From positions 1 through 49,117 of the forward strand of contig WFTL01000173.1 of assembly GCA_015485495.1 (NCBI GenBank): a stretch of 49,117 nt of DNA. Direction: 5' to 3'. This document shows, piece by piece, positions 1 to 49,117 of this stretch; within the stretch, counting starts at the first letter, position 1, and the number at the start of each line of letters is the position of its first letter. Made by a program: the position numbers and the translations under genes. The notes beneath the pieces were generated by a model. The model was not told where the DNA came from. It did no database searches and saw only the letters and a program-made list of their open reading frames with translations. This stretch comes from Planctomycetaceae bacterium. Lineage in GTDB: Bacteria > Planctomycetota > Planctomycetia > Planctomycetales > Planctomycetaceae.

Positions 1-293
1 CCCGACTATCTGCGGCGCATTGGCGAAAACCGGTCGTCGATTTTATTCGAGAACGCCCGCGCCCAGGCTTCGCATTCTTCCCATTCGCCGCATTTGCCGA
101 CATCCGTTCATTTGCTTCTATCATACCGATCAACCTGTAGATTCGAAATACTACTCCGTCAGGTCGCATGACGTTGCGTCCGATCGGGGATACACTGCGT
201 TCGTTCCGCGTTCTGTGCATTTTTTGCGCATCCGTTCGAGACAGCTCTCTGACAGGTGCCGCCATTTTCCGGCTTCCTGGTGCCGAACTGCGT
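1..293. other. Left-edge stretch without a supported gene
   Basis: No complete gene is visible here. An open plus frame runs in from the window edge to a TGA at about 171 and could be the last residues of an upstream gene, but its second half is AT-rich and looks non-coding. The rest is the leader of the exporter gene that starts at 294. I see no clear promoter. Confidence 0.3.
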
Positions 294-3143
294 ATGACTG
301 ATTCACGGAAGACGATGTTCCTGACCCGGCGGGACCGCTGGGGCCACGGAATGGCCATCTGGGTCATCGCAGCGGTTGTGCTGTCTTTGCCCCCCATTTT
401 CTGGTCTTTGGGGCAAATCGACATGCACAACGACGTGGCCGGCTGGCTGCCCAAAGATGATCCGCAGTCGCGGATTCTCGAGTGGTATCGCACCCATTTT
501 CCCACGGAAGACCGGATACTCGTTTCGTGGGACGACAGCACGCTGACCGATCCGCGGCTGCAGCGGGTGGCGGAAACACTGGAAGGCCGCGACCCGGGCA
601 GCGGTCAGCGGGAAGGGCAGTCTCCGTATGTTTCCTCGGTCACGCTGCCGCACGATCTGCTGAAGCGGATGCTGGCCCGGAACATCGACTTTGCTGCGGC
701 ACTGGATCGCGTCAACGGACTCCTGTGCGGTCCCGGCCCGCTGCGAGTGCGGCTGACGGATGCCGGGCAGGCCCGCGGGGAGCGGGCCGTGAAAGCGGTT
801 CTGCAGGCTGCCCGGGCCGCCGCCGAAGCAGATGTCCGGATGATCGATACGACGCTTTCGGAACCGCCGATCGAGATCGATCCGGAAGATACGGCAGCGG
901 GCCGGCTGAACGACGCGCTGACGCAGTGGGTGCGCGACCAGCCGACGTTTCATCTGTCGCTGAGCTGGCCACAGATGCACGCTCAACCCGAAGTCCGCCG
1001 ACGGGTCCAGGACGCTCTGCAGTCCCTGCGCGACGGCGATGCGGCCCTTGTCGACGACGTGTTCCTCATTCCTGGTTCCCAGGCCGCTCTGACGATCACA
1101 CTGTCCCGTACGGGGATGGATGATCGGCCGGGCATGCTGAAAGCGGTCCGCCAGGCGTGTCTGAAGTCCGGCGTGGCTGCAGACAATCTGCGGCTGGGAG
1201 GCCGGCCGGTTGTCAGTGCGGAACTGAACCAGGCCGTGGAACGGGCCGGCTGGAACGAAGCGTACGAGCTGTGGGATTTTCCGCATCGTTCTCCCGTACT
1301 GTTTTCGGCGGTGATCAGCATCGTCCTGTCACTTGTTCTGCTGCGCAGCATCCGTCTCACGGTGCTCGTGCAGACCGCGTCGCTATTGACCGTGCTGGCA
1401 GCTTTGGCTCTCGTACCGGTCACCGGCGGCAGCATGAACATGGTTCTGGTCGTCATGCCCACGCTGCTGGCCGTGCTCACGACATCGGCCGCCATTCATC
1501 TGTCCAATTACTGGAAACATTCGTCTTCCCGCAGTCCGCACGATTCGGTCATCGAAGCGGCATCCACGGCCTGGCTGCCCTGTTTTCTGGCCAGCGGCAC
1601 GACGGCCATCGGTCTGGGCAGTCTGATGGTCAGCAATCTGGTGCCGGTACGGGACTTCGGCATCTATTCAGCCATCGGCTGCATCATTTCTTTTCTGATG
1701 GTCCTGTATCTGGTTCCCTCGCTCATGCTTTACTGGCGGGCCGAACCGCCTTTGCCGGAACATGTGGACACGCAGTTCTGGAAACGGCTGGGGCACGGTC
1801 TGGAACGTTTCCGCTATCCGGTCATCCTGGTCAGTCTGCTGGCGACGGTGGCGTGTGCCTGGGGTCTGAAACAGTTTCGCACGGAAACCAAGGTCATTCG
1901 CTATTTTCCGCCGGAATCCCGCCTGTACCAGGACTATGTCCATCTGGAAGACAATCTGTCGGGCATCATTTCCGTCGACACGATCGTACGGTTCCCCGAA
2001 AGCCTGCAGAAAAAGAGCCGGTCCGATTCGGGGCTGACGTTCATGGAACGGGCCCGACTGGTGATGAAACTGCAGCAGGAAATCCGCCGGCATCCGGAAA
2101 TCAGCGGCACGCTGTCTCTGGCGTCGTTTCTGGACCTGCGGGATCCGACTGATCGCTCTCTGTCGCTGTCGCGGCTGCAGCGGCGCCGTCTCCGGATCAG
2201 TCAGAAAGAATCCGAAAAACGGATCCGCGAAAAACTGTCTGAAAAGACGGAAGAATCCCGCCATCTGGCGGCCCTGCTGTCTCTGCCGCAGACCGCCACG
2301 CCAGGAGAAGCACCGGGGCGGCCGCCCCTGAACGAAGCGGGCGATGAACTGTGGCGGATTTCTGCCCAGGCCGCGATTCTCTCGGATGTCGACCTGGAAG
2401 TCCTGACCGGTGAACTGGACACGATCGCCCGGACGGTTCTGTCGGAAGCCGATCAGAACGGCATCGGACATGTGGTGACCGGACTGATTCCCATCTTCCT
2501 GCGCACTCAGCAGGCCGTTCTGGAAAGCCTCATTCGCAGCTTCGGCCTGGCCTTCCTGCTGATCGCCCTGGTGATGATGTTTCTGCTTCGCAGTGTCCGC
2601 GCCGGACTGATCACCATGCTTCCGAATCTGATGCCCGTGTTCATGGTATTCGGCCTGCTTTCGTGGGCCCGGCTGCGTGTCGACATCGGAACGATGATCA
2701 CTGCATCCGTTGCACTGGGAATCGCCGTGGACGGCACGCTGCATCTGATCACGCGTTTTCACCAGCTTGTGCGCGAAGGCACATCCGTGGCAGACGCGGT
2801 TCCCGGAGCGCTGCAGCACTGCGGTCCGGCACTGTGGCACACCAGTGCGGTGGTCGGTCTGGGCATGCTGGCCCTGCTGCCCACCGAACTGCTTCTGATC
2901 AGTCGTTTCGGCTGGATCATGGCTGCCCTCATCTTCGCCGCTCTGGCGGCCGACGTTTTCCTGCTTCCGGCACTTCTGGCCGGTCCCCTGGGAACACTCA
3001 TCCAGCGATCTGTGCAGCGCCGCACAGGAAGCGCGCCGCAGGCGGACATTCTTTCCGCCGGACATCCCGAACACTCCGGCCCCCCCTCCGCCTCCATCTC
3101 TTCTCCCCCTCCGGTTCCGGTTCGTCGTGGTGTGAGCGACTGA
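294..3143 (+). CDS. MMPL/RND-superfamily exporter, 949 aa
   Basis: A large polytopic membrane protein of the MMPL/RND superfamily, which exports lipids or other hydrophobic molecules using the proton gradient. It has the two-half layout of the family: a TM helix at about 18-40, a periplasmic domain, a TM bundle at about 330-480, a second TM near 507, a second periplasmic domain, and a final TM bundle at about 742-900. The second bundle carries GIAVDGTLHLITRFH near residue 808, which resembles the conserved acidic TM4 segment of MMPL proteins. The first bundle has the matching AIHLSNYWKH. The frame is open to 168, but the ATG at 294 (MTDSRKTMF) puts a short charged N-terminus directly before the first helix, so I prefer it. 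The substrate cannot be read from the sequence. The respiratory cluster begins 263 bp downstream and is probably a separate unit. Hopanoid or sterol-type lipid export is possible but is only a guess. Confidence 0.85.
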   Translation: MTDSRKTMFLTRRDRWGHGMAIWVIAAVVLSLPPIFWSLGQIDMHNDVAGWLPKDDPQSRILEWYRTHFPTEDRILVSWDDSTLTDPRLQRVAETLEGRDPGSGQREGQSPYVSSVTLPHDLLKRMLARNIDFAAALDRVNGLLCGPGPLRVRLTDAGQARGERAVKAVLQAARAAAEADVRMIDTTLSEPPIEIDPEDTAAGRLNDALTQWVRDQPTFHLSLSWPQMHAQPEVRRRVQDALQSLRDGDAALVDDVFLIPGSQAALTITLSRTGMDDRPGMLKAVRQACLKSGVAADNLRLGGRPVVSAELNQAVERAGWNEAYELWDFPHRSPVLFSAVISIVLSLVLLRSIRLTVLVQTASLLTVLAALALVPVTGGSMNMVLVVMPTLLAVLTTSAAIHLSNYWKHSSSRSPHDSVIEAASTAWLPCFLASGTTAIGLGSLMVSNLVPVRDFGIYSAIGCIISFLMVLYLVPSLMLYWRAEPPLPEHVDTQFWKRLGHGLERFRYPVILVSLLATVACAWGLKQFRTETKVIRYFPPESRLYQDYVHLEDNLSGIISVDTIVRFPESLQKKSRSDSGLTFMERARLVMKLQQEIRRHPEISGTLSLASFLDLRDPTDRSLSLSRLQRRRLRISQKESEKRIREKLSEKTEESRHLAALLSLPQTATPGEAPGRPPLNEAGDELWRISAQAAILSDVDLEVLTGELDTIARTVLSEADQNGIGHVVTGLIPIFLRTQQAVLESLIRSFGLAFLLIALVMMFLLRSVRAGLITMLPNLMPVFMVFGLLSWARLRVDIGTMITASVALGIAVDGTLHLITRFHQLVREGTSVADAVPGALQHCGPALWHTSAVVGLGMLALLPTELLLISRFGWIMAALIFAALAADVFLLPALLAGPLGTLIQRSVQRRTGSAPQADILSAGHPEHSGPPSASISSPPPVPVRRGVSD

Positions 3144-3350
3144 CCGGAGTCCGGACGGACAGCCTGCAGAACACGGCCGCGCGCGTCTGCAGAAAGCCGG
3201 CTGATGCATCAGCCGCCGGCCACGAAGCATAACAGGTGACGGCGAATCGCGGCGGAACATCGGAGGACGTCCGTCCAGACGGCACGAAAGCTGCTGCAGA
3301 CTGCGGCAGCCGCGCAATGCGGAACACGAAACGCTCAAGGTGAGCATAAT

Positions 3351-3379
3351 TTGACCCCAGGACCCAGAGGTGTTATGAG
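3351..3379 (+). promoter_or_regulatory. Candidate sigma-70-type promoter of the respiratory cluster
   Basis: TTGACC at 3351-3356 is followed, after exactly 17 bases, by TATGAG at 3374-3379. The matches to the sigma-70 consensus are 5/6 and 4/6. A transcript would start near 3386, about 20 bases before the Rieske ATG. A CATAAT hexamer lies just upstream at 3345-3350 and is an alternative -10 without a good -35. This is a prediction from sequence only. Confidence 0.4.
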
Positions 3380-3406
3380 GACATCTGTGGGACGGGCAGA
3401 AGATCA

Positions 3407-3994
3407 ATGGCATCCGGAGAACACGACCGCATGCAGGAACCATCCGGCGACATTCGGGGGGAACGAACCGATGCGGTGGAATCCCGACCGGACGGTTCGG
3501 AGAGCCGTCGGGGGTTCCTGGAACACGCGGCCGGTGTCACGATGGCCGGGGGACTGACGGCCGGATACGGCATGCTGGTCAGTCACGCGGTCCGTTTTTT
3601 GTACCCTTCTGAGACCGATCCGGGAAGCTGGCAGTTCGTCTGCACTCTGGATGATCTGCAGCCGGGCGACTCGATGCCCTTCACGACACCGGCCGGAGCA
3701 AAACTGGTGGTGGCCCGGCAGGCGGAAGATCCGGCACAGGACGACGCCTTCATCGCTCTTTCCAGCGTCTGTCCGCACCTGGGCTGCAAAGTCCACTGGG
3801 AAGCGAACAACGAACGGTTTTTCTGCCCCTGTCACAACGGCGCCTTCGATGCTCAGGGCAATCCCATTGCCGGTCCGCCCAAAGCGGCCGGTCAGAGTCT
3901 GACACGGTTTCCGCTTCGGATCGAAGGCAACCTGCTCATGGTGTGGGTGCCCGGAACCGGAATTTCCGAGGTGATTTCGGAGACGAACGCATGA
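3407..3994 (+). CDS. Rieske 2Fe-2S protein of a quinol-oxidising bc/b6f-type complex, 195 aa
   Basis: This is the high-potential iron-sulfur subunit that takes one electron from quinol in a Rieske/cytochrome b complex. The cluster motifs are complete: CPHLGC at 122-127 and CPCHNG at 140-145. By family knowledge C122, H124, C140 and H143 bind the 2Fe-2S cluster, and C127 and C142 form the disulfide. A twin-arginine motif ([11 protein letters not shown] at about 33-43) followed by a hydrophobic stretch fits Tat-dependent export with the helix kept as a membrane anchor, as in bc1/b6f Rieske proteins. The start is uncertain: ATG 3407 and ATG 3431 both keep the Tat segment. The stop overlaps the cytochrome b start by four bases (ATGA, 3991-3994), which implies translational coupling and a stable complex of the two proteins. 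Confidence 0.93.
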
Positions 3995-5040
3995 GTCGTC
4001 TGAATGCCTGGATTCAGGAGCGGATTCCGGTTCACGGCGACCAGCTTCGGGAACTGACCAACGAACCGGTTCCCAACCATCTGAAACGCTGGTGGTTCGC
4101 TCTGGGAGGCACCCCGGCCTACCTGTTCGTGGTCCAGGTCGTTACGGGAATTCTGCTGGCGTTCTACTATCAGTCATCGCCGTCCGCGGCATGGGAATCG
4201 GTCCGGTATATTACCGAAGACGCCCGTTACGGCTGGTACATCCGCAGCCTGCACAAGTGGGCTGCGACGCTGATGATCGCATCCGTCATCCTGCACCAGA
4301 TGCGTGTGTATTTCACGGCGGCGTATCGGCGTCCCCGGGAACTGAACTGGGTGATCGGCATGTGCCTGCTGATGTGCACTCTGCTGACCGGATTCACCGG
4401 ATACAGCCTGGTTTTCGAACAGCTCAGCTACTGGGGAGCCACGGTGGCCGCCAACATCAGCGATGCAGTTCCCGTGATCGGATCGTTCGGCAAACAGATG
4501 CTGCTGGCCGGCGACACCTACAACGAACGAACGCTGCCACGGTTCTACATTCTTCATGCGGCCGTTCTGCCGACGACCATCATTCTGCTGATGGCCGTCC
4601 ACATCACATTCATTCGCCTGCACGGCGTCACGGAACTGCATTTCGAAGACGAATCGCCCGATGAACCGGACCATTTCAATTTCTTTCCGGATCACCTGCT
4701 GACGGAACTAACCATTGGCCTGGTGCTGATGATTCTGCTGAGTGCTCTGGCGACGGTCCTGCCGGCCACAATGGGTCCGCGGGCCAATCCGCTGGTCACA
4801 CCGGAAGTCATCAAACCGGAATGGTTTTTCTACGTGTCATTCCGGTGGCTGAAACTGTTTTCACTGAGTGTGGCGGTGATCAGCACCGGGTTCATCATCG
4901 CGGCCATGTTCGTCTGGCCCTGGATTGACCGGCTGCTGATCCGGCTGACCCGCAATGAAGATGCCAGTGTGTATGTGGGGATTGTGGCCACGTTTCTGCT
5001 GATCGGACTGACGGTCTGGGAAGCGGTGGTCACCCACTGA
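3991..5040 (+). CDS. Cytochrome b, b6-like with fused subunit-IV part, 349 aa
   Basis: This is the membrane diheme cytochrome b that partners the Rieske protein. The four heme-b histidines are visible: H88 and H102 (13 residues between) and H189 and H204 (14 residues between). The 14-residue second spacing is the b6 pattern, not the mitochondrial-type one. The segment [11 protein letters not shown] and the part around TGYSL also read like b6. The C-terminal half carries [10 protein letters not shown] (276-279 PEWF), the Qo-site PEWY motif of subunit IV, so b6 and subunit IV are fused in one chain. The cysteine that holds the extra heme ci in plastid b6 (FYCLGG) is replaced here (WWFALGG at about 35-40), so that heme is probably absent. 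The ATG at 3991 is chosen because of the ATGA overlap with the Rieske stop. No cytochrome c1 or f gene lies beside it. The following multiheme cytochromes probably take that role. Confidence 0.93.
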
Positions 5041-5080
5041 CGATCCGTTTTTGTTTTTCTGCCTGCGAGCGGACAGCCTC

Positions 5081-6817
5081 ATGAGTGTCAAAACCAAGCA
5101 ACTGATCGTCGGACTTCTGGGTCTGATGTTCCTTTTGTCTCTCATTTTCGTGCAGGCCATGGAAGTGACGCGGCGACGGCAGGAACTGGGCGTCGGACCG
5201 CGGCATGTGTCCATTCCGGCCAGTTCCAAAGGCTGCGTCGAATGCCACGTGAAATCGTCTCCTGGAATCATCGATCACTGGAAGGGCAGTACCCATGCCG
5301 TCCGGGGCGTCGGGTGTGTCGAATGCCATCAGGCCTCCCGGGAAGACGTGGACGCATTCGATCACTACGGAGCCACCATTGCCACGATCGTCACGCCGCT
5401 GGACTGCGGCCGCTGCCACAAAACGGAAACTCAGGAATTTCTGGCCAGCCATCACGCGAAGGCCGGCAACATTCTGGCCTCTCTGGACAATTTTCTGGCA
5501 GAAACCGTGGAAGGATCCCGCATTCCCTTCAATCCGCATTCGGAAACGCCCGGCATGGACGTGGATGCCGTCAACGGGATGGCCAGTGTGAACGTGGGCT
5601 GCCGGCAGTGCCACGGCAGCAAGGTGGCCCTTCAGGCAACCGACGGCGGTCTGATCACGGTGGACGACCTGCAGCCTGATCTGGCCGGGCAGCCGACCAA
5701 CCCGGAAGCTCTGGCCCGTGTGAAGCGCGATGAAAACGGACGCCCCGTCCTGGATGCCGGAAGCTGGCCGAACACCGGCATCGGACGACTTAATCTGGAC
5801 GGATCTCTGGGTTCCTGCTCGGCCTGTCACTCCCGGCACGATTTTTCTCCGCGGCGCGCCCGTCAGCCGGAAAACTGCGGCAAGTGCCATCTGGGCCCCG
5901 ACCATCCGCAGAAGGAAATCTACGAAGAATCCAAGCATGGTGTGGCCTACCGCGACCTGAAGCACCACATGAATCTGGATGCCAAAGACTGGGTGCTGGG
6001 CAAAGACTACACCCAGGCTCCGACGTGTGCCACGTGTCACATGTCCGGACACACCCGCAACGGCGGGCGGGTCACGCATGATCCGGGCGAACGGATTTCC
6101 TGGACGAACCGACCTCCTGTCAGCCGCCTGATGGATACCGATGCCACCGGAGCCGTCATCACGGAAACCGATCCCGTGGAACGGCAGAAACTGACTGTCA
6201 GCTCCTGGCGGGACAAGCGTCAGGAAATGAAAAACGTCTGCATGCACTGCCACACCCAGAACTACATCAATGCGTTCTACCGGCAGTACGATGACTTCGT
6301 GATCAACTACAACGAAAAGTTCGCGAAACCGGGGCAGCAGATCATGAATGCCCTGCGCGAACAGAACCTGCTGACGAAACCGAACTTCGATGAAGAAATC
6401 GAATGGACCTGGTTTTATCTGTGGCATCACGAAGGACGCCGGGCGCGGCATGGTGCCTCCATGATGGCTCCGGACTACGCTCACTGGCACGGCATGTACG
6501 AAGTCGCCGAACGGTTCTATCAGGAACTGATTCCTCAGGCCCGGGAACTGGCCCATCAGGCTCAGGAACGTCAGCAGACCAGGCAGGCTCAGGCGGTTCT
6601 CGATCTGATCGACGACATTCTCAGCCGTCCCGAACATGAATGGTTCGAAGCGGCAAAGAAGCTGGCGGATCACGCTCCGGAATCACTCACCGCCGAAGCA
6701 GCCGCGGCCGTTCCGGAACAGGATCCGCCGTCGGCCGACACCGACAGCCGTGAAGAACCGACGGAGAACGGTGGTTCATCTGAATCGGAAGAAGCCGACG
6801 GGGATTCGTCCGAATAG
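5081..6817 (+). CDS. Octaheme c-type cytochrome of the hydroxylamine oxidoreductase (HAO) family, 578 aa
   Basis: There are eight CXXCH heme sites at residues 52, 79, 109, 174, 246, 266, 316 and 387, the number found in HAO. The region CSACHSRHDFSPRRARQPEN, followed by CGKCHLGPDH, matches the HAO pattern around hemes 5-6. The D274-H275 pair sits where HAO has its active-site Asp-His. Heme 4 (CRQCH, 174-178) would be the catalytic heme. Y466 in MMAPDYAHWHG lies about where HAO places the tyrosine that cross-links to heme P460. I infer this from remembered sequences, so it needs an alignment. An N-terminal TM segment (about 7-26) would anchor the protein outside the membrane, and the C-terminus is an acidic tail rather than the C-terminal anchor of ammonia-oxidiser HAO. 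ATG 5081 is chosen over an upstream TTG. It sits 40 bp after cytochrome b and 25 bp before napA. It could oxidise hydroxylamine, reduce nitrite or NO, or act as an electron relay. Confidence 0.88.
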   Translation: MSVKTKQLIVGLLGLMFLLSLIFVQAMEVTRRRQELGVGPRHVSIPASSKGCVECHVKSSPGIIDHWKGSTHAVRGVGCVECHQASREDVDAFDHYGATIATIVTPLDCGRCHKTETQEFLASHHAKAGNILASLDNFLAETVEGSRIPFNPHSETPGMDVDAVNGMASVNVGCRQCHGSKVALQATDGGLITVDDLQPDLAGQPTNPEALARVKRDENGRPVLDAGSWPNTGIGRLNLDGSLGSCSACHSRHDFSPRRARQPENCGKCHLGPDHPQKEIYEESKHGVAYRDLKHHMNLDAKDWVLGKDYTQAPTCATCHMSGHTRNGGRVTHDPGERISWTNRPPVSRLMDTDATGAVITETDPVERQKLTVSSWRDKRQEMKNVCMHCHTQNYINAFYRQYDDFVINYNEKFAKPGQQIMNALREQNLLTKPNFDEEIEWTWFYLWHHEGRRARHGASMMAPDYAHWHGMYEVAERFYQELIPQARELAHQAQERQQTRQAQAVLDLIDDILSRPEHEWFEAAKKLADHAPESLTAEAAAAVPEQDPPSADTDSREEPTENGGSSESEEADGDSSE

Positions 6818-6842
6818 TTTCTGAACGGGGAAAACAGGTTCC

Positions 6843-9176
6843 ATGGATCGCAGGCAATTCATCCGCGCAGCAGGTCTCGGAGCCGCCTCGGTCGGCTGCA
6901 GCTGCGAACCGGCCTTCGCCGAGGGCGAAAGCGCGTCGACTCTGACGAATGTCGTCTGGGACAAAGCGCCCTGTCGCTACTGCGGCACCGGATGCGGAGT
7001 CGAGGTGGCCGTCCGGGACAACCGTGTGGTGGCCGTCCGTGGCGATGAAAACAGTCCGGTGAATCGCGGGCTGCTGTGCGCCAAGGGGTATCACCTGCCG
7101 TCGATGCTGTACGGAAAGGACCGTCTGACGCACCCGCTGCGGCGCGATGCTTCCGGAACGCTCACCCGCATTTCCTGGGACGAAGCGCTGGACCTGATCG
7201 CTCAGCATTTCGGTGAGGCCCTGTCGGCGCATGGGCCGGAGTCGGTCGCCGTGTACGGGTCCGGACAGTGGACGATCTTCGACGGCTACGCGGCCCTCAA
7301 ATGGGTCAAGGCCGGCATGCGGAGCAACAACATCGACCCCAACGCCCGCCTGTGCATGGCCAGCGCCGTGATGGGATTCGTCACTCAGTTCCAGTCCGAT
7401 GAACCGATGGGCTGCTACGACGATCTGGACATCGGCCATGATTTTTTCCTGTGGGGAAACAACATGGCGGAAATGCATCCGGTGCTGTTCAGCCGGATTC
7501 TGGAAAACAAACGCCGGAACCCGCACGTGAACATCGTCGACATCGCCACCCGCTGGACTCCCACGAGCGACTTCGCCGACATGTTCGTACAGATTCGGCC
7601 CGGCAGCGACCTGGCTCTGGCCAACGGCATCCTGCATGAACTTGTGCAGACCGGTCAGGTCGATCACGCTTTTCTGCGGGAAAACGTGGTCTTTCGCCGG
7701 GGTATTGAAGATGCGGAAACCATCGGGTACGGCTGTTTCGGCGACCAGGCCGAACGCTACACGTTCAAAGACCAGCCGCGGGACAGTTCCTTCGAAGAAC
7801 TGCAGGAGTTTCTGAAGGACTATTCCCCCGAACGTGTCAGCGACATCACGGGAGTCTCCGCCGCTCAGATTCGCGTCCTGGCCCGCATGTACGGAAATCG
7901 GCAGCGGAATACGGTGAGCCTGTGGTGCATGGGCGTCAATCAGCATGTTCGCGGCACCTGGATGAACAATCTGATCACCGACCTGCATCTGATCACCGGA
8001 AAGATCAGCCGTCCGGGAAACAATCCGTTCAGTCTGACCGGACAGCCGTCGGCCTGCGGAACGGCCCGGGAGGTCGGCACCCTGTCCAACCGGCTGCCGG
8101 CGGACATGGTCGTCATGAAAGAAGAACACCGCCGCAAAGCCGAAGAAATCTGGAAGGTGCCGCCCGGAACGATCAATCCGAAACCGGGTTATCACGCCGT
8201 CGATATGTTTCGGGCGCTGCAGCGTGGTGATGTCAAAACCATGTGGATTCAGGTGACCAATCCCTGGGTGACCCTGCCGAATCTCAGCCGTTTCGAACGG
8301 CGTCCCGGGGACGGCCGCTTTGTGGTTGTCAGCGACATCTATCCCACACCGACAACGGAAGTCGCCGACCTGGTACTGCCCTCCGCCGCCTGGGTGGAAC
8401 GCGAAGGCCTGTTCGGAAATTCCGAACGCCGGACGCACCACTGGAACAAAATGATCGATCCTCCGGGCGAAGCGAAAGAAGACGCTTGGCAGATCATGCA
8501 GGTGGCCCGGCGCATGGGAATGGATCATCTGTTCCCATGGGCCGATCAGGACGACTGGCATGAACGCATGTACGAAGAATACCGCCGATTCACGATCGGT
8601 ACCGGAAAGGATCTGGCCGGCTACGAACAGCTGCGGGCCACGCGCGGCCTGCGCTGGCCGGTGGTAAAAGGAAAAGAAACCCGCTACCGCTATGCCGCCG
8701 GACATGATCCCTATGTGAAGAAGAAATCGGGCGTCCACTTCTACAAGGCGAAAGGATACGGCGAAAAAGCGGCCATCTGGCTGCGCCCCTGGCATCCTCC
8801 GGCCGAAGTCCCGGACGACGAATATCCGTTCTGGCTGTCCACCGGCAGGATTCTGGAACACTGGCACACCGGTTCCATGACACGCCGGGTTCCTGAACTC
8901 CATCAGGCGGCTCCGGCCGCCTGGGTCGAAATCAATCGCGCCGATGCCCAGGAACTGAATGTGCAGAACGGCGATGCGGTCCGCCTGGTCAGTCGGCGGG
9001 GCGAGATCGTGCTCGAAGCCCGCATCGATGACCGCGGCCGCCCGCCCCGCCGCAGCCTGTTCGTCCCCTTCTTCGACGAATCCCGGCTGGTCAACCTGCT
9101 GACCCTGGACGCCATGGACAACATCAGCAAGGAACCGGACTTCAAGAAATGCGCCGTCCGTGTGGAAAAGGTGTGA
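6843..9176 (+). CDS. napA: Periplasmic nitrate reductase catalytic subunit (NapA type), 777 aa
   Basis: A molybdenum-bisMGD enzyme reducing nitrate to nitrite in the periplasm. The 4Fe-4S motif is C44, C47, C51 and C79, followed by K81, the lysine between the cluster and the pterin. NARLCMASAVMGF places C171 as the expected Mo ligand, which distinguishes NapA from Asp-ligated Nar and Ser or SeCys enzymes. NapA signatures are strong throughout: SRPGNNPFSLTGQPSACGTA, ERRTHHWNK, GRILEHWHTGSMTRR and SKEPDFKKCAV. The N-terminus MDRRQFIRAAGLGAA is a twin-arginine Tat signal. At 777 residues it is shorter than E. coli NapA and closer to the monomeric NapA of Desulfovibrio. GGGGAAAACAGG precedes the ATG. 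The next gene starts 4 bp after the stop. No napD chaperone or napC/napGH lies in the window, so electrons probably come from the neighbouring Rieske/b and multiheme proteins. Confidence 0.95.
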   Translation: MDRRQFIRAAGLGAASVGCSCEPAFAEGESASTLTNVVWDKAPCRYCGTGCGVEVAVRDNRVVAVRGDENSPVNRGLLCAKGYHLPSMLYGKDRLTHPLRRDASGTLTRISWDEALDLIAQHFGEALSAHGPESVAVYGSGQWTIFDGYAALKWVKAGMRSNNIDPNARLCMASAVMGFVTQFQSDEPMGCYDDLDIGHDFFLWGNNMAEMHPVLFSRILENKRRNPHVNIVDIATRWTPTSDFADMFVQIRPGSDLALANGILHELVQTGQVDHAFLRENVVFRRGIEDAETIGYGCFGDQAERYTFKDQPRDSSFEELQEFLKDYSPERVSDITGVSAAQIRVLARMYGNRQRNTVSLWCMGVNQHVRGTWMNNLITDLHLITGKISRPGNNPFSLTGQPSACGTAREVGTLSNRLPADMVVMKEEHRRKAEEIWKVPPGTINPKPGYHAVDMFRALQRGDVKTMWIQVTNPWVTLPNLSRFERRPGDGRFVVVSDIYPTPTTEVADLVLPSAAWVEREGLFGNSERRTHHWNKMIDPPGEAKEDAWQIMQVARRMGMDHLFPWADQDDWHERMYEEYRRFTIGTGKDLAGYEQLRATRGLRWPVVKGKETRYRYAAGHDPYVKKKSGVHFYKAKGYGEKAAIWLRPWHPPAEVPDDEYPFWLSTGRILEHWHTGSMTRRVPELHQAAPAAWVEINRADAQELNVQNGDAVRLVSRRGEIVLEARIDDRGRPPRRSLFVPFFDESRLVNLLTLDAMDNISKEPDFKKCAVRVEKV

Positions 9177-9180
9177 AACG

Positions 9181-9756
9181 ATGCGTCCCTTTTCACTCCG
9201 TTCGATGACGGCCGGCCTCATCGCCCTGCTCACCGCCACCGTGCTGATCGGCTGCCGGCGAACGGAACAGCCCACCGCACAAAAGCCGGCTGGTGCGGCC
9301 GTGCGGGCCACACGACGTGCCTACGCAGGAGCTCCCCCCGTCATTCCCCACGGACCTCTGAAAGCCAGTTGCGTCACCTGCCACACGGAATCCGGAGATC
9401 AGATTGCCGGTCTGGGATTCGCTCCGGCCAATCCGCACATCGGCACGCGGTACGCCGGTGCCACGCAGAACTGCCGGCAGTGCCACCTGTTCCGAAATTC
9501 CGACGCCCTGTTTGCAGAAAGTTCCTTCAGTGGCCTTCGTCACGAAGAACGTCGCGGCAGTCGCGCGGGACCCGGAGCGCCGCCGCGAATACCGCATCAG
9601 AAACTCATGCGGGAAAACTGTCGAGCCTGCCACACCGGCCCTTCTGCTCGTCCCGAAATCCGCTGCACCCACCCGGAACGAACGAACTGCCGCCAGTGTC
9701 ACCTGTTCGAAACGACGTCCGAACTGTGGACGGCCGCCGTTCCCGGGTCCCCGTAG
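9181..9756 (+). CDS. Tetraheme c lipoprotein made of two NapB-like diheme halves, 191 aa
   Basis: This small periplasmic cytochrome is probably the electron donor to NapA. It has four CXXCH sites at 64-68, 98-102, 147-151 and 170-174. A hydrophobic signal ends in VLIGC, so C25 is likely lipidated. The protein is internally duplicated: APPVIPHGPLKASCVTCHT...NCRQCHLF (51-104) repeats as APPRIPHQKLMRENCRACHT...NCRQCHLF (133-176). The PPxIPH segment before the first heme of each half recalls NapB, the diheme partner of NapA, so this looks like two NapB-like diheme units in tandem. It starts four bases after napA stops, preceded by GGAAAAGG, so the two are surely co-translated. An ATG at 9160 overlapping napA is less likely. 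It is the last gene of the block, and a promoter-like site follows. Assignment to the NapB family is inference from motifs. Confidence 0.85.
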   Translation: MRPFSLRSMTAGLIALLTATVLIGCRRTEQPTAQKPAGAAVRATRRAYAGAPPVIPHGPLKASCVTCHTESGDQIAGLGFAPANPHIGTRYAGATQNCRQCHLFRNSDALFAESSFSGLRHEERRGSRAGPGAPPRIPHQKLMRENCRACHTGPSARPEIRCTHPERTNCRQCHLFETTSELWTAAVPGSP

Positions 9757-9867
9757 AATCGGACCGGCCGCCCACCCGTCGTCCGGCCCCCGCGGCCTGA
9801 TGGGCCTGACCAGCCGCAGGCGGACACGTTCTTCCGCATCTTCCCCGCCGTTGTCCTGAATTGCTGC

Positions 9868-9895
9868 TGGACAGCCGTCCTCCTTCCGATAAACT
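9868..9895 (+). promoter_or_regulatory. Candidate promoter for the monoheme cytochrome gene
   Basis: TGGACA at 9868-9873 and TAAACT at 9890-9895 are separated by 16 bases. They match the sigma-70 consensus in 5/6 and 4/6 positions. This implies the gene at 9973 can be transcribed independently of the napA block. Sequence prediction only. Confidence 0.35.
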
Positions 9896-9972
9896 AAAGT
9901 GGATGAACTTATCTGGTTTTGTCGTGGCGGAAGAGGTCCGTCGCGGGCAGATTGAAAGGGAGACCATCAGGA

Positions 9973-11262
9973 ATGGGCATCTGCAGTCGCCTTGTTGTGT
10001 TCATCTGCCTGGCCGCACTGCTGAGATGTTCTGCCGTTCGGAGCCAGGAAAGCGACTACGAAAATGCGCCGATTCACTACAGCACGGCGGAAGTGAATGA
10101 TCCGGTACAGAAACTTGTCACCCGTCTGGAATCCGGAGACATCCGGCTGGAACGGGACGGAGTCCATGGCTGGCTGCGTTCTCTTCTGGAGGCACTGGAC
10201 GTCCCCGAATCATCTCAGACGCTCGTGTTTTCCAAAACGAGTCTGCAGTTTCGCCGCATCAGTCCATCCCGCCCCCGGGCACTGTATTTCAGCGATGACG
10301 TGTATGTCGGCTGGGTCGATGGCGGCACGGTGATCGAACTGGCGGCCGTCGATCCGCAGCAGGGAGCCATTTTTTACACGGTCGATCAGACACGGACCGA
10401 TCGCCCGGTGATCAGACGGGATCAGGGAGAATGCCTGGCCTGTCATGCGAGTGCCCGCACGCAGCGCGTTCCCGGTTTTCTGGTGCGGTCCGTGTTTCCG
10501 CGTGAGGACGGCCAGCCGGATTTCCGCTTCGGTTCAGAAACCACCGACCACACGACCTCCTTTTCCGACCGTTACGGCGGCTGGTATGTGACCGGACAGC
10601 ATGGAACGATGACACACCGAGGCAACGCAGTGCTCAGCGGCGATGCGGACGACGCCGTTCTGGTTCGCCCCGACCCGAACGATCAGACGGGACTGCCGTC
10701 CGGTGTGAAGACGGCCCGCTACCTGCGTCCGACCAGCGATCTGGTGGCCCTCATGCTGCTGGAACATCAGACGCAGTTTCATAATCACGTCACGCGGGCT
10801 TCCTTCACGGCCCGGCGGGCCCTGCATCAGCAGCAGGAAATGAACCGTCTTCTGGACCGCCCCCGTTCCTATCTCAGCGAAAGCACGCAGCGGCGAATCA
10901 GGACGGTGGCCGAACAGCTTGTCGACTATCTGCTGTTCTGTGGTGAATACCGGCTGACATCGCCGGTATCCGGCAGTGCGGAATTTCAGTCCGATTTTCT
11001 GTCACGGGCCATCCGCGACCGGGAAGGCCGATCGCTGCGGGATCTGGACCTGCAGACGCGTCTGCTGCGGTATCCGTGCAGCTGGCTGATCTATTCTGAA
11101 TCGTTTCGTTCGCTGCCGGAACCGGTTCTGCTCCATATCCGGCGTCGCATGCTGGACATCCTCAGCGGCCAGGACGATTCGGAAAAATATGATCACCTGT
11201 CACCGGACGACCGCCGGGCCGTTCTTTCCATCCTGCAGGACACCCACCCCCTGTTCTCCTGA
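9973..11262 (+). CDS. Exported monoheme c-type protein of unknown function, 429 aa
   Basis: The protein has a signal peptide-like N-terminus (about 1-24) and one CXXCH site (CLACH, 154-158). Around it are segments I recognise from an uncharacterised bacterial family: SDDVYVGWVDGG, GAIFYTVDQ, RVPGFLVRSVFP and YGGWYVTGQHGTMTHRGN. I know no experimental function for this family. The C-terminal third is helix-rich and charged with no further heme site. GGGAG sits about 10 bases before ATG 9973. Its position after NapA and the tetraheme protein suggests a link to the same respiratory chain, but the 216-bp gap and candidate promoter leave it possibly independent. A redox enzyme with a single heme, or a heme-carrying adhesion or sensor protein, would also fit. 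Confidence 0.75.
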   Translation: MGICSRLVVFICLAALLRCSAVRSQESDYENAPIHYSTAEVNDPVQKLVTRLESGDIRLERDGVHGWLRSLLEALDVPESSQTLVFSKTSLQFRRISPSRPRALYFSDDVYVGWVDGGTVIELAAVDPQQGAIFYTVDQTRTDRPVIRRDQGECLACHASARTQRVPGFLVRSVFPREDGQPDFRFGSETTDHTTSFSDRYGGWYVTGQHGTMTHRGNAVLSGDADDAVLVRPDPNDQTGLPSGVKTARYLRPTSDLVALMLLEHQTQFHNHVTRASFTARRALHQQQEMNRLLDRPRSYLSESTQRRIRTVAEQLVDYLLFCGEYRLTSPVSGSAEFQSDFLSRAIRDREGRSLRDLDLQTRLLRYPCSWLIYSESFRSLPEPVLLHIRRRMLDILSGQDDSEKYDHLSPDDRRAVLSILQDTHPLFS

Positions 11263-11861
11263 CGGGCCGGCGCGTGTTTGCCGATGGTGGCATCTACGCA
11301 CGCCCGTTCCGGGCGAAAGCTGGCGGTGAGTGTGGACCTGGGCACGTGCCGACCGAATTCCGGGCTCGTGTCCCTGGGTGCAGCCCCGGGAAACGATGCC
11401 GAAATGCTCACCGATGTGCTCCGCGATCACGGCTTCACGGCCTGCGAACTGAGTTTCCGTGCTGCCCGCCAGTGGGGATGAAGTGCCCCATTTTCTGCAC
11501 TCGGAATCATGAGAGTGCGGAGCGGATTGCCGCGGACCACTCGCCATTGCGCGACGTGGATCGGCAGCGACTGGTTGACCGCTGTCGCAGGCGAAAGTCG
11601 AAACTCGCCCGGTTCTGCCGCTGACCTGGCATCGGGCCGCCAGTCCCCTTCGTCAATCCCGGACGCTGCCGACGACATCGTCCGGGGGACTGACAGCGGG
11701 CGCTACGAGCCCGCGCAGGCGAACGAACCGACTGAACACACGGGCGCGATGCCGGCCGGCGGCCGGGCGACCGTGGGGATGACCGGCATCCGGGTTGCCG
11801 GATTCGGCCGGGGTGTCTACTGTGAGGTCCGGGAAGATCGTGGCAAGGGAGTGATTCCACG
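11263..11861. other. 599-bp stretch with no supported gene
   Basis: Several short open frames exist on both strands but none has a consistent coding look, ribosome site or recognisable motif. One plus frame (about 11278-11481) contains the protein-like segment DAEMLTDVLRDHGFTACELS and could be a remnant of a degraded gene. The 3' end holds the leader and AGGGAG site of the metallopeptidase gene at 11862. Confidence 0.3.
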
Positions 11862-12458
11862 GTGAAACAGGGCTGTTTCGATATCTGCCGGGCTTTGCGG
11901 CGGCTGTGTGAAGACATCAGCCGGCGGCATGAACAGTTCCATCATGTGGACATGGATCGGGTGGCGGTGACGTATGCGCAGACCCGGTCGCCGGTAGAAT
12001 GGGGGCTGCAGGCGAAGCTGACGCCCATGCGTTTCGAAGGCGGTGCGCTGACATGCGTCCGGGACGGACGTCGCTGGTGCGCTCAGCGGCTGTTTCAGGA
12101 CGGGCGGGAAATGCTGTACATCCTGACGTTCTACCTGCCGCGGTTCCTCAATCTGCCTTTCGAGGAGAAGCTCGTGACGGTGTTTCATGAGCTGTACCAC
12201 ATCAGTCCGCTGTTCGATGGAGATATTCGCCGGTTTTCCGGAGCCTGTTACGTGCATACGGGCAGCCAGGCGGCCTACGACCGGCAGATGGCGGTGTTTG
12301 CCCGCGAATATCTGGCCGATCTGCCGTCGGATCGGTTTCCGGAATTCCTCCGCTGCGATTTTCGAGAACTGCGAAGGCGTTACGGTGCCGTTGTCGGGCT
12401 GCGTCTGGCCGTGCCGCGGCTCATTCCCATGGACAGCACCGAAGACGATGCCGCCTGA
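11862..12458 (+). CDS. Putative zinc metallopeptidase with HELYH motif, 198 aa
   Basis: A compact soluble protein with HELYHISPLFDGD at 109-121. H109 and H113 would bind zinc, with E110 as the catalytic base. The block FYLPRFLNLPFEEKLVTVFHE just before it resembles small metallopeptidases of the putative phage metallopeptidase type (PF18894-like), which also occur in bacterial chromosomes. No signal peptide is visible. The start is GTG 11862, with AGGGAG upstream. The next gene is convergent, 109 bp away, so it is apparently a single-gene unit. The third zinc ligand is not obvious; H137 or a downstream acidic residue could serve. Assignment to the zincin class is good, but the substrate is unknown. 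Confidence 0.7.
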   Translation: MKQGCFDICRALRRLCEDISRRHEQFHHVDMDRVAVTYAQTRSPVEWGLQAKLTPMRFEGGALTCVRDGRRWCAQRLFQDGREMLYILTFYLPRFLNLPFEEKLVTVFHELYHISPLFDGDIRRFSGACYVHTGSQAAYDRQMAVFAREYLADLPSDRFPEFLRCDFRELRRRYGAVVGLRLAVPRLIPMDSTEDDAA

Positions 12459-12567
12459 CGAAGGCCGCCCGGCAGATGCTGTGTGAACACAGCCACATGA
12501 GAAAGCTGCCATCCGGCCGTCCCGTTCCGCAGGGGCGGTCCGGAAGGGCCGGCCGGGACCGGTTGGG

Positions 12568-13347
12568 TCACGGGTGATGAGTCTGTGTCACTGCCAGCAT
12601 TGCGTCGTGCAGCCGTCCGTTGCTGGCCAGAACAGATGTTTTCTGCAGCGGCAGCGGATGTCCCTGACATGTACTGATTCGGCCGCCGGCTTCTTCGACC
12701 AGCAGGGCTCCGGCAGCAAAATCCCAGGGCGACAGTTCGTATTCGAAAAAGGCGCCCAGACAGCCGGCAGCCACCAGGGCCAGATCGAGTGAGGCCGTGC
12801 CCATTCGGCGCAGGCCGTGGATTCCCTGACGAAAGCACTGTTCAACGGCACGTAATGTGGCCTGCATCATGGCACCGCGATCGTAATAGAAACCGACACC
12901 GACAAGCACATCGTTCATGGAGTCCGCATCGGACACGCGCATGGGATGTCCGTTGTGGAAGGCCCCCTGGCCGCGCGATGCGGTGAACCAGTCTGACCGG
13001 GCGGGATTGAACACCACGGCATCCTGTGCCCTTCCGTTTTCGAAAAACGCGATGGATACGGCAAAGTGCGGGATGTCGTGGGTGAAGTTGGTGGTTCCGT
13101 CCAGCGGGTCGATGACCCACAGATGCTCTGCGGAAACATCGCCGGATTCCCGTTCTTCTCCCAGGATGCTGTGATCGGGAAAAGCATCCCGGATCACGGA
13201 AGCAATGACCCGTTCGGCCTCCAGATCGGCATCGGATACCAGATCGACCGCTCCCTTGTGCCGTACGGACACACCCTGCTGAAAATGTGTCATCAGGACA
13301 TCGCCGGCAGTCTGAGCGGCCAGACGGGCTGTTTCTGCTGTGGTCAC
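12568..13347 (-). CDS. suhB: Inositol monophosphatase family protein, 259 aa
   Basis: An Mg-dependent, Li-sensitive phosphatase family. The metal-binding motifs are present: GEER (about 63-66), WVIDPLDGTTNF (77-88) and SPWDFAAGALLVEEAGG near the C-terminus. It would hydrolyse myo-inositol-1-phosphate or a related sugar phosphate such as histidinol phosphate, and the family also includes SuhB. The frame is open upstream to 13587, but the extension is low quality. GTG at 13347, with GGGGAGAT about 12 bases upstream, gives the usual length of about 260 residues. It is transcribed alone, convergent with the metallopeptidase and divergent from the STAS gene. The symbol reflects the family and not proven SuhB activity. 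Confidence 0.9.
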   Translation of the reverse strand: MTTAETARLAAQTAGDVLMTHFQQGVSVRHKGAVDLVSDADLEAERVIASVIRDAFPDHSILGEERESGDVSAEHLWVIDPLDGTTNFTHDIPHFAVSIAFFENGRAQDAVVFNPARSDWFTASRGQGAFHNGHPMRVSDADSMNDVLVGVGFYYDRGAMMQATLRAVEQCFRQGIHGLRRMGTASLDLALVAAGCLGAFFEYELSPWDFAAGALLVEEAGGRISTCQGHPLPLQKTSVLASNGRLHDAMLAVTQTHHP

Positions 13348-13719
13348 GACGAACGATCTCCCCGACGCATGACAGGAATGAAGACCGACGGATGATACAC
13401 GGCCCCACCGCAGCGAACACTCCGCCCCGGCGGTCTCCTTTTCCTGTCGCTCATTCCTTCCGCTGATTCCCTCCGCCCCATTGCCGCCGACACCTGCTCG
13501 CCGTGGTTCCCGGGCTGATCCGGCCGGCGCCTTTCCAGCCCTGTGTCCGCACACGAAACAGACGGCTGTCGTTCTCTGCTGAGTCAAACCGGCCCGATCG
13601 GGGCTGCGTGTGCCGGTTGCGCCGCGGGAACCCCTGCCGAATTGACTCCGCCGGTCACCGGTGCCACAATGAAGTGGTGCAACGGGACGAGGAAATCCTC
13701 GGGACGGGAGGCGGCCATC
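13348..13719. other. Divergent intergenic region between phosphatase and STAS genes
   Basis: 372 bp separate two divergent starts. The region must contain promoters for both directions. ACAATG near 13667 is a weak -10-like site for the STAS gene. No other structure stands out. Confidence 0.3.
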
Positions 13720-14130
13720 ATGGGAGACGAGAGCGTTTTCGATGACGATGTGGACCCGGCTGACGGGGATTCGGCCGTTCTGGGCGGCGTCTCGCAGCCG
13801 CGACTGCTGCAGGTGTATTCGACCGAACCGGTGGTTGTCGGATTCGGCGGTGCGTCACTTCCGGACGACCACAATCTGTCTGCCTACCGGGAAGAGCTGC
13901 GTGATCTTCTGGAAAAGCACGGTCGGGGCGAACTGGCGTTCGATCTGACGGGAGTGTCCCTGGTGCCGAGCGGCATTGTCGGCCTGTTCGAGAGTCTGGT
14001 TCGGGAAGGTGTTCGCGTTTCCGTCTTCAATGCCAGCCGGGAAGTGCGGGAAGTGTTCGCGGTCACTCAGACCGATCAGCGGGTGTCCCTGCACGATGTC
14101 GATGTGTCGCCGTCTTCGGACGCTTCCTGA
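13720..14130 (+). CDS. STAS-domain protein, probable anti-sigma factor antagonist, 136 aa
   Basis: After an acidic, disordered N-terminus (about 1-25) the protein follows the STAS pattern: a beta strand with VVVGFGG, a helix (YREELRDLLEKHG), the central strand LAFDLTGVSLVPSGIVGLFESL and a second helix region (SREVREVFAVTQ). STAS proteins of this size usually act in partner switching, where phosphorylation of a Ser/Thr near the central strand controls binding to an anti-sigma factor. Here VSLVPSGIVG holds a possible Ser. GGGAGG lies before ATG 13720. A sigma factor gene starts 41 bp downstream on the same strand, which fits a regulatory link. No anti-sigma kinase is present nearby. Confidence 0.75.
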   Translation: MGDESVFDDDVDPADGDSAVLGGVSQPRLLQVYSTEPVVVGFGGASLPDDHNLSAYREELRDLLEKHGRGELAFDLTGVSLVPSGIVGLFESLVREGVRVSVFNASREVREVFAVTQTDQRVSLHDVDVSPSSDAS

Positions 14131-14171
14131 AACGGCCCGCAGTCTGTGGGGACCTTTGGAATTGTCGTCCG

Positions 14172-14810
14172 ATGCCATCCAGTGAAGCCGACCGACAGCT
14201 CGTCGCCGGAATTCGGGAGGGAGACCCGGATGCCTGGCAGGAGTGCATCGATCTGTACGAAGGCCGGCTGCTGGCGTATGCCCGAAGCCGCCTGAACGAT
14301 CGGTCCCTGGCGGAAGACATCGTTCAGGAAACGTTTCTGGGATTCCTGAAGGCGCTGCCCAACTACGACGAAAACACGCCTTTGGAATCGTGGCTGTTTT
14401 CCATTGCCGCTCACAAACTGATCGACGCGATGCGGCGGGCGGGCCGCCGTCCTTCGGTACCGCTGATTCTGTCGGAAACGTCGGACGGGTCGTCCCGCGA
14501 GCCGACCGGGCGGGGGCGGGCCGCGTCGAGTCTGCTGCGCAGTCGGGAGCGAACCGGAGCGGAAAGCCGGGTGGTGGAAGACTGCCTGCGTGATCTCATC
14601 GCCGATTTCAAACGAAACGGTGCGTGGGAACGGCTGCAGTGCGTGGAACTGATTTTCGTTCTGGGCTGGGCGAACCGCGATGTGGCCCGCCGCCTGAACA
14701 TTTCCGAACAGGCCGTCGCCAATCACAAATTTTTCGTCGTTTCGAAACTCCGCGATGCCGCCCGACAGGCTCGTGTCCGGAACTTTTCCCTGAGCGACCT
14801 GGAGGACTGA
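14172..14810 (+). CDS. ECF-like sigma-70 family factor, 212 aa
   Basis: A two-domain sigma factor. Sigma-2 spans about 8-90, with the typical core DRSLAEDIVQETFLGFLKAL and a region-2.4-like helix ending in AAHKLIDAMRRAGR. Sigma-4 spans about 150-200, with a helix-turn-helix at DVARRLNISEQAVANHKFFV. A linker of roughly 50 residues, rich in Ser, Arg and Gly, separates them and is longer than in most ECF factors. It follows the STAS gene by 41 bp, so the two are likely co-transcribed, and activity may be gated by the STAS partner. No ribosome site is obvious at the ATG. Target promoters cannot be inferred. Confidence 0.85.
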   Translation: MPSSEADRQLVAGIREGDPDAWQECIDLYEGRLLAYARSRLNDRSLAEDIVQETFLGFLKALPNYDENTPLESWLFSIAAHKLIDAMRRAGRRPSVPLILSETSDGSSREPTGRGRAASSLLRSRERTGAESRVVEDCLRDLIADFKRNGAWERLQCVELIFVLGWANRDVARRLNISEQAVANHKFFVVSKLRDAARQARVRNFSLSDLED

Positions 14811-14826
14811 TCGAAGCACCGCACAG

Positions 14827-14861
14827 AACGGCGCGGTCGTTTCGGAAAGCGGGCCGTTTTT
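14827..14861 (+). terminator. Candidate Rho-independent terminator after the sigma factor gene
   Basis: AACGGC (14827-14832) pairs with GCCGTT (14853-14858), which runs directly into a T stretch (TTTTT to 14861). The 20-base loop is long but can pair internally. It sits 17 bases after the sigma factor stop, a sensible place to end the STAS/sigma transcript. Confidence 0.35.
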
Positions 14862-15085
14862 CCGATTCATCCGTTTCGCATCACCGCCATGTCGAAGCGG
14901 TGTTGGATGCGGCAGACTGCAGCCCGACGTGCCGGCATCAGCAGCCCCCGGCACGCCGGCGGCATCCTCCGGTTCTCTGGTTCCCCTTCCGGTTCCGGAT
15001 AAATTCTTTTCCTCTTGGCCGTTCTGGCGGAATGTGATATCAGCGGCGTCGACAATCGCTGCCCGGATTGGAACGGCCTGTCGGA

Positions 15086-15784
15086 ATGGCGACGACGCTG
15101 CATGAGCAGCTTAAGGAATACTATGTTCCCGACAAATCCGCTCACGAAGTGGATCTGGACGGATTCCGCATCGATGCGGTGGACGGCAGCGGCCGTCTGA
15201 TCGAAGTTCAGTGTGCGTCTCTGGCGGCCATTCGCGACAAGATCAAAGTTCTCTGCGACCGCCATCAGATCACGGTCGTCAGGCCGCTGGCGCGAAGAAA
15301 AGTCCTGCTGAAAAAGAAGCGGCAGAACGGCAAAGTGGTCAGTCGCCGCTGCAGCCCCGTGCATGAAACCCTGCCCTGGATTTTTCTGGAACTGGTTCAC
15401 TTCATCGGACCGTTTCCTCACCCGCACCTGACACTCGATATTCTGCTGACCGAACAGGAAGAAGTGCGCGTGCCGCCGAAACGGCGTACCTGGCGGCGCC
15501 GGTACCGTGTTCTGGATCGGTCTCTGATCCGCGTTGAGAAAACCGTGTCGGTGCGGACGGCTGACGATCTCTGGCAGCAGCTCGATCTGGAGCTGCCCGA
15601 CCGCTTCACGACGGCCGACCTGGCCCGGGCCGGCCACATGCCCCGCTGGCTGGCTCAAAAAGCCGCCTGGTGTTTTCGACGGATGCAGCGGATTCACCCC
15701 GTGGGCAAACAGGGGAATTCCATCGTGTATTGTGACCATTCGCGTGACGGGGCGGCCGCCAGGCGGAATCGGCCGGCTGCCTGA
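15086..15784 (+). CDS. Uncharacterised protein with a PD-(D/E)XK-like N-terminal core, 232 aa
   Basis: I do not recognise a named family with certainty. The N-terminal part (1-70) has the order of a restriction-endonuclease-like fold: a helix (LHEQLKEYY), then GFRIDAV with D30, then GRLIEVQCASL with E40 and Q42, a helix with K52, and a strand HQITVVRP. D30, E40 and Q42 could be a PD-(D/E)XK active site with Gln in place of Lys. A basic stretch KVLLKKKRQ follows, and the C-terminus (about 175-220: FTTADLARAGHMPRWLAQKA) looks like a winged helix. These suggest nucleic acid binding, but the function is not established. ATG 15086 (MATTLHEQLK) is chosen, and an ATG at 15068 is possible. The gene stands alone, convergent with the aminotransferase. 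Confidence 0.65.
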   Translation: MATTLHEQLKEYYVPDKSAHEVDLDGFRIDAVDGSGRLIEVQCASLAAIRDKIKVLCDRHQITVVRPLARRKVLLKKKRQNGKVVSRRCSPVHETLPWIFLELVHFIGPFPHPHLTLDILLTEQEEVRVPPKRRTWRRRYRVLDRSLIRVEKTVSVRTADDLWQQLDLELPDRFTTADLARAGHMPRWLAQKAAWCFRRMQRIHPVGKQGNSIVYCDHSRDGAAARRNRPAA

Positions 15785-15870
15785 CCCGGCTGGAAATGCA
15801 CGGCCGTGCGATTCGCGGCGCCTGGCCGAAAACAGAGAACGGACCGGGAACACGGACCGGCCGTCGGGAG

Positions 15871-16995
15871 TCAGGAGCGGTGCGGACCATTCTGCGCCAG
15901 CCGACAGAGAACTTCCGCACCGCGCTGCAGGATGTCATCTTCGGCGGCCAGAGAAATGCGAACGTGCGTGTCCTGTTCGCTGAACACGCTGCCGGGAATG
16001 ATGAGCAGGTTTTCCTGGATGGCTGCCGCAGTGAATTCCGAGCCGGTACCCCAGGGCGTCTTCAGGAACAGATAAAAGGCTCCCTGGCCGCCGTGAATCT
16101 GGAAATCGTTCTGGAGGGCCTTCACCATGAAATCCCGTTTGGCCCGGTATTCGTCCACCCGGGGTGACATGTCCACATCCCAGGCCGTCAGCCCGGCCCA
16201 CTGGACGGGTGTGGGCGCACACACGAAGGTGAACTGCTGCAGCTTGAGCATCTGCTGCATGATGCGGGCCGGACCATGCACGTATCCCAGCCGGTGGCCT
16301 GTCATGGAATGGGATTTGCTGAATCCATCGATGACGATCGTGCGGTCGTTCCATTCGGCCGGGCTGTGAAACGGTTCGTCGTAGCAGAAGATCCGGTAGA
16401 TCTCATCGCTGATCAGAGCGATATCGCGTTCCGCGGCCAGTTCTGCCAGAGCCCGGACTTCCGCGGCCGACGCCACGGCTCCGGTGGGATTGGCCGGGCT
16501 GTTGAACAGGATGGCTTTCGTGCGATCCGTGATGGCGGACTGCACAGCGTCGGCACAGATACGGAAATCCGGGTAGGTGGGGACGCGGACCACCCGCCCG
16601 CCGGCCAGTGTGGTCAGGTGTCGGTACATCACAAACCACGGATCGAAGACAATCACTTCGTCCCCCGGGTCGATCAGCGTGCACAGGGCCAGCATGAGAG
16701 CTCCGCTGGTCCCCGATGTCACAAAGACCTGTCTGTCGGAATGTCCGTATGTCCGATCCACGTGCTCCTGCAGTTTTGCCAGCAGGGGAGCGATGCCCTG
16801 AGTCTGACTGTACGCATTCTTTCCTGCCTGGACGGCCTCGCAGAGAGCCCGACGCACTTCGTCCGGCGTGTCGTAGTGGGGCTGACCGATGCTCAGATTG
16901 ATCGGATCGGTCATGGTGGCAGCCAGGTCGAACACGCGGCGAATGCCGCTGGCATCGATCTGATGCATGCGTTCGGCAATCCAGTGGTCGGTCAT
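15871..16995 (-). CDS. PLP-dependent class I/II aminotransferase, 374 aa
   Basis: A fold-type I aminotransferase of the aspartate aminotransferase family. Visible landmarks are INLSIGQPHYDTP (substrate carboxylate region), NSPANPTGA (N169), DEIYRIF (D197, Y200), DGFSKSHSMTGHRLGY with K227 as the PLP Schiff-base lysine, and R235 close by. These fix the enzyme class but not the substrate. Aspartate, an aromatic amino acid or LL-diaminopimelate-type chemistry are all possible. ATG 16995 is preceded by AGGAAGGAT and gives a standard length. The open frame beyond it, to 17436, is the leader. Divergent from the RRM protein gene. Confidence 0.9.
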   Translation of the reverse strand: MTDHWIAERMHQIDASGIRRVFDLAATMTDPINLSIGQPHYDTPDEVRRALCEAVQAGKNAYSQTQGIAPLLAKLQEHVDRTYGHSDRQVFVTSGTSGALMLALCTLIDPGDEVIVFDPWFVMYRHLTTLAGGRVVRVPTYPDFRICADAVQSAITDRTKAILFNSPANPTGAVASAAEVRALAELAAERDIALISDEIYRIFCYDEPFHSPAEWNDRTIVIDGFSKSHSMTGHRLGYVHGPARIMQQMLKLQQFTFVCAPTPVQWAGLTAWDVDMSPRVDEYRAKRDFMVKALQNDFQIHGGQGAFYLFLKTPWGTGSEFTAAAIQENLLIIPGSVFSEQDTHVRISLAAEDDILQRGAEVLCRLAQNGPHRS

Positions 16996-17392
16996 CGATG
17001 GAACATCCTTCCTGCGGGGGCGTGCCGGAAACCGCCTCGACCGGCACCGCCGGTGCGGACAGCACAAGAGAACAACCATCCGGAAGCTGCAAGGGAGAAA
17101 CGGACGTTTTTTCCGAGAATGCGATTTCGCGGAAAGCAGTCTGAAATCGGTCCGGACGCCGGTTTGAAATTCCACGGCGGCGGTTCTAGAGTGATGGCTG
17201 CAATGAGCGTTCGCTTTCCCGCGTGCGAACGCTGCCGGGATTTCCGAAACAAAGATTCCCCTGCCGGGCTGCGGACACCTGATTGCGCAGAAGCAGGTCG
17301 CTTCATTTCCGTCCGTTTCTCCATGATGTGTTCCAGCGGCTGTCGCTTCGGCAGCGTTTTGTGTTTTTGAGCGTTCTGGCTCGGGGAAAGTG
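16996..17392. other. Divergent intergenic region upstream of aminotransferase and RRM genes
   Basis: 397 bp with no supported gene. It must carry both promoters and the leader of the RRM gene, whose long 5' leader would be typical for small RNA-binding proteins under post-transcriptional control. I see no clear -35/-10 pair. Confidence 0.3.
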
Positions 17393-17653
17393 ATGAGTAA
17401 GAATATTTTCTGTGGAAGTCTGGCCTGGGCAACCACATCGGAAAGTCTGGAGCGGGCCTTCAGTCAGTTCGGGACCGTGACATCAGCCAAGGTCATCACG
17501 GACCGGGAAACCGGACGCTCACGCGGGTTCGGATTTGTCGAGATGGAAGACGGAGCCGACGAAGCCATTGCAGCTCTGAACGGCTCCGATCTGGATGGCC
17601 GTCAGATCGTGGTCAATGAAGCCCGTCCCCGGGAACGCCGCAGCAGCTATTGA
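17393..17653 (+). CDS. RRM-type RNA-binding protein, 86 aa
   Basis: A single RNA recognition motif protein like those of cyanobacteria and planctomycetes. RNP2 is IFCGSL (4-9) and RNP1 is RGFGFVEM (about 44-51), with the aromatic residues that stack on RNA. The C-terminus is short and basic (ARPRERRSSY) without a glycine-rich tail. It probably binds single-stranded RNA and affects mRNA stability or cold adaptation by analogy with the family. The start is ATG 17393, after GGGGAAAG, with an overlapping GTG at 17390 as an alternative. Monocistronic by position. Confidence 0.92.
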   Translation: MSKNIFCGSLAWATTSESLERAFSQFGTVTSAKVITDRETGRSRGFGFVEMEDGADEAIAALNGSDLDGRQIVVNEARPRERRSSY

Positions 17654-17823
17654 ACCGGCGCCGCAGCCGCCAGGTTTCGATGAAGCGAATTTCGCCGCAG
17701 GGCGACAGATGCCGCCGGATGTCCTCTGTCAGGCATCAGGATCTGTGTACGTGAACCCGCTGTTTTTCTGCGCGGAGCGCGTTTTTCGGCATTCTCACGG
17801 TGACTTGTTTGCCTGCCAGGTGA

Positions 17824-17848
17824 CATAATGGAACAGGATTCTGTTCCA
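17824..17848 (+). promoter_or_regulatory. CATAAT element with overlapping palindrome (possible operator)
   Basis: CATAAT (17824-17829) resembles a -10 box. Overlapping its last base is a perfect inverted repeat, TGGAACAG-GATT-CTGTTCCA (17829-17848). A dyad at the transcription start is a typical operator position. It is also able to form an 8-bp RNA hairpin. It lies 105 bp before the DUF1559 gene. TGACTT at 17801-17806 is a weak -35, 17 bases upstream. Confidence 0.35.
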
Positions 17849-17868
17849 ACTGTTGTCGCGGTTTCCGG

Positions 17869-17887
17869 CCCGGCCGATTCGGCCGGG
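17869..17887. repeat. Perfect GC-rich palindrome, 9+1+9
   Basis: CCCGGCCGA-T-TCGGCCGGG is a perfect inverted repeat around a single central base, in the leader of the DUF1559 gene. It could be a protein-binding site or a strong RNA hairpin. It is too far from a T run to be a classic terminator. Confidence 0.5.
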
Positions 17888-17952
17888 AGATCGCGGCTGC
17901 CGGGCCCCGTTTTTCGAACGCACTGTCTCATCTGTTTGTAAGGAACGTTGTG

Positions 17953-19062
17953 ATGCGAAGAGCCCGCACCCGTTCTTCCGGTGGTTTCACTCTGATCGAA
18001 CTGCTGGTCGTTCTGTTCATCATTCTCATTCTGATCTCTCTGCTGCTGCCGGCTGTGCAGAATGCCCGACGGGCCGCCCGCCGGACTCAGTGCCTGAATC
18101 ATCTCAAACAGATCGTGCTGGCGCTGCACGAATATCATGATGCGTTCCTGCTGTTTCCGCCTGGACAGATTTCTGCGGCTGTTCCGGAGCAGGTTGTCAT
18201 CAACGGGGTCACAGTCAACATCGCTGATCCTGATGAGGCGATCATCAATGTTCAGAATCAGGGATTTCACGGGACGAGCTGGATTCTCCACATTCTGCCT
18301 TATCTGGATCGGCAGAACATCTATGAACTGTGGCGCTTCGACTACAATGTCTGGGGCAATTCAGAAATCACACTGAATTTGATCGAATGGACCAATGCCG
18401 GAAACGCGCCCGCGCGCTGGGACATTCCCACTTTGTACTGCCCGGCCCGTCGCAGCGGCATGGAGCCAGGCGACAACTCACTGCGCATCGACACGGTGAC
18501 TCCACTGTTCAACAACGAATTCATCGAAGGAGGAGGCAACGACTACGTCGGATGTGCCGGTGCCGGGCTGCTCTTTTTCCAGGATCAGACCATCAATACA
18601 CGACGAGCGACATACAATCTCACTCCGGCTCAGATTGCCGACCTGGAAGCTCTGGGACTGACATCTGTCCCGATTTATCAGCGATCCGATCTGCGTGGCT
18701 GTTTTGGAGTGAACAGTTCGGTTCGGATTGAAGATATCCGGGACGGCACGACTCAGACGATTCTCATCGCGGAAGCAGAACGGTTCGAGCTGTACACAAT
18801 CAATGAGGATCTTGCGAATGTTCGGACCTTCGAGCAGTATCCGTCTGACGGCTGGGCATGGGGCGGACCGGCGACCATGTTTTCCACGTACCGGGCTCCC
18901 AACAAGCTGGAGCATTTCGAAGCAGCCGGAGGACCGCACGAAAACGGGGTTCAGGTCGGCCTGGCAGACGGATCGGCCCGGCAGATCAGTGAATCAGTGA
19001 GTCTGCAGGTCTGGCAGCGTCTCGGAAGTCGGTCGGGAGGGATTCCGGTTGAGGAGTTCTGA
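17953..19062 (+). CDS. DUF1559 prepilin-like protein, 369 aa
   Basis: A planctomycete hallmark family. The N-terminus RSSGGFTLIELLVVLF is a type IV prepilin signal, with cleavage expected between G and F and the hydrophobic helix (about 12-35) kept as an anchor or pilin-like core. The large C-terminal domain ends with the family pattern GLADGSARQISESV and LGSRSGGIPVEEF. Dozens of paralogues usually exist per genome. They are thought to be pseudopilin-like envelope or pilus-associated proteins, but the role is unproven. AAGGA precedes ATG 17953. The next gene, a zinc-ribbon membrane protein, is a frequent companion, about 200 bp downstream. Confidence 0.93.
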   Translation: MRRARTRSSGGFTLIELLVVLFIILILISLLLPAVQNARRAARRTQCLNHLKQIVLALHEYHDAFLLFPPGQISAAVPEQVVINGVTVNIADPDEAIINVQNQGFHGTSWILHILPYLDRQNIYELWRFDYNVWGNSEITLNLIEWTNAGNAPARWDIPTLYCPARRSGMEPGDNSLRIDTVTPLFNNEFIEGGGNDYVGCAGAGLLFFQDQTINTRRATYNLTPAQIADLEALGLTSVPIYQRSDLRGCFGVNSSVRIEDIRDGTTQTILIAEAERFELYTINEDLANVRTFEQYPSDGWAWGGPATMFSTYRAPNKLEHFEAAGGPHENGVQVGLADGSARQISESVSLQVWQRLGSRSGGIPVEEF

Positions 19063-19260
19063 CAGCCGACTGTTCGGACGGCTGCGTATCGGATACGGAC
19101 TCTGTCCGTGTCCCAGGACGGGGCGGTGATTCCGTTCCGACGGTCCGGGCACCATTTCTGCTGACGGCGGACGCCTGAGCCGGACGAGAAGAGAATCGGT
19201 TCTTCTGCCCCGGTTTCGGAACCTGTGCAGCAGCGCGTACCGGATACGTTGAGGTGGCGC

Positions 19261-20211
19261 ATGACGATTCGATACCAGTGCACTGCCTGTTCATCCGTAC
19301 TCAGGATCCGTGATGAAAAATCCGGGCAGGAGGCGAAGTGCCCCAGGTGCAGAACCGTTTTTCTGGTTCCTGCCCTGGAAACAGTCGATGAACGAAAACG
19401 GAACGGATCTGAAGGTGTTCACGCAGCCGATGACCTGGTGGATATGCCTCCGGAAGTGACACCTCGACCGGTGGTGGAAACAGTGGCGTCGGGAGAAGAG
19501 GACTTTGACCCTCTGCACGTCCTGAACAGCGATTCCGACAGCGGATTCGCGCGGCATTCTGCAGCAAAAAGACCGTCGATCGCTGAACTGATGCAGGAAC
19601 ATCAGGAAAAGCGAGCACGTCAGGAAGCACGGCGGGCACAGCAAAGACGACGAACGTCGAAAGCGGCTGTTGTTTCGGCCGGCGATATGGAAACTTCCGG
19701 ATCGGCCGCCGAAGCCATCACACGAACGTACGAAAAGAAACGCTCTGAGACGTCCGACACTCCGCCAATGACTCGTGAGGAGCGACGGGCAGCAGAGCAG
19801 AAAAAGGCCCTGTATCGCTTTCTGATTCGCAATGGCAGTGTTCTGCTGATTGTGGTCGTGGGTGCCTTTTTTTTTCTGCGGTGGTCACTGGCGACGGACT
19901 ATCCGGATCTGGTGCCAGTCACCGGAGAGGTTCGGTGGTCCGGTGAGTCACTGGCCGGATTCACGATCCGCTTTGTCCCGATCAGACAGCGCGGCTCCGA
20001 TACGGAACTCAAGGGAGGCCCTTCTTCCGGGAAAATTCAGACTGACGGACGTTTCACTTTGATATACAAGCCTGGAATTCCGGGGGCTCTGCCCGGGCTG
20101 CACGAAGTGAAGATTGAAGATTCATACGGACTGCCCAGACCGCTGCCCGAACGTTTTTCCCGGGTGACCGTCAAACCGGGACAGGACAACCATTTCGAAT
20201 TCGAACTGTAG
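19261..20211 (+). CDS. Zinc-ribbon, single-TM protein with a carboxypeptidase-regulatory-like domain, 316 aa
   Basis: The N-terminal zinc ribbon has C7, C10, C27 and C30 (YQCTAC and KCPRC). A charged, probably disordered and partly coiled-coil region follows (about 115-185, rich in Glu, Arg and Lys), then one TM helix (about 190-212, [14 protein letters not shown]), then an extracytoplasmic domain of about 100 residues. That domain reads [20 protein letters not shown] and continues to a [13 protein letters not shown] segment, the pattern of small beta-sandwich domains found after DUF1559 genes in planctomycetes (carboxypeptidase regulatory-like, often lipoproteins there). Here the domain is fused to a cytoplasmic zinc ribbon, giving an in-out topology. 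ATG 19261 places the ribbon at the very N-terminus. Function unknown. The hisH start lies 19 bp downstream, so it may share a transcript. Confidence 0.75.
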
Positions 20212-20230
20212 CGGCGAAGACAGTATCCGC

Positions 20231-20869
20231 ATGACGATTCCGATTGCCATCATCGACTACGGTATGGGAAACCTGCGCAGCGTGCAGAAGGCGATTGAAC
20301 GCACAGGAGGCTGCGCGGAAATCGTGCGGGATGCGGCCGCCGTACAGAAAGCGGAAAAACTCATTCTTCCGGGCGTCGGTGCGTTTCGCGATGCTATGTC
20401 GGCTCTGAACGAACAGGATCTGACTGGTCCGATTCGTGATCACATCGCGGCAGATCGGCCGTTTCTGGGAATCTGCCTGGGGCTGCAGCTGCTGTTCGAT
20501 GTGTCGTTCGAAGACGGCGAACATGAAGGGCTGGGAATCGTTCCCGGAGAGGTCCGCCGGTTCGATCTGCCGCCCGAATACAAAATTCCTCACATGGGCT
20601 GGAACCGCGTGAAACCGGTTCGCCCCGTGCCTCTGCTGAACGGCTGCCCGCCGGACCCCTGGTTCTACTTCGTTCACAGCTATCATGTGGTGCCGGCCGA
20701 TGAGGGATGGACTGCGGCAACCACCGATTACGGTCGGGATTTCGTGTCGATGATCGGTCGCGGGCAGGTGGCTGCCGTGCAGTTCCATCCGGAGAAAAGC
20801 CAGTCGGCCGGAATGGCGCTGCTGAAGCAGTTCGTCCAGGGGCAGGCTGTCGCGACCACCGCGGACTGA
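20231..20869 (+). CDS. hisH: Imidazole glycerol phosphate synthase, glutaminase subunit HisH, 212 aa
   Basis: A class I glutamine amidotransferase that feeds ammonia to HisF in histidine synthesis. The catalytic triad is C82 (GICLGLQL), H186 and E188 (QFHPEKSQ). The N-terminus [14 protein letters not shown] is the HisH signature. Length is normal. hisA follows 38 bp later, while hisF is not in the window, so the his genes are only partly clustered. Confidence 0.97.
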
Positions 20870-20907
20870 TCGTGTTTTCTGATGTCTCCATGAGGTGAAC
20901 AGCATCG

Positions 20908-21648
20908 ATGCAGATTTATCCGGCCATCGATATTCGCGGCGGGCGATGCGTTCGTCTGCGACAGGGCAACTACAATGAGGAAACCGTCTTCGGTGACGAT
21001 CCGCTCGAAATGGCCCTCAGATGGAAGAATCAGGGAGCTCCCTGGCTGCATCTGGTCGACCTGGACGGTGCCCGTGCAGGTCACCCGGTCAATCACGATG
21101 TCGTGCGCAATATCGTCGAAGGCACCGGCCTGCCGTGCCAGATGGGAGGAGGCATCCGCAGCGAAGACAGCATCCGGATGGCTCTGGAAGAGCTGAAACT
21201 GGCCCGTGTCATCATCGGAACACGGGCCCTGCGCGAACCGGAATGGTTCATCGCCATGTGCCAATCCTGGCCGGGCCGGCTGGCACTGGGGCTGGATGCC
21301 CGCGATTCGATGGTGGCAACCGACGGCTGGATGAATGTGTCTCAGGTGTCTGCCATGGAACTGGCCAGGAAGTTCGTCGGTGTGCCTCTGGCAGCCGTGA
21401 TCTATACGAACATCGCCAATGACGGCATGATGCAGGGCATCGATCCGGACACACTGGATGATCTGGTGGCGCTGGCCCGGATGGGACTTCCTGTCATCGC
21501 GTCCGGCGGCGTGGCTTCCCTGGACGACATCCGCCGACTGCAGGCCATTGCAGACGATGAACCTGGACTGATCGGCGTGATCACCGGGCGTGCCATCTAC
21601 GAAGGGACCGTCGACGTGGCGGAAGCCTGCCGGCTGACCGCATCGTGA
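20908..21648 (+). CDS. hisA: ProFAR isomerase HisA, 246 aa
   Basis: A (beta/alpha)8-barrel enzyme that converts ProFAR to PRFAR in histidine synthesis. The first strand [15 protein letters not shown] holds the catalytic D8. GLDARDS near 128 supplies the second aspartate. Phosphate-binding loops are [10 protein letters not shown] and [10 protein letters not shown]. Length matches HisA. Of the HisA/HisF paralogues, the start [10 protein letters not shown] and the RLRQG segment favour HisA over HisF. It forms a unit with hisH, and queG follows 28 bp downstream. Confidence 0.96.
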
Positions 21649-21676
21649 GGAACGGCCCGGCAGGCAGGGGATGGTG

Positions 21677-22615
21677 ATGGGTTCGGTGTCCGAACAGGTG
21701 AAACGACAGGCCGCCCGCCTGGGATTCGATCTTGCCGGAATCGCACCGGCTGTTTCGCCACCCGGATTTCATCCGCTGCTCGAATGGCTGAATCGCGGGT
21801 ATGCGGCCGACATGGTGTGGATGGAACGTCGTCAGGACGCGTACCGACATCCCGATGGAGTGCTGCCTGGCACCCGCAGCGTGATCGTCACGGCTGTCAA
21901 TTATCACAGCGAATCCCCGGTTCCCGGCACCGCCCGCATCGCCCGATACGCCTTGAGTGGCCGGGATTATCACGATGTGCTGCGTCAGCGGCTGCAGTGC
22001 CTGGCGGAGGAACTGCGAGAGCTTCTTCCGGAAGCCCGGACGCGTGTGGTTGTCGACACTGCTCCGCTGCTGGAACGGGACTTCGCCCGTCTGGCGGGAA
22101 TCGGTTGGTTCGGCCGCAACACCATGCTGATCAGCCGCCGGCTGGGAAGCTGGTTCTTTCTGGGAGCGATCCTGACGTCCGCCGAACTGGACTACGATGA
22201 ACCCTTTTCAGCCGACTACTGCGGCACGTGCACGCGCTGTCTGGACGCGTGTCCCACGCAGGCATTTCCGGAACCCTATGTGCTCGACTCCCGTCGCTGC
22301 ATCAGTTACCACACGATCGAAAACCGCAGCGGGTCGATTCCGGATGATCTGGCCGAGCGATTCGGCGACTGGGTATTCGGCTGCGACATCTGTCAGGAAG
22401 TCTGTCCCTGGAACCGGTTTGCGCCGGAAGACAGCATCCCGGAGTTTCGTCCACGGCCGGATCTGCAGAATCTCACGGCGGACGATCTTCTCAGTCTTTC
22501 CGACGAACAGTTTTCGGAACGCTTCAGCGGAACTCCCCTGGAACGCACCGGTCTGGCAGCTCTGCAGCGCAATGCAGCAATCGTTGCCCGCAATCAGCAG
22601 CGCGTGCCGTCCTGA
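21677..22615 (+). CDS. queG: Epoxyqueuosine reductase QueG, 312 aa
   Basis: A cobalamin-dependent enzyme that makes the last step of queuosine tRNA modification. It carries a two-cluster ferredoxin-like domain: CGTCTRCLDACP and CDICQEVCPW, plus the lone cysteine in SRRCIS. The N-terminal B12-binding part has the family segments GFDLAGIAP, PGTRSVIVTAVNYH and GIGWFGRNTMLIS with the conserved catalytic aspartate in VVVDTAPLLERD. At 312 residues it lacks the C-terminal HEAT-like extension of longer QueG proteins, as many bacterial forms do. GGCAGGGG lies at good distance from ATG 21677. ATG 21671 is too close to that site. Confidence 0.94.
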   Translation: MGSVSEQVKRQAARLGFDLAGIAPAVSPPGFHPLLEWLNRGYAADMVWMERRQDAYRHPDGVLPGTRSVIVTAVNYHSESPVPGTARIARYALSGRDYHDVLRQRLQCLAEELRELLPEARTRVVVDTAPLLERDFARLAGIGWFGRNTMLISRRLGSWFFLGAILTSAELDYDEPFSADYCGTCTRCLDACPTQAFPEPYVLDSRRCISYHTIENRSGSIPDDLAERFGDWVFGCDICQEVCPWNRFAPEDSIPEFRPRPDLQNLTADDLLSLSDEQFSERFSGTPLERTGLAALQRNAAIVARNQQRVPS

Positions 22616-22706
22616 TGTGGCAGGAGCGTCGGCCCGTGTGTTCGAGGCTCCGGGGCACCCGCGGAGCTCCGGCAGGGTTCCTGTTCCGGAATTCCGGTAA
22701 CGCTGC

Positions 22707-22712
22707 CATAAT
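22707..22712 (+). promoter_or_regulatory. CATAAT -10-like element before the MscS gene
   Basis: CATAAT is 35 bases before the MscS start and would place the transcript start near 22719. The hexamer 17 bases upstream (TTCCGG) is a poor -35. Weak prediction. Confidence 0.25.
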
Positions 22713-22747
22713 CCGGCGGGCCGATTTCCACTGTCAGGGAGGACACG

Positions 22748-23656
22748 ATGGATCTGACGATGTTTCCGACTCTCCTGGCTCAGGAGGCATCACCAGGAAC
22801 CGGCGAAACGGCCGGATCGCTGCTGGAACAGTTTCGGCAGGAATACCTGTCCGCTGACCAACTGCTGGATATGGCGGCAGCGTGGGGGCCGCGGCTGCTG
22901 GCAGCCGTGGCCGTGTTCGTGGTCGGCCGCTGGTTCATCCGCATCATCATTGGAATGATCATCCGTGCGGGCCGCCGGGCCGGGACGGATGAAACCCTGC
23001 TGGGGTTTCTGCGGCACGCGGTGCATCTGCTGCTGCTGGTGATTGTCTGTATTGCTGCCCTGAGCTGTCTGGGAGTGGATACGACGTCGCTGAGCGCCGT
23101 TCTGGCGGCGGCCGGTTTCGCCGTCGGGATGGCGATGCAGGGATCGCTGGGAAACATCGCCTCGGGCGTCATGCTGGTCGTCTTCAAGCCGTTTCGAGTC
23201 GGCGACTATGTTGATCTGAGCGGTGTCGCCGGGACGGTGGTCGAGATTCAGATGTTCAGCACCGTGCTGGTCACACCGGACAACGTGCGGGTGGTCGTTC
23301 CCAATGCGAACATCACGGGATCTGCCATCAGCAACTTTTCGGCGGAAAAAAGCCGGCGCATCGATCTGACGGTCGACTGCGGATACAGCGACGACCTGAA
23401 AGCGGTCCGCGCGTTTCTGCAGGATCTGGTCGATTCGGATCCGAGAATTCTGAGGGATCCGGAACCGGTGGTGGCTGTTTCAGAACTGGCCGACAGCAGT
23501 GTGCGGTTCGTGGTGAGACCGTGGGTCGACCGAGCCGATTACTGGGCCGTTCGGTTCGATCTGACCGAACGCATCAAACTGGGCTTCGACGAACGCGGAT
23601 TCACATTTCCGTTTCCGTCTCGTGATGTGTTCATGCATCAGCCTGATGCCGCGTGA
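22748..23656 (+). CDS. MscS-family mechanosensitive ion channel, 302 aa
   Basis: A small-conductance channel that relieves osmotic downshock. Three TM helices are visible: about 45-70 (GPRLLAAVAVFVVGRWFI), 90-112 and the pore helix at about 115-150 with the Gly/Ala-rich AAAGFAVGMAMQGSLGNIAS. The pore helix is followed by FKPFRVGDYVDLSGVAGTVV, the MscS beta-domain signature, then an alpha/beta C-terminal domain. The N-terminal 40 residues are extra and possibly an exported or soluble segment. GGGAGG precedes the ATG. It is separate from queG (132 bp) and from bamA (about 300 bp). Confidence 0.94.
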   Translation: MDLTMFPTLLAQEASPGTGETAGSLLEQFRQEYLSADQLLDMAAAWGPRLLAAVAVFVVGRWFIRIIIGMIIRAGRRAGTDETLLGFLRHAVHLLLLVIVCIAALSCLGVDTTSLSAVLAAAGFAVGMAMQGSLGNIASGVMLVVFKPFRVGDYVDLSGVAGTVVEIQMFSTVLVTPDNVRVVVPNANITGSAISNFSAEKSRRIDLTVDCGYSDDLKAVRAFLQDLVDSDPRILRDPEPVVAVSELADSSVRFVVRPWVDRADYWAVRFDLTERIKLGFDERGFTFPFPSRDVFMHQPDAA

Positions 23657-23953
23657 CGGACGTCGACTTCTTCCGGAATCCAGGGAGCCTGCAGAAAATA
23701 GTGCGTTTCAGAGACTTCCGGAATGCCATCCGGCCCGACGGTCCGCGACGGTCCGCGCGTCTGGCAACTCGTATTGTGGCGTTTGACCGTTTGGGATATT
23801 GGTACACACATCCTGCCGTCGCGGCGGGATCTCACTTCCCGGCCTCTGTCCGTCTCCGCCCGTCCGGGCCTCTCTCTCAACTCTCACCATCTTTTTCTGT
23901 TCGTCACCGGCTCAGCAGGATCCGGTGATCGGGACAGCTCTCGGCGCGACGTA

Positions 23954-26740
23954 ATGCAGTTACGACCGGAAATTCCGCCAGCCGTGATGAAACTGCTGAT
24001 TTCGGCTGCTGCGCTGATTCTTCTGCAGCCGGGTGAAGGGATTCGCGCGGAATCGGTTCCGGAAACGGTGGTGGATATCCGTGTGGAAGGCAATGAAACG
24101 ATTGCGTCTTCGGCCATTCTGCAGAAGATCGGCATCCAGCCGGGGCGGCGCGTGACGGCAGAAATGATCCGTGAAGACAAGCGGGAGCTGCTGCGTACCC
24201 GCTGGTTTTCACAGGTCGACAGCCGCATCGACGATACGGAGGACGGTCCCGTCCTGGTGTTCCATGTGCGGGAACGGCCGATCGTTCGAAAAGTGGAATT
24301 CCGCGGCAACCGAAAGATCAAAGACAAGGTTCTGCGGGGCTGGACCGGACTGGACGTCGGCAGCCCGTTCGATCATCTGGCCAATCGGGAAGCCGTTCAT
24401 CGGATCGAACAGGAATACCGCGACAAGGGGTATTTCCACGTTCAGGTGAAGCTGGTGCGGGGGGGGGAACCGGGCGACCGGGACGTGATTTTCGAGATCC
24501 ATGAAGGTCCGATCGTGCGGGTCACACGGCGGGACTTCAAAGGCGTCGAACAGGTCTGGGACAGGCGTCTGAAAACGAAACTCGTGACAAAAGCGGCTCT
24601 GTTCGGCCTGTTTCGCGGCATCTACCGTCCGGAAACGCTGGCCCAGGACGAAGCAGCGCTGATCAGCTACTACCGCAGCCTGGGATACTTCGATGCGACG
24701 GTGAAGGCGGAGGAATTCTTTTCTTCCGACGGATCTGCAGTGCGTGTCGTGTACACCGTGCACGAAGGAGTGCGTTACCGCGTGGGGCGTATCACGCTGG
24801 AAGGCAATGATCTGTTTTCTGCGGAAGAACTGCGGAAAGATGCGCGTGTTCAGGAAGGGTCCTGGTTCAGTTCGGCCGATCTGACGAAGGACGTACGCAA
24901 AATGCTGGAACCGTACTGGGACCGCGGGCACACCTACGCGAAGATCGTCCCGGAACCGCTGTTCACCGAAGAACCGGGGATCGTCAATCTGAAGTTTCTG
25001 ATCGATGAAGACCGGCCGCGCTACATACGCTTTGTCGTTCCGCAGATTGCAGGCGACAGTCCCTACACCCAGGAATCCGTCATTCTGGACCGGCTGCAGC
25101 TGCGTCCCGGCGATCTGGCTGATCCCCGGCTGATCAATCGGGCTCGCAGCCGGATCAACGGAGGCGGCCTGTTTTCGGGAGTCCAGGTCACGGCCACGCC
25201 GGTCGATCCGGAAACGTCGATGTTCACAGCGGGAATCATGAATGGAGACGACCGGATCTTTCGAGGTCAGCAGTCTGCCCGCCGACAGCCGGATGCCGGA
25301 TGGTCGGACGCGTTTTCGTCGGCAGATCAGGCCGTGCGCCGGACACTGGGCGGTCATTCGGTGTTCCATCGCCGGACATCGGATTCCGACCGCCGGACCT
25401 TCACGGAATCTTCGTCCGTTCCAGCGTTCCGCCGGCCGAGCCGATCTTCAGAGCAGTCTCAGGACCGGTCTGACAGGCGGATGTCCGGGTTTCTGTATCG
25501 GACAGCCGATCCGGAAGTGCTGCGGCGTCCGTGGGGCGAACCACTGATGGTGCGGATGTCCCTTCGACCGGAGATTCCTGTGGTGCGGGCCCAGAATCCT
25601 GGAGATTTCATGCGTTCCAACCCGGTTCTGCAGGGATCTCCCTACACGAATGATCTGCAGGCCGTTCCACCAGGATGGGTGGATGTGGACGCCATCGCCA
25701 CGGAAGGACGCACGGGCCGTCTGATGTTCGGTGCCGGTGTCAACAGCAACAATGGGGTCAACGGATCCTTCATCTGGGAAGAAAACAATTTCGACCTGTT
25801 CAATCCTCCACGAACATTCGCGGACGTCATCAACGGCCGCGCTTTTCGCGGTCGCGGACAGCGATTTCGGCTGGAAGCGGTTCCCGGCATCGTCGTCAGT
25901 CGATATGCCGTGAACTGGATTGATCAGTATTTCATGCACACGGACAATTCCCTGAGCCTCAGCGGGTTTCTGTACAACCGCTTTTTCGATGCCTGGGATG
26001 AGGAACGGGGAGGCGGCCGTGTGGGCATCGGCAGGCAGCTGAATCCCACGGATTCGGTCAGCGCCACGATTCGGCTGGAAGAGGTCGTTATTTCGAATCC
26101 GCGGGCTCCGGTTCCCGGTGTGCTCGCACAGGTGGTGGGAAGCAATTTTCTGTCCACGGTACGTCTGTCCGCCCAGAACGATACCCGGGATGCCGTGATT
26201 CTGCCGTCGGACGGACACTATCTGGAAGGTGGGTTCGAACAGGCGTTCGGGGACTTCACCTTTTCGCGGCTCGATCTTCAGGGGCGCCAGTACTTCACTC
26301 TGTACCGCCGGCCGGATGACAGCGGCCGACAGGTGCTCATGCTGTCGACGAATCTGGGGTTCGCCACAGCAGACACGCCGGTGTTCGAACGGTATTTCGC
26401 CGGTGGATTCCAGTCGTTTCGAGGATTCGCCTATCGCGGAGTCAGCCCGCGGGTGGGAGCTGTGGAAATCGGCGGCACGTTTCAGGCCCTGGCATCGATC
26501 GAATACCGCGTTCCGGTGACTGCGGACGATATGGTCCAGATCGTCACGTTCGCTGATCTGGGAACGGTGGACAACCGGGTTTCCTTCGATCAGTTCCGGG
26601 CCACCGTGGGGCTGGGGCTGCGGGTGACCATTCCGGCCATGGGGCAGGTGCCGCTGGCGTTCGATTTCGGGTTTCCCGTGGCCAGCGAAGTGTTTGACGA
26701 CGAGCGGATCTTCAGTTTCTACGTGGGCATCCTGAACTGA
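23954..26740 (+). CDS. bamA: Outer-membrane assembly factor BamA (Omp85), 928 aa
   Basis: The core of the machine that folds beta-barrel proteins into the outer membrane. After a signal peptide (about 1-32, with the alternative start ATG 23987 giving MKLLISAAALILLQP) come five POTRA-like repeats at about 37-108, 110-186, 187-275, 276-357 and 358-420. Each has the typical beta-strand, helix, GYF/GLFSxVxV pattern. The beta barrel begins near 585 (GRLMFGAGVNSNNG) and contains FRGFAY near 822, the conserved L6 RGF motif. Between POTRA5 and the barrel is a 150-residue linker whose first part (434-510) is rich in Ser, Arg, Asp and Gln and looks disordered, which is unusual for BamA. The chain ends FSFYVGILN, close to the usual beta signal but without a terminal aromatic residue. 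Confidence 0.92.
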   Translation: MQLRPEIPPAVMKLLISAAALILLQPGEGIRAESVPETVVDIRVEGNETIASSAILQKIGIQPGRRVTAEMIREDKRELLRTRWFSQVDSRIDDTEDGPVLVFHVRERPIVRKVEFRGNRKIKDKVLRGWTGLDVGSPFDHLANREAVHRIEQEYRDKGYFHVQVKLVRGGEPGDRDVIFEIHEGPIVRVTRRDFKGVEQVWDRRLKTKLVTKAALFGLFRGIYRPETLAQDEAALISYYRSLGYFDATVKAEEFFSSDGSAVRVVYTVHEGVRYRVGRITLEGNDLFSAEELRKDARVQEGSWFSSADLTKDVRKMLEPYWDRGHTYAKIVPEPLFTEEPGIVNLKFLIDEDRPRYIRFVVPQIAGDSPYTQESVILDRLQLRPGDLADPRLINRARSRINGGGLFSGVQVTATPVDPETSMFTAGIMNGDDRIFRGQQSARRQPDAGWSDAFSSADQAVRRTLGGHSVFHRRTSDSDRRTFTESSSVPAFRRPSRSSEQSQDRSDRRMSGFLYRTADPEVLRRPWGEPLMVRMSLRPEIPVVRAQNPGDFMRSNPVLQGSPYTNDLQAVPPGWVDVDAIATEGRTGRLMFGAGVNSNNGVNGSFIWEENNFDLFNPPRTFADVINGRAFRGRGQRFRLEAVPGIVVSRYAVNWIDQYFMHTDNSLSLSGFLYNRFFDAWDEERGGGRVGIGRQLNPTDSVSATIRLEEVVISNPRAPVPGVLAQVVGSNFLSTVRLSAQNDTRDAVILPSDGHYLEGGFEQAFGDFTFSRLDLQGRQYFTLYRRPDDSGRQVLMLSTNLGFATADTPVFERYFAGGFQSFRGFAYRGVSPRVGAVEIGGTFQALASIEYRVPVTADDMVQIVTFADLGTVDNRVSFDQFRATVGLGLRVTIPAMGQVPLAFDFGFPVASEVFDDERIFSFYVGILN

Positions 26741-26778
26741 TCCGTCGGACGCCGCCTGTTCTGTGTCTGCCGCGACGC

Positions 26779-26784
26779 TAAACT
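26779..26784 (+). promoter_or_regulatory. TAAACT -10-like element immediately before the DUF447 gene
   Basis: TAAACT ends six bases before the ATG at 26791. If it is a working -10, transcription would start at or next to the start codon and the mRNA would be leaderless. No Shine-Dalgarno sequence is visible before this ATG, which agrees. No good -35 is seen. Confidence 0.3.
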
Positions 26785-26790
26785 GCACGC

Positions 26791-27363
26791 ATGATCGTGG
26801 AAGGCATTGTGACCAGCCTGGACACTCAGGCGCGGCTGAACGTGGCTCCGATGGGAGCCGTTGTGGAAGGTGATTTCGAATCGCTTTGCCTGCGGCCGTT
26901 TCAGTCGTCAGGAACATTCCGCAATCTCATGGAAACGCGGTGCGGCGTTTTTCATGTCGTGGACACGGTTGACCTGCTTGCCCGGACGGCCATCGGCCGG
27001 CAGGACCCGCTGCCTCCGACACGCTGCGCCACCACCGTGTCGGGCCGCATTCTGGAAAACTGCTGCCGCTGGTTCGAATTTCGGATCCATGACTGCGATC
27101 TGACGGATGAACGTGCCACCATGCCGGCTCAGATCGTCGCCCGCGGCAGTGTCCGGCCGTTCCTGGGATTCAATCGGGCTCGCCATGCCGTACTGGAAGC
27201 GGCCATCCTGGCCACTCGGGTCCACCTGCTGCCGGAAGCGCAGTGGCGCTACCGGATGGCTTTTCTGAAACCGGCTGTGGAAAAGACGGGCGGACCGGCC
27301 GAGAAGGAGGCATTTGCGCTGCTGGAAAACCACATGACTGCATTCGGTCAGAAGTCTCCATGA
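26791..27363 (+). CDS. DUF447-family protein linked to tetrahydromethanopterin synthesis, 190 aa
   Basis: A soluble protein with the DUF447 layout: IVEGIVTSLD at the start, GDFESLCLRPFQSSGTFRNL, and an internal FEFRIHDCD segment with several conserved Cys/His residues. DUF447 proteins share a flavin-reductase-like split barrel and recur beside genes of the tetrahydromethanopterin (H4MPT)-dependent C1 pathway in methylotrophs, planctomycetes and archaea. The exact reaction is not settled. The stop overlaps the next start (ATGA, 27360-27363), and that gene is beta-RFAP synthase, which fixes the pathway context. Confidence 0.85.
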   Translation: MIVEGIVTSLDTQARLNVAPMGAVVEGDFESLCLRPFQSSGTFRNLMETRCGVFHVVDTVDLLARTAIGRQDPLPPTRCATTVSGRILENCCRWFEFRIHDCDLTDERATMPAQIVARGSVRPFLGFNRARHAVLEAAILATRVHLLPEAQWRYRMAFLKPAVEKTGGPAEKEAFALLENHMTAFGQKSP

Positions 27364-28346
27364 ACGGTATCGAGGCTGTCACCGGTTCCCGGCTGCATTT
27401 CGGCCTGATCTGTGCGCCTCCGGGAACTCCCATGCGTTTCGGAGGAATCGGCATGATGATTCGTCGGCCGGGCTGGCGGCTTCACGTGACCGGTGCCGAG
27501 CGACACGAATGTCAGGCGGCATCGCCGGAAGTCTGCCACCGTGTTCATCGGCTTCTGCAGCAGATCCATCTGCCGCGGGACCGGACGGGCGGATTTCACG
27601 TGTCCATTCACGAGGACATTCCGCTGCATCAGGGACTGGGATCCGGGACGCAGCTGGCACTGGCGGTGGCGGCCGCCGTCACCATCGCCGCCGGTGGATG
27701 CCGACCGGATTCGTCCTGGGACATGGCACGAAGCCTGCAGCGGGGGCGGCGTTCGGCCGTGGGCATTGCCGGATTCGACCGGGGCGGGTGGATTGTGGAT
27801 TTCGGATGCCCATCGACCGCCCACCGACGAACGCAGCGTTATGACGTTCCGGAAAGCTGGCGCATCGTTCTGGTAAGACCCCGCGGAATGTCGGGACTGT
27901 CGGGAAATGATGAGGAATCCGTTTTTCGGCGGCAGAATCCGATGTCTGTGGAGACCGTGCGGCGGCAGTCGCATCTCATTGAGGATGTCATCGTCCCGGC
28001 TCTGCAGGCGGCGGATTTCGATACGTTCAGTCGAGGGCTCCACGAGTACGGTCTGGCGGTCGGCCGCTTCTTTGCTCCTCTTCAGGGAGGCCTGTTTTCC
28101 AGTGAAGTGATTCGCCGGCTGGCTGAAGCCCGGGAGACCCGTGACCTGCCGATTGTTCAGTCCTCCTGGGGGCCCGTGGCGGCCATCATGGCGCGTTCGG
28201 AATCTCACGCCGAAGACGTGTGTCGGCGGGTGCGGCAGTCGGAAGCCGGTGATCGGGTGGACTGTCAGACAGCAATGCCGCTGAATGCCGGCGCCGTTTT
28301 CCGCAGTGCGGCTCCGGAACATCCCGATCATGTGGCCCGCGGATAG
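27360..28346 (+). CDS. Beta-ribofuranosylaminobenzene 5'-phosphate synthase (beta-RFAP synthase), 328 aa
   Basis: A GHMP-kinase-like enzyme that joins PRPP and 4-aminobenzoate (or hydroxybenzoate) with loss of CO2, the first committed step of H4MPT synthesis. Recognised segments are RLHFGL, RFGGIGMMIRRPG, the glycine-rich PLHQGLGSGTQLALAV, GRRSAVGIAGFDRGGWIVD and PIVQSSWGPVAAIM. The ATG at 27360 overlaps the DUF447 stop. The 3' end overlaps the convergent glycosyltransferase gene by 19 bases. The other H4MPT genes (fae, mtdB, mch, fhc) are not in the window. Confidence 0.93.
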   Translation: MNGIEAVTGSRLHFGLICAPPGTPMRFGGIGMMIRRPGWRLHVTGAERHECQAASPEVCHRVHRLLQQIHLPRDRTGGFHVSIHEDIPLHQGLGSGTQLALAVAAAVTIAAGGCRPDSSWDMARSLQRGRRSAVGIAGFDRGGWIVDFGCPSTAHRRTQRYDVPESWRIVLVRPRGMSGLSGNDEESVFRRQNPMSVETVRRQSHLIEDVIVPALQAADFDTFSRGLHEYGLAVGRFFAPLQGGLFSSEVIRRLAEARETRDLPIVQSSWGPVAAIMARSESHAEDVCRRVRQSEAGDRVDCQTAMPLNAGAVFRSAAPEHPDHVARG

Positions 28347-29008
28347 TGGCGCGCCAGACGCTGCGGAGACACGCCCAGATGCACGGCCGCCAGGAGACTC
28401 CAGTTGCGCAGCGTCTGGCGGACGGCCCCCTGACGGACCCACCTGCGGGCGGACACGGTCAGAGGCCGGTCGATGCAGACGAGTGTGCCGCGACGATTCA
28501 GTTGTTTGGCCAGGTAGAGATCTTCCATGATGTCCAGCAGCGGGAACCCTCCGATCGAATGAAACACGCGGCGGCGGGTGAAAATGGCCTGGTCGCCATA
28601 CGGCCATCGCAGCATGCGGGCCCGCAGAAGATTTCCGAATTCGATCCAGCGAAACACGCGGGCGGGGTGGTCGATGCGCTGTCGAAAAAATCCACCGACG
28701 GCCGCGGGACACTGCTGCAGCGAACGGACGACCACGGGCACGGCATCAGCCGGCAGCCGGCAGTCGGCATGCAGGAACAGAAACACATCTCCGGTCGCCG
28801 CGTCAGCGCCGGCATTCTGCTGAACGGCGCGTCCCGGTGCAGACCGCACCAGACGGGCTCCGGCCGCCACAGCAAGGTCGGCTGTTCCGTCGGTGCTGCC
28901 GCCGTCGGCCACGAGAACCTCATCGGCACCGGCCCGCAGAGCACTTTCCACGGCGGCTCCGACGCACGAGTGTTCGTTGAGAGTCGGAATGATGACGGAC
29001 GTTTTCAT
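28328..29008 (-). CDS. Family 2 glycosyltransferase, TIGR04283-like, 226 aa
   Basis: A GT-A fold enzyme: VIIPTLNEH at the start, VLVADGGSTDGT, a PGRAVQQNAG segment and LFLHADCRLP with the DxD-like metal site. The length and the end part (GGFPLLDIMEDLYLAKQLNRRG) agree with the TIGR04283 group of short glycosyltransferases, one of the rSAM/selenodomain-associated families. ATG 29008 removes a poor upstream extension. It is 60 bp downstream of glnD on the same strand and could be the last gene of that unit. No TM helix. The acceptor is unknown. Confidence 0.88.
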   Translation of the reverse strand: MKTSVIIPTLNEHSCVGAAVESALRAGADEVLVADGGSTDGTADLAVAAGARLVRSAPGRAVQQNAGADAATGDVFLFLHADCRLPADAVPVVVRSLQQCPAAVGGFFRQRIDHPARVFRWIEFGNLLRARMLRWPYGDQAIFTRRRVFHSIGGFPLLDIMEDLYLAKQLNRRGTLVCIDRPLTVSARRWVRQGAVRQTLRNWSLLAAVHLGVSPQRLARHYPRAT

Positions 29009-29068
29009 GATCGTCCTGAAACGCCGACGGACGCGATTCTGCCGCACACATCCGGACACGAATCGCGT

Positions 29069-31771
29069 CTATTCGGAACTGAGAGTGTCGATTCCGTTCA
29101 GCAGATCCTGAGTGATCCGTTTCAGCCGCACCGGGTCGGTCACTTTCCGTCCGCTGCGGTCGGTGACATAGAACACGTCGACCACCTGATCGATGTTCGT
29201 GGCGATTCGGGCCAGGCGGACGGACAACTGATGCTGGTAGAGAGTTTCCGCCAGAGTGTACAGCAGTCCGGGCGTGTCCATGGCGAACACATCGATCACG
29301 GTGTGCTGTTCGGAACAGTCGTTGTCGATGCTCACTTTGGGATCGACGGCTACCAGAGTCTGATCACGTCCTGCAGCCTGAAACAGGCTGCTGCGGCGAA
29401 AGATGCTGTCCACCGTCCGCTGTCCGATGAGAACTTCCCGAACGGCCTGCGTCACGTGGTCCATCCGGTGTCGCGGGACTTCGCCCGTGAAGTCATTGTC
29501 CGTGACGACGAATCCGGCCACGATGCGGCCGCTGGCAGCACTGCAGGACACCGCAGTATGAATGTTGTTCCTCAGACCGCTCAGAATGCCCGTTACTTTG
29601 TGGAAAAAACCGTCTTCGTACATGGGCGCGGCAATGACTCGATAGCGCACCGTGTCCGATTCTTCATCGTATGACGATCGAAAGACGATTTCGTCGTCCT
29701 CCAGTTTTCTCAGAATGTCCAGATCGCGGGCGATCTGCTGCGGGTCTTCGGTCATCAGATAGAAGGCCGGCAGAGCATCGAGCTGTTCGTCGATCCATGC
29801 CGGCAGGTGCTCGGCCGGCGCGTCATCCGGATTCTGATCACGACCCGAGCGCTGGTGTTCCGGAACAATGGCTTCGTGCACGTGTTCGCGGATGATCTGA
29901 ATTCGTTCCCGTTCCAGATGGTTCGACGGGCGACCGCTGATGATCTGCATCGTGCGGTCGTACAGGTCGGCCAGCAGGTCGGCTTTCCAGTCGGTCCACA
30001 CGCCCGGACCGACGGCTTTGATATCGGCCACGCACAGAACATACAGCATACGGAGCCGTTCGGGGGATCCGACCATGCGGGCGAATTCATTGATCAGGGC
30101 GGCGTCCGTGTAGTCTCGGCGCAGAGCCAGATCCGGCATGAACAGGTGCTGCCGAACCAGAAAGGCCATCATCTGTTTCTTGTTTTCGGCCATCTGCAGC
30201 CGGCGGCCGACTTCTTCGCACAGAGCTTCTCCGATGACCGAATGGTCTCCCTCACGCCCCTTGCCGATGTCGTGCATCAGCAGAGACAGATGGAGGGTGG
30301 CTTTGTGCCGGACACTGCGGTACGCCGACCCGACGGATGAATCGTCATGTTCCAGAGCGACCACTTCATCGATCGTTTTCAGCGTGTGTTCGTCCACGGT
30401 GTAGCTGTGATACTGATTGAACTGCATCAGACAGCGGATTTCCTGGAATGGCGGAATGAGCCATTCCAGGACGCCCGTTTCGTGAAGCTGCCGCAGAACG
30501 GCCGGAAGTCCCGGCCCGGACCGCAGAATGCGGCGAAACTGGCTGCAGTGCCGCCGTTCCGGTTCGTCCGGAAAGGAATCGACCAGTCGGGAAATGGCCA
30601 GACGCAGGTCGGATGACAGCGACACGCCTCGTTCGGCCGCCTGGACGAACACGTCGAGAACACCGGTCGGGTTCCTTTTGAGACTCTTCAGCCCTTCCTC
30701 CGTGATGTTGATGACGCCGCTGTGAAGCGGCAGGCCCGGCAGGCCCGATCCCGGCAGCAGGGCCGTGCGCAGGCGGGTGAGCAGACCGGTGGTCCGCTGA
30801 GTCTCGGAGATGCGCCGCGAAATTTCCGCGACCGGCGCGGTATGCTGAAAATACTTCTGCATGGCGGCCGATGCCGCGGCCCGCAGGTCGGTCGCCTGAG
30901 GATCGCGTTCCCGGACCATATCGAGCTGGATTTCCCGGGTGAGCACATCCTGTTTCATTCCGGTGCGGCAGTGAAGGTCCAGACGGATTCCCGTCAGGAA
31001 TTCATCGGCCATCTGCAGGGCCGCCAGTTCCTGAGTCCGCAGAGTTTCATACTGCAGCAGGGTGGCCGGATCGGCGTCGTCGTATCGGGCATAGGCGATC
31101 CAGCGGAGCAGGTGCAGGTCGCGCAGTCCGCCCGGCGACTTCTTCACATCCGGTTCAAGCTGATTGACCGAATCCCCGCGGGCCGACCATTCTTCACGCC
31201 GGGCCACCACGCAGCGGGCGACGAAATGTTCGCTGCGATCCCGAAACACGCGCCGATCCAGCCGGTCCCGCAGATCTTCCAGAAGCCGTTCGTCACCGAT
31301 CAGTCGTCTCATGTCGATCAGCGATGTGGCGAACTGAATGTCGTCCGATGCGAACCGAATGACGTCGGCCGGTGTGCGGATGCTGTGTCCCAGTTCCATT
31401 CCGGTATCCCAGCAGTCGCGTACGAAGTCATTCAGTGCAGCAGCCAGCCCGGAACTGCGGCTGTCTGTAATGAGCAGCAGATCGACGTCGGAAAACGGAG
31501 CCGGCCGCCGCCGGCCGTTGCCGCCGACACAGGCCACCAGAAACCGCGATGCATGTTCGTCGATTCCGTGTTCTTCCAGCCGCTGTCGGACCATGGCCTG
31601 CAGAAGCGCATCGAGCCCGTCCGACAGCCATTCGCAGATTTCGGTGGGTCGGCAGCCGCTTTTCAGCCGGTCCGCCACGTCGGCACGCAGCCGGGCCAGG
31701 TGACGGCGGCGATCGCTGCTGCAGGTGACATCGAAGGACAGGGCAGTGTGATTCACGAAATCGCCTGACAT
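29069..31771 (-). CDS. glnD: PII uridylyltransferase / uridylyl-removing enzyme GlnD, 900 aa
   Basis: The nitrogen-status sensor that modifies PII proteins. The order is nucleotidyltransferase domain (GGNGRRRPAPFSDVDLLL at about 83-100, with S94, D95 and D97), GlnE-like helical linker with SPGGLRDLH, an HD domain (DEHTLKTIDEV, LLMHDIGKGREGDHS, about 455-610) for UMP removal, and two C-terminal ACT domains (about 700-900; MDTPGLLYTLAETL in the last one) that sense glutamine. Length is standard. The first motif departs from the usual GGYGRxELxPxSDxD by an Arg-Pro stretch, but the acidic residues remain. It lies 83 bp downstream of ileS. A nitrogen-control gene in a window with a nitrate reductase is suggestive, but no direct link is shown. 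Confidence 0.93.
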   Translation of the reverse strand: MSGDFVNHTALSFDVTCSSDRRRHLARLRADVADRLKSGCRPTEICEWLSDGLDALLQAMVRQRLEEHGIDEHASRFLVACVGGNGRRRPAPFSDVDLLLITDSRSSGLAAALNDFVRDCWDTGMELGHSIRTPADVIRFASDDIQFATSLIDMRRLIGDERLLEDLRDRLDRRVFRDRSEHFVARCVVARREEWSARGDSVNQLEPDVKKSPGGLRDLHLLRWIAYARYDDADPATLLQYETLRTQELAALQMADEFLTGIRLDLHCRTGMKQDVLTREIQLDMVRERDPQATDLRAAASAAMQKYFQHTAPVAEISRRISETQRTTGLLTRLRTALLPGSGLPGLPLHSGVINITEEGLKSLKRNPTGVLDVFVQAAERGVSLSSDLRLAISRLVDSFPDEPERRHCSQFRRILRSGPGLPAVLRQLHETGVLEWLIPPFQEIRCLMQFNQYHSYTVDEHTLKTIDEVVALEHDDSSVGSAYRSVRHKATLHLSLLMHDIGKGREGDHSVIGEALCEEVGRRLQMAENKKQMMAFLVRQHLFMPDLALRRDYTDAALINEFARMVGSPERLRMLYVLCVADIKAVGPGVWTDWKADLLADLYDRTMQIISGRPSNHLERERIQIIREHVHEAIVPEHQRSGRDQNPDDAPAEHLPAWIDEQLDALPAFYLMTEDPQQIARDLDILRKLEDDEIVFRSSYDEESDTVRYRVIAAPMYEDGFFHKVTGILSGLRNNIHTAVSCSAASGRIVAGFVVTDNDFTGEVPRHRMDHVTQAVREVLIGQRTVDSIFRRSSLFQAAGRDQTLVAVDPKVSIDNDCSEQHTVIDVFAMDTPGLLYTLAETLYQHQLSVRLARIATNIDQVVDVFYVTDRSGRKVTDPVRLKRITQDLLNGIDTLSSE

Positions 31772-31854
31772 CGGAAGACCAGTGGACCGAACATCACCTC
31801 AGACGGGCAGACAACCCCGGGCACGCGCGGTCCGCGGAGATCCGGGAGATCAGA

Positions 31855-34800
31855 TCACGAAGAGGTCAGCGGCGTGATTGCAATGGTCACTTCGCAACGG
31901 CCGGCCCGGACGGTTTTTCCCTGTTCGGGACGACGGTCCTGGCGTTTCACAGCATCGGAAAGCGTCTGTTCCCGAATGTAGTTCTGCCACTGGTCCATCA
32001 TCGCTTCCAGATGATTGTCGTCGGAGAACCACGAGATCTCAATGCGGTCCTGAATATCCAGCCCTGCTTCCTTGCGAAGCTGCTGAACATGCCGCACGAA
32101 ATCGCGGGACATGCCTTCTCGAATGAGATCGTCCGTGAGAACCGTGTTCATGGCGATCTGAACGCCTGCTTCGTCGGCGCACACCCAGTCGGCCGCCTGC
32201 TGTGTGCTGATCAGAACATCGTCCGGCGTCAGTTCGACCGGATGCCCCTCCACGTCGACAGTGACCGTGTCTCCGCGACGCAGCGGACTGAGGACCGCGT
32301 CGCCCAGTTCCGGAAGCAGTCGGCGCAGGTGTCCCAGCAGCCGGCCGTATCGGGGCCCCAGCGTTCTCAGGTTGGGTTTGTAGGAATACCCGACCTTGTC
32401 GTCGAGGTTTTCCTGGCGGGTGATGCGGCGGACATTGAGTTCTTCGGCGATCACATCAGAAAGCTGTTCGACAGCTTCCGCCTGCTGCGGATCCGCCGCA
32501 GCGAACTGCAGTTCTGACAGCGGCTGGCGAACCCGCAGACCGTTTTCTTCGCGGAGCTGATGTCCCAGCCGGACCACGCGCTGCGCCGCCTGCATGCGGC
32601 GATTCAGATCCTCGTCCAGCCGGTCCCGGCGCACTTCCGGGTAATCGCACAGATGCACGCTGGCCGGCAGTCCGTCCGGTGCGTCCTGATCGCCGGATTC
32701 CGCGTCGCAGCCGCGTCCCAGAACGAGATTCCGGTAGATGCGTTCAGCCAGAAACGGAATGCAGGGGGCCAGGAGCCGGCTGAGTGTTGTCAGGACTTCG
32801 TACAGAGTTTCGTAGGCCGAAATCTTGTCCGTGTCACTGGCATCCCGTGATCTCCAGAAACGTTTCCGGCTGCGGCGGATATACCAGTTGCTCAGATCAT
32901 CGACGAACTGTTCGGCCGCGGTACAGAATGCGGCGACATTGAAATCCGTGAATTCCCGCCGTGCTGTTTCTGTGAGTGCCTGAAGACGGGACAGAATCCA
33001 GCGGTCGATTTCCGGACGATCGGTGACAGGAACGGTTTCCGCACCGGCGACATGCCCGCCTGTCGCGGCCAGGGTTCGCAGAGCTTCGGATGGAACAAAC
33101 CGGTCTGCCACCGCGTAGTCCACGAAAAATCGATAACAGTTCCACAAAGGAATCAGAATGCGGCGACGCACATCATCGGCCGGGCCGCTGGTGACACGGG
33201 CGGTCCGTACACCTTCAGGAGTTTCCTGCACCGGTCCGTCCGGTGTCTGCAGCGTGACCGGTTCATCCGGATGCCGTGTCCCGAATCGCAGATCGGTGGC
33301 CGGGTTCTGAGCCAGATACATCCAGCGCATCGTGTCAACGCCCAGCTGTTCCGCGGCTTCTTCGAACCAGATCGCCGTGCCGTCGGATTTGTGCATCGGC
33401 CGGCCGTCTTCATTCTGCACCAGCCGGTGTCCCAGCAGCGTTTTGAAAGGACGTTTTTCCCGGGCGCTGTCGGTTTCGTCGTGACGCATCATCGTCGACA
33501 GAGCCAGCATGCTGTAGAACCAGTTGCGGAACTGGCCGGGGAAGCATTCGGTCACCAGATCGGCCGGATACCATTTCTGCCATTCCTGGCGGTCGTGGTT
33601 GTAGTGCATGGTGCTGAACGGAACGATGCCCGCATCCAGCCATGGATTGCCCACATCTTCGATCCGCGTCATCAGATTTCCGGTCCGCGGACTGCGAATC
33701 CGCACCCGGTCGATCCATGGACGATGCGGCGTGTGTCCTTCGAAGTCCTCCCAGCCTTCAACGGCGCGTTCCTTCAGTTCCGCCAGAGAACCGATCACTT
33801 CGAAATCTCCGGTCTGTTCGTCCACCCAGATGGGCAGTGCCAGCCCCCAGAACCGTTTTTTGGAAATCATCCAGTCGCCCATGTTCGTCAGCCATTCGAT
33901 CTCTCGATCCTTTCCGTCGATGCTTTCGGGCAGCCAGCGGATTTCCCGCGTGACCTCCTTGATTTCATCGCGCCAGTCCATGTTGATGAACCATTCGTCG
34001 ACCAGCCGGAACACGAGTTCATCACCCGTCCGCCAGCAGTGCGGATAGACGTGCGGGTAGATTTCCACAGCCACCAGCAGGCCTTTTTCGCGCAGCCGAT
34101 CGATGACCAGATCGGCCGTTTCCGGGCTGATCGCTTCCCGGCCGGAAAATTCCCCGAATTCCTCCCGATAGGTTCCGTCTTCCTTCAGAGGAGCGATGAC
34201 CGGCATTCCCAGAGCCGTACCGATGCGGTAATCGATGTCCCCGCAGCCGGGTGCCATGTGAACGATCCCGGTGCCTTCTCCGGCCACGACATGCGGATTG
34301 CCGCGGGAATCACGACCGCCGTCCACGACCCGGTGCCAGGCGGCTCCGCTGCATTCGACCGTCGTTTCTTCTGCCGGACATCCGCCGGGCATCTGCTGAG
34401 CCGGAAGGTCGTCGAAGGGGCCTTCGTAACGCCAGCCGACCAGCTCCGACCCCGGTACCGTGCCCAGTTCTTCAAAACCGCCCTGTTCTTTGAAAATCTG
34501 AGCGATCGTTTTCAGCCGCGGAACATCCGACGGCCATTTCCATTCCGGTCGTCCGAACCCCTCCCGAAACTCGGTGGCCAGACGCTGAAAATTCAGATTG
34601 TCTTTCGCGAAATAGTACACGGCATCGTCCCGCAGCGCCCGAATCCGCACGTATTCCAGATCCGGATTGACGGCGGCTCCCACATTGCTGGTCAGAGTCC
34701 AGGGCGTGGTCGTCCAGATGAGCAGGTATTCCGGGCGGCCGCTTTCGTCACGGCGCGGTGCTCCGTTCGCATCTTTCAGCGGAAACCGGACGAACACGCT

Positions 34801-35553
34801 TTTGTGCGTCGTCAGCCGGCGGCCTTCGGCGATTTCCATCTGAGAATACGCGCTGCCTCCGCGACCGGACCACGGCATCACATCGTGGCCCTGATAGATC
34901 TTGCCGCGCTGAAAGCACTTCTTCAGAAACGTCCAGATCGTTTCGTTGTTTTCCGTGCTGAACGTGAAATAACTGCCGCCCCATTCCGGACAGCCCAGCC
35001 GTTCCACGAGCTGATGGGTGCGTCCGGTCGCCCGGACACCGCTGGGAGCGGTGATCGTGATTTCTTCATCTGTTCCCAGAGTGTCGGCCAGACGGCGCAG
35101 CTGGTCCGGATCGTCCCAGTCCATCCAGTATCCCAGACGCATGGACTGTTCGGTCTGACGGGCCGCGAACCGCAAAACCCGCCGCTTGCATTCGTTGACA
35201 AAACGGTCGATCCCGAACTCACGGACAGCGGATTTCGTTCCCAGACCCAGTTCCTTTTCGACTTCGACTTCCACCCACAGTCCCTGGCAGTCGAAGCCGT
35301 TCTGGTACCGCAGTTCGTGCCCGGTCATCGCGAAGAAACGCTGGTAGGTGTCTTTGTACGTGCGTCCCCAGGCGTGGTGAACACCCATCGGATTGTTGGC
35401 AGTGATGGGACCATCCAGAAAACTCCATCGTGGTCCGCCGGCGTTCTTTTTTCGCAGACGCTGAAACGTCTGCTGCTGTTTCCAGAGCTTCAGGACGGAA
35501 TGCTCACCAGGGATGAAATCGCTGTCGGAAACGGGCTGAAACATGAAAGGCAT
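31855..35553 (-). CDS. ileS: Isoleucyl-tRNA synthetase, type 2-like with GxHH signature, 1232 aa
   Basis: A class Ia aminoacyl-tRNA synthetase charging tRNA-Ile, with connective editing domain and C-terminal anticodon-binding region. The N-terminal segment [20 protein letters not shown] has GVHH (57-60) where HIGH is expected, so the first and third residues are swapped. The KMSKS counterpart reads MHKSDG (about 720-725). The chain is longer than standard bacterial IleRS (about 940) and belongs with eukaryote-like type 2 enzymes. GxHH in type 2 IleRS has been reported to give very strong mupirocin resistance while retaining activity. I find no Shine-Dalgarno sequence. ATG 35553 and ATG 35544 are both possible. 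It is the only ileS in the window, and I cannot tell whether a second copy exists. Confidence 0.93.
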
Positions 35554-36013
35554 CGATTCAGGGAAGCGGATACTGCAGACGGATTTCACTTTTCGTTCGG
35601 CTGGTGCGCTGTCCGGGCAGCAGGCCGGGAACCATCATCGCGATACGCCGATCAGACACGAACGACCGGAACATTTCGGCGTCTGTCTTCCGGCGTGGAC
35701 CGATGACACCGGGCTCCGAGGCGTCTGCTCTGTACGCGGCGCCGGCACGGCAGTCCGCCGCGGATCCGGCTGTGCGCCCCGGGACACCGATTTCGGCTCC
35801 GCGACGAAGCCGGGATTCTATGCCAAAACCAGGACAGGTTCGAATCCTTCCTGCCCGGTTCCCTGTGATCGGAACAGCATCATCGGAACATCCGGACGGC
35901 ACTGCTGCCGCCTGCGGGGATTCCGGACGGAAACAGCGGCCGTTGGACAATCCCGAAGTCATGCGGCAGAATGCCAGGCCCGGCTGACACAATGATTTTC
36001 TTTGGAGGAATCC
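35554..36013. other. Divergent intergenic region between ileS and acs
   Basis: 460 bp without a supported gene. TTGGAC (35943-35948) followed after 18 bases by CAGAAT is a weak promoter candidate for acs. The acs ribosome site TTTGGAGGAA is strong. A tRNA T-loop-like string near 35837 does not fold into a tRNA. Confidence 0.3.
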
Positions 36014-37966
36014 ATGTCTGAGAGCAGCAGCATCGACAGCGTTCTGAAGGAAACACGGACATTCGCCCCGCCGGCCGCCTTCACCGCTCAGGCGAACATC
36101 CGCAGCGAGGAACAGTACAACACGATGTGGCAAAGGGCCAAAGACGACCCCGCCGGATTCTGGGGAGATCTGGCCCGGGAACATCTGCACTGGTTCCGGC
36201 CCTTCGACACGGTGCTGGAAGGCGAAATGCCGGAAACCCGCTGGTTCTCCGGCGGCACCATCAACGCCAGCTACAACTGTCTGGATCGCCACCTGGAAAC
36301 CGAACGCCGCAACAAGGCGGCCATCATCTGGGAAGGGGAACCTGGCGACACGCGCGTCCTGCGGTATCAGGATCTGCACCGGGAAGTCTGTCGTTTCGCC
36401 AATGTGCTGAAAGGCCTTGGAGTGGAAAAGGGCGACCGGATCACGCTGTACATGCCCATGATTCCGGAACTGACGATCGCCATGCTGGCCTGTGCCCGCA
36501 TCGGTGCGGTCCATTCCATCATTTTCGGCGGGTTCAGTGCCGATGCTGTGGCCGACCGCAATAACGATGCTCAGGCCCGGATCGTCATCACGGCCGACGG
36601 CGGCTGGCGGCGCGGCCGGGAAGTGCCGCTGAAGGCTGCCGTGGACGCGGCTCTGGAAAAATCGCCGACCGTGGAAAAAGTCGTCGTCGTCCGACGCACC
36701 GGAGGGGAAGTGGACATGGTGCCCGATCGGGATTTCTGGTGGCATGAACTGACAGAAGGCGCATCGGCCGACTGCGATGCTGTGGAAGTGGACGCGGAAC
36801 ATCCGCTGTTCATCCTGTACACGTCCGGAAGCACCGGAAAACCCAAAGGGGTTCTGCATTCGACGGCCGGATATCTTCTCGGAACCACGATGACAACACA
36901 GTGGGTGTTCGATCTGAAGGAAGACGACACCTACTGGTGCACAGCGGATATCGGGTGGATCACCGGACACAGTTACATCACCTACGGTCCTTTGTCCAAC
37001 GGAGCGACCGTGGTGATGTATGAAGGAGCGCCCAACTGGCCGGATGAAGGACGCTTCTGGGAAATCGTGGAAAAGTACCGTGTGAGCATCTTCTACACGG
37101 CGCCCACGGCCATCCGAGCCTTCATCAAATGGGGAAACCAGTGGCCGGAAAAATACGATCTGTCCAGCCTGCGGCTGCTGGGAACCGTCGGCGAACCGAT
37201 CAACCCGGAAGCCTGGATGTGGTACCGCGAAGTCATCGGCCAGGAACGCTGCCCGATTGTCGACACCTGGTGGCAGACGGAAACCGGCGGCATCATGATC
37301 AGTCCCCTGCCGGGAATCACGGCCACCAAACCGGGAAGCTGCGGGCGTCCGCTGCCGGGAGTCGTTCCGGACATCGTGTCTTCCGACGGAACCAGTCTGC
37401 CGGCCAACGAGGGCGGACTGCTGGTCATGCGGCAGCCCTGGCCGCACATGCTGCGGACGCTTTACGGCGACCACGAACGCTTCAAACAGGTCTATTTCAG
37501 CGAAATCCCGGGATGCTACTTCGCCGGGGACGGAGCCCGGCGGGACGAAGACGGGTACATCTGGGTCATGGGACGTGTCGATGATGTGATCAATGTGTCC
37601 GGACACCGGCTGAGCACCATGGAAATCGAAAGTGCCCTGGTCGCTCATGAACGCGTGGCCGAAGCAGCCGTCGTCGGGTTCCCGCATGAAATCAAAGGAG
37701 AAGGGATCTTCTGCTTCGTCACTCTGAAAGATGGAGAAGGCGACGAAGCCCTCCAGCAGGAACTGACTCAGCACGTGCGAGACCAGATCGGAGCACTGGC
37801 CACTCCCGATCGTGTGCGTTTTGCACCGGCGCTGCCCAAGACCCGCAGCGGAAAAATCATGCGGCGTCTGCTGAGAGACATCGCGGCCGGCCGGGAATCC
37901 GTGCAGGACACGACCACACTGGAAGATCTCAGCGTCCTGGCCCGGCTGCGCGACGAAGAAGAGTAA
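36014..37966 (+). CDS. acs: Acetyl-CoA synthetase, 650 aa
   Basis: AMP-forming acetate:CoA ligase. The motifs of the ANL superfamily are complete: [19 protein letters not shown] (P-loop-like), [21 protein letters not shown] (hinge) and [11 protein letters not shown] with K614, the lysine that is reversibly acetylated in Acs. The N-terminal [16 protein letters not shown] and [11 protein letters not shown] are typical of acetyl rather than propionyl or medium-chain enzymes. GGAGGA lies at ideal distance from ATG 36014. Convergent with prmC, only 18 bp apart. Confidence 0.96.
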
Positions 37967-37984
37967 CGCGCGGCGTTCGTCCGG

Positions 37985-38905
37985 TCACGTTTTGGGACGC
38001 GGCGAAGGGCCGGTCGGTTCGGAAGGTCGCTGCGCCGTGACAATGCGGTCTGTGCCGCGAAAGTCCTGAAAGATGGTCGGAGCGGCCAGGCCGTGTTCGG
38101 TCAGCAGGGCCTGAATGGTGCGACACTGAGCCGGGTCGCATTCCAGGCCGATCCAGCCGGACGGCCGAAGAATACGGGCCGCGTGCGGAATGAGCTGTCG
38201 AATGAGATCCAGGCCGTCGGGACCGGATACCAGTGCCTCGCGCGGTTCATACTGGGCCACTTCCGGCTGCAGGCGGTCCAGTTCGTCGGTCCGCACATAG
38301 GGCGGGTTGCTGAGAAACCCGTCGACGGAAGCATCCGGAATATCGGCCAGCGCCGCAGACGCATCGGCATGAAGGAACCGGATCCGGTCGGCCACACCGA
38401 ACCGGGCTGCGTTCTGTCGGGCCACGTCGCCGCACACTGCGGAAATGTCGCAGGCGGTAACGCGGCACTGCGGCTTCTGCACGGCCAGGGTGACGGCGAT
38501 GCAGCCTGAACCGAATCCCGCTTCCACTAAGTGAGCCGGTCGGTCGTCAGGTATCTGTTCGAGTGCCAGATCGATCAGAGTTTCCGTTTCCGGGCGTGGA
38601 ATGAGGACTCCGGGGACCACATGAAACGTGCGGCCGTAGAATTCGCGTTCTCCGATGATGTAGGCCAGCGGTTCGCGGGCAGCCCGGCGCCGGACCGCTT
38701 CGCGCATGCGGGACCGTTCGGTTTCCGTCAGGGGGACGTCGTAGTCTGTGTACAGGCGAATCCGGGGGCACCGGCGGGCATGAGCACACAGCAGTTCGGC
38801 TTCCAGACGGGCCGCTTCCACACCGCGCGTTTCCAGATAATCTGTCGTCCAGCGGAGAATGCGGCGGACTGTCCAGTCGCTGTCTGCCGATGCCGACCGG
38901 TCCAT
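37985..38905 (-). CDS. prmC: Release factor glutamine methyltransferase PrmC, 306 aa
   Basis: SAM-dependent enzyme that methylates the GGQ glutamine of release factors. The signature NPPYVRTDEL is present. The SAM-binding loop reads VEAGFGSGCIAVTLA instead of the common DLGTGSGCIA, a mild variant. The N-terminal helical domain with LEAELLCAHA and the YIIGEREFYGRTFHV segment agree with PrmC. The start at 38905 lies 14 bp after the prfA stop, so the enzyme and its substrate are co-transcribed. Confidence 0.95.
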   Translation of the reverse strand: MDRSASADSDWTVRRILRWTTDYLETRGVEAARLEAELLCAHARRCPRIRLYTDYDVPLTETERSRMREAVRRRAAREPLAYIIGEREFYGRTFHVVPGVLIPRPETETLIDLALEQIPDDRPAHLVEAGFGSGCIAVTLAVQKPQCRVTACDISAVCGDVARQNAARFGVADRIRFLHADASAALADIPDASVDGFLSNPPYVRTDELDRLQPEVAQYEPREALVSGPDGLDLIRQLIPHAARILRPSGWIGLECDPAQCRTIQALLTEHGLAAPTIFQDFRGTDRIVTAQRPSEPTGPSPRPKT

Positions 38906-38919
38906 GAGATCCCTTCTGT

Positions 38920-40005
38920 TCAGCCGCCGCCCAGGTCGCCTCGAAGCCGTTCCTGACGATCGAATTCAAGCAGCCCTTCGATCAGTTCGGACAGTTCGCC
39001 GGCGATGATCCGGTCGAGTTTGTGCAGAGTCAGTCCGCAGCGGTGATCGGTGACGCGGTTCTGAGGGAAGTTGTAGGTACGGATCCGCTGGCTGCGGTCG
39101 CCGGATCCCACCAGAGTGCGGCGCGTTTCCGCCCGCTCACTGGCAGCCTGCTGCTGCTGACGTTCGAGAATGCGGCTGCGGAGCACTTTCAGGGCCTTGG
39201 CGCGGTTCTTGTGCTGACTTTTCTCATCCTGAATCTTCACGACGATACCGGTCGGAAGATGAGTGATCCGCACAGCACTTTCCGTTTTGTTGACTTTCTG
39301 TCCGCCCGGTCCGCCGGCCCGCATCGTGTCGATCTGCAGATCTTCCGGATGAATGTCGACTTCCACTTCAGTGGCTTCCGGAAGCACGGCCACTGTCGCG
39401 GCACTCGTGTGGATTCGTCCCTGTGTTTCCGTTTCCGGAACCCGCTGCACCCGATGGCCGCCGCTTTCGAACTGCAGTTCATGAAAGGCACCATCACCGG
39501 AAATCGACAGAACGACTTCCCGCACGCCGCCCAGTTCCGTGGGCGTGAACTGAAGCACTTCGACTTTCCACGACTTCGATTCGCAGTAGCGGGTGTACAT
39601 TTCGTACAGATCGCGGGCGAACAAAGCCGCCTCATCGCCCCCCGTCCCGGCCCGGATTTCCATGATCAGAGATCCGCGGGTGATGGAATCGCCGGCGGTG
39701 GCCAGATCTTCCAGTTCGGCCTGCAGGCGGTCCCGTTTTTCCAGCAGCTCATCGAGTTCCTGCTGAGCGTACGCGCGGGAATCTTCGTCGGTTTCTTCGG
39801 CCACCATCATTCGGGCCGCTTCGATGTCGCCTTCGAGTTCCCGGAAGGAACGGACGGCATCGGCCACGCGCGCCAGGCCGCCCATTTCCTTCTGAATGTC
39901 CAGCAGGCGATCCACGTCTGAGGTGACGGCGGGATCCAGCAGCAGCCGCTGCAGTTCTTCGTACCGATCGAATTTCTGCTGCAGACTGGGAAACATGTCC
40001 CGCAT
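38920..40005 (-). CDS. prfA: Peptide chain release factor 1, 361 aa
   Basis: Recognises UAA and UAG stop codons. The peptidyl-hydrolysis motif is [18 protein letters not shown], and the stop-codon reading loop is [14 protein letters not shown], where PET stands for the PxT tripeptide of RF1 (PAT in E. coli). PxT rather than SPF marks RF1, not RF2. Length is standard. ATG 40005 and ATG 39996 are both possible starts. It sits between rpmE and prmC, a common arrangement. Confidence 0.96.
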
Positions 40006-40032
40006 CCTGATTCATCGTGCACAGAAAAGCCA

Positions 40033-40065
40033 AACACCCCGACAGTCAGATACGGTCGAGGTGTT
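40033..40065 (-). terminator. Rho-independent terminator or attenuator between rpmE and prfA
   Basis: Reading the minus strand, AACACC/GGTGTT and CGAC/GTCG form an 11-position stem with one mismatch and an 11-base loop, followed by TGGCTTTTCT. It ends or dampens the rpmE transcript just before prfA. The T run is imperfect, so read-through into prfA is plausible. Confidence 0.5.
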
Positions 40066-40145
40066 CATACCGGCAGCGGGACGATCGCCCCCGGAAAAAA
40101 GACGTGCGCAGATGTCTGCACATCCCGGAGGCGGCTGTCCGGCCT

Positions 40146-40409
40146 TCAGGATTCTGCGGCAGCGGCTGCCCGCCCCCACTTTTTCTGGAATTTTTCCACG
40201 CGGCCGGCAGAATCCACGAACTTCATCTTTCCCGTATAGAACGGGTGCGACGCCGAACTGATTTCCACCTTCACCAGCGGGTATTCCTGTCCGTCCTCCC
40301 ACGTGTCCGTTTCTTTGGAAACAATGGTGGATCGAATCAGAAATCGTGTTCCCGTGGACGTATCCAGGAAGATCACGGGACGGTACTCGGGATGGATGTC
40401 CTTCTTCAT
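40146..40409 (-). CDS. rpmE2: 50S ribosomal protein L31, type B, 87 aa
   Basis: The sequence [20 protein letters not shown] and the segment [20 protein letters not shown] match the zinc-free type B L31. The Cys residues of the zinc-binding form are absent. In many bacteria this form is made under zinc limitation by Zur. No Zur box is evident to me. A short Ala-rich tail ends the protein. The start ATG 40409 is fixed by the conserved N-terminus. Confidence 0.95.
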
Positions 40410-40745
40410 GGTTCGTGCGCCTTGTTTCCGCGGAGGCAGTTTGCGGGGGCAGTCGGAGCCGTTTCCGCAGGCGGCCACACCCCGGTGGCTGCCGCACACC
40501 GAGCGTGCCGAAATCGAAGCGAAGCAGTGTAAACGGCGCTTTGGAGCCGTACAAGGCTGAATCACTACGGACCGCGAATATACAGGACCCTCTGGCCACC
40601 ATCCCGCCCCGCCGGGGCTCGGGACGATGGCCAGACACGGCTTGTGAGCTTTCGGGGGATCTGGGATGATGGAGTCACCTGCCTGAATCCGCGTCCGGCC
40701 CGGCCTGTTTTCTCGCCGGGTGTGCTGTCTTCGTCCGCTGATCGT
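40410..40745. other. Divergent intergenic region between L31 and DUF1570 genes
   Basis: 336 bp with no gene. On the minus strand TATATT (40582-40577) matches a -10 box in 5/6 positions and could serve rpmE2 with a leader of about 160 bases. No convincing -35 is visible. Confidence 0.3.
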
Positions 40746-41648
40746 ATGCCGACTCTGCCTCCGTCCGGAATCGATGTGTTGCCGAAACCAGAAGCGGCCG
40801 TTCCGAACAGAAGGAAGCGGGCCGGCGGGCTGCTGGCTGGTCTGCTGACCGCCTTTCTGCTGTCGGCCGGATGCCGGTCAGCGAACTGGGCACTGACGGC
40901 GGCCGCCGATCGTCCCCGGGCTCATCGGATCGAAGCGGCCGGATTCGTCGTGCTCAGCGATATCGGAATCGCAGAAGACGCCCCCCTTCTGCAGGAACTG
41001 CGTGACCTGCGGGATGATGTGATGAAGACGCTGCAGCTTCCGCCGCCGCGTGATCCGGTTATCGTGTATCTGTTCGACAGCGAAGGGGCCTACCGTCGCT
41101 ACATGAAAAAGACATGGCCCGATCTGCCATCGCGGCGGGCGTACTTCATCGGAACATCGCGCGAACTGGCCGTGTATTCCTTTCACGGACCGCGGATGCA
41201 GGAAGACCTGCGTCACGAACTCACACACGGCATTCTGCATGCCTCGCTGAACACCGTGCCACTGTGGCTCGATGAAGGCCTGGCCGAATACTTCGAAGCG
41301 GGCGGATCGGAAACCGGAGCCCCGCATCCGGACCATCTGCGGACACTGCGCCGGATGCAGCGACGCCGTCACCGGCCGTCGATTGCCCGGCTGGAAGCGA
41401 TCACCGACTTCCGCGAATTCGACAATGAAGCCTATGCGGAAAGCTGGGGATGGGTTCACTACATGCTGCATGGTGGTCCCCGCGGGCGGGAAGTGCTGAT
41501 CGATTACCTGGCAGAACTGCGCGATGCGGGAACGGCCGCGTCGCTGGCTGCCCGTTTCCCGGCCGATGCGGACACGGCCGCTTATCAGCTTGTCACGTGG
41601 GTCGGCCAGCTCATCGAATCCGAAAAACCTTCGGGAATTCGTCTGTGA
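40746..41648 (+). CDS. DUF1570-like lipoprotein with gluzincin-type metallopeptidase motif, 300 aa
   Basis: Planctomycete-type secreted putative peptidase. A basic stretch RRKR and a hydrophobic helix end in the lipobox LSAGC, so C43 should be lipidated. The zinc motif is HELTH at 157-161, and the glutamate ligand lies in [11 protein letters not shown] some 20 residues later, the gluzincin arrangement. Before it comes [18 protein letters not shown], often seen in DUF1570 proteins. ATG 40746 follows a long leader, and upstream in-frame starts would add a poor N-terminus. The substrate is unknown. Probably faces the periplasm. Confidence 0.85.
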
Positions 41649-42040
41649 GGCACGTGTGTTCTGTACAAAACTGTCGCACAGTCCGACTGCCCGGGGCAGC
41701 CGTTACAGGCTGCATAATCTGCCTCGGTCATCAGATGGCCGGAATGTTCGCGTTTTGACCGCAGTCTGCCGGCGGGGTAGAATCCGGGCAGAGATCTGTC
41801 GGCCGGGAACCGGAAAACGGAACCGAATCTGGTCTCAGGAAGTTCAGCCGGCCGGGATTCGGTGGATTCGAAACGGGGTTTCGAGCGAACGGCGAAACGG
41901 TGTCCGCCGGATCGGAGGTTATGCTGCGGCCGGACAGGCGACAGGCTGTGCCCGGGTTGTCCTGGTGATCTGTTTTGTCGTTTTGGGGGCGCGTGTTCAC
42001 GGTCCGTGCTGCGTGCTGTCGGAAAGCCTGACGAACAACC
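41649..42040. other. Intergenic region upstream of the kinase gene
   Basis: 392 bp with no supported gene. CATAAT at 41713-41718 and TAGAAT near 41778 are -10-like elements without clear -35 boxes. They could start the kinase transcript with a leader of over 250 bases. Confidence 0.3.
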
Positions 42041-44716
42041 ATGAGTGTTCCTTCCGGACCGAACATCGAATCGTCGGAAACGTCACAGACGGATCCGGCC
42101 GGCGCAGCCGATGTTCCGCTGGCCAGTCTGCCGCTGGTGGCGGATCGTCAGCAGACGGTCGTGTCATCGGGGTCGTCGCCGGGGGAAACCACCGAAGCAA
42201 CCCGCAGTGATGTGGTCGTCGAAACCGGCGGGGCGTTTCCATCGGAACTGCTGTTCGGCACGGAGGGCTCCGACCACATTCCCGGCGGGATTCGGCTGGG
42301 GCATTTCGAAATCAGCCGGCGGATCGGGGCAGGAGGCATGGGCTATGTCTTTCTGGCCCATGACGTGCTGCTGCGCCGTCCTGTCGCCCTGAAGGTGCTC
42401 AAACCGACCGCAGCTCACGACAGAGCCATGCTGTCCCGGTTTCAGAATGAAGCGCGATCGGCCGCGCTGCTGCAGCACGACAACATCGCTCAGGTCTACT
42501 ACATCGGGGAAGACCGCGGGCTGCATTACATCGCCAGTGAATACGTGGAAGGCCGCACGGTTCGGGACCTGATCGCCGAACAGGGAACTCTGTCGCCGGA
42601 AGATGTGGTGAACTATGCCATCCAGACCACACTGGCTCTGAACCACATGCATTCGACGGGAGTCATCCATCGGGACATCAAGCCGTCCAACCTGATCGTG
42701 ACCGCAGACGGACGCGTCAAGATTGTCGATCTGGGACTTGCCCGGCGTGACAGCCCGGATTCCGTGTGCGATATCACCGTGGCCGGGAGCACCCTGGGAA
42801 CATTCGATTATCTGGCTCCTGAACAGGCACGGGATCCGCGGCAGGCCGATATTCGCAGCGACCTGTATTCTCTGGGGTGCACGCTGTACCACATGCTCAC
42901 CGGGCAGCCCCCGTATCCGGAAGGAACCGCTCTGCAGAAGCTGCTGGATCACCAGGGCAAGGAAGCTCCGGACCCGGCGGACATCAATGACAAAGTTCCG
43001 GAAGAGCTGGCGGATATCGTGCTGACACTGCTGAAAACCGACCCGGAAGATCGGTATCAGACACCTTCCGAACTGCTGACCGATCTGATCGATGTGGCCG
43101 GACTGATGGGACTGCAGGGCATCCCCGCTGATGGCGTCGTCTGGAAGAATTCCGGAAACCGTACGGAACACCGCAGTTCCGGATCGCTGCTGATGGCCAC
43201 AGCCGTGCTGGCAATCTGCGCGGCCGCTCTGATCATGCATCTGGTCCCCCCCGCCCGGTCGACGACAACCTCCATTCCTCCGGTCGACCCGCCGCGTTTC
43301 CAGCGTCCGGTCCGGGTGGAAACGGACGGTGACGGAACCGGAGCCGGCCGCATTCCGCCGATACTCCCCGGAAGTTTCGGCCGCATGCCCGATCTGCTGA
43401 TTCTGCCAGGCACCGCGGCACCGGTCGCTTCGGCTGTCCTGCAGTGGCCATCCGATCTGTCCGATCCATCCGCAGCCGAACCGGCAGCCGTACCGATCCC
43501 GCCGCGTACAGACGTGTTCGTGGCGCTGGCCCCGGACGGCACCCGGACCCCCTTTTCCACGCTCCGTCAGGCACTGTCGCACATCCGATCCGTCGGCGGG
43601 ACCGGACACGTAGTGGAACTGGACTATTCCGGCCTGCCTCCGGAACCGGTTCACAGTCTGCCGCGGCTGGATGGTGTCACGGTCCGCATTTCTGCGGCAC
43701 GTGGCCGGCAGCCGGTCATCGAATACCGCGGAGATCCGGATCAGCCGGGCATGACAAGTCTGTTTCGCCTGCTGAACGGATCATCCCTGACCCTCGAGAA
43801 CGTCACTCTGCGTCTGATTCCGGACCCCGAACGAACCAACCTTCCCTGGACGCTGTTCGACTGCACCGGGACAGCTCATCTGGATCTCCGAAACTGTGCG
43901 ATCCAGGTGGATTCGGAACCGGGAACCCGGACAGACGTGTTTCGTTTCAACGAAACCCCGTCGTCCGTGATGCCTCCGGAAATCACCGTCCGTCTGGACA
44001 GTCTCGCGGTCAGCGGCAGTGCTGATCTGTTCCGCGTTGCTGCTCAGATTTCCGCCTTCCTGCAGATGGATAACTGCGGAGTCGCCGTGACGGGCAGCCT
44101 CATTCACAATACGGGAGGAACGACGGCCGGTCCGGCTGGAACGGTCCGGCTGGAACTGAATCATGTAACAGCCATCACGGGCGCACCGCTGCTTCGCATC
44201 ATCGAACCGGAAGGGGCTCCGCAGCGAGTGGTTTCGGTTCTCGATGTGACCAGCCGGGCATCTGTGTTCTGTGCATCCGGCGAAAACGGAATTCTGGTGG
44301 AATCGCGTGGACCGGAACGACTCGACGAACTCCAGGAACAGCTCATCTGGACCGGCGACTTCGGACTGTACGCCGGTTATTCGGCATTCTGGATTCTGGT
44401 TTCCCGCGACAGCGGTCCGGCCGGAGAAACATTCCGCTTCAGCGACTGGCAGGCCTGGTGGAATCGGCACAGCGAAGGAGCCGAACGGAATGCCCAGCAG
44501 TTCGAATGGACGGATGCCGCCTGGCGTTCGTCAGCAGGAATGGCGCGGGATCTGAGACTGTTTCGGACGGAGTGGTTCGCTGTCGATCCGGCCCGTTTTC
44601 ATACCACGCGCGAACTGCCGCTGGCGGACGGACGGGAGATTCCCGGAGCAGCCGTTCATCGCCTGCCGGAACTGCCCGCCTGGCTGCCGGGACGTCCTGG
44701 CGATCCGGAACTATAA
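42041..44716 (+). CDS. Membrane Ser/Thr protein kinase with a long ectodomain, 891 aa
   Basis: Hanks-type kinase. The N-terminal 85 residues are low in structure. The kinase domain (about 87-355) has the glycine loop IGAGGMGYVF, the lysine in VALKVLK, HRDIKPSN, DLGLARR (DLG in place of DFG, common in this group) and LAPEQ. It should be catalytically active. A TM helix at about 381-402 separates it from an outer part of almost 490 residues with no known kinase sensor domain. From about 500 on there are repeated short strands and turns, for example SSLTLENVTLRL and TAHLDLRNCAIQV, suggesting a right-handed beta-helix like those of carbohydrate-binding or pectin-lyase-like proteins. The ligand is unknown. 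No phosphatase or target gene is adjacent. Confidence 0.9.
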   Translation: MSVPSGPNIESSETSQTDPAGAADVPLASLPLVADRQQTVVSSGSSPGETTEATRSDVVVETGGAFPSELLFGTEGSDHIPGGIRLGHFEISRRIGAGGMGYVFLAHDVLLRRPVALKVLKPTAAHDRAMLSRFQNEARSAALLQHDNIAQVYYIGEDRGLHYIASEYVEGRTVRDLIAEQGTLSPEDVVNYAIQTTLALNHMHSTGVIHRDIKPSNLIVTADGRVKIVDLGLARRDSPDSVCDITVAGSTLGTFDYLAPEQARDPRQADIRSDLYSLGCTLYHMLTGQPPYPEGTALQKLLDHQGKEAPDPADINDKVPEELADIVLTLLKTDPEDRYQTPSELLTDLIDVAGLMGLQGIPADGVVWKNSGNRTEHRSSGSLLMATAVLAICAAALIMHLVPPARSTTTSIPPVDPPRFQRPVRVETDGDGTGAGRIPPILPGSFGRMPDLLILPGTAAPVASAVLQWPSDLSDPSAAEPAAVPIPPRTDVFVALAPDGTRTPFSTLRQALSHIRSVGGTGHVVELDYSGLPPEPVHSLPRLDGVTVRISAARGRQPVIEYRGDPDQPGMTSLFRLLNGSSLTLENVTLRLIPDPERTNLPWTLFDCTGTAHLDLRNCAIQVDSEPGTRTDVFRFNETPSSVMPPEITVRLDSLAVSGSADLFRVAAQISAFLQMDNCGVAVTGSLIHNTGGTTAGPAGTVRLELNHVTAITGAPLLRIIEPEGAPQRVVSVLDVTSRASVFCASGENGILVESRGPERLDELQEQLIWTGDFGLYAGYSAFWILVSRDSGPAGETFRFSDWQAWWNRHSEGAERNAQQFEWTDAAWRSSAGMARDLRLFRTEWFAVDPARFHTTRELPLADGREIPGAAVHRLPELPAWLPGRPGDPEL

Positions 44717-45251
44717 CGAACGCCTGAATTGGAAATCCCGATCCGAATTCATCGTGCCCGCTGACCACCTCAGTGACTGCCTGTGTACCAGATAGTCACC
44801 TCGATGAGGGAAAGGGATTGTCCTGCGGCAGCGGTCTTCAGTTCCCCCGATTTCCCGGTGCACAAACAGACAGCAGGCCTGCAGGACCTGTTGCCGGCAG
44901 AGAACCCGGCGAGAAACGTGCCAGCCGAGGAATGCGACTTTCAGGCCGCATCACTCGCCACCCTGAACAGATGAACTCTCTGAGTTCTCTTCTCTGGTGT
45001 TCGCGGGGGCTGAGACTGGGGCAGGCCCTGAAGATGTCGAACCGGCGCTCTGGCAGCCATTGCCGGCGGTGGGGACAATGTGTGCGGTGCCCGTACGCTG
45101 CGGCCCTCACCCCGGTCCTCTCCCGCAGGAGAGGGAGACATCCCCTTACCTCGGCCGTCTGCTGCAGGAGAGGGAGGCAGTGTGTGTGGAGCCGGACGAG
45201 GAGGCTCGGGAAGCGGTCGGCAGAGACAGGCGCGGATGACGGGAGTTCACG
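44717..45251. other. Intergenic region between kinase and zinc-ribbon protein genes (convergent)
   Basis: 535 bp without a supported gene. The only clear structure is a pair of 39-bp repeats at 45104-45181 with a hairpin. The rest has no motif I recognise. Confidence 0.4.
45104..45181. repeat. Two tandem imperfect 39-bp repeats with a REP-like hairpin
   Basis: The units begin CCCTCACCCCGG (45104) and CCCTTACCTCGG (45143) and both contain GCAGGAGAGGGAG. By eye about 29 of the first 36 positions agree. The first copy folds into a perfect hairpin, CCTCTCC-CGCA-GGAGAGG (45117-45134). The second has lost the left arm. The motif looks like the CCCTCACCCC...CTCTCCC...GAGAGGG class of intergenic repeats seen in many GC-rich genomes. 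Confidence 0.7.
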
Positions 45252-46733
45252 TCAGGACGGTTCATGCAGGGCGTCGGCGGATGCCGGGACGGTCGGTTCG
45301 GCGGACTCCGCAGTCGGCCCGCCGGCGTAGCGTTCGGCCGGGATTTTGGGTCCGCGAAGCACATTTTCCGTCACCTGCTCGATGCGCAGGAGCTGTTCGC
45401 CCAGCACGTTGATGCGGTGGGACACTTCGTAGTTGTTCTGTTCGATGCCGCCGGATACCAGATTGATGACTCCCAGAAACAGGAGCATCTGAGCGACGGT
45501 CGTGACCAGCCAGCCGGTGGGCGTGTATTCCGACATGCCGCCGAAGTGACCGTAGATCACGATGGCCGTTCCCACGGTCAGTCCGAGCACGCCGATGTAG
45601 GCCAGAATCTGACCGGTCAGAGACGTCAGGCTGGAACGGGGTGGCGGAGTCAGATCGAAGTGCGGTCCCCGCATGCCGATCGCTTCGTGCGCTTCGTCGA
45701 CGTAGCGCTGGCGGGAACGGCCCTGACCGCGTACGCGGGTTCCGCTGTCGGCCAGTTCATGCATCGACTGTGCCGAATCGATTCGGAAGCGTCGCGCCGA
45801 CGTGGCATCCTGGGCCCGCGGGTCGACAGCCTGTTCATCGGCTGACGAATCCGGGGATACGGCCGCATCTGCGGGGCCGGAGATCGAAACGGGCCCTGGC
45901 TGGTCGAGCCGATAGGTTTTCTTCACGGTGTCCATCCCCTGAAAAGTGGAGTCCGGAACCGGACGGGGTTCTGCGGAATCGGAACCAGGCGGTGACGCCG
46001 GTCCAGCAGTCGCGCGGCGCGGCAGCGCGCGGCGGACCGCGCGACGGGATTTTGAAGGAGGGGCAGAAGGCGGGTCACCGGCCGAGTGGTCCGTCGCGGC
46101 CGGCTGGTGCGCCGCAGCCGGTGGTCCGGATGCGGCGGACGAAGCGGGTGCATCAGCATCGGCATCAGACCGGCTGTCGACGGAGACGACTGCTTCCGGT
46201 TCTGAATCCCGAGTCGCACCGGAAGAGACGGCATCGGTGTCGGACGAGCGTGTATCGGATGGAGCCGTATCAGACGATGCGGCCGAAGGAGCGGTCGGAA
46301 GCGGGTCCGCGGCAGAAGGTTCATCAGATTCTGCGTCAGAATCATCAGCGGCGGACTGCGACGCATCCGTGCGCTGCTTTCTTCTCAGCGCTTCGGTGAG
46401 GCTGAGGATTTCGGATGATCGGCCGCGATCGGTCTGTTCATGTTGCTGCGGATCTTCGGAGGAGATCTTTGCGTCAGCCGCCCCGGAATCCTCGGATGAT
46501 GTTTCGGAGACAGGATCGCCGGCGTCCTTCAGAGGAGGAATGGAGGGAAACCGGGAGATTTCGTCCAGCAGATCGGCAGATGACCATTTCTGGAGGATAT
46601 CGCGCGCCTGCCGCACCACGGCACTCTGGTTCGTGCCGGTTCCCCAGAACGCCTTGCAGTGAGAACAGCGCAGCCGACCGCTTTCGGGGTCGGTTTCAGC
46701 GGGAGCATCCGTGCTGCATTGCTGACATTTCAT
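45252..46733 (-). CDS. Zinc-ribbon membrane protein with long low-complexity region, 493 aa
   Basis: No named family recognised. The start has four cysteines for a zinc ribbon (C3, C6, C23, C26: KCQQC and CSHCK). Residues about 65-345 are dominated by Ser, Ala, Asp, Pro and Glu and look disordered. Two TM helices follow (about 370-395, GQILAYIGVLGLTVGTAIVI, and about 405-430, MLLFLGVINLVSGG). A C-terminal helix with heptad spacing (YEVSHRINVLGEQLLRIEQV) would form a coiled coil. Zinc ribbon plus disordered linker plus membrane anchor resembles other planctomycete proteins of unknown role. Start ATG 46733 puts the ribbon at the N-terminus. Confidence 0.75.
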   Translation of the reverse strand: MKCQQCSTDAPAETDPESGRLRCSHCKAFWGTGTNQSAVVRQARDILQKWSSADLLDEISRFPSIPPLKDAGDPVSETSSEDSGAADAKISSEDPQQHEQTDRGRSSEILSLTEALRRKQRTDASQSAADDSDAESDEPSAADPLPTAPSAASSDTAPSDTRSSDTDAVSSGATRDSEPEAVVSVDSRSDADADAPASSAASGPPAAAHQPAATDHSAGDPPSAPPSKSRRAVRRALPRRATAGPASPPGSDSAEPRPVPDSTFQGMDTVKKTYRLDQPGPVSISGPADAAVSPDSSADEQAVDPRAQDATSARRFRIDSAQSMHELADSGTRVRGQGRSRQRYVDEAHEAIGMRGPHFDLTPPPRSSLTSLTGQILAYIGVLGLTVGTAIVIYGHFGGMSEYTPTGWLVTTVAQMLLFLGVINLVSGGIEQNNYEVSHRINVLGEQLLRIEQVTENVLRGPKIPAERYAGGPTAESAEPTVPASADALHEPS

Positions 46734-47239
46734 GAATCTGATCCGGTCTGCAGGCTGAGCAGACGGGGGTGTTCTAATCGGGCATCGCCATTCGCGGCAA
46801 GATCAGTCCTCATCCCGCTTTGGGAAAATCCGGGCGAGTCCGGGCAGTCTTCCCGACCCCAACAGACTGCCACAAACCGCACGGTCGAAGCGTTCGGCCG
46901 AGGGATTCTGTAAGTTGAATCGCTTGAAACTGCCGACGACTCATTCCAGACTGTGGTAAGTTTTCATGCTGCGCGACCGGAAAAGTCCGCCTGTCCTGAT
47001 TCTGTGGAATGCCTCTGCCTGAACCAACGACCGTTCTGAATGGCTGAATCCAGGCCCGGGACGGGACTTCGCCAATTCACGCCGCACGAAAACAGCGACC
47101 TGCTTTGACTGGGTGATCTGCCGCACTGACTGGGTGCCGTCGGGGGACGGAGCGGCGGCAGACCGGAGCAGGATCGCCGAATCGTTCTTCCGCTGTCATG
47201 CAGTCATGCGGCGGAGGAACCGGGGAAGTGGGGTTGGCT
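46734..47239. other. Divergent intergenic region upstream of the acyl-CoA ligase
   Basis: 506 bp without a supported gene. TAAGTT occurs twice, at 46911-46916 and 46957-46962, each with -10-like character and no clear -35. It should hold promoters for both neighbours. Confidence 0.3.
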
Positions 47240-48958
47240 ATGTCGACGATGGTTTCTGCGCACACTGCGGATCGGACAGCGACGGCGGATCAGCCGGAAT
47301 TCGAAGTTCCGCGGCATCTGGAATATCCGGATATCCCCGCCTGGGGGCTCATGGACCGGGCGGCCGAACTGATGCCGGGCCGGCTGGCCTGTCACTACAA
47401 CGATCTGGAGTGGTCCTGGGAAGAACTCAACCTGGATGCCATGCGCTGCGCCGACATGCTGCGGCGTCTGGGAATTGAGCCGGGCGATCGTGTCGGAATC
47501 CTGCTGCCCAACTGTCCGGAATACATCATCGCTTTGAACGGCATCTGGCGGGCCGGCGGGATTGCCGTGGCCATCAGTCCGCTGTCGGTGGTGGACGATG
47601 TGGATCGTCTTCTGGAACTGACCGAATGCCGTACGGTCATCTGTCTGGACATGCTGGCTCATCTGCTGACCGGCCAGGCTCGTCCGGAACGCACTCTGTA
47701 CGTGTCGCTGCGACCGCGGCTGCCGCTGTTTCAGCAGATCGGTTACCTGTTTCTGCGACGTCGGCGAACGGGAAGCTGGTGGCTGTCGGTCAGCGACCGG
47801 GTGAGCTGGTTCTGGGATGAAATGAAAGAAGCGGTCCCCGTGCGGACTCCGCGGGTGATCCAGCAGCGGAACGATCCGGCCTATATTCTGGCGACCGGCG
47901 GCACCACGGGAGACCCCAAGGCCGTGACACTCAGCCACGGCAACCTGGTCAGCAATGCCTGGCAGCAGTACTACTGGGCCGGCGGAGTCATTGGGAAGGA
48001 ATCCATGCTGGCGGTGCTGCCCTTCTTTCACAGTTATGGCCTGTCGGCCACTGTGCTCAGCGGGGCCGCCTGCGTGGCGTCGCTGTATCTGGACCACCGG
48101 TTCAGTGTGCGGCAGACCATTCGTCTCATCGAAAAACACCGCCCCACCATTTTTCACGCCGTGCCGGCCATGCTGGTGGCTTTGAACGCTCACCTGCGCC
48201 GCTATCCGGCCGACCTGAGTTCGCTGAAGTGGGTCATGAGTGGCGGAGCGAGTCTGCCGCAGGATGTGGCCCGGGAATTCGCGTCGCATACCGGGGGGCT
48301 GGTCGTCGAGGGATACGGCCTGTCAGAAGCGTCTCCCGTGACGCATGCCGGACCGCTGAATTTTCCGTCGGAACCCGGCACGATCGGCCTGCCGATGCCC
48401 GATACCGAGTGCCGCATTGTCAGTCCGGAGGACGAAACAACGGATGTTCCGGACGGGGAAACCGGTGAACTTCTCGTCCGCGGTCCCCAGGTGATGCTGG
48501 GCTACTGGAAGAACGAAGAAGCCACACGTCAGGCGATTCGTGACGGCTGGCTGTATACGGGCGATCTGGCCGTCAGACAGCCGGACGGGTTCTACCGGAT
48601 TGTTGAGCGGAAAAAGGATCTGATCATCACATCCGGATTCAACGTGTATCCTCAGGAAGTCGAGGAAGCTCTGCTGACCTGTCCGGGAGTCGCCGAAGCG
48701 GCGGTGGTGGGGGTGCCCGATGAAAAACGGGGGGAACTGGTCAAAGCGTTTCTCGTGATGGAATCCCGCCGACTGTGGGATGAAGACGCCATCATGGCCT
48801 GGTGTCGCAAACATCTGGCCGCTCACAAACGCCCCCGCGTGATCGAACACTGCCCGGACGGCCTGCCCCGCAATTTTCTCGGTAAACTGCTCCGCCGGAA
48901 ACTCCGGGAACCGGAAGCGGCATCGCAGGCCCCGGCAGAGGATCCCTCGTCTTCCTGA
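47240..48958 (+). CDS. Long-chain fatty acid--CoA ligase family protein, 572 aa
   Basis: An ANL-superfamily enzyme that activates a carboxylic acid as acyl-AMP and transfers it to CoA. Signatures are ILATGGTTGDPKAVTLSHGN (ATP-binding), VEGYGLSEASPVTH, DGWLYTGDL and VERKKDLIITSGFNVYPQEV. The C-terminal lysine lies in LPRNFLGKLLRRKLR. Motifs favour a long- or medium-chain acyl-CoA synthetase. An internal amphipathic region (about 165-190, LFQQIGYLFLRRRR) is also typical of the membrane-bound type. GGGGAAGTGGGG precedes ATG 47240. It stands alone at the right end. The exact substrate is not determined. Confidence 0.92.
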   Translation: MSTMVSAHTADRTATADQPEFEVPRHLEYPDIPAWGLMDRAAELMPGRLACHYNDLEWSWEELNLDAMRCADMLRRLGIEPGDRVGILLPNCPEYIIALNGIWRAGGIAVAISPLSVVDDVDRLLELTECRTVICLDMLAHLLTGQARPERTLYVSLRPRLPLFQQIGYLFLRRRRTGSWWLSVSDRVSWFWDEMKEAVPVRTPRVIQQRNDPAYILATGGTTGDPKAVTLSHGNLVSNAWQQYYWAGGVIGKESMLAVLPFFHSYGLSATVLSGAACVASLYLDHRFSVRQTIRLIEKHRPTIFHAVPAMLVALNAHLRRYPADLSSLKWVMSGGASLPQDVAREFASHTGGLVVEGYGLSEASPVTHAGPLNFPSEPGTIGLPMPDTECRIVSPEDETTDVPDGETGELLVRGPQVMLGYWKNEEATRQAIRDGWLYTGDLAVRQPDGFYRIVERKKDLIITSGFNVYPQEVEEALLTCPGVAEAAVVGVPDEKRGELVKAFLVMESRRLWDEDAIMAWCRKHLAAHKRPRVIEHCPDGLPRNFLGKLLRRKLREPEAASQAPAEDPSSS

Positions 48959-49117
48959 TTCCCTCTGTCCGGAATCCTGTTCGCTCCCGGAACACTCAGC
49001 GGTATGGACCGTTCGGTGTCCGGCTGCGTGCTCCCGCGTCCCGGAATTCCGCCTCGCGCGGCACAGCAAACGCGGTCTGCAGAACGGTGCTGTGCCGGCA
49101 TCCGTGGTGGGCAACCA
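48959..49117. other. Right-edge stretch without a gene
   Basis: 159 bp after the ligase stop. No terminator hairpin or start of a further gene is evident. Confidence 0.3.

Follow-up and report, generated by a model that had tools for sequence, protein, structure and literature searches.

The window (the whole stretch of 49,117 nucleotides that was analysed) carries a compact cluster of five genes that probably encodes a respiratory chain leading from menaquinol past nitrite. A menaquinol-oxidising Rieske/cytochrome b complex would drive the reduction of nitrate by NapA and a four-haem partner, NapB2, as well as the reduction of nitrite toward hydroxylamine or ammonium by an octahaem cytochrome c (OCC) of the HAO family.

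Organization of the gene cluster

The five genes occupy positions 3407-9756, all on the + strand, in the order Rieske, cytochrome b, OCC, NapA and a protein with four CXXCH motifs. They are separated by -4, 40, 25 and 4 bp, in exact agreement with a preliminary description of this DNA. The features of the region are as follows.

3407-3994, + strand: Rieske [2Fe-2S] protein (Pfam Rieske, 51.6 bits; ligand motifs)
3991-5040, + strand: cytochrome b of the fused b6 + subunit-IV type (Pfam PF00033, PF13631 and PF00032; Cytochrome_B, Cytochrom_B_C)
5081-6817, + strand: HAO-family OCC with an N-terminal membrane anchor (eight CXXCH motifs; IhOCC/HAO relatives in PDB)
6843-9176, + strand: NapA, catalytic subunit of periplasmic nitrate reductase (NCBIfam cut-offs exceeded; E. 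coli NapA 2nya, E = 5.5e-242)
9181-9756, + strand: NapB2, four-haem protein best read as two NapB-like dihaem halves (profile of 11 homologues; PF03892 on the first halves)
9919-11262, + strand: 447-aa protein with one CXXCH, the next co-directional gene (no Pfam or NCBIfam family matched)

The gene set is not a chance arrangement: about 95 loci show the order Rieske-cytochrome b-OCC, and 21 genomes have all five genes in the order seen here. It is uncertain whether the 447-aa gene at 9919-11262 belongs to the module; a 42% homologue lies upstream of Rieske-cytochrome b-OCC in locus L104. The promoter thought plausible at 3351-3379 did not hold up: a consensus scan gave no match there, and promoter-like sites in the region are no more common than in shuffled sequence. 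The region is also crossed by long ORFs in antisense, 6687-9311 on the - strand being one example, but these were not taken as genes. They lie opposite genes of strong homology in GC-rich DNA and are read as shadow ORFs of such sequence.

The Rieske/cytochrome b pair and the octahaem cytochrome

The Rieske protein begins with a twin-arginine sequence (SRRGFLE) and contains the 2Fe-2S ligands CPHLGC and CPCHNG, the ligand motif being kept in 39 linked homologues. Cytochrome b possesses two His pairs spaced 13 and 14 residues apart, as read from the sequence, and the Qo-site motif PEWF, of which PEW is found in 39/39 linked homologues. The 2Fe-2S ligand motifs, the two His pairs and the PEW motif together mark the pair as proteins of the Rieske/cytochrome b complex type. 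There is no gene for cytochrome c1 or f in the cluster; in the approximately 95 loci it is the OCC that stands in that position.

The OCC combines eight CXXCH motifs with a sequence match to the HAO family. Its best match in PDB is IhOCC of Ignicoccus (4qo5), followed by HAO-family proteins of Kuenenia and Nitrosomonas. The pair D274-H275 aligns with the active-site Asp-His of HAO and is invariant in 13 relatives. The hallmarks of NrfA and octahaem nitrite reductases were looked for as well: there is no CXXCK (8/8 motifs are CXXCH) and no match to PF02335. The window OCC and nearly all proteins compared with it have a C-terminal Tyr; among 137, five differ, with Trp, Phe or Ile at this position. 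The OCC profile alignments, including those against anammox HDH/HAO-like proteins, end before the region of the Tyr that cross-links the P460 haem in HAO. OCCs linked to Rieske/cytochrome b have an N-terminal membrane helix that looks uncleaved, whereas those linked to NrfCD have apparent signal peptides; the uncleaved-looking helix fits an OCC that is a subunit of the Rieske/cytochrome b complex or its tight partner. The AlphaFold2 prediction of the OCC has a mean pLDDT of 52. In anammox-related genomes (L081, L082), the OCC lies beside four-haem/NrfC/NrfD genes, and Trp replaces the C-terminal Tyr.

NapA and the four-haem protein

NapA exceeds the NCBIfam cut-offs of both TIGR01706 (939.6 vs. 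930.55 bits) and NF010055 (969.6 vs. 904 bits). Its Tat motif RRQFIRAA, the 4Fe-4S cysteines in CRYCGTGCGVEV...LCAKGY and the Mo-ligand Cys in LCMASAV (Mo-binding motif CMASAV) align with 2nya. In the NapA tree, the window protein falls in a clade of 20 sequences with 100/100 support, which is found only next to Rieske/b-OCC: 19/20 are OCC-linked (18 with Rieske/b seen, one at a contig end) and 1/20 is on a split contig. A molybdoenzyme downstream in L061 (41% to NapA) was set aside as probably not NapA on account of its very long branch in this tree.

The most fitting reading of the four-haem protein is a NapB duplicated in tandem, hence the name NapB2. It scores 12.1 bits against Pfam NapB PF03892 as a whole and 17.0 bits over its first half, below the gathering score of 25.1, so it is to be regarded as NapB-like and homologous, not as a Pfam-defined NapB. 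A profile built from 11 four-haem homologues has the NapB 1ogy_B as its top PDB match (E = 2.1e-4), with the NapBs 1jni and 3ml1_B among the top five. The first halves of the homologues match PF03892 in 11/11 cases (best E = 2.8e-6), and the second half repeats the pattern APPxIPH...CXXCH...QCH. This protein is also the sole NapB match in the host genome. The profile match and the PF03892 matches of the first halves contradict the initial view that NapB is missing here.

In 20 further planctomycete NapA loci, a four-haem protein of the NapB2 type adjoins NapA in all but one, whether an OCC is nearby or not (one of these proteins is incomplete at the end of the examined stretch); the exception, L188, has a dihaem NapB. 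Among planctomycete NapA-NapB2 loci without OCC, the majority (L179-L187, L189, L194-L196) show a divergently oriented four-haem/NrfC/NrfD cluster on the opposite strand, which is possibly their quinol donor.

Conservation and evolution of the cluster

OCC relatives occur in 106 of the 392 genomes of a phylum sample. Rieske, cytochrome b and OCC stand together in about 95 of 140 loci examined, and NapA comes next in about 28 of those. The conserved synteny for which the preliminary description proposed to search does extend beyond the host: the complete five-gene order was counted by hand from tables in 21 genomes, duplicates removed, belonging by record titles to at least five phyla (Planctomycetota, Acidobacteriota, Gemmatimonadota, Krumholzibacteriota and Myxococcota). 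Recurring in several phyla, the gene order looks widespread. The five genes need not occur together, since the Nap part is often missing at Rieske/b-OCC loci. A quick tree of OCC requires at least 4 changes between presence and absence of Nap on supported branches, and 15 under parsimony, and the nearest relative of the window OCC has no Nap at its site. Thus, Rieske/b-OCC is a stable core that has gained a particular NapA-NapB2 lineage, shed it, or both, many times. In one planctomycete locus (L032), a five-haem protein of 493 aa is encoded upstream of Rieske-cytochrome b-OCC at 1424-2902.

Respiratory inventory of the host

The host genome has no NrfA, no NirK and no match to PF03264 (NapC/NrfH). 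A complete separate napC/napGH and nrf system, which the preliminary description had named as evidence that would tell against it, would include NapC/NrfH and NrfA. With these two absent and the gene order conserved, its central proposal, that Rieske/b drives a Nap chain which includes an HAO-like protein and probably goes past nitrite in a non-anammox planctomycete, gains support. There is no NorB in the PF00115 family of the host, whose two members are encoded within gene clusters for aa3- and cbb3-type oxidases. The hydroxylamine reductase Hcp is represented by a PF03063 match on contig C125. The inventory of the host makes NO unlikely as a free product, hydroxylamine or ammonium being more likely.

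Nap is not the sole nitrate reductase of the host, since separate NarGHI genes are present; a Nar-NarK cluster is followed by alternative-complex-III genes (read by eye from translations). On host contig C97 (L207), NarH, NarI and two NarK-like transporters adjoin an ActA/ActB alternative-complex-III cluster. A candidate NrfA of the same genome (L092) was rejected as a five-haem ActA-like protein beside NarK. The host has three cytochrome b loci; on contig C86 there is a second one of the Rieske/b type, behind which a protein of at least 1286 aa carrying eight CXXCH motifs is encoded (L204, 7142-10999).

Function of the octahaem cytochrome

The preliminary description gave two roles for the OCC, enzyme or cytochrome c1-like relay. 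The distribution of the family makes an enzymatic role the most likely one for the OCC, rather than that of a stand-in for c1, and we propose that it acts as a nitrite/hydroxylamine reductase. Besides Rieske/b, OCC relatives are found beside an NrfC/NrfD-type quinol module (L077-L079, L081, L082, L171, L197) and, in marine Gammaproteobacteria, beside a NapC/NrfH-type module (L157, L159, L163, L165, L167, L169, L172). Feeding by three unrelated quinol modules is the pattern expected for a quinol-linked terminal enzyme and argues for catalysis. So does the fact that NapA, to which a relay would pass its electrons, is missing from the majority of Rieske/b-OCC loci (64 without vs. 28 with NapA). 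The third argument is a near-mutual exclusion with NrfA: among 50 NapA-bearing planctomycete genomes, 20 have OCC only, 16 NrfA only, 1 both and 13 neither (Fisher p = 2e-4, with kinship ignored and no tree correction). Accordingly, the role of enzyme stands, while the equal standing of the relay is lost in view of the locus counts and the NrfCD- and NrfH-type partners. The gammaproteobacterial isolates with an OCC next to a NapC/NrfH-type four-haem protein include Shewanella nanhaiensis, Neiella, Aliagarivorans, Grimontia and Photobacterium (L163 at 9950-12057, L157, L165, L167, L169, L172); Grimontia celer has two OCC copies.

It is unlikely that the OCC is a non-catalytic electron relay, a structural substitute for c1/f through which the Rieske protein feeds NapB2-NapA and other periplasmic acceptors. 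Its place between Rieske/b and NapA, its membrane anchor and the lack of a c1/f gene fit such a role, as does its retention in loci without NapA, where oxidases could be fed; however, relatives paired with NrfCD- or NrfH-type modules need no c1, the Asp and His of the HAO active site do not vary, and OCC and NrfA hardly ever occur together in NapA-bearing genomes. Still less probable is the formation of NO from nitrite, which would make the chain a partial denitrification. This reaction has been proposed for the HAO-like OCC of the Kuenenia Rieske/b complex Kuste4569-4574 (PMC12954380), and planctomycete Hao-like OCCs have been called Onr candidates yielding NO or ammonium (PMC11266412). Against it are the lack of NorB among the PF00115 proteins of the host and the fact that the enzyme with which the OCC shows genomic exclusion, NrfA, forms ammonium. 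An oxidative OCC, which would clear hydroxylamine (or NO) and deliver the electrons to NapA or oxidases in what would be a detoxification cluster, seems the least probable of all. Membership of the HAO family and the Tyr near the C-terminus would suit it, but the linked modules oxidise quinol, the linked enzymes are reductases, five relatives have Trp, Phe or Ile instead of the Tyr, and the closest solved relative is IhOCC and not the oxidative HAOs.

Proposed mechanism

Classical nitrate ammonification linked to NapC or NrfH is thought not to generate a proton gradient when quinol is oxidised. Such a gradient would be generated if a Rieske/b complex were coupled to an HAO-type nitrite reductase. 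Complex formation, the type of quinone, the route of electrons, the direction of the reaction and its product are what we infer from gene content and protein families, and the favoured scheme of quinol-driven nitrate and nitrite reduction would run as follows. Cytochrome b and the Rieske protein would oxidise menaquinol by bifurcation, with protons released outside. High-potential electrons would pass from the Rieske protein to the OCC, and also to NapB2 and on to NapA, where nitrate would be reduced to nitrite. The OCC would then reduce the nitrite made by NapA to hydroxylamine or ammonium; cytoplasmic Hcp could finish the hydroxylamine. A bolder, tentative version is that Rieske, cytochrome b and OCC make up one physical proton-translocating quinol:nitrite reductase without c1 or f, with NapA-NapB2 docked. 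Energy would then be conserved by a single membrane assembly in the reduction of nitrate as well as in that of nitrite.

If the scheme is right, many NrfA-less planctomycetes, acidobacteria, gemmatimonads and myxobacteria could be nitrate/nitrite ammonifiers missed by marker-gene surveys, and HAO-like genes in such genomes would be no sign of nitrification or anammox.

Comparison with known systems

A Rieske/b complex driving Nap and a Rieske/b complex with an HAO-like OCC are both known principles; the compact set of genes looks little-described. One close precedent is Caldithrix abyssi, in which a single locus combines NapA and a tetrahaem carrier with Rieske, cytochrome b and an HAO-type nitrite reductase (epsilon-Hao), and for which the same electron route has been proposed (PMC5317091). 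The Caldithrix locus has no NapB or NapC and has NapG, NapH, the carrier NapM and another gene order (PMC5317091), whereas the present cluster has no NapGH, its OCC is membrane-anchored and adjoins cytochrome b, and its carrier is the putative duplicated NapB. In Campylobacter jejuni, deletion showed that Nap depends on the electrogenic Rieske/b complex Qcr (QcrABC), i.e., a menaquinol-oxidising Rieske/b complex drives Nap in place of NapC (PMC6195509). Qcr serves respiration in general and has a cytochrome c of its own (PMC6195509); the present cluster encodes no c1-type protein, the OCC being in that place. Kuenenia Kuste4569-4574 likewise joins an HAO-like octahaem cytochrome to a Rieske/b complex, but its cytochrome b6 and subunit IV are split, it includes another multihaem subunit as well as an NAD(P) oxidoreductase, and no Nap is described in the complex (PMC12954380). 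Nautilia profundicola offers a parallel in function: its reverse-HURM pathway of nitrate ammonification by Nap, an HAO-type nitrite reductase and Hcp has been proposed and is physiologically supported (PMC3701875). There, electrons reach HaoA via a NapC/NrfH-type protein without Rieske/b (PMC3701875), a family to which the window host has no PF03264 match.

The literature searched, many subscription papers lying outside its reach, gave no description of the compact five-gene set, NapB2 or the spread among phyla. The preliminary statement that no described complex has exactly this set therefore holds, narrowly, for the exact set, and has to be qualified by the close precedents in Caldithrix (PMC5317091) and C. 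jejuni (PMC6195509). Among the loci of the present analysis, two from Bacteroidales/Chlorobiota (L152, L155) share the order Rieske-cytochrome b-OCC-NapA; unlike in the window, NapA is followed there by canonical NapG, NapH and a dihaem NapB.
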